Below, piece after piece: positions 1 to 64,000 of a DNA stretch of 64,000 bases (position 1 is the first letter of the stretch; each line of letters opens with the position of its first letter). The notes beneath the pieces are model-generated. The model did no database searches and was not told the origin of the DNA. It saw only the letters and a list, made by a program, of their open reading frames with translations. Origin of the DNA: Burkholderiales bacterium (lineage in GTDB: Bacteria; Pseudomonadota; Gammaproteobacteria; Burkholderiales; Burkholderiaceae_C); NCBI GenBank assembly GCA_016185015.1, contig JACPOI010000015.1:124001-188000 (forward strand). The letters run 5' to 3'. The position numbers and the translations under genes are program-made.

Positions 1-556
1 TTTCCGCGCGGTTGATGTCGCGATGCTGCAGGCGTGTGAGTTTCTCGATGCGCAGGGCGAGCTGGGGGCCGTTGGCCAGCGTCACACGTTCCCAGCCGGG
101 CACCGTGGTGTGCTGGGTGATCCAGTAGCGGAAGGAATCGTTGTCGAGGCGGTAGTGCGTGCTGTGCGCGCTGCGGTGGCCCGGGCTCAGGTTGGCCGGC
201 CACAGGGGCATGGCCTGTTCGTAGTTCAGCACATCGTCCCGGGCGAATTCGCGCAGCACCTGCCCCCAGGGCTGGTGCAGTTCTTCCTGCTCGGTGGCGC
301 CGGCATCGCTGCGGATGCGCACGCGCACCCGGGGCTCCAGGTCTGTTAGCTCATGGGTTTCCGTGGCGAGCAGGGCGCTGTTGTAGCCGTTGTACTTGCG
401 GTAGGTCCAGCGCTGGCCCGTGGTCGGCGGGCGCAGGCCGATCGGCTGGGCCGGTGCCGCCGCGGCTTCGGTGCGCAGCCCGGCCAGGGGCTGGTAGGCA
501 CAGCCGGCGGGCAAGGCCAGCAGGGCCAGGCTCAGTTTTCGGCGGGTGGGGTTCAT
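1..556 (-). CDS. Lipoprotein-like hypothetical protein, partial (C-terminus beyond the window)
   Basis: Open minus-strand frame from ATG at 556 to the window edge (absent from the ORF track because it runs off the end): MNPTRRKLSLALLALPAGCAYQPLAGLRTEAAAAPAQ..., with a lipobox-like LPAGC. Confidence 0.6.
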   Translation of the reverse strand, partial: MNPTRRKLSLALLALPAGCAYQPLAGLRTEAAAAPAQPIGLRPPTTGQRWTYRKYNGYNSALLATETHELTDLEPRVRVRIRSDAGATEQEELHQPWGQVLREFARDDVLNYEQAMPLWPANLSPGHRSAHSTHYRLDNDSFRYWITQHTTVPGWERVTLANGPQLALRIEKLTRLQHRDINRAE

Positions 557-631
557 GGACTAAGCTCCAAGTTCTGGACGCTATCATTCTGGCAGCCCAT
601 TTCCGCAGCCTCACCCCGAACAGGAAAGACC

Positions 632-1834
632 ATGAAATCCAACGTGCCCTTTGCCCTGCTGCGCCGCAGCTTTTTCGCGGCCACCGTGTCTGCCGTGCTG
701 GCCCTGCCGGCCCTGGCGGCCGACAACGTCAAGATCGGCCTGCTGTCCACGCTCTCGGGCCCCGGTGCCGGGCTGGGCATTGATATCCGCGACGGCTTCC
801 AGCTCGCGGTCAAGCTGAACGGCGGCAAGCTCGGCGGCCTGCCGGCCGAGGTGATCGTCGCCGACGACCAGGCCAGCCCCGATGTGGGCCGCCAGACGGC
901 GGACCGCCTGGTCAAGCGCGACAAGGTCGACTTCATGACCGGCATCGTCTTCTCCAACGTCATGTTGGCCGTGGGCGCGCCCACCTTTGCCGCCAAGACC
1001 TTCTACATCAGCGCCAACGCCGGCCCCTCGCAGCTGGCGGGCGAGCAGTGCAACCCCTATTTCTTCAGCGCTTCGTACCAGAACGACAACCAGCACGAGG
1101 CCGTGGGCAAGACCGTGGCCGACAAGGGCTTCAAGCGCGTGGCGCTGATCGCCCCCAACTACCCGGCGGGCAAGGATGCGCTGGCCGGCTTCAAGCGCTA
1201 CTACAAGGGCGGCGAGATCGTCTCTGAAAGCTACACCCCGCTGAACCTGCTGGACTACGGCGCCGAGCTGTCCAAGCTGCGCGCGGCCAAACCCGATGCG
1301 GTCTACATTTTCCTGCCTGGCGGCCTGGGCATCAATTTCATCAAGCAGTTCGTCGGTGCCGGCCTGTCCAAGGACATGACGCTCTTCGGCCCCGGCTTCT
1401 CGGGTGACGAGGACGTGATCCGCGCCGTGGGCAATCCCATGCTGGGCATGTTCAACACCTCGCAGTGGGCGCATGACCTGGACAACGCGGCCAACAAGAA
1501 GTTCGTGGCCGCCTTCGAGAAGGAATACGGCCGCCTGCCCACGCTCTACGCTTCCCAGGGTTATGACGCGGCGCAGCTGATCGGTGCCGCCGTGCGCGAC
1601 AGCAAGGGCCAGCTGGACGACAAGGCCGCCGTGCACAAGGCGCTCAAGGCCGCCAAGTTCGATTCCGTGCGCGGCAACTTCAAGTTCAACAGCAACCAGT
1701 TCCCCATCCAGGACTACCACCTGCGTGTCATCACCCAGGACAGCAAGGGCCGCGTGACCAACCGCACCCTCGGCACCATCTTCAAGAACCACGCCGACGC
1801 CTACGCCGCCAACTGCAAGATGCCGGGGCTCTGA
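632..1834 (+). CDS. Branched-chain amino acid-type ABC transporter substrate-binding protein
   Basis: Signal peptide then VKIGLLSTLSGPGAGLGIDIRDGFQLAVKLNGGKLGG; located upstream of Liv permeases; internal ATG 632 preferred over the long ORF start. Confidence 0.9.
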   Translation: MKSNVPFALLRRSFFAATVSAVLALPALAADNVKIGLLSTLSGPGAGLGIDIRDGFQLAVKLNGGKLGGLPAEVIVADDQASPDVGRQTADRLVKRDKVDFMTGIVFSNVMLAVGAPTFAAKTFYISANAGPSQLAGEQCNPYFFSASYQNDNQHEAVGKTVADKGFKRVALIAPNYPAGKDALAGFKRYYKGGEIVSESYTPLNLLDYGAELSKLRAAKPDAVYIFLPGGLGINFIKQFVGAGLSKDMTLFGPGFSGDEDVIRAVGNPMLGMFNTSQWAHDLDNAANKKFVAAFEKEYGRLPTLYASQGYDAAQLIGAAVRDSKGQLDDKAAVHKALKAAKFDSVRGNFKFNSNQFPIQDYHLRVITQDSKGRVTNRTLGTIFKNHADAYAANCKMPGL

Positions 1835-1859
1835 TCTGCGACACGTGTTCCTGTAGGCG

Positions 1860-2780
1860 ATGACCGGCATTCTCATCCTGGAGCAGGCCCTCAACGGCCT
1901 GCAGTTCGGGCTCATGCTCTTTTTGCTGGCGGCCGGGCTCACCCTGGTCTTCGGCATCATGGACATGATCAACCTGGCGCACGGCTCGCTCTACATGGTG
2001 GGGGCCTACCTGGTGGCGGCGGCCACCACGGCCAGCGGTTCCTTCTGGGTCGGGCTGGCCGCCGGCATCGCCGGTGCGGCCGTCTTCGGCGTGCTGCTGG
2101 AGCTCACCGTGCTGCGCCGCCTCTACACGCGTGACCACCTCTCGCAGGTGCTGGGCACCTTTGCCATCCTGCTCATGTGCAACGAGGCCGTGCGTTTCAT
2201 CTGGGGCTCGCAGCCCGTGCTGCTGAGCCCGCCGGAGTCCCTGTCGGGCCCGGTTGAGTTGCTCAGCGGTTTCTATTACCCGGCCTACCGCCTGCTCATC
2301 ATCGGTGTGGGCCTGCTCGTGGCCCTGGGCCTGTGGCTGCTCATCACGCGCACGCGCATCGGCATGCAGCTGCGTGCCGGTGCGTCGAACCGCGAGATGG
2401 CCCTGGCCATGGGGGTGCCGGTGCGCGCGCTGTTCACCGCGCTCTTCGGCCTGGGGGCTGCGCTGTGCGCCGTGGCCGGGGGCATGCTGGGCCCGCTGCT
2501 GGCGGTGCAGGTGGGCATGGGCGAGAGTATCCTGATCCTGGCCTTCGTGGTCATCGTCATCGGCGGCATCGGCTCGGTGCGCGGTGCGCTGCTCGGGGCC
2601 CTGCTGGTCGGTGTGGTGGACACGGCGGGGCGCGCGCTGATCCCGCTGCTCTTCGGCGCCGTGCTCGGGCCCGCCGCTGCTGACAATGCCGGCCCGGCGG
2701 TGGCCTCCATCCTCATCTATGTGCTGATGGCCGCCGTGCTCTTCTTCAAGCCGCGCGGCCTGTTCCCTGCCCATGGCTGA
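1860..2780 (+). CDS. Branched-chain amino acid ABC transporter permease (LivH-type)
   Basis: GLQFGLMLFLLAAGLTLVFGIMDMINLAHGSLYMVGAY family motif; operon context. Confidence 0.92.
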   Translation: MTGILILEQALNGLQFGLMLFLLAAGLTLVFGIMDMINLAHGSLYMVGAYLVAAATTASGSFWVGLAAGIAGAAVFGVLLELTVLRRLYTRDHLSQVLGTFAILLMCNEAVRFIWGSQPVLLSPPESLSGPVELLSGFYYPAYRLLIIGVGLLVALGLWLLITRTRIGMQLRAGASNREMALAMGVPVRALFTALFGLGAALCAVAGGMLGPLLAVQVGMGESILILAFVVIVIGGIGSVRGALLGALLVGVVDTAGRALIPLLFGAVLGPAAADNAGPAVASILIYVLMAAVLFFKPRGLFPAHG

Positions 2781-3756
2781 ACCCCTCGTGTCGCAAGCGT
2801 CGCAGCGCAGCCTGCTCGACCACGCACTGGGCTGGCGCTGGGCGCTGCCGCTCTTCGCGCTGCTGCTGGCCCTGCCGCTGATCACGCCGCTGATCGGCGG
2901 CGACTTCTACCTCGGGCTGGCTGCGCGCATCCTGATCTTCGCGCTGGCGGCCACCAGCCTCAACCTCGTCCTGGGTTTCGGCGGTCTGGTGAGCTTCGGT
3001 CACGCGGCCTTCGTGGGCGTGGGCGCCTACACGGCCGGGGTGCTGCTGCAATCCGGCATCACGTCCGCCTGGGTCCTCTGGCCTGCCGCCATGCTCGTGT
3101 CCGCGCTGTTTGCTGCCGTGATCGGTGCCATCAGCCTGCGCACGCGCGGCGTCTACTTCATCATGATCACGCTGGCCTTCGCGCAGATGCTCTATTACCT
3201 GGCCCTCTCCACCAAGGCCTATGGCGGTGACGACGGCCTCTCGCTCGCCGCACGCGGCACGCTGGGCGGTGGCCTGGAGCTGGCCAACGAACGCACCTTC
3301 TACTGGACCACGCTGGCCCTGGTGACACTGGCCCTGCTCTTCGTCTGGCGCCTGCTCAACGCGCGCTTCGGCCACGCCCTGCAGGCCATGCGCGAGAACG
3401 AGGCACGCATGGAGGCTGTGGGTTTTGCCGTCTACGGCCACCGGCTCACAGCCTTTGTCATCGCCGGGGCGCTGGCGGGCCTGGCCGGCGCGCTGCTGGC
3501 CAGCCTGGGTGGTTTCGTCAGCCCCTCCATGATGCAGTGGGGCCAGTCCGGCCTGCTGATGGTCATGGTCATCCTGGGCGGCGTGGGCCACCTGTGGGGC
3601 GGGGTGATCGGCGCCGTGGTCTTCCTGCTGCTCGAAGAGGTGCTGAGCCACTACACCATCTACTGGCAGTTTGCCCTGGGGGCCGCCTTGCTGGCCGTGG
3701 TGCTTGCTGCGCCCAACGGCTTGATGAGCCTGTTCAAGCGCAAGGAGCGGGTATGA
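2773..3756 (+). CDS. Branched-chain amino acid ABC transporter permease (LivM-type)
   Basis: LNLVLGFGGLVSFGHAAFVGVGAYTAG motif; overlaps livH. Confidence 0.92.
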   Translation: MAEPLVSQASQRSLLDHALGWRWALPLFALLLALPLITPLIGGDFYLGLAARILIFALAATSLNLVLGFGGLVSFGHAAFVGVGAYTAGVLLQSGITSAWVLWPAAMLVSALFAAVIGAISLRTRGVYFIMITLAFAQMLYYLALSTKAYGGDDGLSLAARGTLGGGLELANERTFYWTTLALVTLALLFVWRLLNARFGHALQAMRENEARMEAVGFAVYGHRLTAFVIAGALAGLAGALLASLGGFVSPSMMQWGQSGLLMVMVILGGVGHLWGGVIGAVVFLLLEEVLSHYTIYWQFALGAALLAVVLAAPNGLMSLFKRKERV

Positions 3757-4511
3757 GCGGCCTGCTGGAAGTGCGAGGCTTGGTCAAGCGTTATGGCGGC
3801 CTGGTCGCCACGGACCAGCTCGACCTGAGCGTGCGCGCCGGCGAGATCCACGCGCTCATCGGCCCCAACGGCGCGGGCAAGACCACGCTGATCCAGCAGC
3901 TCTCGGGCGCGCTGGTGCCTGACGCCGGGGCCATCACGTTCGACGGGGCCGACATCACGCCGCTGTCCATGCACGAGCGCGTGCACCGCGGCCTGGCCCG
4001 GTCCTACCAGATCACCAGCATCTTCCAGCGCCTCCCGGTGCTCGACAACGTGGCCCTGGCCCTGCAGGCGCGCAGCGGCAGCAGCCTGCGTTTCTGGGGC
4101 GCGGCCCGCGCCGAGGCGCAACGCTATGCGCAGGCCGTGGCCGTGCTGGAGCGTGTGGGCCTGGGCCAGCGGCTGGCCCAGCTGGCCGGCGCGCTCTCGC
4201 ATGGCGAGCAGCGCCAGCTGGAGGTGGGCGTCGCCCTGGCCACGGGCGCAAAGCTGCTGCTGTTGGACGAGCCCATGGCCGGCATGGGGCCCGAGGAATC
4301 CGAGCGCATGGTGGCGCTGCTGCTGGGCCTGCGCGGCCAGCTGACCCTGCTGCTGGTGGAACACGACATGGACGCCGTCTTCCGCCTGGCCGACACCATC
4401 TCGGTGCTGGTGGCCGGCCGCATCATCGCCAGCGGGGCACCCGCTGCCATCCGCGCTGACGCCGAGGTGCGGCGCGCCTACCTGGGTGACGAAGTCGGGG
4501 AGGGCGTCTGA
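3753..4511 (+). CDS. ABC transporter ATP-binding protein (LivG-type)
   Basis: Walker A GPNGAGKTT, signature LSHGEQRQLEVG, Walker B LLLLDEPMAGM; ATGA overlap with livM. Confidence 0.92.
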   Translation: MSGLLEVRGLVKRYGGLVATDQLDLSVRAGEIHALIGPNGAGKTTLIQQLSGALVPDAGAITFDGADITPLSMHERVHRGLARSYQITSIFQRLPVLDNVALALQARSGSSLRFWGAARAEAQRYAQAVAVLERVGLGQRLAQLAGALSHGEQRQLEVGVALATGAKLLLLDEPMAGMGPEESERMVALLLGLRGQLTLLLVEHDMDAVFRLADTISVLVAGRIIASGAPAAIRADAEVRRAYLGDEVGEGV

Positions 4512-5079
4512 TGCTGCTCCCGACTCCGACATCCATGGTCCCGCCCAGGGCGCCCACCGTGCGCTCCTGGTGGCGTTTCCATCCCCTGACCCTCCTCATC
4601 GGTTTCCTGCTGCAGCTCCACCTGGGTTATCTCCTGTGTGTGGACCAGCTCAACCCGGTGCCTGAAGCCGAACAACTGGTGCAGATGCCGGTCGAAGTGC
4701 TGCAGCTGCAGGACCGTGTGCCGCATCTGCAGGTGCGGCTGGCCGACGAAACGCAGCGCGGCATGGAGTTCCCGGTGTCGGCCGCCCTGCTGGCGACCGC
4801 GCGCACGCCGCTGGACGAAGCCGGTGAGCGCGACAGCCTGCCGGGCTGCATGGGCTACGTGCTGGGTGTGCCCCTGCGCTGGGTGTCGGAGGAGCGCTTC
4901 CGCATCTGGGAGCTGCACTGCGGCCCCGTGCACCGGGTCCATGCCGAGTTCAAGGCCAGCTACGAGGCCGCGGCCCGGGACGCGCAGCGTGCCATGGAGT
5001 GGCACGGTGGGGCCATCCTGCTGCTCACGCTCGTGGTCCTGGTGCTGGAGCACCGTGTCTTGCGGCGCAGGGGTCTGGT

Positions 5080-5083
<4 letters not shown>
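4511..5083 (+). CDS. Hypothetical protein with two predicted TM segments, embedded in the liv operon
   Basis: 190 aa ORF; TGATG overlap with the livG stop and ATGA overlap with the livF start; hydrophobic segments LTLLIGFLLQLHLGYLLC and AILLLTLVVLVLEH. Confidence 0.75.
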
Positions 5084-5790
<707 letters not shown>

Positions 5791-5910
5791 CCGCCCTCTG
5801 GCAAGGGTGCGGCTTTACGTGCCATGAATCCCCGCTTCACCTAGGGAAAACACCGATGTGGCCTAATTCTTGCGAATCAAGGCCATGTCTTGATCCCCAG
5901 GAAACCCGCC

Positions 5911-6327
5911 ATGCACCCTCAACCCCTAGCGATTTCACGTCCGGCCCCGCGCCGGCTGGGGCTGCTGCGCGTGCTGGCCTTCCTGTTGCTGGCGGGCGGC
6001 TTGCTGTGGTCCTGGACCCAGGCCCACGCCACGCCGCCGCCCATGGTGGGCAGTGAGCTGGCTGGCTTCAACCTGCTGCCAGCCGATGTCGAAGCCGTGC
6101 TGGACAGCGCGGTCACGCCGGGTGCCGAGGTGGTCTGTCGCAAGCCGGCGCCCGTGAAGACCACGCCGGTCGAGCGCGTGCTCAATGAGGTGGCGGACCT
6201 GGAGGTCCTGCCCCGCCAGCCGGTGTGGCAACTGGCCGCACAGTCCGTGCCGATGCAGGGCCCCCAGCCCGCGCTCCCGCAGACCGAGCCGCAGCCCCTG
6301 CTGCGCCCGCCAGCCCGCCTGGGCTGA
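5911..6327 (+). CDS. Hypothetical protein with N-terminal TM/signal segment
   Basis: Single ORF upstream of the RND operon, MHPQPLAISRPAPRRLGLLRVLAFLLLAGGLLWSW...; Pro-rich C-terminus. Confidence 0.5.
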   Translation: MHPQPLAISRPAPRRLGLLRVLAFLLLAGGLLWSWTQAHATPPPMVGSELAGFNLLPADVEAVLDSAVTPGAEVVCRKPAPVKTTPVERVLNEVADLEVLPRQPVWQLAAQSVPMQGPQPALPQTEPQPLLRPPARLG

Positions 6328-6421
6328 CGCTCCCGCACTCCTGTTCCGTAGGTGACGCGACCGGCCATGGGCACAGGCCCGGGTCGGCTCGCGCCAGCCA
6401 AATTTTCCGAGGATTCCTTTG

Positions 6422-7708
6422 ATGAAATCGACGACCTTGCGTCTCTGGGTGGGTGGCCTGTTGCTCGGGCCCTTGACCAGCCTGATGGCGCAGACGGCGG
6501 CGCCGTCCACGCCCCCCGCCAGCGCCACGGCAGCCTCCGGCCCGGCCTATGGCCTGGGCGAGCTGGTGGACATCGTGCTCACGCACAACCCGACCTTGCA
6601 GATGTCGCAGCGCTCGCGCGAGCAGGCCCAGGCCGGCATCCGCACGGCCGGTGCCCTGCCCAACCCGCGCCTCGAATTCGGTGACGGCCGTTTTCGCCCC
6701 AGCAATGGCGGCAGCAGCGGCACCGTCAGCGCCTGGGGGGTTTCGCAGATGATCGAGAACCCCTGGCTGCGCAGCGCGCGCGTCGACGCGGCCGAGCAGG
6801 GCCTGCGCAGCAGCGAGGCCCAGGTGGGCATGACACGCAGCGAGGTGGTGGCGCAGGTGCGCGTGCGCGCCTACGAGCTGCTGCTGCGCATCGAAGAGGC
6901 CCGCGCGGCGGCCGACGAACTGACCCTGCTGGAGCAGACGCGCGAACGCGTGCGCGTACGTGTGGACAGCGGCGAGGCCGCGCGCTACGAAATCATCAAG
7001 GCCGAGGCCGAGTTCATCAGCGCACGCCAGCGCCAGCAGTCCGCCCAGCTGGCGGTGGAGCAGGCGCGCATCCGCCTCAACCAGCTCGCCGCCGGCCAGC
7101 TGCCCGCGGGCTGGAGCCTGAGCGCCGACCTGGGCGACACCCTGCCGCCGCTCGACCCCAGCCTGCTGCGCGAGCTGATGCTGGCGCACAACCCCGAGTT
7201 GCAGGCCCTGCGTGCCGAGCAGGAGCGCCAGCAGGCGCGCGTGCGCGAGGCCGGTGCCAGCCGCTGGCCCGGCGTGGAGCTGCGCTACACCGACACGCGC
7301 GAGCCCGACAACCGCCAGAACATCGTGGGCGCCAGCATCCAGGTGCCCCTGTTCGACCAGAAGCGCGGCCCGCGCGACGAGGCACAGGCCGAGCAGCTGC
7401 GCGCGCGCACCCGCCTCGAAGGCCGTCAGGTCGAGCTGCAGCTGCAGCTCGACGCTGCCGTCATGACGCTGGAGATGGCGCGCCTGCGCGTCGAGGCCCT
7501 GGGCACCGGCGCCATCCGCGACGCCGAAGCCGCGCTGCGCGTGGCGCAGGCCGCCTACCGCTTTGGCGAGCGCGGCATCCTCGACGTGCTCGATGCGCAG
7601 CGCGTGCTGCGTGTCGTGCGCGCCGACCTGCTGCAGGCGCGCTTCCAGCAGCAGGCCGCCGTCATCGAAATCGACCTCCTGACCGGGCGCGACGCCGCCC
7701 AACCCTGA
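6422..7708 (+). CDS. TolC/CzcC-family outer membrane efflux protein
   Basis: LVDIVLTHNPTLQMSQRSREQAQAGIRTAGALPNPRLEFG outer-membrane factor motif; followed by adaptor and RND pump. Confidence 0.88.
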   Translation: MKSTTLRLWVGGLLLGPLTSLMAQTAAPSTPPASATAASGPAYGLGELVDIVLTHNPTLQMSQRSREQAQAGIRTAGALPNPRLEFGDGRFRPSNGGSSGTVSAWGVSQMIENPWLRSARVDAAEQGLRSSEAQVGMTRSEVVAQVRVRAYELLLRIEEARAAADELTLLEQTRERVRVRVDSGEAARYEIIKAEAEFISARQRQQSAQLAVEQARIRLNQLAAGQLPAGWSLSADLGDTLPPLDPSLLRELMLAHNPELQALRAEQERQQARVREAGASRWPGVELRYTDTREPDNRQNIVGASIQVPLFDQKRGPRDEAQAEQLRARTRLEGRQVELQLQLDAAVMTLEMARLRVEALGTGAIRDAEAALRVAQAAYRFGERGILDVLDAQRVLRVVRADLLQARFQQQAAVIEIDLLTGRDAAQP

Positions 7709-7727
7709 TTCCATCGGACTCCACACC

Positions 7728-8888
7728 ATGAACGACAAACACATGAACTTCCGCCCGGCCCTGCTGGCCGCCCTGCTGGCGGCGTCCGTGCTGGCCGGCT
7801 GCGGCAAGGGCCAGGACACGAAGGCCGCGGCCGCGCCGGCCGCCGATCCCAACCTGGTCGTGGTCAGCGCCGAGATGGCGCGCAACTTCAGGGCGGCACC
7901 GCTGGCCCTGCAAGCCGTCAGCATCGAGCGCGATGTGCCGGGCCGCATCGAGGCCAATGAACAGCTGGTCACCCGCATCGGCGCCTCGGTCACGGGCCGG
8001 GTCACCGAGGTCTTTGCCGAGGTCGGCGCCCGCGTCAAGGCCGGCCAGGTGCTGGCGCGCGTGACCAGCCCCGAGCTGACCAATGCCCAGCTGGCCTACC
8101 TGCGCGCCAGCTCGGCCAGCACCCAGGCCGAACGTGCGGTCGAGCGCGCCCGGCAACTGATCCAGGCCGACGTGATCGGCTCGGCCGAGTTGCAGCGCCG
8201 CGAGGCCGAACTCTCCATCGCCCGCGCCGAACTGCGCGCCTCCGCCGACCAGCTCATGCTGCTGGGCATGCCGGAGGGCTACATCGAGCGCCTGCGCGAA
8301 AAAGGCCAGCTCAACTCCTACGCGGGCATCATCGCCACGCGTTCGGGCGTGGTGATCGAGCGCAAGATCAGCCAGGGCCAGGTGGCCCAGCCGGGCGACC
8401 CGCTCTTCACCCTGGCCGACCTCTCCAATGTCTGGGTCGTGGGGGCCATGCCCGAGCAGGATGCCGCCTCGGTCGTCATGGGGCAGAAGGTCGAGATCTC
8501 GGTCCCGGCCCTGGGCCAGCGCCGCTTCAACGGCAAGGTCGTGTTCGTGAGCGACACCATCTCGCCCGACACCCGCACCCTGGTCGTGCGCACCCAGGTC
8601 GACAACACGGACCGCGCGCTCAAACCCCAGATGCTGGCCACGCTGCGCATCATCGGCCAGGCACGCCAGCAGCTGGCCGTGCCCGAGGCCGCCGTGGTAC
8701 GCGACAACGACCGCGACCACGTCTTCGTGCAGCTGGCGGCCGGCCAGTTTCGCCTCACACCCGTGGACCTGGGACCGGCGTCGAACGGCCTGCGCCCGCT
8801 GCTCAAGGGCCCGGCCGAGGGCACGCCCGTGGTGGTGGACGGGGCCTTTCACCTGAACAACGAGCGCAAGCGCGCGGAACTGGAATAA
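7728..8888 (+). CDS. Efflux RND transporter periplasmic adaptor subunit (CzcB-like, lipoprotein)
   Basis: Lipobox VLAGCGKG; GRVTEVFAEVGARVKAGQVLARVTSPEL biotinyl-lipoyl-like motif. Confidence 0.9.
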   Translation: MNDKHMNFRPALLAALLAASVLAGCGKGQDTKAAAAPAADPNLVVVSAEMARNFRAAPLALQAVSIERDVPGRIEANEQLVTRIGASVTGRVTEVFAEVGARVKAGQVLARVTSPELTNAQLAYLRASSASTQAERAVERARQLIQADVIGSAELQRREAELSIARAELRASADQLMLLGMPEGYIERLREKGQLNSYAGIIATRSGVVIERKISQGQVAQPGDPLFTLADLSNVWVVGAMPEQDAASVVMGQKVEISVPALGQRRFNGKVVFVSDTISPDTRTLVVRTQVDNTDRALKPQMLATLRIIGQARQQLAVPEAAVVRDNDRDHVFVQLAAGQFRLTPVDLGPASNGLRPLLKGPAEGTPVVVDGAFHLNNERKRAELE

Positions 8889-8891
8889 GCC

Positions 8892-11800
8892 ATGCTCACC
8901 TCTATGATCCGCGCCGCGCTCAGCCAGCGGCTGCTGGTGGTCGTGCTCGCTCTGGTGCTGTGCGCCTTCGGCGTGCGCGAAGCCACGCGCCTGTCGGTCG
9001 ACGCCTTCCCCGACGTGACCAACGTCCAGGTGCAGATTGCCACCGAGGCCACCGGCCGCTCGCCCGAGGAGATCGAGCGTTTCGTCACCGTGCCGCTGGA
9101 GATCGCCATGACCGGCCTGCCGGGCCTGGTGGAAATGCGCTCGCTCAACAAGAGCGGCCTGTCCATCATCACCCTGGTGTTCACCGACGCCACCGATGTC
9201 TATTTCGCGCGCCAGCTCGTGCTTGAGCGGCTGATCGAGGTCACGCCGCGCATGCCCACGGGCATCACCCCCGTTCTGGGGCCGGTGTCCACCGGCCTGG
9301 GCGAGGTCTACCAGTACACCCTGGACCACCCCGATGACGGGCAGCGCGCGCTCACCCCGACCGAGCTGGCCGAACGCCGCATCGTGCAGGACTGGGTGGT
9401 GCGCCCCATGCTGCGCTCCATTCCCGGCGTGGCCGAGATCAACTCGCAGGGCGGTTACGTGCGCCAGTACCAGGTGCTGGCCAAACCCGAGCGCCTGCTG
9501 CACCACAACATCAGCATCGAGCAGGTCTACGAGGCGGTGGCCAAGAACAATGCCAACGCCAGTGGCGGTATCCTGCCGCAGCGCTCCGAGCAGTACCTGA
9601 TCCGCGGCGTGGGCCTGATCCGCACGCTGGAGGACATCGGCAACATCGTGGTGCGCGAGAAGAACGGCGTGCCGCTCTATGTGCGCGACCTGGCCGAGGT
9701 GACCATCGGCCACGAGGTGCGCCAGGGCGCCATCATCAAGGGTGGCTACACCGAATCGGTCTCGGGTATCGTGCTCATGATGCGCGCGGGCAATGCCAAG
9801 GAGATCGTGACCCGTGTGAAACAACGCGTGGCCGAGATCAATAGCAAGGGCATGCTGCCCGGCGGCCTGCAGATCGTGCCCTATTACGATCGCACCGAAC
9901 TGGTCGATTCCGCCCTGTGGACGGTGGGCAAGGTGCTGATCGAGGGCATCTTCCTGGTGGTGGTCATCCTCTTCATCTTCCTGGGCGATGTGCGCTCCAG
10001 CCTGATCGTGGTGGCCACACTCATCATCGCGCCGCTGACCACCTTCATCATGATGAACCGTTACGGCATCTCGGCCAACCTGATGTCGCTGGGCGGCCTG
10101 GCCATTGCCATCGGCCTGATGGTGGACGCCACCGTGGTGGTGGTGGAAAACGTCTTCCACCGCCTGGGCCCGGCCCGGCCCGAGACGCCTCGCATCCGCC
10201 TGATCCTGGACGCCACGCAGGAGGTGGCCACGCCCACGGTGTTCGGCATTGTCATCATCATGCTGGTGTTCCTGCCGCTGATGACGCTGCAGGGCATCGA
10301 AGGCAAGATGTTCGCGCCGCTGGCCTTGACCATCGTGATCGCGCTGGGCGTGTCCCTGCTGGTGTCGCTGATCCTCTCGCCCGTGCTGTGCTCCTACATC
10401 CTCAAGGGCGGCGCCGATCACGATACCAAGGTCATTGCCGTGCTCAAGGGCGCCTACCTCAAGCTGCTGGACCGGGCACTGCTCAACCAGAAGGCCACGC
10501 TGGCTGCCGCAGTGGGCCTGCTGCTGGCCTCGCTGGCGCTGTTCCCCTTCCTGGGCAAGTCCTTCATGCCGACCATGAAGGAGGGCGCGCTGACACCGCA
10601 GATCAACCGCGTGCCCAGCATCTCGCTGGATGAATCCATCCGCCTGGAGATGGCCGCCATGAAGACCATTGCCGAGGTGCCGGGCGTGCGTTTGGTGGTC
10701 TCCAAGCTGGGTCGCGGCGAATCGCCGGCCGATCCGGCCGGCCCCAACGAGTCCGACCCCATCGTGCTGCTCGACCCCGAATCGGAGCGTACCCAGGACG
10801 AGATCGACGAGGACATCCGCAAGCGCCTGTCCACCATCCCCGGCGTGCAGATCGTGCTCTCGCAGCCCATCTCCGAGCGGGTGGACGAGATGGTCACGGG
10901 CGTGCGTTCGCAGCTGGCCATCAAGATCTTCGGCGACGACCTGGGCGAGCTGCGCACGGTGTCGGAGCAGGTTGCGCGCCTGCTGCGCAGCGTGCCCGGC
11001 GCGCGCGACATCCGCATCGAACGGCTCTCGGGCCAGCAGGCCCTGACCATCGACATCGACCGCAAGGCCATCGCCCGCCACGGCATCAACGTGGCCGAGG
11101 TGCACAACCTGATCGAAACCGCCGTCGGCGGCAAGGAAGTGAGCCAGCTCTACGAGGGCGAGCGCCGTTTCGGCATCGCCGTGCGTTTCCCCGAAGAGGC
11201 GCGCAACTCCGTCGAGACCATCCGCAAGTTGCTGCTGCGCGCACCCGACGGCGCCCTGGTGCCGCTGGATGCGGTGGCCAAGATCGAGCTGCGCGACGGC
11301 CCGGCCCAGATCAGCCGCGAAAGCGCCAAGCGCCGCGTGGTGGTGGGCGCCAACGTCGAAGGCCGCGACCTGGGTGGTTTTGTGCAGGAGGTCGAGCAGC
11401 GCATCGCCAGCGACATCAAGCTGCCCGAGGGCTTCTATTTCGTCTTCGGCGGCCAGTTCGAGAACATGGAGCGCGCCATGGCCACGCTGACCATCATCGT
11501 GCCCATCACGATCGCGGCCATCTTCTTCCTGCTCTTCATGCTGTTCAAGTCGCTGAAGCTGGCCTCGCTCATCATCCTGGTGCTGCCCTTCGCCTCCATC
11601 GGCGGCCTGATCGGCCTGGCCGTCACCCGCGAATACCTCAGCGTGCCGGCCTCGGTGGGTTTCATCGCGCTGTGGGGCATCGCCGTGCTCAACGGCGTGG
11701 TGCTGGTGAGCTACATCCGGCGCCTGCGCGAGGACGGCATGGCCGTGATGCAGGCTGTGCGCGAGGGCTGCGTGGCACGGTTCCGCCCGGTCATGATGAC

Positions 11801-11978
11801 GGCCACCGTTGCCCTGCTGGGCCTGGTGCCCTTCCTGTTCGCCAGCGGGCCGGGTTCTGAAGTGCAGAAGCCGCTGGCCATCGTGGTCATCGGCGGCCTG
11901 ATCTCGTCTACATTGCTCACGCTGGTGGTGCTGCCCGCCCTGTACCGCTGGTTCGATGAGCCTTCGTTGGAAGCCTGA
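8892..11978 (+). CDS. Heavy-metal efflux RND permease (CzcA/CusA-family)
   Basis: 1028 aa; RLSVDAFPDVTNVQVQIATEATGRSPEEIERFVTVPLE; GLMVDATVVVVENVFHRL; typical RND length. Confidence 0.93.
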   Translation: MLTSMIRAALSQRLLVVVLALVLCAFGVREATRLSVDAFPDVTNVQVQIATEATGRSPEEIERFVTVPLEIAMTGLPGLVEMRSLNKSGLSIITLVFTDATDVYFARQLVLERLIEVTPRMPTGITPVLGPVSTGLGEVYQYTLDHPDDGQRALTPTELAERRIVQDWVVRPMLRSIPGVAEINSQGGYVRQYQVLAKPERLLHHNISIEQVYEAVAKNNANASGGILPQRSEQYLIRGVGLIRTLEDIGNIVVREKNGVPLYVRDLAEVTIGHEVRQGAIIKGGYTESVSGIVLMMRAGNAKEIVTRVKQRVAEINSKGMLPGGLQIVPYYDRTELVDSALWTVGKVLIEGIFLVVVILFIFLGDVRSSLIVVATLIIAPLTTFIMMNRYGISANLMSLGGLAIAIGLMVDATVVVVENVFHRLGPARPETPRIRLILDATQEVATPTVFGIVIIMLVFLPLMTLQGIEGKMFAPLALTIVIALGVSLLVSLILSPVLCSYILKGGADHDTKVIAVLKGAYLKLLDRALLNQKATLAAAVGLLLASLALFPFLGKSFMPTMKEGALTPQINRVPSISLDESIRLEMAAMKTIAEVPGVRLVVSKLGRGESPADPAGPNESDPIVLLDPESERTQDEIDEDIRKRLSTIPGVQIVLSQPISERVDEMVTGVRSQLAIKIFGDDLGELRTVSEQVARLLRSVPGARDIRIERLSGQQALTIDIDRKAIARHGINVAEVHNLIETAVGGKEVSQLYEGERRFGIAVRFPEEARNSVETIRKLLLRAPDGALVPLDAVAKIELRDGPAQISRESAKRRVVVGANVEGRDLGGFVQEVEQRIASDIKLPEGFYFVFGGQFENMERAMATLTIIVPITIAAIFFLLFMLFKSLKLASLIILVLPFASIGGLIGLAVTREYLSVPASVGFIALWGIAVLNGVVLVSYIRRLREDGMAVMQAVREGCVARFRPVMMTATVALLGLVPFLFASGPGSEVQKPLAIVVIGGLISSTLLTLVVLPALYRWFDEPSLEA

Positions 11979-11989
11979 GGAAAAACGAC

Positions 11990-12334
11990 ATGAAACAGAT
12001 GATGGAAATTCGCGCCATCGTGCGCCCCAACCGCCTGCCCCTGCTGCGCGAGGCGCTGCGCGGCATCCCCAACTTCCCGGGCCTCACGCTCACAAAGGCC
12101 GAGGGCTTCACCGCCCCGGCCGCCGTGGGCAAGCGCACTGTGAAGGAAGAGCTGACCGACTACACCCCCAAGGTCATGGTGACCGTGCTGGCCGACGACG
12201 CCATGGTGGAAGAGATCCGCAACATCATCATCGAGATCTGCAGCACCGGCCAGATCGGCGACGGCATCGTCTGGACCGTGCCGATTGCCACCATGCATCG
12301 CATACGCAATGGGTCGGACATGTTGGCGGAGTGA
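11990..12334 (+). CDS. PII-like (P-II family) regulatory protein downstream of the RND operon
   Basis: MKQMMEIRAIVRPNRLPLLREALRGIPNFPGLTLTKAEGF...VLADDAMVEEIRNIIIEICSTGQIGDGIVWTVPI has PII fold signatures. Confidence 0.82.
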   Translation: MKQMMEIRAIVRPNRLPLLREALRGIPNFPGLTLTKAEGFTAPAAVGKRTVKEELTDYTPKVMVTVLADDAMVEEIRNIIIEICSTGQIGDGIVWTVPIATMHRIRNGSDMLAE

Positions 12335-12395
12335 GGGGCGAAGGGAGGGGGTGAGCGAGGATGGCTTTGCGGTCTTAGCTGCGACTCAACGTTGG

Positions 12396-13195
12396 AGTTA
12401 GACCTCACGTCGCCGCAAGCCGATTGATGGCAGCATTCACCGCTTCCCACGTGAGTGCTCGCATGTACTTCTCGTTGCGAGGATCGCACGATACCTGAAG
12501 GGCGACAAGCCGAAGGCAGCTTTCAGGCGTCCAGACCAAAGTATCGGAGTTCACGACTTGCCAAACTGGACCTCCGCTGATCCCAGGAAGTCTGGGAACT
12601 TCCCTGTCGTGGCCCCAGAGATCCGCAGCGGTTTGCTTCAGTTGCAGGAACAGATCCTGCGGTCCTCGATTTCCGAGGACGTCTCCTGTGTAGGGAAGGG
12701 TGTGTATTTGCGTGAGGTCACGAGGTTTGAGGGTGTTTCCTTCACGGCGAATGGTTGCATGCGGAAACCCCGCAACTATGAAGTGATCACTATTGGCGCT
12801 GACGCGCCCCGTGTTCTCAATTGAGAGAACCAAATAACCTTCTCGCAGTTGCTTCGCAAAGTCTTCGTCATCGATGCGGTAGAGGCCAACGTCTATGTCG
12901 TTGTTCTTAGAAAGGCCCACCACGCCCCGACCCACCGTGAACACTTCGCTGTCGTGCTGGCGCAGAGGAATGCCGAGGCACCGGGGGTCTACATTGGTGA
13001 GTACATGACCTGCGGTAACGAAGTAGAGGTCATCTTGGTGCTGGAACAAACACCCTGAACCTCGGATTCCAATGACGTTGCCGGCTTCGTAGACCAACGG
13101 CACAGTTGACCGAAGTAAGAATGCCTTCAGTGCTCGAAACTCCCTCTCGGGGATTCCGGTGGCGGTCGGTCGATTGGTGTGCACGAGGTCTAACT
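12396..13195. repeat. 11-bp perfect inverted repeat (AGTTAGACCTC ... GAGGTCTAACT) flanking the peptidase ORF
   Basis: Arms 12396-12406 and 13185-13195; contain GTTAGAC/GTCTAAC, matching integron R-box consensus GTTRRRY/RYYYAAC. Confidence 0.65.
12405..13184 (-). CDS. Trypsin-like serine peptidase domain protein, no signal peptide seen
   Basis: Candidate triad: His in FVTAGHVL, Asp in NNDIDVGLYRI, Ser in PGISGGPVW; GTG start at 13184. Confidence 0.7.
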   Translation of the reverse strand: MHTNRPTATGIPEREFRALKAFLLRSTVPLVYEAGNVIGIRGSGCLFQHQDDLYFVTAGHVLTNVDPRCLGIPLRQHDSEVFTVGRGVVGLSKNNDIDVGLYRIDDEDFAKQLREGYLVLSIENTGRVSANSDHFIVAGFPHATIRREGNTLKPRDLTQIHTLPYTGDVLGNRGPQDLFLQLKQTAADLWGHDREVPRLPGISGGPVWQVVNSDTLVWTPESCLRLVALQVSCDPRNEKYMRALTWEAVNAAINRLAAT

Positions 13196-13238
13196 TGAAG
13201 GCGACCGGCCGTCGTAGATGGTTCTGTTGACTGACCTG

Positions 13239-13529
13239 TTATGGGGCACTTTCGCTCTCCTTGCTTGCCGTCTGTAACCGGACGAACCGGGCACCGAGAA
13301 CAAAGCCTGCTGCGGCTGGCACCATTGAAGTTACGGCAAGAGCCGCAGTGCCAAGCAGGGCCAGAATAAAAGGCCCCTGAGCGAAGACGACACCGAAAAC
13401 GATCAAGAGAACACTGGCATACACAACAATGAAGCTACGTAGTGCAGAAAGTCGGAAGTACCCGGCTACGGCTCCCACCAAGAGGCCGATGACCCCCGCC
13501 GAGATTCCGAGAGTGATGATGCCGTCCAA
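13239..13529 (-). CDS. Small hypothetical membrane protein
   Basis: 96 aa, several hydrophobic segments (MDGIITLGISAGVIGLLVGAVAGYF...); TTG start inferred. Confidence 0.5.
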   Translation of the reverse strand: MDGIITLGISAGVIGLLVGAVAGYFRLSALRSFIVVYASVLLIVFGVVFAQGPFILALLGTAALAVTSMVPAAAGFVLGARFVRLQTASKESESAP

Positions 13530-13626
13530 GACTATGCTCCAGTCGCTAGCACTGACTCACGAGTGATTCTGCCGGGTAAGCCCGCGCCCGCCTATCCCCC
13601 AAAAGGGTCATCCCGCCACACCCGCC

Positions 13627-14496
13627 TCACTTCATCCCGTTGCGCTGCGCCAGTTCCACGAACAGGCCGGACTGGTCCAGCTCGTTCAGGCCGTGGGCCA
13701 CGCCTTCGGCATACAGCTGCTCCAGCAGCGCCGTGATGGGGGCCGTGAAGCCCAGGCCAGTGGCGGTGTCCAGCGCGTTGCGCATGTCCTTGAGCTGCAC
13801 GGTCATGAGGGCGCGCGGGGCGAAGTCGCGCTCCACCATGCGCTGGCCGTGCACCTGCAGGATGCGGCTGTCGGCAAAACCGCCGCTGATGGCTTCTTTC
13901 ACCTTGGCCGGGTCGGCGCCGCCCTTCTGGCAGAGCAGCAGGGCCTCGGCCACGGCGCCGATGGTGATGCCCACGATCATCTGGTTGGCCAGCTTGGCCA
14001 GCTGGCCCGAGCCGCTGGGGCCGACCAAGGTGGCGCGGCCCAGGGGTGCGAAGACCGGCTTGGCGCGCTCGAAGGAGCTGAGCTTGCCGCCGGCCATGAT
14101 GGCCAGGGTGCCGGCTTCGGCGCCCAGGGTGCCGCCGGAGACGGGGGCGTCCAGGTGGGTGATGCCCATGCCGCCCAGGCGCTCGGCGTGCGCGCGCGCT
14201 TCGGCTGGCTTGATGGACGACATGTCGATCAGCACGGTGCCCGGTTTCATGGTGCCGGCCACGCCGGTTGCAAACAGCACCTGTTCGACCACGGGGCCGT
14301 GCTCCAGCATGGTGATGACGAATTCCGCGCCCTGTACGGCGCCGGTGGCGGTGTCGTGCACCGAGGCGCCGAAGGCGGCCAGGCCCTCGGCCTTGGCGCG
14401 GCTGCGGTTCCAGACGTGCACGGTGTGGCCGGCCTCGCACAGGCGGCGCGCCATTGGAAAGCCCATCTTGCCGGTGCCCAACACGGTGATGTTCAT
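13627..14496 (-). CDS. NAD(P)-dependent oxidoreductase, 3-hydroxyisobutyrate dehydrogenase / tartronate semialdehyde reductase family
   Basis: MNITVLGTGKMGFPMARRLCEAGHTVHVWNRS; DAPVSGGTLGAEAGTLAIMAGG; KLANQMIVG. Confidence 0.9.
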   Translation of the reverse strand: MNITVLGTGKMGFPMARRLCEAGHTVHVWNRSRAKAEGLAAFGASVHDTATGAVQGAEFVITMLEHGPVVEQVLFATGVAGTMKPGTVLIDMSSIKPAEARAHAERLGGMGITHLDAPVSGGTLGAEAGTLAIMAGGKLSSFERAKPVFAPLGRATLVGPSGSGQLAKLANQMIVGITIGAVAEALLLCQKGGADPAKVKEAISGGFADSRILQVHGQRMVERDFAPRALMTVQLKDMRNALDTATGLGFTAPITALLEQLYAEGVAHGLNELDQSGLFVELAQRNGMK

Positions 14497-14583
14497 CTTG
14501 TTACCTCCTACGCGTTTGCGGATATGCCAAGATAGCCGTATCCCTGCGAAATCGCACCATTGTCTTTCATCCGGAGCCCTGAC

Positions 14584-15441
14584 ATGAAGAAGTTCGATCC
14601 CGCCTGGCTGGACCGCATGTACAACAACCGCGCCCTGGTGCCGGAGCACGCCATGCACTTTGCCCGTTGGGCCGAAGCCTCGGAGGACGCGCGTGCCGCC
14701 CATCCCTGCCAGACCGACATCGCCTACGGCGACGGTCCCATGGAAAAGCTGGATGTCTTCCCCAGCAACCAGCCGGGCGCGCCCGTGGTGGTTTTCATTC
14801 ATGGCGGCTGGTGGCGCGCGCTCGACAAGTCCGATCATTCCTTCATCGCCCCGGCTTTCAAGAACCTGGGCGGCTGTGTCTTCATTCCCAACTACGCGCT
14901 GTGCCCGGCCGTCACCATCCCGCAGATCACGCTGCAGATGGTCAAGGCGCTGGCCTGGGTGTACCGCAACGCCAGGAAGTTCGGCGGCGACCCCAGCCGC
15001 ATCTACGTGGTGGGCCATTCGGCCGGCGGCCACCTGGCGGCCATGCTGCTGGACTGCGTCTGGCCGGCTTATGCCAAGGACCTGCCGGCCGACCTGGTGA
15101 AGGGGGCCATGTCCATCTCCGGCCTGTACGACCTGGAGCCCATCATGCACACGCCCTTCCTCAAGGACTCGCTGCGCCTCACGCCCGAACAGGTGCGCCT
15201 GGCCAGCCCGGCGCTGCTGCCGGCGCCGAAGAAGGGGCTGCTCTACACTGTGGCCGGCGCGCAGGAGAGCGCCGAGTTCATCCGCCACAACAAGCTGATC
15301 CAGCAAGCCTGGGGCAAGCAGGTGGTACCGGTTTGCGAAACCATCCCGGAGCGCAACCACTTCAGCGTGCTGGAAGACCTGACCGCGCCCTGGCAGCACC
15401 TGCACCAACTGGCCATCCGGCTGGTCTTCGGCAAGGTTTGA
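14584..15441 (+). CDS. Alpha/beta hydrolase (arylformamidase-like)
   Basis: VVVFIHGGWWRALDKSDHSFIAPAF; VVGHSAGGHLAAML. Confidence 0.85.
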   Translation: MKKFDPAWLDRMYNNRALVPEHAMHFARWAEASEDARAAHPCQTDIAYGDGPMEKLDVFPSNQPGAPVVVFIHGGWWRALDKSDHSFIAPAFKNLGGCVFIPNYALCPAVTIPQITLQMVKALAWVYRNARKFGGDPSRIYVVGHSAGGHLAAMLLDCVWPAYAKDLPADLVKGAMSISGLYDLEPIMHTPFLKDSLRLTPEQVRLASPALLPAPKKGLLYTVAGAQESAEFIRHNKLIQQAWGKQVVPVCETIPERNHFSVLEDLTAPWQHLHQLAIRLVFGKV

Positions 15442-15621
15442 TGTAACAGAAGTCAGCTGTGCGTCAGTCTGGAGCCGCTTTTGAAGCGGCTCTAGGGGAA
15501 GTCCCTGAGTCTCTTGCAGGCGGCGGCGCGGCTTGCGCCACTACACTCCAAATTTGGGAAAGGACGAGGGGCTCAGGCCCCTTTGCCTTGTGTAGGTACA
15601 AAGAAGAGACAACGTCCAATA

Positions 15622-15846
15622 ATGAAAACCGACGAGCACCTGATTGCCAGCCGTGCCATACACATCGAGCTGGAGCGGCTGACCGAACGCCTCATGGAGC
15701 TGGCGCGTTTCCGCTGTGCTGAACCGTCGAACCAGGCTTTCCTGAACCTCATGGCCCGGCAGGTCGAGCTGCTGCAGACGCTGGGCGACCTGCACGACAA
15801 GATCTCCGCGGATTTCAAGAGTTCTTCGCGCGCGCCCCTGGTTTGA
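15622..15846 (+). CDS. Small hypothetical protein
   Basis: 74 aa ORF MKTDEHLIASRAIHIELERLTERLMELARF... Confidence 0.55.
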   Translation: MKTDEHLIASRAIHIELERLTERLMELARFRCAEPSNQAFLNLMARQVELLQTLGDLHDKISADFKSSSRAPLV

Positions 15847-15868
15847 GCGGGGTTCCTACAATGGAGGC

Positions 15869-18238
15869 ATGTCCTCTGTCCTGCCGCCTTCCGGTTCCAC
15901 GTCTTCCCTGTTCCCCGCGCCCACCGAGTCGCCGCTGCTGGCCAGCCTGAACCCCGAGCAGCGCGCCGCCGTGGCCTTGCCGCCCGAGCATGCGCTGATC
16001 CTGGCCGGGGCCGGTTCGGGCAAGACCCGCGTGCTGACCACGCGCATCGCCTGGCTGCTGCAGACCGGCCAGGTCTCGCCCGGTGGCCTGCTGGCCGTGA
16101 CCTTTACCAACAAGGCGGCGCGCGAGATGATGACGCGTCTCTCCAGCATGCTGCCCGTCAACGTGCGTGGCATGTGGATCGGCACCTTCCACGGCCTGTG
16201 CAACCGCCTGCTGCGCGCGCACCACCGCACCGTGGGCCTGCCGGCCACCTTCCAGATCCTGGACACGCAGGACCAGCTGTCCGCCATCAAGCGCCTGTGC
16301 AAGCAGTACCAGGTGGACGAGGAGCGTTTCCCCCCGAAGCAGCTGGCCTGGTTCATCGGCGGCTGCAAGGAAGACGGCCTGCGCCCGAACATGGTGGAAG
16401 CCAGCGACCCCGACACGCGCAAGAAGGTCGAGATCTACCAGCTCTACGAAGACCAGTGCCAGCGCGAAGGCGTGGTGGACTTCGGCGAACTGCTGCTGCG
16501 CAGCTTTGAGCTGCTACGCGACCACGATGCTGTGCGCGAGCACTACCAGCGGCGCTTCCGTCACATCCTGATCGACGAGTTCCAGGATACCAACAAGCTG
16601 CAGTACGCCTGGATCAAGCTGCTGGCGGGCTTCAGCCCGGCCGGCACGCTGCGCGAGGACGGCGGCGCCGGCGCGGTGCTGGCTGTGGGCGACGACGACC
16701 AGAGCATCTACGCCTTTCGCGGCGCGCGCGTGGGCAATATGGCCGACTTCGTGCGCGAGTTCAACGTCAAGCACCAGATCAAGCTGGAGCAGAACTACCG
16801 CAGCCACAGCAACATCCTGGACACGGCCAACGCCCTGATCAGCCACAACAAGCACCGCCTGGGCAAGAACCTGCGCACCGACCAGGGCGCGGGCGAGCCG
16901 GTGCGCGTCTACGAATCCGCAAGAGACATCGACGAGGCGCAGTGGATGGTCGACGAGATGAAACAGCTCGTGCGCGAGGGTACGAGCCAGAAAGAGATTG
17001 CCGTGCTTTACCGCAGCAATGCGCAGAGCCGGGTGATCGAGACAGCGCTGTTCAACGCCGGCCTGCCCTACCGCGTGTACGGCGGCCAGCGCTTCTACGA
17101 GCGCGCCGAAATCAAGCACGCCCTGGCCTACCTGCGCCTGCTGGAGAACCCCAGTGACGACACCAGTTTCATGCGGGTGGTGAACTTCCCGCCACGTGGC
17201 ATCGGCGCGCGTTCCATCGAGCAGTTGCAGGACGCCGCGCGCAGCGCCGGCTGTTCGCTGCACGACGCGGTCAGCGCCCTGCCGGGCAAGGCCGGCGCCA
17301 ACCTGGGCGCCTTTGTCGCCAAGATCGACGTGCTGCGCGAGCAGACCCAGGGCCTGACCTTGCGCGAGATCATCGAACTGGTGCTGCAGCACAGCGGCCT
17401 GGTCGAGCACTACCAGACCGAACGCGAGGGCGCGGACCGCATCGAGAACCTGGAGGAGCTGCTCACCGCGGCCGAGAGCTTCGTCAGCAATGAAGGCTTC
17501 GGCCGTGAGGCCGAGGCCACCGAAGCCGCAGCTAACGCTATGCCGGACGAGGAGAGCGGGGAAGTGATGTCACCGCTTTCTGCGTTTCTGACTCTTGCGG
17601 CACTGGAGGCTGGTGACAATCAAGCCAAAGAGGGTCAGGAGGCCGTGCAGTTGATGACCGTGCACGCCAGCAAGGGCCTGGAGTTCGACGTGGTCTTCAT
17701 CACGGGTCTGGAAGAAGGCCTGTTCCCGCACGAGAACTCCATGAGCGACTTCGACGGTCTGGAGGAAGAGCGCCGCCTGATGTACGTGGCCATCACCCGC
17801 GCGCGCAATCGTCTCTACCTGAGCCATTCGCAGACGCGCATGCTGCACGGCCAGACGCGCTATCACATCCGCAGCCGTTTCTTCGACGAGTTGCCCGAGG
17901 AAACGCTGAAGTGGATTACCCCGAAGAACCAGGGCTTCGGCAGCGGCTTTGCGCCGCCGGCCTCAGGCTACAACCGCCAGCGCGAAGGCTGGAGCGAGGG
18001 CTGGAAGAACAGTTATGCGCGCGACACGGGCAGCAGCCCGGCGCCGGTGCCATCCAAGGCGCAGGAAGCGTCTACGGGCCTGAAACTCGGCATGCGCGTC
18101 TTCCACAACAAGTTCGGCGAGGGCACGGTGCTCACGCTCGAAGGTTCGGGCGACGATGCACGCGCCCAGATCAACTTCCCGCGGCATGGCACCAAGTGGC
18201 TGGCGCTGTCGGTGGCGAAGTTGACCCCGGTAACTTAA
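15869..18238 (+). CDS. UvrD/Rep-family ATP-dependent DNA helicase
   Basis: LNPEQRAAV, AGAGSGKTRVL, VTFTNKAAREM, DEFQDTN, VGDDDQSIYAFRGA, TVHASKGLEFDVVF, VAITRARNRLYL. Confidence 0.95.
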   Translation: MSSVLPPSGSTSSLFPAPTESPLLASLNPEQRAAVALPPEHALILAGAGSGKTRVLTTRIAWLLQTGQVSPGGLLAVTFTNKAAREMMTRLSSMLPVNVRGMWIGTFHGLCNRLLRAHHRTVGLPATFQILDTQDQLSAIKRLCKQYQVDEERFPPKQLAWFIGGCKEDGLRPNMVEASDPDTRKKVEIYQLYEDQCQREGVVDFGELLLRSFELLRDHDAVREHYQRRFRHILIDEFQDTNKLQYAWIKLLAGFSPAGTLREDGGAGAVLAVGDDDQSIYAFRGARVGNMADFVREFNVKHQIKLEQNYRSHSNILDTANALISHNKHRLGKNLRTDQGAGEPVRVYESARDIDEAQWMVDEMKQLVREGTSQKEIAVLYRSNAQSRVIETALFNAGLPYRVYGGQRFYERAEIKHALAYLRLLENPSDDTSFMRVVNFPPRGIGARSIEQLQDAARSAGCSLHDAVSALPGKAGANLGAFVAKIDVLREQTQGLTLREIIELVLQHSGLVEHYQTEREGADRIENLEELLTAAESFVSNEGFGREAEATEAAANAMPDEESGEVMSPLSAFLTLAALEAGDNQAKEGQEAVQLMTVHASKGLEFDVVFITGLEEGLFPHENSMSDFDGLEEERRLMYVAITRARNRLYLSHSQTRMLHGQTRYHIRSRFFDELPEETLKWITPKNQGFGSGFAPPASGYNRQREGWSEGWKNSYARDTGSSPAPVPSKAQEASTGLKLGMRVFHNKFGEGTVLTLEGSGDDARAQINFPRHGTKWLALSVAKLTPVT

Positions 18239-18241
18239 AAC

Positions 18242-18955
18242 TTAGCTGCCCAGCCCCACGAACATGTTCTGCACGTCGTCGTTGGCATCGATGGCCGCCA
18301 GGAAGGCCTCCACTTCTTCCAGCTGTTCGGCGCTCAGGCTGGTCGGGTCCACCGGGTTCTTGGGCTTGTAGCCCAGCTTGGCGGACAGCACGGTGAAGCC
18401 CTGGGCCGGCAGGGCGCGGCTCACCAGGTCCAGGTCGGCGGCGTCGGTGATGAAGGTCGTGACGCCGTCTTCACCGGGGGCTTCGAAGTCCTGCGCACCG
18501 GCTTCGATGGCGGCCAGTTCCGGGTCGGCGCCCGCGGCAGCCGGTTCGGCTTCGATCAAACCCACGTGGTCGAAGTCCCAGGCCACCGAGCCGGAGGTGC
18601 CCAGCTGGCCCTTGCGGAACAGCACGCGCATTTCAGGCGCGGTGCGGTTCACGTTGTCGGTCAGGCATTCCACCATCACGGGCACGCGGTGCGGGGCAAA
18701 GCCTTCGTACATCACATGCTCGAAGTTCACGGCATCACCGCCGATGCCGGCGCCTTTCTTGATGGCGCGTTCCAGCGTGTCCTTGGGCATGGAGACCTTG
18801 CGGGCCTGTTCCACGACCAGGCGCAGGCGCGAGTTCAGGGCGGGGTCGGCCCCGCCGCGTGCCGCCACCATGATTTCCTTGGCCAGTTTGCCAAACAGCT
18901 TGCCTCTGGCATCTGCGGCCTGTGCCTTGCCTTTTGCTTTCCACTGCGCGCCCAT
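18242..18955 (-). CDS. yebC: YebC/PmpR-family protein
   Basis: [70 protein letters not shown]. Confidence 0.93.
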
Positions 18956-19113
18956 GTTGGCTGTTCCTTGATGTTGTGGCGCACCGTTGCGCCGGCCCTG
19001 CTTTGGGGGATGGGGGCATGCGCACTATCCGTGGAGTCGTGACGCATGACCGAAAGGGCGTAGTTATACACCCATGCGTTCACACGCCCATCAGGGCCGG
19101 GGGCGGCGGCTGG

Positions 19114-20256
19114 CTAGCGCAGCAACCGCCCGTCACGGCCGATCACCGTGACCTCCATGAACTTCGAGCCCGTGTGGTTCTCCGGGGAGAAGGTCACCCG
19201 GAAGCCGCCCACGTCGTAGTTGTTCAGCTTGTCGAGCTGGGTGATGACTTTCTGGCGCGTGAAATCGGGGCCGCTGCGGCGCAGGGCCTCGACCAGGATC
19301 TTGGCAGCGATGAAAGACTCGATGCTCGCGTAGGAGATCACCTTGTCGGGCTGGTACTTGGCCATCAGGGCCTGGAACTCGCGCACCACCGGCACCCGGG
19401 CCGAGTAGGGGTAGGGCATGACCTGCGAGATGCCGATGCCGCGGGCGTGGTCCGCGCCGGCGTTGTTCAGCAGCTCCTTGAAATTCACCACCGAGATGCT
19501 GAACAGCTGGGCCTGGCTGCCCAGGGCGCGCAGCTTCTTGATGAAGGCCGCCGAGGCCCGGTTGACCGAGACCATGATGACGGCATCGGGCTGGGCCGGC
19601 GCGATGGCGGCCACGGCCGCGTCGACCTCCTCGGGCTTGGTCCGGTCATAAGCCCCCTTGGCGGCCAGCTCCAGGCCCAGTTTCTTCAGCGCGCTTTCGG
19701 CGCCGGCCAGGCCGCTCTTGCCGAAGGCGTCGTCCTGGTACATCACGGCGATGCGGCGCACGCCGATGGTGTGCAGGTGCTCCACCATGCCAGCGGTCTC
19801 GTCGGTGTAGCTGGCACGGATGTGGAAGAGGTTGGGGTGCATGGGGTTGCGCAGGTCCTGCGCCCCGGTGTACGGCGCCAGCAGCGCAATGCCGGCTTCC
19901 TCCAGCACCTTGTTCTTGTTCAGCGCCAGCACATTGGCCGTGCCGATGAAGCCGAACAGCGCCAGCGGCTTGTCTTCCGCCAGCAGCTGGCGCGTGAGGG
20001 CCAGGGTCTGGTCGGGCTTGTAGCTGTCGTCCTTGACGACGACGCGGATCTTGCGACCGTGGATGCCGCCGTTGTCGTTCACGTAGGCGAAGTAGGCCGC
20101 GCCCCCGGCCACGTATTCAGTGCCCGTGCCGGCGATGGTGCCGGTCAGCGGCGCGACCTGGCCGATCACGATCTCATCCTGTGTGACGGCGGCCTGGGCC
20201 GTGGTGAGGCAGGCGATGAGTCCCAACGACAGGACCCGGTTCCATAGGCTCAGCAT
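19114..20256 (-). CDS. ABC transporter substrate-binding protein (branched-chain amino acid type)
   Basis: VTQDEIVIGQVAPLTGTIAGTGTEYVAGGAAYFAYVNDNGGIHGRKI. Confidence 0.9.
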   Translation of the reverse strand: MLSLWNRVLSLGLIACLTTAQAAVTQDEIVIGQVAPLTGTIAGTGTEYVAGGAAYFAYVNDNGGIHGRKIRVVVKDDSYKPDQTLALTRQLLAEDKPLALFGFIGTANVLALNKNKVLEEAGIALLAPYTGAQDLRNPMHPNLFHIRASYTDETAGMVEHLHTIGVRRIAVMYQDDAFGKSGLAGAESALKKLGLELAAKGAYDRTKPEEVDAAVAAIAPAQPDAVIMVSVNRASAAFIKKLRALGSQAQLFSISVVNFKELLNNAGADHARGIGISQVMPYPYSARVPVVREFQALMAKYQPDKVISYASIESFIAAKILVEALRRSGPDFTRQKVITQLDKLNNYDVGGFRVTFSPENHTGSKFMEVTVIGRDGRLLR

Positions 20257-20296
20257 GACGGAGTCTCCTTGTATTTGTAGTCTGGCCGGCCATTAT

Positions 20297-20311
20297 TTCT
20301 GCACAGCAGAA
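20297..20311. promoter_or_regulatory. Candidate operator palindrome TTCTGC-ACA-GCAGAA
   Basis: Perfect 6-bp arms, 3-nt spacer, in the divergent SBP/iclR intergenic region; related copy at 20429-20443. Confidence 0.55.
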
Positions 20312-20428
20312 CAAATGGTTAAGCCCAGGCGGGAATTTTGTAAGCGATTGATCACGACCAGGGTATGGATAACCCGAGAAATGACACCATGGCGACAGTC
20401 TTGGCAACTTATGCAGATCGATTCATAA

Positions 20429-20443
20429 TTCCGCTATGCAGAA
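20429..20443. promoter_or_regulatory. Candidate operator palindrome TTCCGC-TAT-GCAGAA overlapping the IclR start codon
   Basis: One mismatch from palindromy, same arm sequence and spacer as 20297-20311; ATG at 20436 lies inside it. Confidence 0.5.
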
Positions 20444-21272
20444 CATAGTGCCTAAAACGAAACCTGTGAAGGGCGGCGTGCGCCCCAAGGAAGACCGTCA
20501 CTTCGTCACGGCGCTGGCGCGCGGCCTGCAGGTGCTGAGCGCCTTCCGCTCGCGTGACCGCATGCTGGGTAACCAGGAACTGGCCCGCCGCTGCGGCCTG
20601 CCCAAATCCACCATCTCGCGGCTGACCTACACCCTCACGCGCGAGGGTTACCTCGAACCGGCGACGGACGGCCAGGGGGCCAGCGGCTACCGCCTGGGCA
20701 GCGCGGTGCTGGCGCTGGGCGGGGCCATGCTGGCGCACATGGACGTGCGCACCCTGGCACGTCCGCTGATGCAGGACCTGGCCGACAGCACGCAGGCCAT
20801 GGTTTCACTGGGTGTGCGCGACCGGCTCAGCATGATCTACGTGGAGAACTGCCGTAGCGAATCCGCACTGACGCTGAGCCTGGATGTCGGCTCGCGCCTG
20901 CCGCTGGGCAACAGCGCCATGGGCCGTGCCTACCTGGCGGCCTGCAGTCCGGTGGAGCGCGACGACCTGTTCGAGCGCCTGCGGCAGCAGGAGGAGCGGG
21001 CCTGGCCGCGGCTGCGCCGTGGCATCGAGCAGGCCGCAGCCGACTACCTGGAGCACGGCTGCTGCGTCTCGTTTGGCGAGTGGCAGAAGGAAGTCAACGC
21101 GATCGCGGTGCCGTTGCGGCTGGAGGGCGGCCCGCTGATGGTGGTCAGCTGCGGCGGCCCCGGTGTCAATCTCTCGCCGGCCTTCCTGATGGACAAGGCG
21201 CGGCCCAGGCTGCTGACGCTGGTGCGCAAGCTGCAGGCCACAGGCGGTGTGTATGGCGGTCCGGCCCGCTGA
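20436..21272 (+). CDS. IclR-family transcriptional regulator
   Basis: HFVTALARGLQVLSAFRSRDRMLGNQELARRCGLPKSTISRLTYTL; C-terminal IclR effector domain. Confidence 0.93.
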   Translation: MQNIVPKTKPVKGGVRPKEDRHFVTALARGLQVLSAFRSRDRMLGNQELARRCGLPKSTISRLTYTLTREGYLEPATDGQGASGYRLGSAVLALGGAMLAHMDVRTLARPLMQDLADSTQAMVSLGVRDRLSMIYVENCRSESALTLSLDVGSRLPLGNSAMGRAYLAACSPVERDDLFERLRQQEERAWPRLRRGIEQAAADYLEHGCCVSFGEWQKEVNAIAVPLRLEGGPLMVVSCGGPGVNLSPAFLMDKARPRLLTLVRKLQATGGVYGGPAR

Positions 21273-21286
21273 GCGGCCGGGTGGCT

Positions 21287-22075
21287 TCAGGCCGCCGGCG
21301 CGGCAGGCGGCTCTTCGGCGACAAAGCTGTCGCTGAAGGTGAACCAGATCGAGCTGAAGAACATCGCCGCCAGCAGCATGGCGGTGGGGAGCATCAGCGT
21401 GTTGGCCAGGCCGGGCTGGCCCAGGGTGATGCTGAGGACCACGACAACCATGCCCACGCCCATGAACAGGCCCATCCAGGCCAGCACGTAGAGCGAGAGC
21501 GCGCCAAAGTTGCGCGTGCAGGCCACGAAGCTGAAGAACAGGCTCTTGCCCGGCGAGACACCATGCCAGTGCACCAGGGCCGGGGCGTGCCAGAACAGCA
21601 TGGAGAAGGGCAGGTACAGGCCCATGGCCACCCACATGGCGTTCTGAAAAGCCGCCGACTGCAGCAGCTCGGGGGTGAGTTCGCCGCCCACCAGGTACAT
21701 GCGGGCAAACGCACCGCCGTCGACCAGGGCCGAGGCGCCCAGCACGACCAGGAAACCCGCGGCATAGGCGACGCCCAGCCCGGTCATGGCACGTGCCTGC
21801 AGGCGGCCGGCGCGAAAGGCGCTGATCAGGATGGAGGGCATGGGGAACCTGCCCTCGGCAGCCTCGCGCGTGGCGGCCATCAGGCCCAGGGTGGCGGCGG
21901 GCAGCAGCACCAGGGCCAGCACGCTGCCCACATAGGGGATCAGGCTGGCGACCGAGATCAGCGAGATGAACATGAAAAACAGTCCCGCCAGCGCCAGCGG
22001 CTGGCGCCAGAAGGTGCGCAGGCCGGCGCGGACCCAGGTCAGGCCGGTGCGGGCGGGGACGATGTTGAGTTTCAT
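21287..22075 (-). CDS. BPSS1780-type multi-pass membrane protein
   Basis: MKLNIVPARTGLTWVRAGLRTFWRQPLALAGLFFMFISLISVASLIPYVG. Confidence 0.75.
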   Translation of the reverse strand: MKLNIVPARTGLTWVRAGLRTFWRQPLALAGLFFMFISLISVASLIPYVGSVLALVLLPAATLGLMAATREAAEGRFPMPSILISAFRAGRLQARAMTGLGVAYAAGFLVVLGASALVDGGAFARMYLVGGELTPELLQSAAFQNAMWVAMGLYLPFSMLFWHAPALVHWHGVSPGKSLFFSFVACTRNFGALSLYVLAWMGLFMGVGMVVVVLSITLGQPGLANTLMLPTAMLLAAMFFSSIWFTFSDSFVAEEPPAAPAA

Positions 22076-23061
22076 GCGGGTGTTGCTTCGAGGAGTTCGG
22101 CCACGTGCAGTGGGTGCAGCACCCGCTGGCACAGCACGCGTTCGAAGTGGGTCGGGTCGTGTGGCTGCAGCATGCTGGCTTCGCGCGGCAGGTGGAAGTC
22201 CCACAGGCGCGAAATCCAGAAGCGCAGGGCGCCGGCGCGCAGCATGGCCGGCAGCAGCTGGCGCTCGGCGGCGGTGAGCGGGCGCACGGCAGCGTAGGCC
22301 TGCACGAAGGCGGCGCTGCGCTCCCGGTCGGTCTCGCCGGTGGCGAGGTTGATGCACCAGTCGTTCAGGCAGACGGCCAGGTCGAACAGCCAGGTGTCGA
22401 TGCCGGCGAAATAGAAGTCGAAGAAACCGCTGAGTTCGGGCGCATCGGCCGGGCCGTCGAACATGACGTTGTCGCGGAACAGGTCGGCGTGGATGGCGCC
22501 GCGCGGCAGGGCGATGTAGGCGGACGAGGCAGCCACGTGGTTCTGGTAGGCCAGCTCGCCGCGCAGCAGGGTGGCCTGCTCGGCGTCGATGTGCGGCAGC
22601 ACCAGGGGCACGGTCTCGTTCCACCAGGGCAGGCCGCGCAGATTGGGTTGGCGGCGCGCGTAGTCACGCCCGGCCAGGTGCATCTGCGCCAGCATGGCGC
22701 CCACGGCGGCGCAGTGCGCCGGTGTGGGGCTGAGTTCGCTCTTGCCGCGCAGGCGGTTGACCACGGCGGCGGGTTTGTCCTTGAGCCTGTGCAGGATGTC
22801 GCCGTCGCGGTTGGCGGCCGGGTCGGGCACCGGGATGCCCTGCAGCGCCAGGTGCTTCATGAGGTGCAGGTAGAAGGGCAGCTGCTCGAAGGACAGGCGC
22901 TCGAACAGGGTCAGCACGTAGGCGCCCTGGTCGGTGGTGGCGAAGTAGTTGGTGTTCTCGATGCCGCCCTGGATGCCGCGCAGTTCCTGCAGCTGGCCCA
23001 GGTTGAGGTCTTGCAGCAGGGTGCTGGCCTCGTCGAAAGAGACTTCGGTAAAGACAGCCAT
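22072..23061 (-). CDS. thrB: Homoserine kinase (ThrB2-like)
   Basis: MAVFTEVSFDEASTLLQDLNLGQLQELRGIQGGIENTNYFATTDQGAYVLTLFE; HADLFRDNVMFDG. Confidence 0.92.
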   Translation of the reverse strand: MAVFTEVSFDEASTLLQDLNLGQLQELRGIQGGIENTNYFATTDQGAYVLTLFERLSFEQLPFYLHLMKHLALQGIPVPDPAANRDGDILHRLKDKPAAVVNRLRGKSELSPTPAHCAAVGAMLAQMHLAGRDYARRQPNLRGLPWWNETVPLVLPHIDAEQATLLRGELAYQNHVAASSAYIALPRGAIHADLFRDNVMFDGPADAPELSGFFDFYFAGIDTWLFDLAVCLNDWCINLATGETDRERSAAFVQAYAAVRPLTAAERQLLPAMLRAGALRFWISRLWDFHLPREASMLQPHDPTHFERVLCQRVLHPLHVAELLEATPA

Positions 23062-23065
23062 CGGA

Positions 23066-23401
23066 TCAATATTTGAGGATGTTCCAACCGCCAGTACCGC
23101 TGCGTTCGCGGTCGGTGCTGGCGGGGTTGCGGTTGTTGCTTTCGGGAGGAACCTGGTAGGCCGGGGCATCGCCCTTGGGGCTCACGGTGATGCTCTTGCT
23201 CTCGCCACCCACACGCAGTTCGTCGATACGCGAGCCCGCGTCTTCGTGGCGGATGCGTTCGATCTTCTGCTCGGTCCCGCTGGCCGGGGGCGGTGCGACG
23301 TCACGCGGCAGTGCCGCCGGTGTCTGCGCCAGGGCGGCAGCGGCGGCCAGGCAGGCGAGGGCCGGCAGGGGGCGCAGGAGACGGGGGAGGAGCGCGGACA
23401 T
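23066..23401 (-). CDS. Small exported hypothetical protein (DUF2782-like)
   Basis: Signal peptide; IRHEDAGSRIDELRVGGESKSITVSPKGDAPAYQVPP; between polA and thrB. Confidence 0.65.
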   Translation of the reverse strand: MSALLPRLLRPLPALACLAAAAALAQTPAALPRDVAPPPASGTEQKIERIRHEDAGSRIDELRVGGESKSITVSPKGDAPAYQVPPESNNRNPASTDRERSGTGGWNILKY

Positions 23402-23475
23402 TCTGCAATTGTAGAGGGCGCCGCTGCTGGCCCCGGGCACAGGCACAATCAGCACCTGCCCTACGGACCCTGCTC

Positions 23476-26259
23476 ATGAGCGACAAGAAAACCCTGCTGC
23501 TGGTCGACGGTTCCAGCTACCTGTACCGCGCCTTCCACGCCATGCCGGACCTGCGCGCCGTGCCGGGGGACCCGACCAGCCCGCCCACCGGCGCCATCCG
23601 CGGCATGATCAATATGCTGCAGAGCCTGCGCAAGGAAGTGCCCGCTGACTACGCGGTCTGCGTCTTCGACGCCAAGGGCCCGACCTTCCGCGACGCGATC
23701 TATCCCGAGTACAAGGCCCAGCGTTCGCCCATGCCCGACGACCTGCGTGCGCAGATCGAGCCCATCCACGAGGTGGTGCGCCTCATGGGCTGGAAGGTGT
23801 TGGACGTGCCCGGCGTGGAAGCCGACGACGTGATCGGCACCCTGGCCGTGGCCGGCGCCAGCCATGAGGTGGAAGTCATCATCAGCAGCGGTGACAAGGA
23901 CCTGGCCCAGCTGGTCACGCCGCACATCACCATCGTCGACACCATGAATGGCAAGCGCCGCGACATGGCCGGGGTGGAGGCCGAGTTCGGCGTGCCGCCC
24001 AGGCTCATGGTCGATTTCCAGACCCTGGTGGGCGACGTGATTGACAACGTGCCGGGTGTGGCCAAGGTCGGCCCCAAGACCGCTGCCAAGTGGCTGCAGG
24101 AATACGGCTCGCTGGACAACATCGTGGCCAACGTCGACGCCATCAAGGGCGCGACCGGCGAAAACCTCAAGAAGGCGCTGGACTGGCTGCCCACCGGCCG
24201 CCAGCTGCTGACCATCAAGACCGACTGCGACCTCAACGGCTGGGTGCCCGGTCTGCCGGCGCTGGACGCCGTGCGCGTGGGGGAGCCCGACACCGCGGCG
24301 CTCAAGGACTTCTACGAGAAATACGGCTTCAAGGGCCTGGCGCGCGCCATCGGTGGCGAGGTGCCGCCCGCACCGGCGGCCAAGCCCAAGGCCGCCGACG
24401 CCAGCAACCCCGGCTTGTTCGACGAACCGGCCGCACCGGTGGCCCCGCGCGTGAGCCAGCTCAAGTACGACACCATCCTCGACTGGGACGCTTTCGAGCG
24501 CTGGCTGCAGAAGGTGCAGGCCGCCGAACTGGTGGCCGTGGACACCGAGACCACTTCGCTGGACGAGATGGTGGCTGAGGTCGTGGGCATTTCCTTCAGC
24601 GTGGTGCCGGGCGAGGCGGCTTACATCCCGCTCACGCACGACTACCCCGATGCGCCCGCGCAGCTGCCGCGCGACGAGGTGCTGGCCAGGCTCAAACCCT
24701 GGCTGGAAAACCCGGCGCACAAGAAGCTGGGCCAGCACGTCAAGTACGACCGCCATGTCTTGGCCAACCATGGCATCGAGGTGCAGGGCTACGCGCACGA
24801 CACCATGCTGCAGAGTTATGTGCTCGAAGTGCACAAGCCGCATGGCCTGGCCAGCCTGGCCGAGCGCCACCTGGGGCGCAGCGGCATCAATTACGAAGAT
24901 CTCTGCGGCAAGGGCGCCAAGCAGATTCCCTTCAGCCAGGTCGCCATCGACAAGGCGGCTGAATACTCCTGCGAAGACTCGGACCAGACCCTGGACGTGC
25001 ACCGTGTGCTGTGGCCGCTGCTGCAGGCCGACGAGAAGCTGATGTTCATCTACGAACTGGAGATGGCCAGTTCCGAAACGCTGTACCGCATCGAACGCAA
25101 CGGCGTGCTGATCGACGCGCCCACCCTGGCCAACCAGAGCCATCAATTGGGCCAGCGCATCCTGCAGCTGGAACAGGAAGCGTACGAACTGGCCGGGCAG
25201 CCCTTCAACCTCGGCAGCCCGAAGCAGATCGGCGAGATCTTCTTCACCAAGCTGGGTCTGCCCATCGTGAAGAAGACCGCCACCGGCGCGCCGAGCACCG
25301 ACGAGGAAGTGCTGGAGAAGCTGGCCGAGGACTTCCCCCTGCCGGCCAAGATCCTGGAGCACCGCGGCCTGTCCAAGCTCAAGGGCACCTACACTGACAA
25401 GCTGGCGCAACTGGCGCACCCGCGCACCGGCCGGGTGCACACGCATTACGCGCAGGCCGTGGCGGTGACGGGGCGCCTGTCCAGCAACGACCCGAACCTG
25501 CAGAACATCCCCATCCGCACGCCCGAAGGCCGGCGCGTGCGCGAGGCCTTTGTGGCCCCGGCGGGTTGTGTGATTGCGAGTGCCGACTACTCGCAGATCG
25601 AGTTGCGCATCATGGCCCACATCAGCGGTGACGCCGCCCTGCTGCTGGCCTTCCACGACGGCATGGACGTGCACCGCGCTACCGCCTCCGAGGTCTTCGG
25701 TGTGCCGACCAGCCAGGTCAGCAGCGAGCAGCGCCGTTACGCCAAGGTCATCAACTTCGGCCTGATCTACGGCATGAGCGCCTACGGCCTGGCCAAGAGC
25801 TTAGGGATAGACAACACCGCGGCCAAGAACTACATCGAGCGTTATTTCGACCGCTACCCCGGCGTGAAGCGCTACATGGACGAGACGCGTCAGCAGGCCA
25901 AGGCCCGCGGTTATGTGGAGACGGTCTTCGGCCGCCGCCTCTACCTGCCCGAGATCAACTCACCCAACGGCCCGCGTCGCAGCGGCGCCGAACGCGCCGC
26001 CATCAACGCGCCCATGCAGGGGACGGCGGCCGACCTGATCAAGCTCAGCATGAACAAGGTGCAGGAGGTGCTGGACGCCGAAGGCCGCAAGACCAAGATG
26101 ATCATGCAGGTGCACGACGAACTGGTGTTCGAAGTGCCCGAAGATGAAGTCACCTGGCTGCGCCACGAGATCCCGAAGATCATGGCCGGCGTGGCCCAGC
26201 TCAAGGTGCCGCTGCTGGCCGAGGTGGGGGTGGGGCCGAACTGGGACAAGGCGCACTGA
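23476..26259 (+). CDS. polA: DNA polymerase I
   Basis: N-terminal 5'-3' exonuclease (LLLVDGSSYLYRAFHAMPDLR), 3'-5' exonuclease and family A polymerase motifs (SADYSQIELRIMAHIS, MQVHDELVFEV). Confidence 0.97.
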   Translation: MSDKKTLLLVDGSSYLYRAFHAMPDLRAVPGDPTSPPTGAIRGMINMLQSLRKEVPADYAVCVFDAKGPTFRDAIYPEYKAQRSPMPDDLRAQIEPIHEVVRLMGWKVLDVPGVEADDVIGTLAVAGASHEVEVIISSGDKDLAQLVTPHITIVDTMNGKRRDMAGVEAEFGVPPRLMVDFQTLVGDVIDNVPGVAKVGPKTAAKWLQEYGSLDNIVANVDAIKGATGENLKKALDWLPTGRQLLTIKTDCDLNGWVPGLPALDAVRVGEPDTAALKDFYEKYGFKGLARAIGGEVPPAPAAKPKAADASNPGLFDEPAAPVAPRVSQLKYDTILDWDAFERWLQKVQAAELVAVDTETTSLDEMVAEVVGISFSVVPGEAAYIPLTHDYPDAPAQLPRDEVLARLKPWLENPAHKKLGQHVKYDRHVLANHGIEVQGYAHDTMLQSYVLEVHKPHGLASLAERHLGRSGINYEDLCGKGAKQIPFSQVAIDKAAEYSCEDSDQTLDVHRVLWPLLQADEKLMFIYELEMASSETLYRIERNGVLIDAPTLANQSHQLGQRILQLEQEAYELAGQPFNLGSPKQIGEIFFTKLGLPIVKKTATGAPSTDEEVLEKLAEDFPLPAKILEHRGLSKLKGTYTDKLAQLAHPRTGRVHTHYAQAVAVTGRLSSNDPNLQNIPIRTPEGRRVREAFVAPAGCVIASADYSQIELRIMAHISGDAALLLAFHDGMDVHRATASEVFGVPTSQVSSEQRRYAKVINFGLIYGMSAYGLAKSLGIDNTAAKNYIERYFDRYPGVKRYMDETRQQAKARGYVETVFGRRLYLPEINSPNGPRRSGAERAAINAPMQGTAADLIKLSMNKVQEVLDAEGRKTKMIMQVHDELVFEVPEDEVTWLRHEIPKIMAGVAQLKVPLLAEVGVGPNWDKAH

Positions 26260-26319
26260 GACCTACCTTGGAACCAGGCATCGCGCCCGGCGCGTCTGCG
26301 CTGCCGGGCGGAGCAGTCC

Positions 26320-27300
26320 TCACTCCTCGATCTGGAGCTTGGTCTCCTTGACCAGGCGCTTCCATTTGTCGACCTCGGCCACGAGGAAGTCGCGGAACTG
26401 CTGGGGTGACATGGGCGTCGGTTCGGCGGCCACTTCGCTCAGGCGTTGCTTGATGTCCGGGTGCGCCAGGGCCTCGTTGAGCGCCTGGTTCAGCTTGCTC
26501 ACGATGGCTTCGGGCGTCCTGGCGGGCGCGCACAGGCCCCACCACTGGATGGCGCTGAAGCCGGGGAAACCGAGCTCGGCAATGGTCGGCACGTCGGGGA
26601 GCATCGGGTCACGCTTGGGCGAGGCCACGGCCAGCGCGCGCAGCTTGCCCCCGCGGATCTGCGGCAGGGCCGCCGTCAGGCTGGGGAACATGGCGTCCAC
26701 CTGGCCGCCCAGCAGGTCCTGCATGGCCGGCGCTGCGCCCTTGTAGGGGATGTGGACCAGGTCCACCTTGGCCTGGTTCTCCAGGTACTCCATGATCAGG
26801 TGCGTGGCCGAGCCGCTGCCCGCCGAGGAGAAGTTGAGTTTGCCCGGGTTGGCGCGGGCCATGGCCAGGAAGTCCTGGAAATGCTTCGCGGGGTTCTTGC
26901 TGCCCACGACCAGCACGTTCGAGGTCAGGCCCATCATGCCTACGGGGGCGAAATCGGCGATCGGGTCGTAGCGGATCTTCAGCACCGCCGGGTTGGTGCT
27001 GTGCGTGGCCACAAAACACTGCATGAGGGTGTAGCCATCGGGCGTAGCGCGCGCCACTTCCATGGCGGCGATGGTGCCCGAGCCCCCGGCCTTGTTCTCG
27101 ATGACGAAGGGCTGGCCCAGGCTCTGCCCCATCTTCTCGGCCACCAGGCGCGCCACCATGTCGGCGCCGCCGCCTGCGGCCACGGGCACGATGATGCGCA
27201 CCGGCTTGCTCGGGAACGCGGTGTCCGCCCAGGCGGCGCCGGCGACGGACAGCAGGAGCAGCAGCTTGAGGAGAAACGAGGCGGGCGCGAGGTGTGTCAT
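26320..27300 (-). CDS. Tripartite tricarboxylate transporter substrate-binding protein (Bug family)
   Basis: FPSKPVRIIVPVAAGGGADMVARLVAEKMGQSLGQPFVIENKAGGSGTIA. Confidence 0.92.
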   Translation of the reverse strand: MTHLAPASFLLKLLLLLSVAGAAWADTAFPSKPVRIIVPVAAGGGADMVARLVAEKMGQSLGQPFVIENKAGGSGTIAAMEVARATPDGYTLMQCFVATHSTNPAVLKIRYDPIADFAPVGMMGLTSNVLVVGSKNPAKHFQDFLAMARANPGKLNFSSAGSGSATHLIMEYLENQAKVDLVHIPYKGAAPAMQDLLGGQVDAMFPSLTAALPQIRGGKLRALAVASPKRDPMLPDVPTIAELGFPGFSAIQWWGLCAPARTPEAIVSKLNQALNEALAHPDIKQRLSEVAAEPTPMSPQQFRDFLVAEVDKWKRLVKETKLQIEE

Positions 27301-27505
27301 GGGCAGGTAGAGCAAGGAGAGAGGCAACATCCTAGAACGCTTGCCTTGTCCCTCCCCTATGTGTAAACCCTTGCTGCCGGTCCCCTCGGGGCGTGTCCAG
27401 CGCGGCCCTAAGCGCCGATAAGGGGCCGGTTTCGCCAGCTGTACGGTTGTCGGGGGCCGCCGTTTGGCGGGACAATACTGGCATCCCTTCCCATTCCTGA
27501 CACCC

Positions 27506-28195
27506 ATGGCGGCTCGTTTGACATCTGGCATCCGGTCTGCGCGTTGTGTACGCGCGGTGCTGGCCTGCCTGTGTCTGACGGCCTCGGCGGTGTGGGCGGC
27601 CGGCGAAGCCGCGCCGGGCACCCCGCCCCAGGACCTGCCCAAGCCCAGCCCCAAGGTCTACCGCTACCTGTCGGGCGGCGGCACCACCTCGTTCTCCGAC
27701 CGGCCGCCGGCGCACGACCGCTACGTCGTCATGCACTATGGCTGCTACGCCTGCAACCCCAAGTCCACGGTCGACTGGAAGGTGACACGGCTCTACCACG
27801 ATGCCTATGCCAGCGAGATCGAGCAGGCCGCGCGCCTGTACAACGTCGATCCTGCCCTGGTGCGGGCCGTGATCCATGCGGAGTCGGGGTTCAACCTGCA
27901 TGCGCGCTCGCCCAAGGGGGCGATCGGCCTGATGCAGCTGATGCCGGCCACGGCACGGCAGCTGGGCGTGACCGACCCGCGCCATCCGCGCGAGAACATC
28001 CGTGGCGGTGCGCGCTACCTGGCCGAGATGCTGGTCCGCTTCCGCAACGACGTGAGCCTGGCCACGGCCGCCTACAACGCCGGCCCGCAGGCCGTGCAGA
28101 AGTACGCGGGCATACCGCCGTACACCGAGACCCAGGTCTATGTGCAGCGCGTGCGCATCCTGCACCAGCGCTACAAGGCCAGCCCGCTGGGTTGA
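27506..28195 (+). CDS. Lytic transglycosylase (SLT domain)
   Basis: VDPALVRAVIHAESGFNLHARSPKGAIGLMQLMPATARQLGV...NIRGGARYLAEML...AAYNAGP. Confidence 0.93.
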   Translation: MAARLTSGIRSARCVRAVLACLCLTASAVWAAGEAAPGTPPQDLPKPSPKVYRYLSGGGTTSFSDRPPAHDRYVVMHYGCYACNPKSTVDWKVTRLYHDAYASEIEQAARLYNVDPALVRAVIHAESGFNLHARSPKGAIGLMQLMPATARQLGVTDPRHPRENIRGGARYLAEMLVRFRNDVSLATAAYNAGPQAVQKYAGIPPYTETQVYVQRVRILHQRYKASPLG

Positions 28196-28252
28196 GGCGC
28201 TGGCGAATCACCCCGGTCAGCACGGTCATCGGTCCTCGCCGAGAATAGGCGC

Positions 28253-29269
<1,017 letters not shown>

Positions 29270-29297
29270 TCCGCGGTCTGTACGACAATACGTCCCC

Positions 29298-29546
29298 ATG
29301 AACGACACCACGCAACGCCCCGAACTCCCCGACCACCTCTCCATCGATCCGCGCAGCCCGCACTACGTGGCGGCCGTCTTCGAACACGACGTGGGCATCA
29401 CTTTCAACGGCAAGGAACGCATGGACGTGGAGGAATACTGCGTCAGCGAAGGCTGGATCAAGGTGCCTGCCGGCAAGACGCTGGACCGCAAGGGCAATCC
29501 GCTGATGATCAAGCTCAAGGGCAAGGTCGAGGCCTTTTACCGCTGA
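29298..29546 (+). CDS. DUF3297-family small protein
   Basis: LPDHLSIDPRSPHYVAAVFEHDVGITFNGKERMDVEEYCVSEGWIKVPAGKTLDRKGNPLMIKLKGKVEAFYR. Confidence 0.8.
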   Translation: MNDTTQRPELPDHLSIDPRSPHYVAAVFEHDVGITFNGKERMDVEEYCVSEGWIKVPAGKTLDRKGNPLMIKLKGKVEAFYR

Positions 29547-29649
29547 CCGCAAGCTGACCAGTTTCGACGCCCGCACCTGTTATCGTTGCGCTGCACATTC
29601 CACTGCATGAATGTGTCGTTTACGTCGTCGAACATTAGGAAAATTGAAG

Positions 29650-29892
29650 ATGAACAAGTTGCTCGCTGCCCTCGTCGCCGGCCTGTTTGCCGCAGGTGCT
29701 TATGCTCAGGCCCCCGCTCCCGCCGTCGCTCCGGCCCCGGCGGTTGCGCCTGCGCCCGCTGTGGCCCCGGCCAAGAACGACACCAAGCCTGAAGCCCGGG
29801 CCGACAAGAAGAAAAAGGCCAAGGCCAGCAAATCCAGCAAGGCCAAGAAGTCCAAGAAGAAAGCAGCGATGAAGGACGAAGCCGCCAAGTAA
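29650..29892 (+). CDS. Small secreted Ala/Pro-repeat, Lys-rich protein
   Basis: Signal peptide MNKLLAALVAGLFAAGAYAQ, PAPAVA tandem repeats, then a Lys-rich tail; terminator follows. Confidence 0.7.
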   Translation: MNKLLAALVAGLFAAGAYAQAPAPAVAPAPAVAPAPAVAPAKNDTKPEARADKKKKAKASKSSKAKKSKKKAAMKDEAAK

Positions 29893-29911
29893 AGGCCGCT
29901 GTCTTTCACCG

Positions 29912-29937
29912 AAAAGCCCGCCTCGGCGGGCTTTTTT
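29912..29937 (+). terminator. Intrinsic terminator
   Basis: AAAAGCCCGCCTCGGCGGGCTTTTTT stem-loop plus T-run after the small Lys-rich gene. Confidence 0.9.
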
Positions 29938-29960
29938 CATGGCGCTGCCGAGGGCGCGCT

Positions 29961-31352
29961 TCAGTCCGCGCCGACCAGCCGGGCCTTCACGCTCTTGCCC
30001 TTGACCTTGCCCGCATTGAGCCGTGCCACGGCCTCGCTGGCAATGCTGCGCTCCACGGCCACGAAAGTGCAGAACTCGGTGACGTGGATCTTGCCGATCT
30101 GCTCGCGCGTGTAGCCGGCCTCGCCGGTCAGCGCGCCCAGCACGTCGCCGGGGCGGATCTTTTCCTTGCGCCCGCCCAGGATCTGCAGCGTCGTCATCGG
30201 CGGCAGGAGTGGCTCTTTGCTCGCGGGTTTCAGTTCGTCGAGCTTGTGCCAGACGGATTCCTGCGTCTGGTACTGCTCGATGCGGCCGACGGCACCCATC
30301 TCGTCCATGCTGGCCAGGCTCAGGGCCAGGCCGGATTCACCGGCGCGGCCGGTGCGGCCGATGCGGTGCACGTGCACCTCGGGGTCGGGCGAGATGTCCA
30401 CATTGATCACGGCTTCCAGTTGCGTGATGTCCAGCCCGCGCGAGGCCACGTCGGTGGCCACCAGCACTGAACAGCTGCGGTTGGCAAACTGGGCCAGCAC
30501 CTGGTCGCGTTCGCGCTGCTCCAGTTCGCCGTAGAGTGCCAGCGCGCTGATGCCCTGGGCCTGCAGCAGCGTCACCAGTTCCTTGCAGCGTTGTTTGGTG
30601 TTGCAAAACGCCAGTGTGCTGACCGGGCGGAAGTGCAGCAGCAGCTGCGCCACGGCCTGCAGGCGGTTGGCGCGGGTGACCTCGTAGAAACGCTGCTCGA
30701 TTTTCGGCGCGCTCTGTTTCGTCTCCACCTTCACCTGCTGCGGATCGCGCAGGAACTGGGTGGCGATCTTGGCGATGCCTTCGGGGTAGGTGGCCGAGAA
30801 CAGCAGGGTCTGGCGCTCCTTCGGGCATTGTTTGGCCACGGTGGCGATGTCGTCGAAGAAGCCCATGTCCAGCATGCGGTCGGCCTCGTCCAGTACCAGG
30901 GTGTTGAGGGCGGCCAGGTCCAGGGTGCCACGCTGCAGGTGGTCCATGATGCGCCCCGGCGTGCCCACCACGATGTGGGCACCGTGCTCCAGGCTGGCGC
31001 TCTGCATGCGCAGCGGGACGCCGCCGCACAGGGTGACGATCTTGATGTTGTCCTGCGCGCGCGCCAGGCGGCGCAGCTCCACCGTCACCTGGTCGGCCAG
31101 CTCGCGCGTGGGGCACAGCACCAGGGACTGCACGGCAAAACGGCGCGGGTTCAGGTTGCTCAGCAGCACCAGGGCGAAGGCGGCGGTCTTGCCGCTGCCG
31201 GTCTGGGCCTGGGCGATCAGGTCCTTGCCCAGCAGCGCGATGGGCAGGCTGGCGGCCTGGATCGGGGTCATCGCGCTGTAACCCAGCTGCTGGAGGTTCT
31301 CCAGCATGGCGGGGCTCAGGGGCAGGGTGCTGAAGGCGGTGGGTGAGGACAT
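29961..31352 (-). CDS. dbpA: ATP-dependent RNA helicase DbpA (DEAD-box)
   Basis: AQTGSGKTAAFAL, DEADRMLDMGF, HRIGRTGRAG; C-terminal DbpA RNA-binding domain (ILGGRKEKIRPGDVLGALTGEAG). Confidence 0.93.
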   Translation of the reverse strand: MSSPTAFSTLPLSPAMLENLQQLGYSAMTPIQAASLPIALLGKDLIAQAQTGSGKTAAFALVLLSNLNPRRFAVQSLVLCPTRELADQVTVELRRLARAQDNIKIVTLCGGVPLRMQSASLEHGAHIVVGTPGRIMDHLQRGTLDLAALNTLVLDEADRMLDMGFFDDIATVAKQCPKERQTLLFSATYPEGIAKIATQFLRDPQQVKVETKQSAPKIEQRFYEVTRANRLQAVAQLLLHFRPVSTLAFCNTKQRCKELVTLLQAQGISALALYGELEQRERDQVLAQFANRSCSVLVATDVASRGLDITQLEAVINVDISPDPEVHVHRIGRTGRAGESGLALSLASMDEMGAVGRIEQYQTQESVWHKLDELKPASKEPLLPPMTTLQILGGRKEKIRPGDVLGALTGEAGYTREQIGKIHVTEFCTFVAVERSIASEAVARLNAGKVKGKSVKARLVGAD

Positions 31353-31459
31353 GCCCGATTATCGGGCTTCGCAGCGTGGGGGATTGCGTGGGGCCCGTGC
31401 AATGAATCGGGAGCCCCCCTAGACTACGGCCTTCCGAAAACCGATACGAGGAACCTCCG

Positions 31460-32356
31460 ATGATGAACCGCGATCTGGAAACCGAATTCAAGGCCCTGCT
31501 GCCGGGCCAGAGCACCGAGCTGGGCGCTACGCGCCGCACCGCGCTCAAGACCGCGCTGGGCGTGGGCTTTGCCGCCTCGGCCCTGCCCATCATGGCGCAG
31601 ACCGTCATCAAGACACCCACCGACGGTCTGACCGCGGGTGAGGTCAGCATCGACGTCAAGGGCTTCAAGATGCCCGCCTACCGCGCCATGCCTGCCGGTG
31701 GCAAGAACCTGCCCGTGGTGCTGGTGCTGTCCGAGATCTTCGGCGTGCACGAGCACATCGCCGACGTGGCCAACCGCTTCGCGCGCGCCGGTTACCTGGC
31801 CATCGCCCCCGAGCTGTTCGTGCGCCAGGGCGATGCGCAGAGTTATGGCGAGATGGCCAAGCTGATTGCCGAGGTGATCTCCAAGGTGCCCGACGCGCAG
31901 GTCATGGCCGACCTGGACGCCACCGTGGCCTGGGCCGGCGCCAATGGCGGCGACCTGGCCCGTGTGGGGGTCACCGGTTTTTGCTGGGGCGGTCGCCAGA
32001 CCTGGCTCTACACCGCGCACAACAAGTCCATCAAGGCCGGCGTGGCCTGGTACGGCCGCATCGTGGGCGCCCAGAACGAGCTCACGCCGAAGAACCCGAT
32101 CGACATCGCCGGCCAGCTGAACGGCCCGGTGCTGGGCCTGTATGGCGAGGCCGACACCGGCATCCCGCTGGACGGCGTGGAGAAGATGAAGGCCGCACTG
32201 GCCGCCGGCAACGCCCAGTCCAAGGCCTCGCAGTTCGTGGTCTACAAGGACGCACCGCATGCCTTCCATGCCGACTACCGCCCCAGCTACCGCAAGGAAG
32301 CGGCCGAGGACGGCTGGAAGCGCTGCCTGGCGTGGTTCAAGGCCAACGGGGTGTAA
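31460..32356 (+). CDS. Dienelactone hydrolase family protein
   Basis: VVLVLSEIFGVHEHIADVANRFARAGYLAIAPELF; GVTGFCWGGRQ; Tat-like N-terminus TRRTALKTALGVGFAASALP. Confidence 0.9.
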   Translation: MMNRDLETEFKALLPGQSTELGATRRTALKTALGVGFAASALPIMAQTVIKTPTDGLTAGEVSIDVKGFKMPAYRAMPAGGKNLPVVLVLSEIFGVHEHIADVANRFARAGYLAIAPELFVRQGDAQSYGEMAKLIAEVISKVPDAQVMADLDATVAWAGANGGDLARVGVTGFCWGGRQTWLYTAHNKSIKAGVAWYGRIVGAQNELTPKNPIDIAGQLNGPVLGLYGEADTGIPLDGVEKMKAALAAGNAQSKASQFVVYKDAPHAFHADYRPSYRKEAAEDGWKRCLAWFKANGV

Positions 32357-32376
32357 AAGCCCGCTGCTTCGGAAGC

Positions 32377-32399
32377 AAGCCGCCTGCGGGCGGCTTTTT
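32377..32399 (+). terminator. Intrinsic terminator
   Basis: AAGCCGCC-TGCG-GGCGGCTTTTT downstream of the dienelactone hydrolase gene. Confidence 0.8.
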
Positions 32400-32446
32400 C
32401 ATGGGCTGGAGCGGCGCCTCTTGACACGTCTGAGAGAATCGAGGGC

Positions 32447-33268
32447 ATGACCCTGATTGCGATCCTCCTCGGCACGCTGGCGGCCGGCATCGGCAGCGTC
32501 TGGCTGGCCGCGGCCCTGAGCTTCGGCGTGCTGGCGCGTTACACACAGCACATGCTCAGCCTGGCGGCCGGCGCCCTCTTGGGCACGGCCTTTCTCCACC
32601 TGCTGCCCGAGGCCTTCGAGAGCGGCGTCGATGCGCAGGCGCTGTTCCTGACGCTGCTGGTGGGGGTGGTCTTCTTTTTCCTGCTCGACAAGGCCGAGCT
32701 TTGGCACCACGGCCACGAGCACCATCATGACGATGCCGGGCACGACCACGACGATGAGCACGACCATGGGCACGATCACGCGCACCATCATGGCCACGGG
32801 CATGCGCCCGAGCGCATGGCCGGCGGCTGGAGCGTGCTGGCCGGCGACAGCGTGCACTGCTTCGGCGACGGCATCCTGATCGCGTCGGCCTTCATGGCCG
32901 ACCTGCGCCTGGGCGTGATCGCCGCGCTGGCCGTGCTGGCGCACGAGGTACCGCACCATATGGGCGACCTCATGGTGCTGCGCCTGAGCAGCGGCACGCG
33001 CAAGGCGGCCCTGCTCAAGGTCACGCTGGCCGGCGCCATCACGGCCCTGGGCGGCCTGGTGGGTTACTGGCTGGTGGACCTGCTGCACGACTACCTGACC
33101 TATTTCCTGGTCGTGGCCGCCAGCAGCTTCATCTACGTGGCCCTGGCCGACCTGATCCCCCAGTTGCAAAAGCGCCTGAGCCTGGCCGAGACCCTGGCGC
33201 AGATCGCCTGGCTGCTGGCGGGCATCGGTCTGGTCACCGTGGCCAGCATCCTCGCTCACACCCATTGA
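32447..33268 (+). CDS. ZIP-family metal transporter with His-rich loop
   Basis: LWHHGHEHHHDDAGHDHDDEHDHGHDHAHHHGHGHAPER; HCFGDGILIASAF; HEVPHHMGD. Confidence 0.92.
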   Translation: MTLIAILLGTLAAGIGSVWLAAALSFGVLARYTQHMLSLAAGALLGTAFLHLLPEAFESGVDAQALFLTLLVGVVFFFLLDKAELWHHGHEHHHDDAGHDHDDEHDHGHDHAHHHGHGHAPERMAGGWSVLAGDSVHCFGDGILIASAFMADLRLGVIAALAVLAHEVPHHMGDLMVLRLSSGTRKAALLKVTLAGAITALGGLVGYWLVDLLHDYLTYFLVVAASSFIYVALADLIPQLQKRLSLAETLAQIAWLLAGIGLVTVASILAHTH

Positions 33269-33276
33269 GGTTCCCC

Positions 33277-33843
33277 GTGTTCAAGTTCAAGATGAACGAG
33301 CGTTCGCTCTTCGCCGTGCTGCTGCGCTCGCCCTGGTGGATCAGCCTGCTGATCTCCGTGCTGATGTCGGTGGTCGCCTTTGCCCTGCTGCCGCGCGAGT
33401 TTGCGGTGGTCGTGATGCTGGGCACCTTCCCCTTTGTGGTGGTGGCCGCCGTGGCGGCCTGGCGCCAGTGGCGCGCCCCCAGTGCGGCCCGGCTGGACGA
33501 GGCGCTGGCACGTGCCGCGGCCATGAACTGGCGCGATTTCTCGGCTTGGGTGGCGCAGGCCTATACACAGCAGGGCTACAGCGTCACCCGCCTGGAGGGC
33601 GAGTCCGCCGATTTCCGCATCGAGCGCCAGGGCCAGGCCAGCCTGGTGAGTTGCCGGCGCTGGAAGGCCGCCAGCCAGGGCGTGGAGGCGCTGCGCCTGC
33701 TGCAGTCGGCCTGCGACAAGCAGGGCGCACGCGGCGTCTATCTGAGCCTGGGCCCAGTTTCGGAGGCGGGCGAACGCTACGCGAAAGAGCAGGGCCTGCA
33801 GCTGGTGGACGGGCGCACGCTGGCCCTGCTGCTGGTGAAGTAA
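33277..33843 (+). CDS. Membrane-anchored Mrr-like restriction-endonuclease-fold protein
   Basis: Two N-terminal TM segments; MNWRDFSAWVAQAYTQQGYSVTRLEGESADFRIERQGQASLVSCRRWKA resembles the Mrr_cat layout; GTG start inferred. Confidence 0.6.
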   Translation: MFKFKMNERSLFAVLLRSPWWISLLISVLMSVVAFALLPREFAVVVMLGTFPFVVVAAVAAWRQWRAPSAARLDEALARAAAMNWRDFSAWVAQAYTQQGYSVTRLEGESADFRIERQGQASLVSCRRWKAASQGVEALRLLQSACDKQGARGVYLSLGPVSEAGERYAKEQGLQLVDGRTLALLLVK

Positions 33844-33894
33844 AGAAATGCGGCCGGCCCTTGCAAGGCCCGCATCCCGACCCATCTGCCCCCG

Positions 33895-34206
33895 ATGAAC
33901 CTGGACAAGATGATCAAGCGACTCTTCGGATTCCTGCTGCGCCTCGTGCTGGCCCTCATGGGCCTGGTGTTCCTGCTCAGCCTGCTGGCGGCGGGCCTCC
34001 TGCTGCTGGTCTTCTGGGGCTTGCGCGCGCTGTGGGCCCGCCTCACGGGCCGGCCGGTGCAGCCCCTGGCGTTTGCCATCCTGCGCCGCGCGCAGTGGCA
34101 GCGTTTTTACCGCCCGGGAGCCGCGCAGACGGCGCGTGATGCCGATGTGATCGACGTCGAATCGCGCCAGGTCGACGGCCCGCCCTCCGACCGGCTGGGA
34201 CGCTGA
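33895..34206 (+). CDS. Hypothetical membrane protein
   Basis: 103 aa ORF with a strongly hydrophobic N-terminal third. Confidence 0.55.
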   Translation: MNLDKMIKRLFGFLLRLVLALMGLVFLLSLLAAGLLLLVFWGLRALWARLTGRPVQPLAFAILRRAQWQRFYRPGAAQTARDADVIDVESRQVDGPPSDRLGR

Positions 34207-34207
34207 A

Positions 34208-34624
34208 TCAGCCTTCCCAGGCCGGGTTCCAGACCACTTCCCACAGGTGCTGGTCCGGGTCCTGGAAGTAACCGGCATACCCACCCCAGAAGGTGACCTG
34301 CGCCGGCTTGACGATGACGGCCCCGGCGTGCGCTGCCTGCTTCATCACCGCATCCACCTCATCACGCGAGGCCACGTTGTGGCCCAGCGAGAGCCCGGTG
34401 GGGCAGGGCGGGGTGAGGGCCAGGCCGCTGTCGCGTGCCAGGCTGCTGCGCGGCCACAGCGCCAGCTTCAGGCCGTGCTGCAGGTCGATGAAGACCACGG
34501 CCCCGTGTTCGAACTCGGTGCCGATGATGCCTTCGGTGGCGAAGCCCAGGCCGTCGCGGTAGAAGCGCAGCGCGCGTTCCAGGTCCTCGACGGCCAGGGT
34601 GATGACGGTGATGCGCGGCTTCAT
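34208..34624 (-). CDS. VOC-family protein (glyoxalase-like)
   Basis: MKPRITVITLAVEDLERALRFYRDGLGFATEGI; GGYAGYFQDPDQHLWEVVWNP. Confidence 0.9.
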   Translation of the reverse strand: MKPRITVITLAVEDLERALRFYRDGLGFATEGIIGTEFEHGAVVFIDLQHGLKLALWPRSSLARDSGLALTPPCPTGLSLGHNVASRDEVDAVMKQAAHAGAVIVKPAQVTFWGGYAGYFQDPDQHLWEVVWNPAWEG

Positions 34625-34669
34625 GAAATCATCGTACACCCCCGAGCGGAGCAGCGTCTCGGGGGGAAC

Positions 34670-35929
34670 CTATAGCCAGCGGAATGCCAGCACCGCCACC
34701 AGGGTCGGCGGCAGGGCGGCCAGCAGCAGGCCCAGGGGGTGGATGGTGCTGTCTTCGAACTTGCCGCGCAGGATGGACACCCCGGCCGGGTTGGGCGCAT
34801 TGGCGATCACCGTCAAGCCGCCGCCGGTGACGGCGCCGGCCACCAGGGCCACCTTGAACTCGTCGCTCAGCCCCTGCACCAGCGAACCCAGGTAGGTCAG
34901 GGCCGCGTTGTCGGTGATGGCGGTGAGTGCCACGGCGCCGTAGAACACGGCCGTGGCGTCCATACGCATGAGCACCGGTTGCAGCCACCATTGCTGCAGG
35001 CCGCCCAGCACCACCAGGCCGGCCAGGAAGAAGGCCACCAGCAGCGCCTCGCGCAGGATCAGGCGGTCCTGGTGCCGTTCATAGGCGGCGGCGTAACCCA
35101 TGAAAAAGAGAAAGAGCCCCATGAAGACCGGCGGATAGTGCGCAAACAGCACGACCCCCAGCAGGAACGCCAGGTGCACGCCTACCACCGGCCAGGGCAC
35201 GGCGGGGCCGGCGTCGGCGTCGCTGCGGTCCATGTGGCCCAGCTCCCGGCGGAACAGCAGCGTGGCCACACCGGCATTGACCAGCACCGCGAGGGCCGCC
35301 TTCCAGCCGAAGGTCGTCATCATGAACCACAGATCCCAGTTCCAGGTGGCCGCCACCATCAGCACGGGCGGCGCGGCAAAGGGCGTGAGCGTGCCGCCGA
35401 TGGAGATGTTGACGAAGAGCACGCCCACCGTGGCGTACTGCAGGCGGCGCGAGACCGCCTGCGCGAACAGGGTGTCGCGCAGCATCAGTGCGGCCAGCGT
35501 CATGGCGGCCGGCTCGGTGATGAAGGAGCCCAGCAGCGGCACGAAGGCCAGCACCAGGAAGTACATCGCCATGCCGCGCGGCAGCGGCAGCAGGCGGGCC
35601 ACGGCACGCACCAGTGCCCCTGCGAACTGCAGGATGGCGCGTGTGCCGGCGATCACCATGATCACGAACACGAACATGGGTTCGGTGTAGTTGCGGGTGT
35701 CGAGGTAGGTGGTGGTTTCCTGCTTGCCACTGAGGGCGAACATGCAGACCACCAGCACCATGGCCCAGAAACCGAACACCACCTCCACCTCGCCCAGCAG
35801 GTGCCACAGGCCAGCATGGCGCGGCTGCGTGTGGGCCAGGTGCTCGAAGAACTTGGTCGAGAAGGTGTGCAGCACGGCCAGCGCAAACAGCACCGCGGCG
35901 ATGGTCTGGATCAGGGTCGGATCGCTCAT
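34670..35929 (-). CDS. Putative Na+/H+ antiporter-type membrane protein
   Basis: Multi-pass ORF, NYTEPMFVFVIMVIAGTRAILQFA ... ITEPAAMTLAALMLRDTLF ... SIGGTLTPFAAPPVLMVA. Confidence 0.8.
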   Translation of the reverse strand: MSDPTLIQTIAAVLFALAVLHTFSTKFFEHLAHTQPRHAGLWHLLGEVEVVFGFWAMVLVVCMFALSGKQETTTYLDTRNYTEPMFVFVIMVIAGTRAILQFAGALVRAVARLLPLPRGMAMYFLVLAFVPLLGSFITEPAAMTLAALMLRDTLFAQAVSRRLQYATVGVLFVNISIGGTLTPFAAPPVLMVAATWNWDLWFMMTTFGWKAALAVLVNAGVATLLFRRELGHMDRSDADAGPAVPWPVVGVHLAFLLGVVLFAHYPPVFMGLFLFFMGYAAAYERHQDRLILREALLVAFFLAGLVVLGGLQQWWLQPVLMRMDATAVFYGAVALTAITDNAALTYLGSLVQGLSDEFKVALVAGAVTGGGLTVIANAPNPAGVSILRGKFEDSTIHPLGLLLAALPPTLVAVLAFRWL

Positions 35930-36073
35930 GCCCCGACCTTAACCCGGCCAGCCGTCCCTGTGCCATTTCCCCATGCCCTTTCGGGAATACACGCCCCGGA
36001 CTTTCGGCCTTGTGCGTGCGCAGGGATCGGTCTTGCGGCTAAGCTCGATGCCAGCATTCCCACCGGTATTGTC

Positions 36074-36868
36074 ATGTCCTCACTTGTCCGTTTTTCCATG
36101 GCCGCCCTGCTGGCCGGCCTCAGTCCTTTCGTTGGTGCCCAGGGGTTCGAGGCCGTGCGCCTGGCGCCGCTGCCACCGGGCCAGGATGGCGGGCGCTTAG
36201 GTGCCTTCTTCATTGCCGGCACGGCCTACCGGGGCTCCGACGAGCGGCGCAACCTGCTGCTGCCTGCCATCGATTACCAGTGGAGTAACGGCTGGTTTGC
36301 CGGTGTGGGCAACGGCCTGGGTTACAACGCCTCCCCGTCGCCCGAGCTGCAGTACGGCCCGCGCCTGACGGTGGACCTGGGTCGTGATGAGGGGCGCTCC
36401 GAGGCCCTGCGCGGCATGGGCAGCATCGACACCCAGCCCGAACTGGGCGTGTTTTTCAATCGCCTGTGGGGGCCGCGACTGGCCTTCACGTCTTCGCTGC
36501 GCCAGGGCGCGGGCACGCAGCGCCGCGGCCTGGTGCTCGACCTGGGCACCAGCTATGGCGTGCCGCTGGGCATGCAGACGCGCCTGTCCCTCGGCCTGGG
36601 GGCGCACTGGGCCAATGCCGACTACATGCAGGACTACTTCGGGGTCACGCCGGCGCAGTCGGCCGCCAGCGGTTATGCCGTGGCCAGCCCAGGGGCGGGT
36701 TGGCGCAACGTGGGGATGAACGTCTCGCTGAGCCGGCGTCTGGACAAGGACACCTCGGTGTTTGCCGGGATCGCCTTCAACCAGCTGCTCGGTGATGCAC
36801 GCGAGAGCGTGCTGACCCGCAGGAGCGCCGCCCTGACGGGTGTGGTGGGGCTGGCCTACGCCTTCTGA
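36074..36868 (+). CDS. MipA/OmpV-family outer membrane protein
   Basis: Signal peptide; YRGSDERRNLLLPAIDYQWSNGWFAGVGNGLGYN; C-terminal GLAYAF. Confidence 0.85.
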   Translation: MSSLVRFSMAALLAGLSPFVGAQGFEAVRLAPLPPGQDGGRLGAFFIAGTAYRGSDERRNLLLPAIDYQWSNGWFAGVGNGLGYNASPSPELQYGPRLTVDLGRDEGRSEALRGMGSIDTQPELGVFFNRLWGPRLAFTSSLRQGAGTQRRGLVLDLGTSYGVPLGMQTRLSLGLGAHWANADYMQDYFGVTPAQSAASGYAVASPGAGWRNVGMNVSLSRRLDKDTSVFAGIAFNQLLGDARESVLTRRSAALTGVVGLAYAF

Positions 36869-36878
36869 GCGGCCCGGT

Positions 36879-37736
36879 TCAGCCCCGCGCCACGGGGCGG
36901 TCGGGGCTGGCGCACCACTCGCTCCAGCTGCCGGCGTAAAGCGCGCCACGGCCCAGGCCGGCGATCTCCATGGCCAGCAGATTGGGCAGGGCGCTCACGC
37001 CGCTGCCGCAGTGGTGCACCACGCTCTGCGGGCGGCGGTCGCCGAGCAGGGCCTGGAACTCGGCCTTGAGTTGTTCAGCCGACTTGAACTTGCCGTCCGG
37101 CCCCAGGTTGTCGCCGAAGGGGCGGTTGAGCGCACCGGGGATGTGGCCGGCCACCGGGTCCAGCGGCTCGACCTCGCCACGAAAGCGTGCCGGCGCGCGC
37201 GCGTCGATCAGTGTCTGGTCGGGCAGTTCCAGGTGCTTGAGCACGTCTTCGGTCGTGGCCAGCTGGGCGCGCGGCGCGCCGGCCTTGAAGGCCGAGGGCA
37301 CGCGCGGCAGGTCGGGGCCGGTGGCCACCGGCCCGTTGACGGCCTCCCAGGCCTGCAGCCCGCCGTCGAGCACGGCCACGTTCTCGTGGCCCACCCACTT
37401 GAGCATCCACCACAGGCGCCCGCAGTAGTTGGCACCCTGGCGGTCATAGACCACGGCCTGCATGTCGCTCTGGAACCCCACGCTGGCCAGCCAGGCGGCA
37501 AACACCTCGGGCTTGGGCAAGGGGTGGCGCCCGCCGTTGACAGCCTGGGACTGGTCCTTGGCGCTGAGATGGCGGTCGACGTTGGCGCGCACCGCGCCGG
37601 CGATGCGCACGCGCTCGTACTGCGCGTCGCCTTCGGCGGGTTTCATGAGCTCGAAGCTGCAGTCGAAGACCATCAAGGGTTTGTGGTCGTGCACCAGGTG
37701 CTTGAGCTGCTCGGCGCTGATGAGGGTCGTGTACAT
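36879..37736 (-). CDS. sseA: Sulfurtransferase (thiosulfate/3-mercaptopyruvate, rhodanese family)
   Basis: Tandem rhodanese domains; active-site-like VVHHCGSGVSAL; VYDRQGANYCGRLWWML. Confidence 0.88.
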   Translation of the reverse strand: MYTTLISAEQLKHLVHDHKPLMVFDCSFELMKPAEGDAQYERVRIAGAVRANVDRHLSAKDQSQAVNGGRHPLPKPEVFAAWLASVGFQSDMQAVVYDRQGANYCGRLWWMLKWVGHENVAVLDGGLQAWEAVNGPVATGPDLPRVPSAFKAGAPRAQLATTEDVLKHLELPDQTLIDARAPARFRGEVEPLDPVAGHIPGALNRPFGDNLGPDGKFKSAEQLKAEFQALLGDRRPQSVVHHCGSGVSALPNLLAMEIAGLGRGALYAGSWSEWCASPDRPVARG

Positions 37737-37800
37737 GGCGAATCCTTGGTCGAGTTCAAATATTAGTCTGTATTGCGAACAGCCCTCGGGCACAAAAACC

Positions 37801-37900
37801 TGACTCAGGGCACCCGTGGAACCGGCTTTGCCGGGCCGCTGGGTGCGCCCCCTTGAGGGGGGATGCGAGCCACACGCAGTGGGCGAGAGTCGGGGGGATT
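37801..37900. repeat. Short intergenic hairpin-bearing repeat, copy A
   Basis: Shares CAGGGC...CCCCCTT..GGGGGG...CACACGCAGTGG with copy B at 40937-41016; internal hairpins CCGGCTTTGCCGG and CCCCCTTGAGGGGG. Confidence 0.55.
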
Positions 37901-38786
37901 AATGCTCTTCGGCAGGAGTGTTGGGGATCGCGCGTTCGCGCAGGAAGGTGGCGGCCACGCCGCTGCCGACGATGAGCGTGATGCCCAGCCAGCCGTAAAG
38001 CGGGATCTGGTCGCCGAAGAGCACCAGACTGTAGAGCGAAGCGAAGACGATGCCCGAATACTGCAGGCTGGCCACCACCAGGGTATGGCCGCGGCTGTAG
38101 GCGCGTGTCATGCACCACTGGCCCAGCGAGGCCAGCACGCCGATGGGCAGCAGCCAGACCGCGGCCTGCCAGTGGATCTGCTCGGGTGGGGTGAAGCCGG
38201 TGAACAGGATGCCCACCAGGCCGGTGACCGCGGTGCCGACGGCGAAGTAGAAGACCGTGCGGCCCTCGGGCTCACCCGCGCGGGCCAGGGCGGTGACCTG
38301 CAGATAGGCGAGTGAGGCACTCATGCCCGAGAGCAGGCCGATCAGGCCAGCGAAGAGCTGGTTCTGGTCGATGGTGGGGCGCAGCGTGAGCACCACGCCG
38401 GCAAAGCCCAGCAGCACGGTGGCCAGCAGCGGCCCCTGGCGCTCGGTCTTGCCATAGAGGATGGCGCCGCCCACGATGAAGGCCGAGACCCAGATGCCAC
38501 TCATGTAGTTCAGCGTCATGGCCGTGGCCAGCGGCAGCCAGGCGATGGCATAGAACCAGGCCGTCAGCGAGGCCCCACCGATGATGCTGCGCCAGGCGTG
38601 CATATAGGGCACGGGGGTCTTGAGCCCGATGCCGCGGCCGCGCAGGATCAGGGCCAGGAAGGCGATGCTGATGAGGCCGCGGTAGAAGACCAGCTCGAAG
38701 GTACTGAAAGACGCCGAGGCGTACTTCACCGCCACGCCCATGGTGGCGAAGAAGAAGGCGCCTAGGACCATCCAGAGGGCTTGCAT
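37899..38786 (-). CDS. DMT/EamA-family transporter
   Basis: ALWMVLGAFFFATMGVAVKYASASFSTFELVFYRGLISIAFLALI, multi-TM. Confidence 0.9.
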   Translation of the reverse strand: MQALWMVLGAFFFATMGVAVKYASASFSTFELVFYRGLISIAFLALILRGRGIGLKTPVPYMHAWRSIIGGASLTAWFYAIAWLPLATAMTLNYMSGIWVSAFIVGGAILYGKTERQGPLLATVLLGFAGVVLTLRPTIDQNQLFAGLIGLLSGMSASLAYLQVTALARAGEPEGRTVFYFAVGTAVTGLVGILFTGFTPPEQIHWQAAVWLLPIGVLASLGQWCMTRAYSRGHTLVVASLQYSGIVFASLYSLVLFGDQIPLYGWLGITLIVGSGVAATFLRERAIPNTPAEEH

Positions 38787-38809
38787 TTACTGATTTCCTC
38801 TTATGTTTT

Positions 38810-39282
38810 CTCTGTCTCTGGCGAGGCGTTTAACAACCCCCCAATCATCCCCCCGCCCTTCTTTGCCCCCCGCCGGGGGCAAAGAAGGGAGCCTGGATTT
38901 TGCTTCTGGTGTTTTGGAAAGGCTTCTACGGCACGGACCGACGCCACCGCTTCCGGTCAGCCTAGATTGCTGGCCTGCGGTCGTAGTAAATGGTGCAGCT
39001 TTGTTATGCCAACGACGGCCGCCGCTGTGCGGTCGGCCGTGGGCGAGACATGTTTCGTTGCTGGCCGGCGCAGCCGCCAGCGTTGGCGTACCAAGGCCGA
39101 GCCGTCGACTACGACCGTTGGCTCGCCAGTCGAGGCCAGCGAGGATGACCGCGACCTCTCGCGTCCTAGAAGCGTAGCCGGCGCGAAGTAACCAAATCCA
39201 GGCCCCCCTCTCTACCCCGGCGGGGGTAGAGAGGGGCGGGGGGATGAGAGGGGGGAAAGAAAACGCCCCGTCAGGGAAAGAG
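38810..39282. repeat. ~470-bp imperfect fold-back element (long inverted repeat) with nested terminal hairpins
   Basis: Terminal 49 nt arms align ungapped with 38/49 matches by hand; hairpins at 38856-38889 and 39205-39236; symmetry continues inward to a near-palindrome around 39046-39050. Confidence 0.8.
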
Positions 39283-39321
39283 ACCACGTGAATAAAGGTC
39301 AGTGACGAGGGGCTCGAAAAA

Positions 39322-40443
39322 TCACAAGGCCATCTGCTTCCGATACCACTCATGAAAATGCTGCATGCCATCCTCCATGGGGCTCTGGTACGGACCGACT
39401 TCGTTGTCGCCGCGCTCGAACAGGGCCCGACGCCCCGCGTCCATGCGCTCGCCGATCTCGTCGTCCTCGATGCAGGTTTCCATGTAGGCGGCCTGCTGGG
39501 CTGCGACGAACTCGCGCTCAAAAGCGGTGATCTCTTCGGGGTAGTAGAACTCCACCATGTTGAGCGTCTTGCCGGGGCTGACGGGGTGCAGGGTGGAGAC
39601 GGTCAGCACGTGCGGGTACCACTCGACCATGATGTGCGGGTAGTAGGTCAGCCAGATCGCGCCGCGCTCGGGCAGCTGGCCGTTGCGGTATTTCAGCAGG
39701 GCGTCGTGCCAGCGCTGGTAGACCAGCGAGCCCGGGCGCTGGAAGGCGCTGGACACGCCCACGGTCTGTACCGAGTAGTTGTCCTTGAACTCCCAGTTCA
39801 GGTCCTCGCAGGTCACGAAGTGGCCCAGGCCCGGGTGGAAGGGGCCGACGTGGTAGTCCTCCAGATAGACCTCGATGAAGGTCTTCCAGTTGTAGTTGCA
39901 CTCGTGCAGCTCCACGCGGTCCAGCGTGAAGCCGGTGAAGTCGAGTTGCGCGCGCGGGCCCATGCCGGCCAGGTCGGCGGCGATGTCGCGGCCATTGTCT
40001 TCAAAGAGCAGGCCGTTCCACTCCTGCAGCTTGTAGTTGTTCAGGTTCAGGCAGGGGTCGTGCGCAAAGTGCGGCGCGCCGATCAGCTGACCCTCGGGCG
40101 AATAGGTCCATCGATGGATGGGGCAGACGATGTTGCCGCCGGCGCTGCCGGGAGCGGTGGCCTGGAGCGAGCCGCGGCCCTTGAGCATGACGGCCTGGCG
40201 GTGGCGGCAGACGTTGGAGACCAGCGACACCCCTTCGGGCGTGCGCACCAGGGCCCGCCCTTCCTTTTCCTGGGGGAGGGCGTAGTAGTCGCCGACTTCG
40301 GGGACGCTCGCGGCATGGCCTACATAACGCGGCCCGCGCCCGAAAATGAGTGCCATCTCGCGCTGGAACAGCGCTTCGTCGAAGTAGCTTGAAACTGGTA
40401 GTTGGCTGTGCGCCTGCTGCAGTTGAAGACTTAAATCAGACAT
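39322..40443 (-). CDS. Rieske-type aromatic ring-hydroxylating oxygenase alpha subunit
   Basis: Rieske ligands VCRHRQ and CPIHRWTY; mononuclear Fe motif EDYHVGPFHPGLGHF. Confidence 0.92.
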   Translation of the reverse strand: MSDLSLQLQQAHSQLPVSSYFDEALFQREMALIFGRGPRYVGHAASVPEVGDYYALPQEKEGRALVRTPEGVSLVSNVCRHRQAVMLKGRGSLQATAPGSAGGNIVCPIHRWTYSPEGQLIGAPHFAHDPCLNLNNYKLQEWNGLLFEDNGRDIAADLAGMGPRAQLDFTGFTLDRVELHECNYNWKTFIEVYLEDYHVGPFHPGLGHFVTCEDLNWEFKDNYSVQTVGVSSAFQRPGSLVYQRWHDALLKYRNGQLPERGAIWLTYYPHIMVEWYPHVLTVSTLHPVSPGKTLNMVEFYYPEEITAFEREFVAAQQAAYMETCIEDDEIGERMDAGRRALFERGDNEVGPYQSPMEDGMQHFHEWYRKQMAL

Positions 40444-40684
40444 GGGTGACCTGACCTAAAGACTCCCCACAGGGAGGTACGCCCCGAGGCGTGACAAAGG
40501 AAAAAAGGCGTTGCCAGTACGGCAGGCCAGGAGAGCCAAGGATTGTACCCCGGGGGGCGCCAGGTACCGGCTGCTGCGAGCTATTTTGCGTTCCGTCACC
40601 GAATTTCATGGGCCTGTGGCGGTGTTGGCCCGGCCCCGAGGCGGCACACGGCCTAAAATGCTGCGTTTACACCGTCCTGTTTCC

Positions 40685-40927
40685 ATGGCCAAGGCTTCCA
40701 CATCCACGTCCGCATCCGGCACCCCCGTCAGCTACGAGGCGGCCCTGCAGGAACTTGAACAGCTGGTCAGCCGGCTGGAGTCCGGCGAACTGCCGCTGGA
40801 GCAGCTGCTCACGGGCTACCAGCGCGGCGCCGAGCTGCTCAAGTTCTGCCGCGACAAGCTGGAAGCCGTCGAAGGCCAGATCAAGGTGCTGGACGAAGGC
40901 ACCCTCAAGACATGGACACCCGAGTGA
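40685..40927 (+). CDS. xseB: Exodeoxyribonuclease VII small subunit
   Basis: [55 protein letters not shown]. Confidence 0.95.
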
Positions 40928-40936
40928 AAGTAATGA

Positions 40937-41016
40937 GCGACGCAGGGCCGCCCCAAGGCGCGAAGGCCCCCTTGGGGGGCAGCGCAGCACACGCAGTGGC
41001 AAGCGTGGGCGCCCAT
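40937..41016. repeat. Short intergenic hairpin-bearing repeat, copy B
   Basis: CGCAGGGCCGCCCCAAGGCGCGAAGGCCCCCTTGGGGGGCAGCGCAGCACACGCAGTGG; stem CCCCAAGG/CCTTGGGG; lies in the xseB-ispA junction. Confidence 0.55.
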
Positions 41017-41907
41017 ATGACGGAATTCGAGCTGCGTACCTGGAGCAGCGAGCGGCTGGCGCGCGTGGAGCGTGCGCTGGAGGCATGGGTCGGCATCGAT
41101 GCCCCGGCCGGCCTGGGCGAGGCCATGCGCTATTCGGTGCTCGACGGTGGCAAGCGCCTGCGCCCCCTGCTGGTGCTGGCGGCGTCCGAAGCCGTGGGCG
41201 GCAATGAGCGTGCCGCGCTGCGCGCCGCCTGCGCGGCAGAACTGATCCACGCCTATTCCCTGGTGCACGACGACATGCCCTGCATGGACAACGACGTGCT
41301 GCGCCGGGGCAAGCCCACGGTGCACGTGAAGTTCGGCGAGGCCGGTGCCCTGCTGGCCGGTGACGCACTGCAGGCCCTGGCCTTCGAACTGCTGACGCCC
41401 GAGAACGACGGCGTGCCCGAAGCCATGCAGGCGCGTCTGTGCCGCCTGCTCGCGCATGCGGCCGGCAGCGCAGGCATGGCCGGCGGCCAGGCCATCGACC
41501 TGGCCAGCGTCGGCGTGAAGCTCGATGAAACTCAGCTGCGCCAGATGCACCGTCTCAAGACCGGTGCCCTGCTGCAAGGCAGCGTGCTGATGGGCGCAGC
41601 CTGCGGTGAGGTGAGCGCGAGCGAGCGCCAGGCCTTGAGCGATTACGGTGCCGCCCTCGGCCTGGCCTTCCAGGTGGTGGACGACATCCTCGACGTGACG
41701 GCCGATTCCGCCACGCTGGGCAAGACGGCCGGCAAGGATGCCGAGCAGGACAAGCCCACCTACGTGTCCCTGCTGGGGCTGGCGCGTTCCCGCACCTACG
41801 CGCAGGAACTGTATGCCCAGGCCTTGCAGGCACTGGAGACCAGCGGCCTGGCCGATACGCGCGCCCTGCGCGCCCTGGCCGACATGGTGGTGAACCGGGT
41901 CAATTGA
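41017..41907 (+). CDS. ispA: Polyprenyl (farnesyl/geranyl) diphosphate synthase
   Basis: [32 protein letters not shown]; start placed at MTEFELRTW after the repeat rather than at 40912. Confidence 0.94.
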
Positions 41908-41915
41908 GCAAGAGC

Positions 41916-43814
41916 ATGTCCGATACCTCCTATCCCCTGCTGCAGACGATCAACGACCCGGCCGAGCTGCGCCGGCTGCCGCGCGCCGAACTGCGCACCC
42001 TGGCCGACGAGCTGCGGGCCTATGTGCTCGACAGCGTCTCCAAGACCGGCGGCCACCTCAGCTCCAACCTGGGCACCGTGGAGCTGACGGTGGCGCTGCA
42101 CTACGTCTTCAACACCCCGCAGGATCGCCTGGTCTGGGACGTGGGCCACCAGACCTATCCGCACAAGATCCTGACGGGTCGGCGCGAGCGCATGCACACC
42201 TTGCGCCAGCTCGGCGGCCTCAGCGGTTTTCCCCTGCGCAGCGAGAGCCCTTTTGATGCCTTCGGTACCGCGCACAGCAGCACCTCCATCTCCGCCGCGC
42301 TGGGCATGGCCCTGGCGGCACGCCAGAAGGGCGAGGACCGCCACGCCATTGCCGTGATCGGCGACGGCGCCATGACGGCGGGCATGGCTTTCGAGGCGCT
42401 CAACCATGGCGGCGTCGAAGACTGCAGGCTGCTGGTCATCCTCAACGACAACGACATGTCCATCAGCCCGCCGGTGGGCGCGCTCAACCGCTACCTGGCG
42501 CAGCTCATGAGCGGGCGTTTTTATGCGGCCGCCAAGCAGGTGGGCAAGACCGTGCTCAAGGGCGCGCCGCCGCTGTTCGAGCTGGCCAAGCGCTTCGAGG
42601 AACACGCCAAGGGCATGGTGGTGCCGGCCACGCTGTTCGAGAAGTTCGGCTTCAACTACATCGGCCCCATCGACGGCCACGACCTCGACTCGCTGATCCC
42701 CACGCTGGAGAACATCAAGCACCTGCAGGGGCCGCAGTTCCTGCACGTGGTCACCAAGAAGGGCCAGGGCTACAAGCTGGCCGAGGCCGACCCCGTGGCC
42801 TACCACGGCCCCGGCAAGTTCGACCCGGCCGTGGGCCTGGTCAAGCCCGCCACGCCCCCGAAGCAGACCTTCACCCAGGTCTTCGGCCACTGGCTGTGCG
42901 ACATGGCCGACAAGGACCCGCGCCTGGTCGGCATCACGCCGGCCATGCGCGAGGGCTCGGGCATGGTGGAGTTCCACCAGCGTTTCCCGGGCCGTTATTA
43001 CGACGTGGGCATCGCCGAGCAGCACGCCGTCACCTTCGCCGCCGGCCTGGCCTGCGAAGGGCTCAAGCCGGTGCTGGCGATCTACTCCACCTTCCTGCAG
43101 CGCGGCTACGACCAGCTGATCCACGACGTGGCCCTGCAAAATCTGCCTGTGGTGTTCGCGCTGGACCGCGCGGGCCTGGTCGGTGCCGACGGCGCCACGC
43201 ACGCGGGCAACTACGACATCGCCTACCTGCGCTGCATTCCCAACATGGCCGTGGCCTGCCCGGCTGACGAGCGCGAGTGCCGCCAGCTGCTGAGCACCGC
43301 CTTCGAGCAGAACCATCCTGTGGCCGTGCGTTACCCGCGCGGCGCCGGTGCGGGCGTGGCCCCTCTGCCGGGTCTGGAATCCCTGCCCTATGGCAAGGGT
43401 GAGGTGAAGCGCGAAGGCAAAGGCGTCGCCATCCTGGCCTTCGGCACGCTGCTCTACCCGGCCCTGGCCGCCGCCGAGAAGCTGGGTGCCACCGTGGTGA
43501 ACATGCGCTGGGCCAAGCCGCTGGACGTGGAGCTGCTGCTCAAGGTGGCCGCCACGCACGAGGCCCTGGTCACGCTGGAGGAGGGCGCCGTCATGGGCGG
43601 CGCCGGCAGCGCGGTGGGCGAAGCCCTGCAGGCGGCCGGTGTGCTCAAGCCCCTGCTGCAGCTGGGCTTGCCCGACGTCTTCATCGAACACGGCGACCCG
43701 GCCAGGCTGCTCGCCCTGCAGGGGCTGGACGCCGCGGGCATCCAGGCTGCGATCGAAAAGCGTTACCCCGCGCTGGTGACCCAGGCCAAACCGGCACTCA
43801 AGGTCGTGGGCTGA
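41916..43814 (+). CDS. dxs: 1-deoxy-D-xylulose-5-phosphate synthase
   Basis: [62 protein letters not shown] at 41904 is an alternative start. Confidence 0.97.
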
Positions 43815-43868
43815 GGTGGCGGCCGCCGCTTGGCGCGCCCATTGAGTGGCGACCCTGCGCAGCCGGCC

Positions 43869-45653
43869 TCATTGGGGCTGCTGGTTGCGCCGTTCCATTT
43901 CACGCCGTTCCACACACACCGGGTGCTGCGCGTACAGGGCCTTGTCGCACTGCTCTTTCATGCACGTGAGGTAACCGAGCAGGATGCGCCCCTCGCAGGC
44001 CGCATTCGGGTCCGGTGGCGCCGTCGCAGCGGCGGCCGGCGCGGGCGCCTTGCTCGCCGGTTTCGGGCTGTCCGGGGCCCGGGGCTTGTCCTGGGGTGGG
44101 GTTGTGGCTGCCGCCTTGGGGGCTGGTTTCGGTTCGGCTGCCCGGGGCTTCACGTCGGCACGTTGTGCAGCAGGCGTCTTGGCAGGGGGCGCCACCGCAG
44201 CGGATTTGCCCTTGGACGTTGCATCTGCTTCTTTTTCGACGATGGCGGCTGCGGGTGTGGGCGCGGGCTTGCCCGACAGGCCCAGGTAAGCGAGGACGAT
44301 GGCCGCCACGATTGCCAGGCCGGCGCCGCCCAGGATCCAGCCGCGCCGGCTGCGGGCGGGCGCGTCGGTAACGGCCTGCGCTGCGGCTGCCTTGCGTGGC
44401 GGGAGCATGCGGGTGGCTTCCGGGTCTTCCTCCGCCGGGGCCGGCGCCGCGGCCATCTTCATCGTGGGCTCGTTCGCAACGGTCGTCGCCTGGGGGACGA
44501 CCGTGCGCGTTCCGGTGCCGGACCTTGAGCCGCCGTGCTCGCCGCCGGGGTTGCTCAGCCGCTTGATGCGGCGGCGCGCCAGGTCGGCATAGATGCCGGC
44601 CGGGAACTTGAGCAGGAAATCCCTGAATTCCTCGACATCGACCGAGTCCTTGATCTCCTTCCAGTAGACCAGCTCCACCTCCTGCGTCACGGTGGAACTG
44701 GGCAGGCCGGACATGCTGCCCGAACTGGTACTGACCAGCGATTCGCCCTTGATCACCGTGGAGGTCCAGGTCGAGCTTTCACCGGGGCGAGGCGGGCTCT
44801 TGGGTGGCGTGATCGTGGGGTCGGCGGCCGAGCCGGCGGCGGCCTGCAGCGCGGCGTTGAATTCCTGGGCGTTCGGGTAACGGTCGTCGCGCGACTTCTG
44901 CAGCGCGCGCGCCATGAGCTGGTCGATGGCCGGCGGCAGCAGGGGGTTGATGGTCGATGGCGCTGCCACCTCCTGCCCGACGATCTTCTGGATGATTTCG
45001 TAGTCGCCCGTGCCGTCGAAGGGCCGGGTCCCGGTCAGCAGCTGGTACAGCACGATGCCGGCCGAGAAGAGGTCGGATCGGGCGTCGATGGGCAGGCCGT
45101 GCAGCTGTTCCGGCGACATGTACTTGAGCGTTCCGACCATGGTGCCCTTGGTGCGGGTGGCTTCGCCCGAATCCTGGATCCGCGCGACGCCGAAGTCCGT
45201 GAGCTTGATGCGCCCGCTGGCCTCGATCAGCAGGTTGGCCGGCTTGATGTCGCGGTGCACGATGTTCTGCTGGTGCGCATAGTCCAGCGCCGAGAGCAGA
45301 TCGCTCATGATGCTGGTCGCCTGCTGCAGGGTGTAGCGCACCCCCTGGTCCAGGTGGTGCTTGAGGTCCTCGCCCTGGATGTATTCCATGACGAGGTAGG
45401 CGATGTCGCCGTCGCGGTCGGAGTCGTAGACGCTGACGATGTTGGGGTGCTGCAGGCGCGCGGCGGAGCGTGCCTCCGTGCGGAAGCGGATCTCGTATTC
45501 GGCGGCTTCTTCGCTCGTGAGGTTCTCCACCTTGATGGTCTTGATCGCCACGCGCCGTTCCAGATTCGGGTCGCGGCCCTCGTAGACCAGCCCCATGGCC
45601 CCCTTGCCCAGGACCCGGATCAGTTCGTAGCGACCCAGTGTCTTCTGGCTCAT
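43869..45653 (-). CDS. Membrane-anchored Ser/Thr protein kinase (Hanks type)
   Basis: RYELIRVLGKGAMGLVYEGRD, HRDIKPANLLI, DFGVARI, GTLKYMSPEQL; TM segment WILGGAGLAIVAAIVLAYLGL, Ala/Pro-rich linker and Cys-containing C-terminus. Confidence 0.93.
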   Translation of the reverse strand: MSQKTLGRYELIRVLGKGAMGLVYEGRDPNLERRVAIKTIKVENLTSEEAAEYEIRFRTEARSAARLQHPNIVSVYDSDRDGDIAYLVMEYIQGEDLKHHLDQGVRYTLQQATSIMSDLLSALDYAHQQNIVHRDIKPANLLIEASGRIKLTDFGVARIQDSGEATRTKGTMVGTLKYMSPEQLHGLPIDARSDLFSAGIVLYQLLTGTRPFDGTGDYEIIQKIVGQEVAAPSTINPLLPPAIDQLMARALQKSRDDRYPNAQEFNAALQAAAGSAADPTITPPKSPPRPGESSTWTSTVIKGESLVSTSSGSMSGLPSSTVTQEVELVYWKEIKDSVDVEEFRDFLLKFPAGIYADLARRRIKRLSNPGGEHGGSRSGTGTRTVVPQATTVANEPTMKMAAAPAPAEEDPEATRMLPPRKAAAAQAVTDAPARSRRGWILGGAGLAIVAAIVLAYLGLSGKPAPTPAAAIVEKEADATSKGKSAAVAPPAKTPAAQRADVKPRAAEPKPAPKAAATTPPQDKPRAPDSPKPASKAPAPAAAATAPPDPNAACEGRILLGYLTCMKEQCDKALYAQHPVCVERREMERRNQQPQ

Positions 45654-45655
45654 GG

Positions 45656-46591
45656 TCAGGTCACCTGGCTCTTGATGGAGAAGGTGATCAAGGGGGCATC
45701 CTCGTCTTCACGGGCGCAGCCCAGCACGATCTGGCCGCTGCCCACCAGGGTGCATTCGGTACGCCGCAGCACCACGGCCTCGTCCTGGTTGCCCAGGTAG
45801 ACCCAGGTGCCGAAGCTGGAGGCATCGGTCAGCACGAACTGGCCGCCGCGCCACTCCAGCGTCGCGTGCAGGCGCGAGACCCGGGGGTCGTTCACATGCA
45901 GGGCCGCATCGGCTGCGCGGCCCAGGGACATCCGGTCGCCCTTGGCTTTGAGTTGCAGCCGTTTGTCCCCGTGGGAGAGTTCCAGCGATTCCTCGCGCCG
46001 CGGCGGGATGGTCGAGCGCCCGATCATGGTCGCTTCGCCATCGCGGCCGGCCTGCCATTCGACCCGGTAGACGTGGCTGGACTCGGTCTTGCCGCGAAGG
46101 TACATGGGGCCCATGCTGCGCAGCGCGGCGCGTTGCACCGGGAAGATGGCCTTCCACACGTTGTCGGTGGTCAGAATCTGCGAGGCGCCGGCCAGGTCGG
46201 CCAGGCGGGCGGCGGAGTTGACCGTATCGCCGAAGCAGTCGCCTTCGATCTCGACGACTTCGCCGCTGTCGATGCCAATCTGCAGTTCCACGGGGGCGCC
46301 GCTGTCACCGGGACGGATCTGTTTTTCCAGCAGGTGGTTCTGGACCTGCATGCAGGCGGCCAGGGCGGCGCCTTCATGCTGGAAGACGACAAACAGACCA
46401 TCGCCCAGCACCTTGACGACCCGGCCCTGGTGTTGTCCGAAGATCTCGCTGAGCATGCTGACCAGCTGGGTGACAAACCTGGAGGCTGCTTCATCTCCCA
46501 GTCGCTCGAAAAGACTGGTGCTGCCTACGAGATCTGCAAATACGACGGTGGCCATCGAACGCCCGGGTTGGTTGTCAGCAGGGGACCTCAC
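45656..46591 (-). CDS. Adenylate/guanylate cyclase catalytic domain fused to FHA domain
   Basis: ATVVFADLVGSTSLFERLGDEAA...GRVVKVLGDGLFVVF; FHA-like SLGRAADAALHVNDPRVSRLHATLEWRGGQFVLTDASSFGTWV; GTG start. Confidence 0.88.
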   Translation of the reverse strand: MRSPADNQPGRSMATVVFADLVGSTSLFERLGDEAASRFVTQLVSMLSEIFGQHQGRVVKVLGDGLFVVFQHEGAALAACMQVQNHLLEKQIRPGDSGAPVELQIGIDSGEVVEIEGDCFGDTVNSAARLADLAGASQILTTDNVWKAIFPVQRAALRSMGPMYLRGKTESSHVYRVEWQAGRDGEATMIGRSTIPPRREESLELSHGDKRLQLKAKGDRMSLGRAADAALHVNDPRVSRLHATLEWRGGQFVLTDASSFGTWVYLGNQDEAVVLRRTECTLVGSGQIVLGCAREDEDAPLITFSIKSQVT

Positions 46592-46810
46592 TCAACCGTC
46601 GAAGCCGTGCTGACGCCCCCCACCTCCGAGGAATGGTACTCGAAAAGCGTTGCCCGGCCTCCTCCCGTGCGCCGGGGCTCCGGGGATGGGCACAGCCCTG
46701 CGAGGGCGTTGCCGCCGCCGACCCGGGGTTCCCCGTCGCAGGCGGCTACACTTGCAGGTTCCCCGCGCGTGACGCGCGGAGATTCGTACCATTGAACTGG
46801 AGTCAAGAAC

Positions 46811-47893
46811 ATGGATCGTCGTTCCCTCATCAAGAATGCCGGCATTGCCGGCGTGCTGGCCGCTGGTGCCGCCCCCGCCGTTCACGCGCAAGCTGCAGTG
46901 CGCTGGCGCCTCGCTTCGAGCTTCCCCAAGTCGCTCGACACCATCTTCGGCAGCGCCGAGAAGTTCTCGCAGACCGTCAAGGCCCTGTCGGGCGGCAAGT
47001 TTGAAGTTTCCGTGCACGCCGCCGGCGAGCTGATGCCCGCCTTCGGCGTGGTGGATGCCATCCAGAACAACTCCATCGAGATGGCCCAGACCGCACCGTA
47101 TTACTTCACCGGCAAGAGCCCCATCTTCGCCTTCGGCTGCGCCGTGCCCTTCGGCCTGACCGCACGCCAGATGGACGCCTGGATGGAGCACGGCAACGGC
47201 CGCAAGCTGCTGGACGCCTTCTTCGATCAGTACAACATCAAGAGCGCCAGCGCCGGCAACACCGGCACGCAGATGGGCGGCTGGTACCGCAAGGAGATCA
47301 AGACCGTCAAGGACCTCAAGGGCCTGAAGATGCGCCTGGGCGGCGGCCTGTTCGGCGAGACCATGGCCAAGCTGGGCGTGGTGGCCCAGAACATGCCTGC
47401 CGGCGAGGTCTACCAGGCCCTGGAAAAAGGCACGCTGGACGCCACCGAGTTCGTCGGCCCCTACGACGACGAGAAGCTGGGCTTCAACAAGGTTGCGCCC
47501 TTCTACTACTACCCCGGCTGGTGGGAAGGTGGCGCCGAGCTCGAGTTCTTCATCAACAAGAAGGCCTACGCCGCACTGTCGCCTGAGTTCCAGGCCATCG
47601 TTGATGCCGCGACGGCGGTTGCCGCGCGCGACATGACGGCCAAGTACGATGCCAAGAACCCGCTGGCCCTCAAGCGCCTGGTCGCCGCCAAGACCCAGCT
47701 CAAGCCCTTCTCCAAGGAAATCATGGACGCCGGCTACAAGGCTGCCATGGAAGTCTTTGCCGAGCACGAGGCCAAGTCGCCTGAGTTCAAGAAGATCCAC
47801 CAGGACATGCGCGCCTTCCAGCGCGACCAGATCCTGTGGGCGCGTTTCTCCGAGTTCCGCTACGACGGCTACATGACCACTGCCAAACTGTAA
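46811..47893 (+). CDS. TRAP transporter substrate-binding protein (DctP family), copy 1
   Basis: MDRRSLIKNAGIAGVLAAGAAPAVHAQAAVRWRLASSFPKSLDTIFGSAEKFSQTVKALSGGKFEVSVHAAGELMP. Confidence 0.93.
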   Translation: MDRRSLIKNAGIAGVLAAGAAPAVHAQAAVRWRLASSFPKSLDTIFGSAEKFSQTVKALSGGKFEVSVHAAGELMPAFGVVDAIQNNSIEMAQTAPYYFTGKSPIFAFGCAVPFGLTARQMDAWMEHGNGRKLLDAFFDQYNIKSASAGNTGTQMGGWYRKEIKTVKDLKGLKMRLGGGLFGETMAKLGVVAQNMPAGEVYQALEKGTLDATEFVGPYDDEKLGFNKVAPFYYYPGWWEGGAELEFFINKKAYAALSPEFQAIVDAATAVAARDMTAKYDAKNPLALKRLVAAKTQLKPFSKEIMDAGYKAAMEVFAEHEAKSPEFKKIHQDMRAFQRDQILWARFSEFRYDGYMTTAKL

Positions 47894-47916
47894 GCAGGAC
47901 GACAATGAGCATAAGG

Positions 47917-47945
47917 AACGGGCCCTTCGGGGCCCGTTTTCTTTT
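47917..47945 (+). terminator. Intrinsic terminator with TTCG loop
   Basis: AACGGGCCC-TTCG-GGGCCCGTT then TTCTTTT. Confidence 0.9.
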
Positions 47946-48040
47946 GCGCGGCAGGGCGTTCGGGGGTAACTCCCTATGCCTCCCGCCGTGAGCCGTTCCT
48001 AGAATCGGCCACCTCTATTCTTCTTCAGCTGGAGACATTC

Positions 48041-49120
48041 ATGGACCGTCGTTCCCTCATTAAGCAGGCCGGTATTGCCGGCGTTCTGGCCGCTGGCGTC
48101 GCCCCCGCGGTGCACGCCCAGGCCGCCATCCGTTGGCGCCTGGCCTCCAGCTTTCCCAAAGCCCTGGACACCATCTTCGGCGCAGCCGACGTCTTCGCCA
48201 AGTCCGTCAAGACCATGTCTGGCGGCAAGTTCGAGGTCTCGGTGCACGCGGCCGGTGAAATCATGCCGGCCTTCGGCGTGGTCGACGGCGTGCAGCAGGG
48301 CTCCATCGAGATGGCCCACACCGCGCCCTACTACTTCTTCGGCAAGGACGAGACCTTCGCCCTGGGCTGCGCCATCCCCTTCGGCCTGAACAGCCGCCAG
48401 ATGACGGCCTGGATGTACGAAGGCAACGGCCTCAAGCTCATGCGCGAGTTCTACGCCAACTACAACATCATCAACCTGCCCGGCGGCAACACGGGCTGCC
48501 AGATGGGTGGCTGGTACCGCAAGGAGATCAAGTCGCTCAAGGACATCAAGGGCCTGAAGATGCGCATCGGCGGCTTCGGTGGCAAGATCCTCGAGAAGAT
48601 CGGCGGCGTGCCGCAGAACATCCCCGGCGGTGAAATCTATTCCGCCCTGGAAAAAGGCACCATCGACTCCGCCGAGTGGGTGGGCCCTTACGACGACCAG
48701 AAGCTGGGCTTCAACAAGGTCGCCCCCTACTACTACTACCCCGGCTGGTGGGAGGGCGGCCCCGAGCTGGACTTCTACATCAACAACAAGGCCTTCGAAG
48801 CCCTGTCGCCCGAGAACAAGTCCATCGTGCAGGCTGCGGCCAGCCACGCCCACGTGACCATGCAGGCCATGTACGACGCGCGCAACCCGGTCGCGCTCAA
48901 GCAGCTCGTGGGTGCCGGCACCAAGCTGCGTCCTTTCCCGAACGACGTGATGAAGGCCGCCTTCGACGCCGCCATGGCCTTCTACGACGAGCTGTCCAAG
49001 AAGAACGAGAACTGGAAGAAGGTCTACGCCGACTTCTCGGCCTTCCGCCGTGACCAGAACCAGTGGTTCCGTTTCACGGAAGCGCGCTTCGACAGCTTCA
49101 TGCAGGCCCAGAAGCTGTAA
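48041..49120 (+). CDS. TRAP transporter substrate-binding protein (DctP family), copy 2
   Basis: MDRRSLIKQAGIAGVLAAGVAPAVHAQAAIRWRLASSFPKALDTIFGAADVF; close paralogue of copy 1. Confidence 0.93.
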   Translation: MDRRSLIKQAGIAGVLAAGVAPAVHAQAAIRWRLASSFPKALDTIFGAADVFAKSVKTMSGGKFEVSVHAAGEIMPAFGVVDGVQQGSIEMAHTAPYYFFGKDETFALGCAIPFGLNSRQMTAWMYEGNGLKLMREFYANYNIINLPGGNTGCQMGGWYRKEIKSLKDIKGLKMRIGGFGGKILEKIGGVPQNIPGGEIYSALEKGTIDSAEWVGPYDDQKLGFNKVAPYYYYPGWWEGGPELDFYINNKAFEALSPENKSIVQAAASHAHVTMQAMYDARNPVALKQLVGAGTKLRPFPNDVMKAAFDAAMAFYDELSKKNENWKKVYADFSAFRRDQNQWFRFTEARFDSFMQAQKL

Positions 49121-49140
49121 GCCCCTGCCGCTTCAAAGAA

Positions 49141-49165
49141 AAACCGCGCCACGGCGCGGTTTTTT
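49141..49165 (+). terminator. Intrinsic terminator
   Basis: AAACCGCGCC-AC-GGCGCGGTTTTTT. Confidence 0.9.
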
Positions 49166-49201
49166 CATGCTCAGTCGAGGCAGGCGCCGCCGCTTGCGTG
49201 C

Positions 49202-49696
49202 TCAGTCCATCCGTCGAAATTCAGCGACTTCACGCACCAGGCGTTCGAAGTCGGCCAGCAGCACCGGGTCGGCCGCGTAGAAGACCGCGAACTTGCCCAG
49301 CAGGGTACGTGCATAGAGGCGTGGCGCGATCAGCCAGTCCAGCCCGCGCACGCGGATCAGCTTGCCGTAGGCCAGCTCGCGCAGCTCCAGCTTCTTGTCC
49401 CAGACCCAGGTCTGGTGCAGCGCCGTCGTGTCCAGCCGCGTGCGGCTGCTCATGATGTGCCACCAGGTGTAGAGCATCAGGGCCAGGGCGGAGATCAGCC
49501 AGACCAGGCCCGTGCTGCTGCCCGAGCCCAATGCACCCGCGTGCCAGAGCGTCGCCAGCCAGGCCGAGCCCGCGGTCACGATGACGCTGGCCAGGATCTT
49601 GAAAGGGCGGGTGAAGGCCGGGCTGGAGAGCGCGGCCTGGGTCGGGGTGAAGCGAAAGGGGGGCGGCCCCAGGCTTTGCAGCAGTTCTTCGTTCAT
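49202..49696 (-). CDS. Hypothetical membrane protein
   Basis: 164 aa, two TM segments, upstream of permease genes. Confidence 0.6.
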   Translation of the reverse strand: MNEELLQSLGPPPFRFTPTQAALSSPAFTRPFKILASVIVTAGSAWLATLWHAGALGSGSSTGLVWLISALALMLYTWWHIMSSRTRLDTTALHQTWVWDKKLELRELAYGKLIRVRGLDWLIAPRLYARTLLGKFAVFYAADPVLLADFERLVREVAEFRRMD

Positions 49697-49732
49697 GGAA
49701 CAGGCTGGGGCGCCGCAAGGCGCCCCGCCTTC

Positions 49733-51238
49733 TTATTTCTTGCTGTCCTTGAACATATCGTCGAGGCGCTTCTGGTCCTCGTCGGCGCTGGCATCGGCCG
49801 CTTCCTCGGCCGTGCCGCCTTCTTCGATGACCAGTTCCAGGTTGACCTTGTCGAGGTCGACCTTCTCGACCTTGTCGAGGAAGGCGGTCACAGTCTCGGG
49901 CACGAAGATCACGATGGCCACCAGCACCAGCTGCATGATCACCCAGGGGATGGAGCCCATGTAGATGTCGCTGGACTTGACCGGCTTGTCGATGCGCTTT
50001 TCCTTGAACAGCGTGTCGGCGATGCCGCGCAGGTAGAACAGCGCGAAGCCGAAGGGCGGGTGCATGAAGCTGGTCTGCATGTTCACGCACAGCAGCACGC
50101 CGAACCAGATCAGGTCGATGCCCATCTTCTCGGCCACCGGGCCCAGCATCGGGATGATGATGAAGGCGATCTCGAAGAAATCCAGGAAGAAGGCCAGGAA
50201 GAACACGAAGATGTTCACCGCGATCAGGAAGCCCAGCTGGCCGCCCGGCAGGCCGGAGAGCATGTGCTCGACCCAGATGGCGCCGTCCACGCCCTGGAAG
50301 ACCATGGAGAACACGCGCGAGCCGATCAGGATGAAGACCACCATGGCGGTCAGGCGCATGGTGCCTTTCATGGCGTCCCAGATCAGCGGCATGGTCAGGC
50401 GCTTGTGCATGGCCGCCAGGATCAGGGCGCCCACCACGCCCATGGCACCCGCCTCGGTCGGCGTGGCGATGGCAGTGTTCAGGCCGGGCAGGCCGCCCAT
50501 GGAGCCCAGCACGGCGAAGATCAGGATGGCGGAGGGGATGATGCCGCGCAGGCACTTGGCCCACAGGGCCCAGCCGTTGAGCGTGCGCGCTTCTTTCGGC
50601 ACACCGGGCACATGGTGCGGCTTGATCATGCTCAGGGCGAAGGTGTAGAGCGCGAAGATCAGGATCTGCAGCAGCGCCGGACCCCAGGCGCCCTTGTACA
50701 TGTCGCCCACGGGCTTGCCCAGCTGGTCAGCCAGCACGATCAGCACCAGGGAGGGCGGCACCAGCTGCGTGATGGTGCCCGAGGCGGCCAGCACGCCGGT
50801 GGCATAGCGCATGTTGTAGCCGTAGCGGATCATCACCGGCAGCGAGATCAGCGCCATGGCGATCACCTGGCCGGCCACGGTGCCCGTGATGGCGCCGAGG
50901 ATGAAGCCCACGATGATGACCGAGTAACCCAGGCCGCCGCGCACCGGGCCGAAGAGCTGGCCCATGGAGTCCAGCATGTCCTCGGCCAGCCCGCATTTCT
51001 CCAGGATGGCACCCATGAAGGTGAAGAAGGGAATGGCCAGCAGCAGGTCGTTGCTGAGGATGCCGAACATGTTGAGCGGCAGGTTGGCCATGAACTCGGC
51101 CGGGAACCAGCCCATCTCGATGGCGAAGAAGCCGCTGAACAGGCCCAGGGCCGCGAGCGAGAAGGCCACGGGGAAGCCGATGAGCATGACGAGCACGAGG
51201 CCCGCGAACATGATCGGCGCGAAGTTTTCCATCTGCAT
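49733..51238 (-). CDS. TRAP transporter large permease (DctM family) with charged C-terminal extension
   Basis: FAPIMFAGLVLVMLIGFPVAFSLAALGLFSGF...IPFFTFMGAILEKCGLAEDMLD; acidic tail ...EEGGTAEEAADASADEDQKRLDDMFKDSKK. Confidence 0.93.
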   Translation of the reverse strand: MQMENFAPIMFAGLVLVMLIGFPVAFSLAALGLFSGFFAIEMGWFPAEFMANLPLNMFGILSNDLLLAIPFFTFMGAILEKCGLAEDMLDSMGQLFGPVRGGLGYSVIIVGFILGAITGTVAGQVIAMALISLPVMIRYGYNMRYATGVLAASGTITQLVPPSLVLIVLADQLGKPVGDMYKGAWGPALLQILIFALYTFALSMIKPHHVPGVPKEARTLNGWALWAKCLRGIIPSAILIFAVLGSMGGLPGLNTAIATPTEAGAMGVVGALILAAMHKRLTMPLIWDAMKGTMRLTAMVVFILIGSRVFSMVFQGVDGAIWVEHMLSGLPGGQLGFLIAVNIFVFFLAFFLDFFEIAFIIIPMLGPVAEKMGIDLIWFGVLLCVNMQTSFMHPPFGFALFYLRGIADTLFKEKRIDKPVKSSDIYMGSIPWVIMQLVLVAIVIFVPETVTAFLDKVEKVDLDKVNLELVIEEGGTAEEAADASADEDQKRLDDMFKDSKK

Positions 51239-51282
51239 TTTGACGTTCCTGAAATCTGTAGGGTGGGGCGGGCAGATGGTGC

Positions 51283-51822
51283 TTACTGCACCGGCTTTTC
51301 GTAATGCATGTCCATCTCGATCAGGCCCATCAGGTAGGCCACGCGCTTGATGATCTCGCTCAGGCCCTGCAGGAACATCCAGCCGAAACCCAGGGGCAGC
51401 AGCAGCATGGCGGGCCAGCGGATCAGGCCGCCGGCGTTTTGCGACATCTCGCCGGAGAAGTACATCTTCACGAACAGCGGCCAGCTGAAGTACGTCAGCA
51501 GCGCCATGACCGGCAGCAGGAAGACCACCAGACCGAACAGGTCCACGTAGACCGGGCCGTGGTTCTTGAGCTTGCCGTAGAAGATGTCCACGCGCACATG
51601 CTCGTTGAGCTTGAGTACGATGGGCGCGCCCAGCATCACGGTGGCGGCGAACATGTACCACTGGATCTCGAGCCAGCCGTTGGAACTGATGTCCAGGCCA
51701 TAACGCACGAAGGCGTTGCCGGCGGAAATCAAGGCGGCGGCCAGTACGGCGACGGCGGCGATCTTGCCGAACTTGTCGCTGATCCAGTCGATCAACTGGC
51801 TGAATTTCAGAAGGGCATTCAT
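51283..51822 (-). CDS. TRAP transporter small permease (DctQ family)
   Basis: MNALLKFSQLIDWISDKFGKIAAVAVLAAALISAGNAFVRYG...SNGWLEIQWYMFAATVMLGA. Confidence 0.9.
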   Translation of the reverse strand: MNALLKFSQLIDWISDKFGKIAAVAVLAAALISAGNAFVRYGLDISSNGWLEIQWYMFAATVMLGAPIVLKLNEHVRVDIFYGKLKNHGPVYVDLFGLVVFLLPVMALLTYFSWPLFVKMYFSGEMSQNAGGLIRWPAMLLLPLGFGWMFLQGLSEIIKRVAYLMGLIEMDMHYEKPVQ

Positions 51823-52030
51823 GCTCTCTCCAGGAGGGGTAATCCGGTTTTGCCCGGTGTCCGTCAGCGCCGGCAGGGTACTGCGTGGTGCTTTCGGCAA
51901 ATCCGACGATTTTAATGGACGCCTGCGCGCTTTCGAGGGTGTTAACGCTAGGTAGTTGTGCCGACCTGAGCTTGTGGCGGTCAGGCCGTGGTCAGGTCGA
52001 CAGCGGGCCCGGCTCGGGGAATAATGGCCC

Positions 52031-53311
52031 ATGCCCTTTGAACTCCCTCTGTCTTCCTACGCGCGGCTGGACGCGTCCGATCTGCGTATCGCCGGGCGCG
52101 ATCAGCTGAGCCTGGCGCTGATGGACGCGCGCAATCACACCTTGTATTTGATGGGGCAGTATGAGCAGGCATTGAGCACGCAGGGCATGCAAGTGCCGTG
52201 CCAGCCGGAGCTCAACCCACCCCTTTGGGAGCTGGGCCACGTGGGCTGGTTCCAGGAACGCTGGATCGGGCGCAACCTGCAGCGCCACCAGGGCCCGCGC
52301 GCCGACCCGCAGGCCACCCGTCTGGCCTCGCTGCTGCCCCAGTCCGATTTCTGGTGGGATTCCAGCCGCATGCCGCACGACCGGCGCTGGGCCCTCGAAT
52401 TGCCCCCGCTCACCGACCTCAAGGCCTACCTGCTGGCCACCCTGGAATCGTCCCTGGAACTGCTGGCCAAGACCCCGGACGAGGACGACGCGCTCTACTT
52501 CTACCGCCTGGCCCTGTTCCACGAGGACATGCATGGCGAGGCCTTCGTCTACATGGCCCAGACCCTGGGCCTGGGCCTGCAGCTGTCCCTGCCGGCGCCG
52601 GCCCTGGCGCGTGAGCCCCTGTGGGTGCCGGCCACGCGCTGGCGCCTGGGGTCGGATGCGGGGGCTGGTTTCACCTTCGACAACGAGCGCCCGGCGCACG
52701 AGGTGGCCGTGCCCGAGTTCGAGATCGACGCCCAGCCCGTGAGCTGGACGCAGTACGTCGAATTCGTCGCCGACGGCGGCTACGACCGCCCCGAACTCTG
52801 GCTGCCAGCCGGCTGGGACTGGCTGCAGCAGCAGGTGCAGCGCGAGGGCCGGCGCGCCCCGCGCCATGTGGAGCAGATCGGCGTGGCGCGGGCCGGCTTG
52901 AAGGGGGGCGGGCAGGGCGGGGTGCTGCAGCACTGGTTCGGCCAGACCGTGCGCCTGGCCGGCTGGTCACCCGTGATGCACGTGAGCTGGTGGGAAGCCG
53001 ACGCCTGGTGCCGCTGGGCCGGGCGGCGCCTGCCTACCGAAGTGGAGTGGGAAGTGGCGGCGCACCAGGTGGCGGGGCGGGGTTTCCGCTGGGGCGATGT
53101 CTGGGAGTGGACGGCCAGCACCTTCTACGGCTACCCGGGTTTCAGCGCCGATCCCTACCGCGACTACTCCGAGCCCTGGTTCGGCACCCACAAGGTGCTG
53201 CGCGGCGCCTCGCTGGCCACGCGCCGTCGCCTGAAGTCGCCCAAGTACCGCAACTATTACCTGCCCGGGCGCGACGACGTCTTCAGCGGTTTCCGTTCCT
53301 GCGCCCTCTGA
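52031..53311 (+). CDS. EgtB/SenA-like non-heme iron enzyme (DinB_2 plus FGE-sulfatase domains)
   Basis: LWELGHVGWFQERWIGRN, LFHEDMHGEAFVYMAQTLG, VSWTQYVEFVADGGYDRPELW, WEWTASTFYGYPGF, RDDVFSGFRSC. Confidence 0.85.
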   Translation: MPFELPLSSYARLDASDLRIAGRDQLSLALMDARNHTLYLMGQYEQALSTQGMQVPCQPELNPPLWELGHVGWFQERWIGRNLQRHQGPRADPQATRLASLLPQSDFWWDSSRMPHDRRWALELPPLTDLKAYLLATLESSLELLAKTPDEDDALYFYRLALFHEDMHGEAFVYMAQTLGLGLQLSLPAPALAREPLWVPATRWRLGSDAGAGFTFDNERPAHEVAVPEFEIDAQPVSWTQYVEFVADGGYDRPELWLPAGWDWLQQQVQREGRRAPRHVEQIGVARAGLKGGGQGGVLQHWFGQTVRLAGWSPVMHVSWWEADAWCRWAGRRLPTEVEWEVAAHQVAGRGFRWGDVWEWTASTFYGYPGFSADPYRDYSEPWFGTHKVLRGASLATRRRLKSPKYRNYYLPGRDDVFSGFRSCAL

Positions 53312-54453
53312 GGCGCAGACTTCGCGGCGCGTTTTTTGGCGGCCGCCGGTTTCTCCTTGGGCGTGCGGTAGTTCCACCAGGGCAGCAGGCGGCTCATGGC
53401 CAGGACCTCGCCCATGCGGGCGGCCGGGTGGTAGCCCGGCAGCTGCTGCAACTGCTGCAACCAGCCCTCGCCCTGCAGCACCTTGCACAGCGCCTGCACG
53501 GCCGGTTCGTCCAGCGCCGACTTCAGGCAGACCAGGTGGTAGTCCTCCTCGACCAGGGGCACGAAGTCCAGCCCGCGTGCGCGTGCCGCCGCCTCGATGC
53601 CCAGGCCCGCATCGGCCTGGCCCGCAGCGATGGCCTGTGCCACCGCCGCGTGCGAGGGTTCGGTGTGGCGGTAGCCCTTGATGCGGCTGGGCGCGATGCC
53701 CTGCTGCTTGAGCAGTTCGTCCAGCAGCACGCGCGTGCCCGTGCCGAGGGCTCGGTTCACGAAGCGCGCGCCGCTGCCAGCCAGCTGCCGCAGGCCGTGC
53801 AGGCCCAGGGGGTTGCCCTTGGCCACCATCAGGCCCTGGCTGCGCCGCGCGAAACCGATGATCTTGTGCAGGCCGGGCTTGAGCAGGGGCTTGTAGGTCT
53901 GTTCCGCCAGCGAGCCCGCGCCGGGCTGCTGCAGCGTGTGAAAACCGGCCAGCACGCAACGCCCCTCGTTGAGCGCGCGGATCGCGTCCACACTGCCGGT
54001 GAAACGCACGTCCAGGTGCAGTTGCTGCGTCTGCGCCGCGTGCGCGCGCAGCGCGCTCAGGGCGTCGTCGTGACTGGCGTAGAGCGTGAGCACGTGCACC
54101 GAGTCATCGAAGGCCACCGCATAGGCGCGTTCCAGATCGGCGCGCAGCGCCTCGATCTGCGGTGACAGGCGCGCCTGCGCCTGGCGCTCGGCCCACAGCA
54201 GCTTGGTGCCGAACTCGCTCAGGCGCGCGGACTGGCCTTTCTCCCAGATCAGCAGCTCGTTGCCCAGCTCGTTTTCCCAGCGCTTGAGCTCGCCCCAGAC
54301 GTGACGGTAGGACAGCGCCAGCTGGCGCGCCGCGCCGGAGATGGAGCCGGACTCCTGAACCGCGTGCAACAGGTCCAGCAGCGGGTTGCGGATCAGGGCG
54401 GGCTGCTGCTGCGCCTGCGGGACGAATGTGTAGTGAAACTGCAACCTATGCAC
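53257..54453 (-). CDS. HTH regulator with ModE-like N-terminus and periplasmic-binding-protein-like C-terminal domain
   Basis: NPLLDLLHAVQESGSISGAARQLALSYRHVWGELKRWENELGNELL; PBP-like domain after ~100 aa; divergent from the tup operon. Confidence 0.88.
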   Translation of the reverse strand: MHRLQFHYTFVPQAQQQPALIRNPLLDLLHAVQESGSISGAARQLALSYRHVWGELKRWENELGNELLIWEKGQSARLSEFGTKLLWAERQAQARLSPQIEALRADLERAYAVAFDDSVHVLTLYASHDDALSALRAHAAQTQQLHLDVRFTGSVDAIRALNEGRCVLAGFHTLQQPGAGSLAEQTYKPLLKPGLHKIIGFARRSQGLMVAKGNPLGLHGLRQLAGSGARFVNRALGTGTRVLLDELLKQQGIAPSRIKGYRHTEPSHAAVAQAIAAGQADAGLGIEAAARARGLDFVPLVEEDYHLVCLKSALDEPAVQALCKVLQGEGWLQQLQQLPGYHPAARMGEVLAMSRLLPWWNYRTPKEKPAAAKKRAAKSAPQRAQERKPLKTSSRPGR

Positions 54454-54521
54454 GATTGTTCATATGGTGGGGTTTTGGAGCCATCCGTACGATACCCGAG
54501 AACCTTTTGTGCCCCGTCCAG

Positions 54522-55265
54522 ATGTCCACCTTCACCGAAAGCGCGTCCACCGCGCTGCAGCTCATCGCCTCCCTCGACCCCGTGCTGCTGGCCATCGTTG
54601 GCCGCTCGCTGGCCGTCAGCGCCACGGCCTGCGCCATCGCCTGCGTGCTCGGTGTGGTGCTGGGCGCCTGGCTGGGCGTGGCGCGTTTTGCCGGGCGCGA
54701 CGTCGTGCTCACCGGGCTCAACACGATGCTGGCCGTGCCCTCGGTGGTGGTGGGCCTGGTGGTCTACCTGCTGCTTTCGCGCTCCGGTCCGCTGGGGCAC
54801 CTGGGCTGGCTGTTCAACTTCGAGGCCATGGTGCTGGCCCAGGCCATCCTGGTGCTGCCCGTGGCCACCGCGCTCACACGCCAGGTCATCGAGGACGCCG
54901 AGGTCCAGCACGGCGAGCAGCTGCGCTCGCTCGGTGCGGGCACGGCCTTGCGCGGCCTGCTGCTGGCCTGGGACGAACGCTACGCCTTGCTCACCATGCT
55001 CATGGCTTCCTTCGGCCGTGCCATCTCCGAAGTGGGCGCCGTGATGATCGTGGGCGGCAACATCGACGGCTTCACCCGCGTCATGACCACCGCCATCGCC
55101 CTGGAGACCAGCAAGGGCGACCTGCCGCTGGCCCTGGCCCTGGGGCTGATCCTGCTGGGGGTGGTGCTGGCGCTCAACAGCCTGATCGCCCTGGTGCGCC
55201 GTTGGCGCGAGCGCCTTGAAGGCAGTGGTCGCGGCAGGGTGACCGGTGTGGAGGCGGCGGCATGA
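54522..55265 (+). CDS. tupB: Tungstate ABC transporter permease (TupB-like)
   Basis: LAVPSVVVGLVVYLLLSRSGPLGHLGWLF...ALTRQVIEDAEVQHGEQLRSLGA...SEVGAVMIVGGNI. Confidence 0.85.
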   Translation: MSTFTESASTALQLIASLDPVLLAIVGRSLAVSATACAIACVLGVVLGAWLGVARFAGRDVVLTGLNTMLAVPSVVVGLVVYLLLSRSGPLGHLGWLFNFEAMVLAQAILVLPVATALTRQVIEDAEVQHGEQLRSLGAGTALRGLLLAWDERYALLTMLMASFGRAISEVGAVMIVGGNIDGFTRVMTTAIALETSKGDLPLALALGLILLGVVLALNSLIALVRRWRERLEGSGRGRVTGVEAAA

Positions 55266-56041
55266 GCGCCGTGCTGCCGACCCGTGGCACCACGCTGCAC
55301 GACCTGGGCGACGCTGTCGAGCGTTCGGCCCGGCCCGTCTTCGAGCTGCAGTCCGCCGGCCTGGCCTTTGGCGCCCTGCAGGCCCTGCGCGGGCTGAACC
55401 TGAGCATCCAGCCCGGTGAGTCCGTGGCCCTGCTGGGCGCCAACGGCAGCGGCAAGAGCACCTTGCTGCGCCTGCTGCACGGCCTGCTAAGGCCTACCGC
55501 CGGTACCTGCCTGGCCGACCCGGGCCTGCGCCAGGCCATGCTGTTCCAGCGTCCCTTCATGCTGCGCACCACGGCGCAGAACAACGTGGCCCTGGCCCTG
55601 TGGCTGCGGTGCACGCCCTGGCGCGAGGCCCGCGTCCGCGCCTTGCCCGCGCTCGAACGCGTGGGCCTCTTGCCCCAGGCCGGCCAGCCGGCGCGCACGC
55701 TCTCCGGCGGCCAACAGCAGCGCATGGCGCTGGCGCGCGCCTGGGCCCTGCAGCCCGACGTGCTGCTGCTGGACGAACCCACGGCCAGCCTGGACCCGCA
55801 CGCCAAGCGCGAGGTCGAGCAGCTCATCGCCGACGTCGCCGCCGGCGCGCAGGGCCGGCCTGTCACCGTCGTTTTCGCCAGTCACAACCTGGGCCAGGTC
55901 AAACGCCTGGCCACCCGCGTCATCTACCTGGAGGCGGGCCGTGTGCTGGCCGACCTGCCGGTGCAGGCGTTTTTCGACGCGACACGGCTGCAGGCCGTCT
56001 CGCCATCCGCAGCCTTGTTCGTCAAAGGAGAACTCGTATGA
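55262..56041 (+). CDS. tupC: ABC transporter ATP-binding protein (TupC-like)
   Basis: LLGANGSGKSTLLRLLHGLL, LSGGQQQRMALARAWALQPDVLLLDEPTASLDP. Confidence 0.87.
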   Translation: MSAVLPTRGTTLHDLGDAVERSARPVFELQSAGLAFGALQALRGLNLSIQPGESVALLGANGSGKSTLLRLLHGLLRPTAGTCLADPGLRQAMLFQRPFMLRTTAQNNVALALWLRCTPWREARVRALPALERVGLLPQAGQPARTLSGGQQQRMALARAWALQPDVLLLDEPTASLDPHAKREVEQLIADVAAGAQGRPVTVVFASHNLGQVKRLATRVIYLEAGRVLADLPVQAFFDATRLQAVSPSAALFVKGELV

Positions 56042-56850
56042 ATGTTTTCAGATCCGCTGTCGTCAAGGCCGCGCTGGGTGCCACGCTGGCCGTCGCCGCG
56101 CTGGCGAGTTCGGCGCAGACCATCGTCATGTCGTCCACCACTTCCACCGAGCAGTCGGGCCTGTTCACCTACCTGCTGCCCGAGTTCAAGAAGGCCAGCG
56201 GCATCGACATCAAGGTGGTGGCCCTGGGCACCGGCCAGGCGCTGGACATGGCGCGCCGCGGCGACGCCGACGTGGTGTTCGTGCATGACCAGGTGGCCGA
56301 GGAGAAGTTCGTCGCCGACGGTTTCGGCCTGCAGCGCCAGGCCGTCATGTACAACGACTTCGTGCTGATCGGCCCCAAGGCCGATCCGGTGGTTACCCGC
56401 GGCAAGGACATCGTGGCGGCCCTGAAGAAACTCGCCGCCGTCAATGCGGCCTTCATCTCGCGCGGTGACAAGAGCGGCACGCACGCCGCCGAGCTGCGCT
56501 TCTGGAAGATGGCCGGCCTGGAGGCCAAGGGCAGCGGCTACAAGGAATGCGGCTGCGGCATGGGCCCGGCGCTCAACATCGCCGCCTCCAGCGGCGCCTA
56601 TGTCTTGGCCGACCGTGGCACCTGGCTCAACTTCAGGAACCGTGCCGACCTGGCCGTGCTGGTCGAGGGTGACAAGCGCCTCTTCAACCAGTACGGTGTG
56701 ATGGTGGTCAACCCCGCCAAGCACCCGCAGGTCAAGTTGGCTGCGGCGCAGAAGTTTGTCGACTGGATCGTCTCGCCCGCCGGCCAGAACGCCATCGCCG
56801 GCTACAAGATCGGCGGCGAACAACTCTTCTTCCCCAACGCCGGCCAGTAA
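56038..56850 (+). CDS. tupA: Tungstate ABC transporter substrate-binding protein (TupA-like)
   Basis: IVMSSTTSTEQSGLFTYLLPEFKKASGIDIKVVALGTGQALDMARRGDADVVFVHD; SRGDKSGTH. Confidence 0.9.
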   Translation: MNVFRSAVVKAALGATLAVAALASSAQTIVMSSTTSTEQSGLFTYLLPEFKKASGIDIKVVALGTGQALDMARRGDADVVFVHDQVAEEKFVADGFGLQRQAVMYNDFVLIGPKADPVVTRGKDIVAALKKLAAVNAAFISRGDKSGTHAAELRFWKMAGLEAKGSGYKECGCGMGPALNIAASSGAYVLADRGTWLNFRNRADLAVLVEGDKRLFNQYGVMVVNPAKHPQVKLAAAQKFVDWIVSPAGQNAIAGYKIGGEQLFFPNAGQ

Positions 56851-56865
56851 AGCGGGCCGTGCACC

Positions 56866-57666
56866 GTGAAGCGTCTGCTCTTCCTGCTGGGCCTTGCGCT
56901 GGCGCTCACCAGCTGCGCCGTGACTGAACAGGCCGCCGCACCCTTGCCGGTCTACGCCGCCGGCAGCCTGCGCGAAGCGCTGAGTACCATCGCTGCCGAC
57001 TACGAGGCGCGCAGCGACCAGAAGATCGCGCTGACCTTCGGCGCCTCGGGCCTGCTGCGCCAGCGCATCGAGCAAGGCGAGGGCGCGCAGGTCTTCGCCT
57101 CGGCCGACACCGAGCACCCACAGCGCCTGGCCACGCGCGGGGGCTGGGCGGCGCCACAGGTCTTCACGCGCAACAGCCTGTGCGCACTGACCGCGGCGCA
57201 CATCAGCGCCACGCCCGACACGCTGCTGGCCACACTGCTGCGCACGGACGTGCGCGTGGGGACTTCCACGCCGAAGGCCGATCCTTCGGGCGACTATGCC
57301 TGGGCCTTGTTCCGCAAGGCCGAGGCCTTGCGTGCCGGCAGCTACGTGGCGCTGGACGCCAAGGCGCTCAAGCTCACGGGCGGCGCCGATTCGCCCAAGC
57401 CGCCGGCCGGCCGCGGCACCTATGCCTGGGTCATGGACGAAGGCCAGGCCGACGTCTTCCTCACCTACTGCACCAATGCCGTGGCCTCGCAACGCGAAGT
57501 GCCGCGCCTGAAGATCGTGCAGGTGCCGCCCGAGCTGCAGGTGGGTGCGGCCTACGGGCTCACGTTACGCAGCGACGCGCCGGCAGCGGCGGGCCGCTTC
57601 GTGGCCTATCTGCTCTCCGAACCGGGCCAGGCCGTGCTGCAGCGTTACGGCTTCGGCCGGCCATGA
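56866..57666 (+). CDS. ModA-like molybdate/oxyanion-binding lipoprotein
   Basis: GTG start; lipobox LALTSCAV; LPVYAAGSLREALSTIAADYEARSDQKIALTFGASGLLRQRIEQGEGAQVFASAD. Confidence 0.85.
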   Translation: MKRLLFLLGLALALTSCAVTEQAAAPLPVYAAGSLREALSTIAADYEARSDQKIALTFGASGLLRQRIEQGEGAQVFASADTEHPQRLATRGGWAAPQVFTRNSLCALTAAHISATPDTLLATLLRTDVRVGTSTPKADPSGDYAWALFRKAEALRAGSYVALDAKALKLTGGADSPKPPAGRGTYAWVMDEGQADVFLTYCTNAVASQREVPRLKIVQVPPELQVGAAYGLTLRSDAPAAAGRFVAYLLSEPGQAVLQRYGFGRP

Positions 57667-58163
57667 GAACCCTGCTGTTCCTGCTCTGTTGTTGGCTGGG
57701 TGTTGCGCAGGCCGCCGAACCCGTGCTGCTGCAGGTCGGCGGTATGGTGCAGCAGAAGCTCGTGCTCACCGCGCAGGACCTCAAGGCCCTGCCGCAGAAG
57801 GACTACACCGAGAAGCGCAGCGTCATCGTCGACGGCCGCGAAGTCACGCAGACGGTGCTGATGCGCGGCATTCCGCTGCGTGCGCTGCTCGACCAGGCCG
57901 GCCTGGCCCCGGATCGCCACTCGGTGCGGCGCGCCTATGTGCTGCTCTCGGCACAGGATGGTTATCAGACAGTCTTTTCGTGGGGTGAGCTCTACAACAC
58001 ACGTATGGGCGACGACGTGCTGGTGCTGCTCAAGCATGGCGATGACGATCTGCTCGCGCGCGACGGCTTTCCCTCCCTGCGGTCGCTGCAGGACGTGCGC
58101 CCCGGCCCGCGCCATGTGCGCTGGCTCACTTCCGTGGATGTGCTGCTGGCGCCCAGCCGCTGA
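57663..58163 (+). CDS. Exported molybdopterin-oxidoreductase-domain (SUOX-fold-like) protein
   Basis: Signal peptide; VLTAQDLKALPQKDYTEKRSVIVDGREVTQTVLMRGIPLRALLDQAGL; ATGA overlap with the ModA-like gene. Confidence 0.75.
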   Translation: MRTLLFLLCCWLGVAQAAEPVLLQVGGMVQQKLVLTAQDLKALPQKDYTEKRSVIVDGREVTQTVLMRGIPLRALLDQAGLAPDRHSVRRAYVLLSAQDGYQTVFSWGELYNTRMGDDVLVLLKHGDDDLLARDGFPSLRSLQDVRPGPRHVRWLTSVDVLLAPSR

Positions 58164-58195
58164 AGCAGGGCCCAGGCTGCGCTGCCTGCCCTAAG

Positions 58196-58726
58196 ATGTG
58201 GCGGATGAAATTCAGGTGTTTCGGGGTCGTGCTGCTGCTGGGGGCCAGTCTTGCCAGTGCGCAGGAGATCGACCGCGCAGCCATGGTGGCTGCCCACAAC
58301 AAGTGGCGCGCCCAGGTGGGCGTGGGCGAACTCAGCTATTCACTCAGCCTGGAGGCATCGGCCCAGGCCTGGGCGGACCAGCTCAAGCAGGCCCGGCAGT
58401 GCCGCATGCAGCACAGCAAGACCGAGGGGCGCTACGGCGAAAACCTCTACTGGTCCAGCGCTTTGCGCTGGTCGGACGGGCGACGCGAACAGGCTCAGGT
58501 CTTGCCGGACAAGGTGGTCGACAGCTGGGGCAGCGAGAAGCGCGACTACAACCACGAGAAGAACAGCTGCAAGCCCGGCAAGATGTGCGGTCACTACACG
58601 CAGATGGTCTGGCAGACCAGCACCGAGGTTGGCTGTGCCAAGGCTGTCTGTGCCGACAGCCAGGATCAGGTCTGGGTGTGCCAGTACCAGCCCGCGGGCA
58701 ACTGGGTAGGGCGCAAGCCTTATTAA
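58196..58726 (+). CDS. CAP-domain (SCP/PR-1-like) secreted protein
   Basis: MVAAHNKWRAQVGVGELSYSLSLEASAQAWADQL; GENLYW; CGHYTQMVWQTSTEVGCAKAVC. Confidence 0.92.
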   Translation: MWRMKFRCFGVVLLLGASLASAQEIDRAAMVAAHNKWRAQVGVGELSYSLSLEASAQAWADQLKQARQCRMQHSKTEGRYGENLYWSSALRWSDGRREQAQVLPDKVVDSWGSEKRDYNHEKNSCKPGKMCGHYTQMVWQTSTEVGCAKAVCADSQDQVWVCQYQPAGNWVGRKPY

Positions 58727-59627
58727 TCCTGCCGGAACAACTCGTGGATTTGCTTGCGCAGCCAGGCGTGCGCCGGATCCTTCTGGAAGCGCTGGTGCCA
58801 GAACAGGTGCACGTCGATCACCGGTGATTTCATCGGGGTGTCCACGTAGCGCACCGCCCCATGCTGCACGAAGAACTCCGCCAGGTCGCGTGGCACGGTG
58901 GCGATCAGGTCCGAGGTCTCGACGATGGGCAGCAGGCTCATGAAGTGCGAGAGCTCCACACCACACGCCGCTGGATGCCCTTGGCCTGCAGGAACTGCTC
59001 GATCACGTGTTCGCGCCCGTCGGGCTTGACCACCGCGTGCGAGGCCTTGAGGAACTGCGCCAGTGTGAGCTTGCCTTTGCCCAGCGGGTGCCCCCTGCGC
59101 AGCAGGCAGACATGCGAGCTGCGGATCAGGCGCTGCTGGTAGAAGCCCGCCTTCTGCAGGTCGGGGAAATAGCCGATGGCGAGTTCGGCCGCACCGGACT
59201 CCAGCGCCGAGGCCGCGGCATGGCGCGGCATGGCCAGGGTCTTGATATTGACCTGCGGCGCGTGTTCGGCCAGATGCGCCAGCAGGCGCGGCAGGAAGTT
59301 CATCTCGGCGATGTCCGGCGTCAGCAGGGTGTAGGCGCGCTGGCTGCTGGCCGGCTCGAAGGCCGAGGGCTGCAGGATCTCGGACTGGATGGTCAGCACG
59401 ATGGGCCGGATCACCGTGCCCAGGCTCTCGGCGCGTGGTGTGGGGTTCATCAGGGCGCCGGCGCGCACGAACAGCGGGTCGTTGAAGAGCACGCGCAGCC
59501 GGGCCACTGCCGCGCTCATGGCGGGCTGGCTCAGGCCCAGGGCCTCGCCGGCGCGTGTCACGTTGCGATGCTGCAGCATGGCGTCGAACACCACCAGCAG
59601 GTTCAGGTCGACCGATCGTATATCCAT
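58723..59627 (-). pseudogene. LysR-family regulator interrupted by a 1-nt frameshift
   Basis: N-terminal ORF 58938-59627 (MDIRSVDLNLLVVFDAMLQHRNVTRAGEALGLSQPAMS...KGIQRRVVW) continues in another frame as 58723-58959 (ELSHFMSLLPIVETSDLIATVPRDLAEFF...). Confidence 0.8.
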
Positions 59628-59633
59628 GCTGTG

Positions 59634-59655
59634 GATTCTATGTATTTATGGAATC
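59634..59655. promoter_or_regulatory. Candidate LysR-type operator palindrome GATTC-N12-GAATC
   Basis: GATTCTATGTATTTATGGAATC immediately upstream of the LysR ORF, divergent from the catabolic genes. Confidence 0.4.
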
Positions 59656-59746
59656 GACTAGATCAATGGTGGAGCTCTCCCTAGACTCGCCCCATCACTG
59701 AATTGATCCGCGTCAAGACGGACCCACCCACGAGGAGACCGACAAG

Positions 59747-59872
59747 GTGCAGACACTCACGCTCGCCCAGGCGCATTCCAAAAGCGCCGGCTACCTGCCC
59801 ATGGGCATCGCCGTGCTGGACGCAGCCATCTGCATGGCCGGTGGGGTTCAGGCTGGCCTGGTCGCAGGCTGA
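59747..59872 (+). pseudogene. Probable internally deleted GlcG/HbpS-family gene remnant
   Basis: GTG-started 41 aa frame MQTLTLAQAHSKSAGYLPMGIAVLDAAICMAGGVQAGLVAG, resembling joined N- and C-terminal ends of GlcG-like proteins. Confidence 0.4.
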
Positions 59873-59883
59873 GAAGGCAGCTT

Positions 59884-60915
59884 ATGCCCTGCAACTGCGG
59901 CGTGGACGTGCACGCCCACGTCATCCCCGGTGAATTCCCCGCCTACCTGGGCGGCGCCGCACCGGCCGGCTGGCCCTCCATGGCGCCGGCGCAGGACTGC
60001 CATCACCGCAGCGTGATGATCGATGGCAAGAACTACCGCACGGTGTCCGACAAGAGCTGGACCACCTCGCGCCGCCTCGCCGACTTCGCCGACATGGGCC
60101 TGGAACTGCAGGTCATCTCGCCCATGCCCGAGCTGCTGTCCTACTGGCTGGCCCCGGCCGCCGGTGCGCAATTGGTGCGTTATCTCAACGAACAGATCGC
60201 CGGCATGGTGGCCGAGTCCGACGGGAAGCTGATTGGTTTGGGTGCCGTGCCCCTGCAGGACCTGGACCTGGCTCTCCGCGAACTGACTTACATCAAGACT
60301 TCGCTGGGGCTCAAGGGCGTGGAGATCGGCAGCAACATCAACGGCGTCGTCATGGGCGACCCGCGCTGGTTGCCCTTTTTCGAAGCCTGTGCCGAGCTGG
60401 ATATGCCGGTCTTCGTGCACGCGCTGCGCCCGGCCGGCATGGACCGCCTGGTCGGCCCGCCGCCGCTGCAGCAGGTGCTGGCCTATCCCACCGACGTGGG
60501 CCTGGCTGCGGCCTCGGTGCTCACCGGCAACCTGCTGGCGCGTGTGCCTGGCCTGCGCCTGGCCTTCAGCCATGGTGGGGGCACGCTGGCCATGCTGCTG
60601 CCACGCCTGCAGCAGGCCATGAGCGTCTTCCCCGCGCTGAAAGACAGCGTGCTGAAGTCACCCGCCGAGCAGGCGCGCGAACTCTATTACGACACCCTGG
60701 TGTTCGATACACCCACGCTTCAGCATCTGGTGCGCACCTTCGGCGCCAGCCAGCTCATGGTGGGCACCGACTACCCCTTCAACTTCCACGATGCCCGCCC
60801 GCTGGAGCGCATCCGCGCCGCCGGTTTCGACGAGACCGTGGTCGAACAACTGGCCCAGGCCAATGCCCGGCGTTTCCTGGGCCTGCCTCCCGAATCCAAA
60901 GGAACCTCCCCATGA
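59884..60915 (+). CDS. Amidohydrolase-family protein (ACMSD-like decarboxylase/hydrolase)
   Basis: VDVHAHVIPGEFP; GLGAVPLQDLDLALRELTYIKTSLGLKGVEIGSNING; FSHGGGTL; VGTDYPFNF. Confidence 0.9.
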   Translation: MPCNCGVDVHAHVIPGEFPAYLGGAAPAGWPSMAPAQDCHHRSVMIDGKNYRTVSDKSWTTSRRLADFADMGLELQVISPMPELLSYWLAPAAGAQLVRYLNEQIAGMVAESDGKLIGLGAVPLQDLDLALRELTYIKTSLGLKGVEIGSNINGVVMGDPRWLPFFEACAELDMPVFVHALRPAGMDRLVGPPPLQQVLAYPTDVGLAAASVLTGNLLARVPGLRLAFSHGGGTLAMLLPRLQQAMSVFPALKDSVLKSPAEQARELYYDTLVFDTPTLQHLVRTFGASQLMVGTDYPFNFHDARPLERIRAAGFDETVVEQLAQANARRFLGLPPESKGTSP

Positions 60916-61814
60916 CCCATGCCTCCTCCCGCGTGGCCGCCCTTCGCAGCGTGGCCCTGAACGTGCCCGACCTGCAGGAAGCCGAGAAGTTCTACACGCA
61001 GGTCTGGCACCTCAGCGTGGCCGCACGCACGGCCGACGCCCTCTACCTGCGCGGCACCGGCGCCGACCACCACCTGCTGGCCCTGCACCAGGCGCCGGGT
61101 GCGGCGCGCATCCGCAACGTCACGCTGCGCGCACGCAGCCGTGCAGCGCTGGACGAAGTGGCTCAGGCGGTAGTCGGCGCAGGCGGCCGTGTGCTTGAAG
61201 CGGCTTCGCCCGTGCAGGAGCCCAGCGGTGGCACGGCCGTGACCGTGGCCGATCCCGACGGCCGCATCTTCCGCCTCGTGCATGGTGACGCCTTGCATGC
61301 CGATGCGCATGAAACCGAGGACCGCCCCGTGCGCCTGGCCCACGCCGTGCTCAACAGTCACGACGTGGAAGCCACGCGCGCCTTCATGGAGCAGGTCTTC
61401 GACTTCTCGCTCTCGGACCGTACCCGCATCATGGCCTTCATGCGCTGCGGCGACGACCACCACAGCATCGCGCTGGGTGACACCGACAACGACGCGCTCA
61501 ACCACATCGCCTTCCTCATGCCCGACCTGGAGTCCGTCATGCGCGGCGGTGGCCGCATGAGGGACGCGGGCTTCGGCATCGAGTGGGGCCCGGGCCGCCA
61601 CGGCCCCGGTGACAACGCCTTCAACTACTTCGTCGGCCCCTTCGACGTGGTCATCGAATACACGGCCGAGGTCGAGCAGATCGACGACAGCTACCAGGCC
61701 GGCCAGCCCTCGGACTGGACGTGGCCGCCCGGCCGCGTTGACCAGTGGGGCATCTCCCAACCGCCCAGCGCACGCCTGAAGCAGGCGCAAAAGGCCATCG
61801 TTTTCATTTCCTGA
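60912..61814 (+). CDS. Two-domain VOC protein, extradiol dioxygenase-like
   Basis: Metal-ligand pattern: His in RLAHAVLNSHDV, His in LNHIAFLM, Glu in DVVIEYTAE. Confidence 0.85.
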   Translation: MTHASSRVAALRSVALNVPDLQEAEKFYTQVWHLSVAARTADALYLRGTGADHHLLALHQAPGAARIRNVTLRARSRAALDEVAQAVVGAGGRVLEAASPVQEPSGGTAVTVADPDGRIFRLVHGDALHADAHETEDRPVRLAHAVLNSHDVEATRAFMEQVFDFSLSDRTRIMAFMRCGDDHHSIALGDTDNDALNHIAFLMPDLESVMRGGGRMRDAGFGIEWGPGRHGPGDNAFNYFVGPFDVVIEYTAEVEQIDDSYQAGQPSDWTWPPGRVDQWGISQPPSARLKQAQKAIVFIS

Positions 61815-61833
61815 TTTTTAGCTAGGAGTTTTC

Positions 61834-62694
61834 ATGCGTTTCATCACCTATATTCAGGGCGGCCAGCAACGTCTGGGCGTCGTCACCGGCCAGGAGGTCA
61901 TCGACCTGAACCAGGCCCAGCCCCAGATCAGCGCCGACCTGCGCACCGCCCTGCGTGCGGGCCAGGACCTGGCCGGCGCCGCCAAGGCGGCCATCGCTTC
62001 CAGTGCCAAGCGCGTGCCGCTTTCCAGCGTGCAGCTGGCCCCCGTGCTGCCCGAGCCCGGCAAGATCGTCTGCCTGGGCCTCAATTACTACGACCACGCC
62101 AAGGAGGGCGGGCGCGAGAAGCCGGTCTACCCCTGGTTCTTCCTGCGCTGTGCCTCCTCGCTGCTCGCGCCCGATGCCAAGGCCCTGCGCCCCAAGGTGT
62201 CCGAGCGCCTGGACTGGGAGGCCGAACTCGCCGTGGTGATCGGCAAGACCGTGAAGCACTGCACCCTGGACAACGCGCTCGACGCCGTCTTCGGTTATTC
62301 CGTCTTCAACGACATCTCCGTGCGCGACTACCAGAAGAAGACACCGCAGTGGAGCATCGGCAAGAACTTCGACCGCACCGGCCCCTTCGGCCCCACGCTG
62401 GTCACCGCGGATGAGTTGCCCGCGGGCGCCACCGACCTGCGCATCCAGGCGCGCCTGAACGGCCAGATCATGCAGGACGCCAATACCCGCGACATGATCT
62501 GGGGCGTGGCCGAAACCATCCAGCTGCTCACCGAGTGCATGACGCTGGAGCCCGGCGACGTCATCGTCATGGGCACGCCGGCCGGCGTGGGCCAGGCCCG
62601 CACGCCCCCGGTCTGGATGAAACACGGCGACGTGGTCGAGATCGAGATCGAGAACATCGGCCTGCTGCGCAACACCATCGAGGACGAGGCCTGA
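61834..62694 (+). CDS. Fumarylacetoacetate hydrolase family protein
   Basis: KIVCLGLNYYDHAKEGG; DWEAELAVVIGKTVKHCTLDNALDAVFGYSVFNDISVRDYQ; GDVIVMGTPAGVG. Confidence 0.93.
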   Translation: MRFITYIQGGQQRLGVVTGQEVIDLNQAQPQISADLRTALRAGQDLAGAAKAAIASSAKRVPLSSVQLAPVLPEPGKIVCLGLNYYDHAKEGGREKPVYPWFFLRCASSLLAPDAKALRPKVSERLDWEAELAVVIGKTVKHCTLDNALDAVFGYSVFNDISVRDYQKKTPQWSIGKNFDRTGPFGPTLVTADELPAGATDLRIQARLNGQIMQDANTRDMIWGVAETIQLLTECMTLEPGDVIVMGTPAGVGQARTPPVWMKHGDVVEIEIENIGLLRNTIEDEA

Positions 62695-62696
62695 CC

Positions 62697-64000
62697 ATGG
62701 GGAACGTGAAAGCGGCGGCGCCGTACGACGTCGCCATCGTCGGCTTCGGCCCCTCGGGCGCGGTCGCTGCGGGCCTGCTGGGCGCGCAGGGCATCCGCAC
62801 CTATGTGTGCGACAAGCTGCATGAGGTCTACGACAAACCCCGCGCCATTGCGCTGGACCACGAGATCATCCGCCTGTTCCAGCAGATGGGCGTGGCGAAG
62901 AAGATCAAGCCCTACCTTGAGCCCTTCACCGATTCGGTCTACTACGGCGTCGACGGCCAGGTCATCAAGCGCATGTCCACTGTGGCGCCGCCGTACCCGC
63001 TGGGCCACACGCCCTCGGTCGTCTTCACCCAGCCGCCAGCCGAGCGCATCCTGCGCGAGCACGCGCTGTCCTTCCCTTGCGTGACGGTGCAACTGGGCCA
63101 GACGCTCACGCAGATCACGCAGGACGAACAAGGCGCCACGCTCACGCTCAAGGGTGACGATGGGCAAGCCTCTACCGTGCAGGCGCGCTACGTCATCGCC
63201 TGCGACGGCGCATCGAGCACCGTGCGCAGCCAGGTGGGCATCACGCTCGAAGACCTGGACTTCGACGAGCCCTGGTTGGTGGTGGACGTGCTGGTCAATG
63301 AACAAGGCCTGGCCAAGCTGCCCACGACCAGCGTGCAGTACTGCAACCCCGAGCGCCCCAGCACTTACCTGATCTGCCCCGGTAACCATCGCCGCTGGGA
63401 AATCTCCATCAACCCCGGCGAAGACCCCAAGCAGGTCGCCACGCCTGAAGGCACCTGGAAACTGCTGGCGCCCTGGCTCACGCCGGCCGACGCCACGCTC
63501 TGGCGCCAGGCCAGCTACCGCTTCCACGCGCTGGTCGCCAGCGAGTGGCGCAGCGGCCGCGTCTTCGTGGCGGGCGATGCTGCCCACCAGCAGCCGCCCT
63601 TCCTGGGCCAGGGCATGTGCCAGGGCGTGCGCGACGTGGCCAACCTCTGCTGGAAACTGGGCGCCGTGCTCAAGGCCCGCGCGCCCGAGCGCCTGCTCGA
63701 TACCTATGGCCCCGAACGCAAGGCCCACGTCACTGACCTGACCACCCGCATCAAGGGCATCGGCCAGATCATCTGCGAGCGTGATCCCGTGCGCGCCCGC
63801 GCGCGTGACGCGAAGCTGCTGGCCGAATGCGGTGGCGTCGTGCAGCCCACGCCGCGCCAGGACGTGCAGCCGGCCTTGCGCGCGGGCCTGCTCGCCGCGC
63901 AGCAGCACCCGGCGCGCGGCACCATCTTCCCGCAGCCCTGGCTGCTGGTCGATGGCGAAAAACAGCGTATGGACGACGTGCTCGGCAGCGGCTGGCGCCT
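62697..64000 (+). CDS. FAD-dependent aromatic monooxygenase, MhpA-like, partial (runs off the window)
   Basis: YDVAIVGFGPSGAVAAGLLGAQGIRTYVCDK; ACDGASSTVRSQVG; VFVAGDAAHQQPPFLGQGMCQGVRDVANLCWKL; absent from the ORF track because it is open at the 3' edge. Confidence 0.88.
   Translation, partial: MGNVKAAAPYDVAIVGFGPSGAVAAGLLGAQGIRTYVCDKLHEVYDKPRAIALDHEIIRLFQQMGVAKKIKPYLEPFTDSVYYGVDGQVIKRMSTVAPPYPLGHTPSVVFTQPPAERILREHALSFPCVTVQLGQTLTQITQDEQGATLTLKGDDGQASTVQARYVIACDGASSTVRSQVGITLEDLDFDEPWLVVDVLVNEQGLAKLPTTSVQYCNPERPSTYLICPGNHRRWEISINPGEDPKQVATPEGTWKLLAPWLTPADATLWRQASYRFHALVASEWRSGRVFVAGDAAHQQPPFLGQGMCQGVRDVANLCWKLGAVLKARAPERLLDTYGPERKAHVTDLTTRIKGIGQIICERDPVRARARDAKLLAECGGVVQPTPRQDVQPALRAGLLAAQQHPARGTIFPQPWLLVDGEKQRMDDVLGSGWR

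Follow-up and report, generated by a model that had tools for sequence, protein, structure and literature searches.

A palindromic, hairpin-ended intergenic element of Comamonadaceae, probably an old MITE-like fold-back

The palindrome between the eamA and Rieske genes of the window (the whole 64,000-nt stretch of DNA analysed here) is one member of a family dispersed through Comamonadaceae. The members are intergenic, are inserted into short gaps and compact operons, and have inverted arms with a C-rich hairpin module. We consider it probable that they are old, non-autonomous, MITE-like fold-back elements, whose hairpin ends would be recognised by a candidate enzyme acting in trans and which would later have been mixed by recombination.

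Architecture of the window copy

The element occupies 38810–39283 (474 bp, made up of arms and core, with approximate outer borders and no assigned strand), as delimited by its alignment to its own reverse complement, by homologous copies and by the empty orthologous site in other congeners. Two minus-strand genes serve as context only: upstream a Rieske-type oxygenase-like protein (39322–40443, 373 aa), with 38 nt between its stop codon and the element, and downstream eamA, an EamA-like transporter (37899–38786, 295 aa). The initial annotation had described a fold-back with imperfect outer arms, and a base-by-base check of 38810–38858 against the reverse complement of 39234–39282 returned the same 38 matches over 49 positions. 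The weaker symmetry that it had followed inward extends over the entire 474 bp, which match their own reverse complement throughout with 65% identity (blastn E 2e-45). It had also proposed a comparison with dinucleotide shuffles. The folded plus strand reached −301.5 kcal/mol against −203.5 ± 6.6 for the shuffles (z −14.9), none of the 100 being as stable, and the minus-strand fold was 13.6 standard deviations more stable than its shuffles.

The left arm (plus strand) consists of an outer border, TCTCTGGCGAGGCGTTTAACAA (38810–38836; some other family members have a TTTTGTAA-type border), a C-run, spacer and second C-run, CCCCCCAATCATCCCCCCG (38837–38855), whose outer segment varies jointly with the stem type, and a terminal hairpin with a perfect 15-bp stem and the loop CGCC (38856–38889). 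On the right (minus strand) are a terminal hairpin with a perfect 14-bp stem and the loop GGCG (39205–39236), a G-run, spacer and G-run, CGGGGGGATGAGAGGGGGG (39237–39255), and the outer border of the inverted arm (39256–39283). Both perfect hairpins, with their 4-nt loops, are thus as first reported. Further inward, the left-arm motifs GCCTGGATTT ... GGCTTCTACGG (38891–38931, plus strand) pair with the right-arm motifs TAGAAGCGTAGCC ... AAATCCAGG (39167–39201, minus strand), and the almost invariant GGTCGTAGT (38979–38987) pairs with ACTACGACC (39108–39116), both on the plus strand. The core, also on the plus strand, has a first central hairpin, GACGGCCGCCGCTGTGCGGTCGGCCGT (39014–39040), with the strongest covariation of the core (helix 7), the near-palindrome CGAGACATGTTTCG at the centre (39044–39057), present as claimed and carrying a variable insert in other copies, and a second central hairpin, GCTGGCCGGCGCAGCCGCCAGC (39060–39081), found in another genus too.

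The open reading frames across the element appear accidental, in agreement with the earlier view that no plausible protein is encoded. A scan of the window copy predicted no promoter and no intrinsic terminator (the stem has no immediate U-tract), and Rfam covariance models gave no match at two thresholds. No other element was found in the window by a fixed-pattern search for the loop end of the right hairpin.

Dispersal, empty sites and passenger genes

BLAST with the element gave 29 matches in its own genome, which is not a copy number as both arms of one copy can match both strands; matches occurred in 14 of the 41 genomes searched, all 14 in the same genus. This Hylemonella-group genome holds ∼10 copies, each intergenic and at a site common to close relatives. 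For the family search we used a single-arm covariance model (R1). It detected inverted pairs ∼300 nt apart, amounting to ∼10 elements in each of the near-complete genomes G015 and G018, and matched 15 of 26 genomes of the genus. The sites are orthologous, with 5-kb stretches around the copies aligning over most of their length at 76–92% identity across genomes. Within the taxonomic family, R1 matched 24 of 401 genomes, from 15 of the 141 genera sampled, so the dispersed homologues on which the initial annotation had made its reading depend do exist. In a fuller scan, G068 had 47 arm matches, and G192 and G162 had 24 each. Across the class, 369 sampled genomes, searched with stricter filters and including few members of the element's own family, gave no match outside its own genome, and none was obtained in a plasmid search. 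Among the matches listed in a search for solo copies by exact hairpin pattern, all lay within elements already found.

Family members are nearly full-length palindromes of ∼350–550 bases, present at ∼1–25 copies per genome. Palindromes this large seem to break assemblies: N runs or homopolymer G/C interrupt them at L007, L018, L021, L062 and L065, and copy numbers are therefore probably underestimated. The shared end module comprises a TTTTGTAA-type border (in several genera), a C-run, a short spacer, a C-run, a hairpin with a loop that is usually CGCC, and AGC. The bodies in other genera are largely unrelated in sequence, yet 60–83% self-complementary in nearly all compared copies. In G068 the elements lie at different loci, for example next to a gene resembling that of GroEL or between genes resembling those of pyruvate kinase and aldolase (gene names are our own reading of the sequences), but the ends and the central GCTGGCGCGCAGCCGCCAGC are shared. 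As many genera have this palindromic layout with bodies that differ, the relic of a one-off inverted duplication, the second option of the initial annotation, fails as an account.

Two further features were seen beside or within elements. At several loci, and in one further genus, a terminal hairpin contains a second unit of ∼75 nt with two small hairpins, GCACGCGCGGTCGCGCGTGC ... GCAACGGCnnnGCCGTTGC (L042:928–1122, L048:2113–2304, L107, L106, L032 at both ends, L113, L103 and L222); the unit may be an extended, alternative form of the end or an element nested in it. A gene for a group II intron-type reverse transcriptase is located ∼0.8 kb from one element on contig C122 of G068 (L088/L095), with no sign of a functional link.

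Comparison of filled and empty sites showed that the element is an insertion. At four loci, two of them inside operons, gaps of −4 to ∼43 nt become ∼355–614 nt, which supplies the empty orthologues that the initial annotation had proposed to look for. Between the Rieske gene and eamA, empty sites measure 30–42 nt (G041, G004, G019 and G022) and intact filled ones ∼530–610 nt; G006, G003 and G007 have 156–175 nt of unrelated sequence there, and G002 and G024 another apparent coding stretch. The iorA and iorB genes overlap by 4 nt (G006, G011) or are separated by 14–18 nt (G016, G005) when empty and by 502–576 nt when filled. The corresponding values are 5 nt (G016, G005, G020, G023) and ∼355–549 nt for addB–addA, and 9–43 nt and 528–614 nt for ispH–serS. 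Filled sites start immediately after the stop codon of the upstream gene. We saw no target-site duplication at these insertions, where the gaps span just a few nt and the borders are blurred; of the marks of mobility named in the initial annotation, empty sites are thus present and target-site duplications were not seen.

Occupancy is patchy, addBA being filled in two separated groups, and this could reflect loss, replacement by transfer or repeated insertion. The Hylemonella copies keep their positions. Copies from the same genome are at most 90–94% identical, and recent movement is therefore not demonstrated. In gaps free of the element, other GC-rich hairpin sequences of 90–170 nt are often found (L138, L139 and L144 at iorAB; L165, L170 and L173 at addBA; L063 at eamA), so that repeats of different kinds seem to share these positions.

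At least two long copies, from other genera, hold passenger genes between inverted repeats of 167–181 bp (82–84%). The cargo of L221 (G044) is two ORFs (221 and 374 aa) in which no domain was recognised, and that of L226 (G192) a 160-aa ORF and an ABC-ATPase/dual-specificity-phosphatase fusion, the only cargo recognisable by Pfam, NCBIfam and PADLOC. There is no transposase in either cargo or in any copy examined. These genes may have been inserted into a pre-existing element. An apparent third long copy, on contig C185 of G068, proved to be an ordinary element plus a solo arm, and an autonomous copy in Hylemonella was rejected since the arms there pair at ∼300-nt spacing. No autonomous parent or IS with the same ends was found in the Hylemonella genomes, nor by an imperfect scan that covered twenty more inward windows, each 10 kb at most. 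In G192, the right flank of L228 and the left flank of L230 share a sequence that resembles the start of an IS3-type transposase gene and abuts the C-run end. Outside the ends of L226 the two flanks (3050–3150 and 5860–5960) remain inverted copies of each other, nearly perfectly over ∼100 bp, which looks like outward growth of the palindrome; matched per-copy flanks were also seen in L232.

Dispersed homologues at sites that differ between genera, filled/empty polymorphism, terminal inverted repeats, short length and lack of a transposase gene together make the MITE-like fold-back the best supported of the three options first offered. We propose that an enzyme encoded elsewhere would recognise the folded terminal hairpin and C-run rather than the body, and would move any sequence lying between two inverted ends. 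Recognition of the ends alone would account for bodies that differ between genera, and the short palindromes would be two ends joined without cargo. It is possible, if rather unlikely, that the family represents a separate class of hairpin-ended palindromic transposons of Comamonadaceae, in which the C-rich module is recognised by its structure in trans, any cargo travels and the palindromic bodies are a by-product of the mechanism.

Paired changes in the stems and competing explanations

The initial annotation had claimed compensated stem changes from the two different hairpins of a single copy, and this was strongly borne out across the family. In an alignment of 30 copies we scored a structure that combines hairpins formed locally at the termini, two hairpins at the centre and long-range helices that are conserved; 96.6% of cells are paired and 24 pairs have double changes. 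Double-changed cells number 151; shuffling gave 54 and sliding no more than 33, and neither control removes relatedness. The left hairpin accounts for 46 double-changed cells with no one-sided standard change. Orthologous stems at five loci showed 372 paired double changes against 82 expected from independent change, and 101 one-sided changes against 699 expected, counts in which genome pairs are not independent and which are inflated where stem lengths differ (14 versus 15 bp); in the '+' arm at eamA, where the listed stems are all 15 bp, 17 changes are double and none one-sided. Stem pairing is thus maintained via paired changes. Long-range pairing between the left and right terminal hairpins was also tried as the structure and rejected, being kept in 93.6–96.7% as against 97.9–99.3% for local pairing.

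The stems fall into a few types (e.g. TCTCTA, TTCTCTA, TCTCTG, TTTCCA, TTCCCA and TCTCCCG), each tending to occur with an outer C-run segment particular to it. Between orthologous copies the whole stem type may change, and identical types recur at many loci. This pattern suggests that end modules have been exchanged between copies, to which sorting of old subfamilies could contribute. Core orientation also differs between orthologues, at ispH–serS, at the second L009 site and at the parS-side locus of G004, as expected from recombination between inverted arms; an inverted core at the parS locus of G000 was ruled out by an orientation check. One conserved copy (L013, L025, L029, L039, L046) is flanked by a perfect or near-perfect parS-like site, TGTTTCACGTGAAACA, next to an rsmG/gidB-like gene. 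Under the fold-back reading, the Hylemonella copies would have remained in place while arms and copies recombined with one another.

The perfect terminal stems could be a mutational by-product of template switching during replication of short-loop hairpins, with no selection on structure, a possibility that we consider less likely than not. The short-loop hairpins are near perfect whereas the arms 300 nt apart match at ∼65%, and the left hairpin has almost no one-sided intermediates, as such a process would leave. Template switching does not, however, explain GGTCGTAG and CTACGACC, ∼130 nt apart and nearly invariant in sequence, and the switching of stem types together with the outer C-run segment, common to several loci, points to module exchange instead. 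It concerns the upkeep of the element and not its origin, and can coexist with the fold-back reading, in which selection or hairpin-templated repair would keep the ends folded. The paired hairpin substitutions at orthologous sites are a natural record that could separate these two.

The structure is clearly kept, and the structured RNA/DNA element, the third option of the initial annotation, may apply as a secondary role. In its full form, this explanation holds that read-through from upstream gives a hairpin that is cut or protein-bound and tunes the downstream gene, selection accounting for fixed sites and paired changes. The sites are indeed stable in many genomes, the paired changes are strong, and addBA and iorAB are compact operons holding copies, so that transcription has to cross the element to reach the downstream gene, barring an internal promoter; the window copy has neither a predicted promoter nor a predicted intrinsic terminator. 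Folding of the read-through RNA would give a hairpin of great stability, which a ribonuclease specific for double strands might cut. Correia elements are reported to be cleaved by RNase III (PMC10969869), and copies within operons could plausibly act post-transcriptionally in this way, the double-stranded transcript being cleaved. On the other hand, the body is symmetric and both core orientations are tolerated at one site, many congeners lack the element at the same site, Rfam gave no match, and there is no tie to gene function or orientation. By simple gene calls the ten G000 loci are seven tandem, two convergent and one divergent, with no obvious orientation preference. We therefore regard a functional RNA element as unlikely to be the main explanation.

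A two-way transcription barrier (Rho-dependent terminator or insulator) would be consistent with the base composition, as 38834–38870 is 62% C and 5% G and is mirrored on the opposite strand, so that from either side the incoming strand first runs through C-rich, G-poor sequence and then into a hairpin; Rho requires no U-tract. Such a barrier would, however, silence the downstream genes of addBA and iorAB, and convergent sites are not in excess, which makes it very unlikely. The least likely origin is a REPIN-like element moved by a RAYT (REP-associated tyrosine transposase): each element has two inverted hairpins and is non-autonomous, and each Hylemonella genome tested has one Y1_Tnp gene, but the hairpin base lacks a GTAG head and is flanked by C-run/G and AGCC, copy number is low, the 1.5-kb flanks of twelve Y1_Tnp genes contain no arm match, and G001, a genome without elements, has the gene as well.

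Relation to known elements

The family lies between housekeeping genes and has matches in 15 of the genera sampled, yet we found no description of it in the open-access literature searched. We place it provisionally as a variation on known MITE and mobile insertion cassette types, the MITE label being provisional because a target duplication and a parent element are unproven. Like bacterial MITEs (Correia, ERIC/RU and QMITE; PMC10969869), its members are short, non-coding, intergenic and multicopy, with terminal inverted repeats, a very stable fold and no transposase. Unlike them (PMC10969869), they are symmetric over the full length, their end hairpins covary locally, their bodies are replaced between genera, and they are GC-rich rather than AT-rich, with no target duplication or parent IS found.

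REPs and REPINs with RAYT transposases (PMC2817692, PMC3116915) are likewise intergenic inverted hairpin pairs moved in trans, a movement that we infer for the present family. They differ from it in the GTAG head and the associated rayt gene, both absent here; REPs are also short compared with 350–550 bp and, according to PMC2817692, usually exceed 100 copies, as against ∼1–25. The hairpins near both ends, a likely recognition feature, recall IS200/IS605-type elements as described in PMC6006769, a resemblance only; in our elements the inverted arms are long and every copy lacks a Y1 transposase gene. L221 and L226, and only these two, resemble mobile insertion cassettes (e.g. pAC3; PMC5444012) in having inverted ends that enclose passenger genes without a transposase. 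Unlike in those cassettes (PMC5444012), the present family ends in long arms that bear hairpins, and its copies commonly lack cargo.
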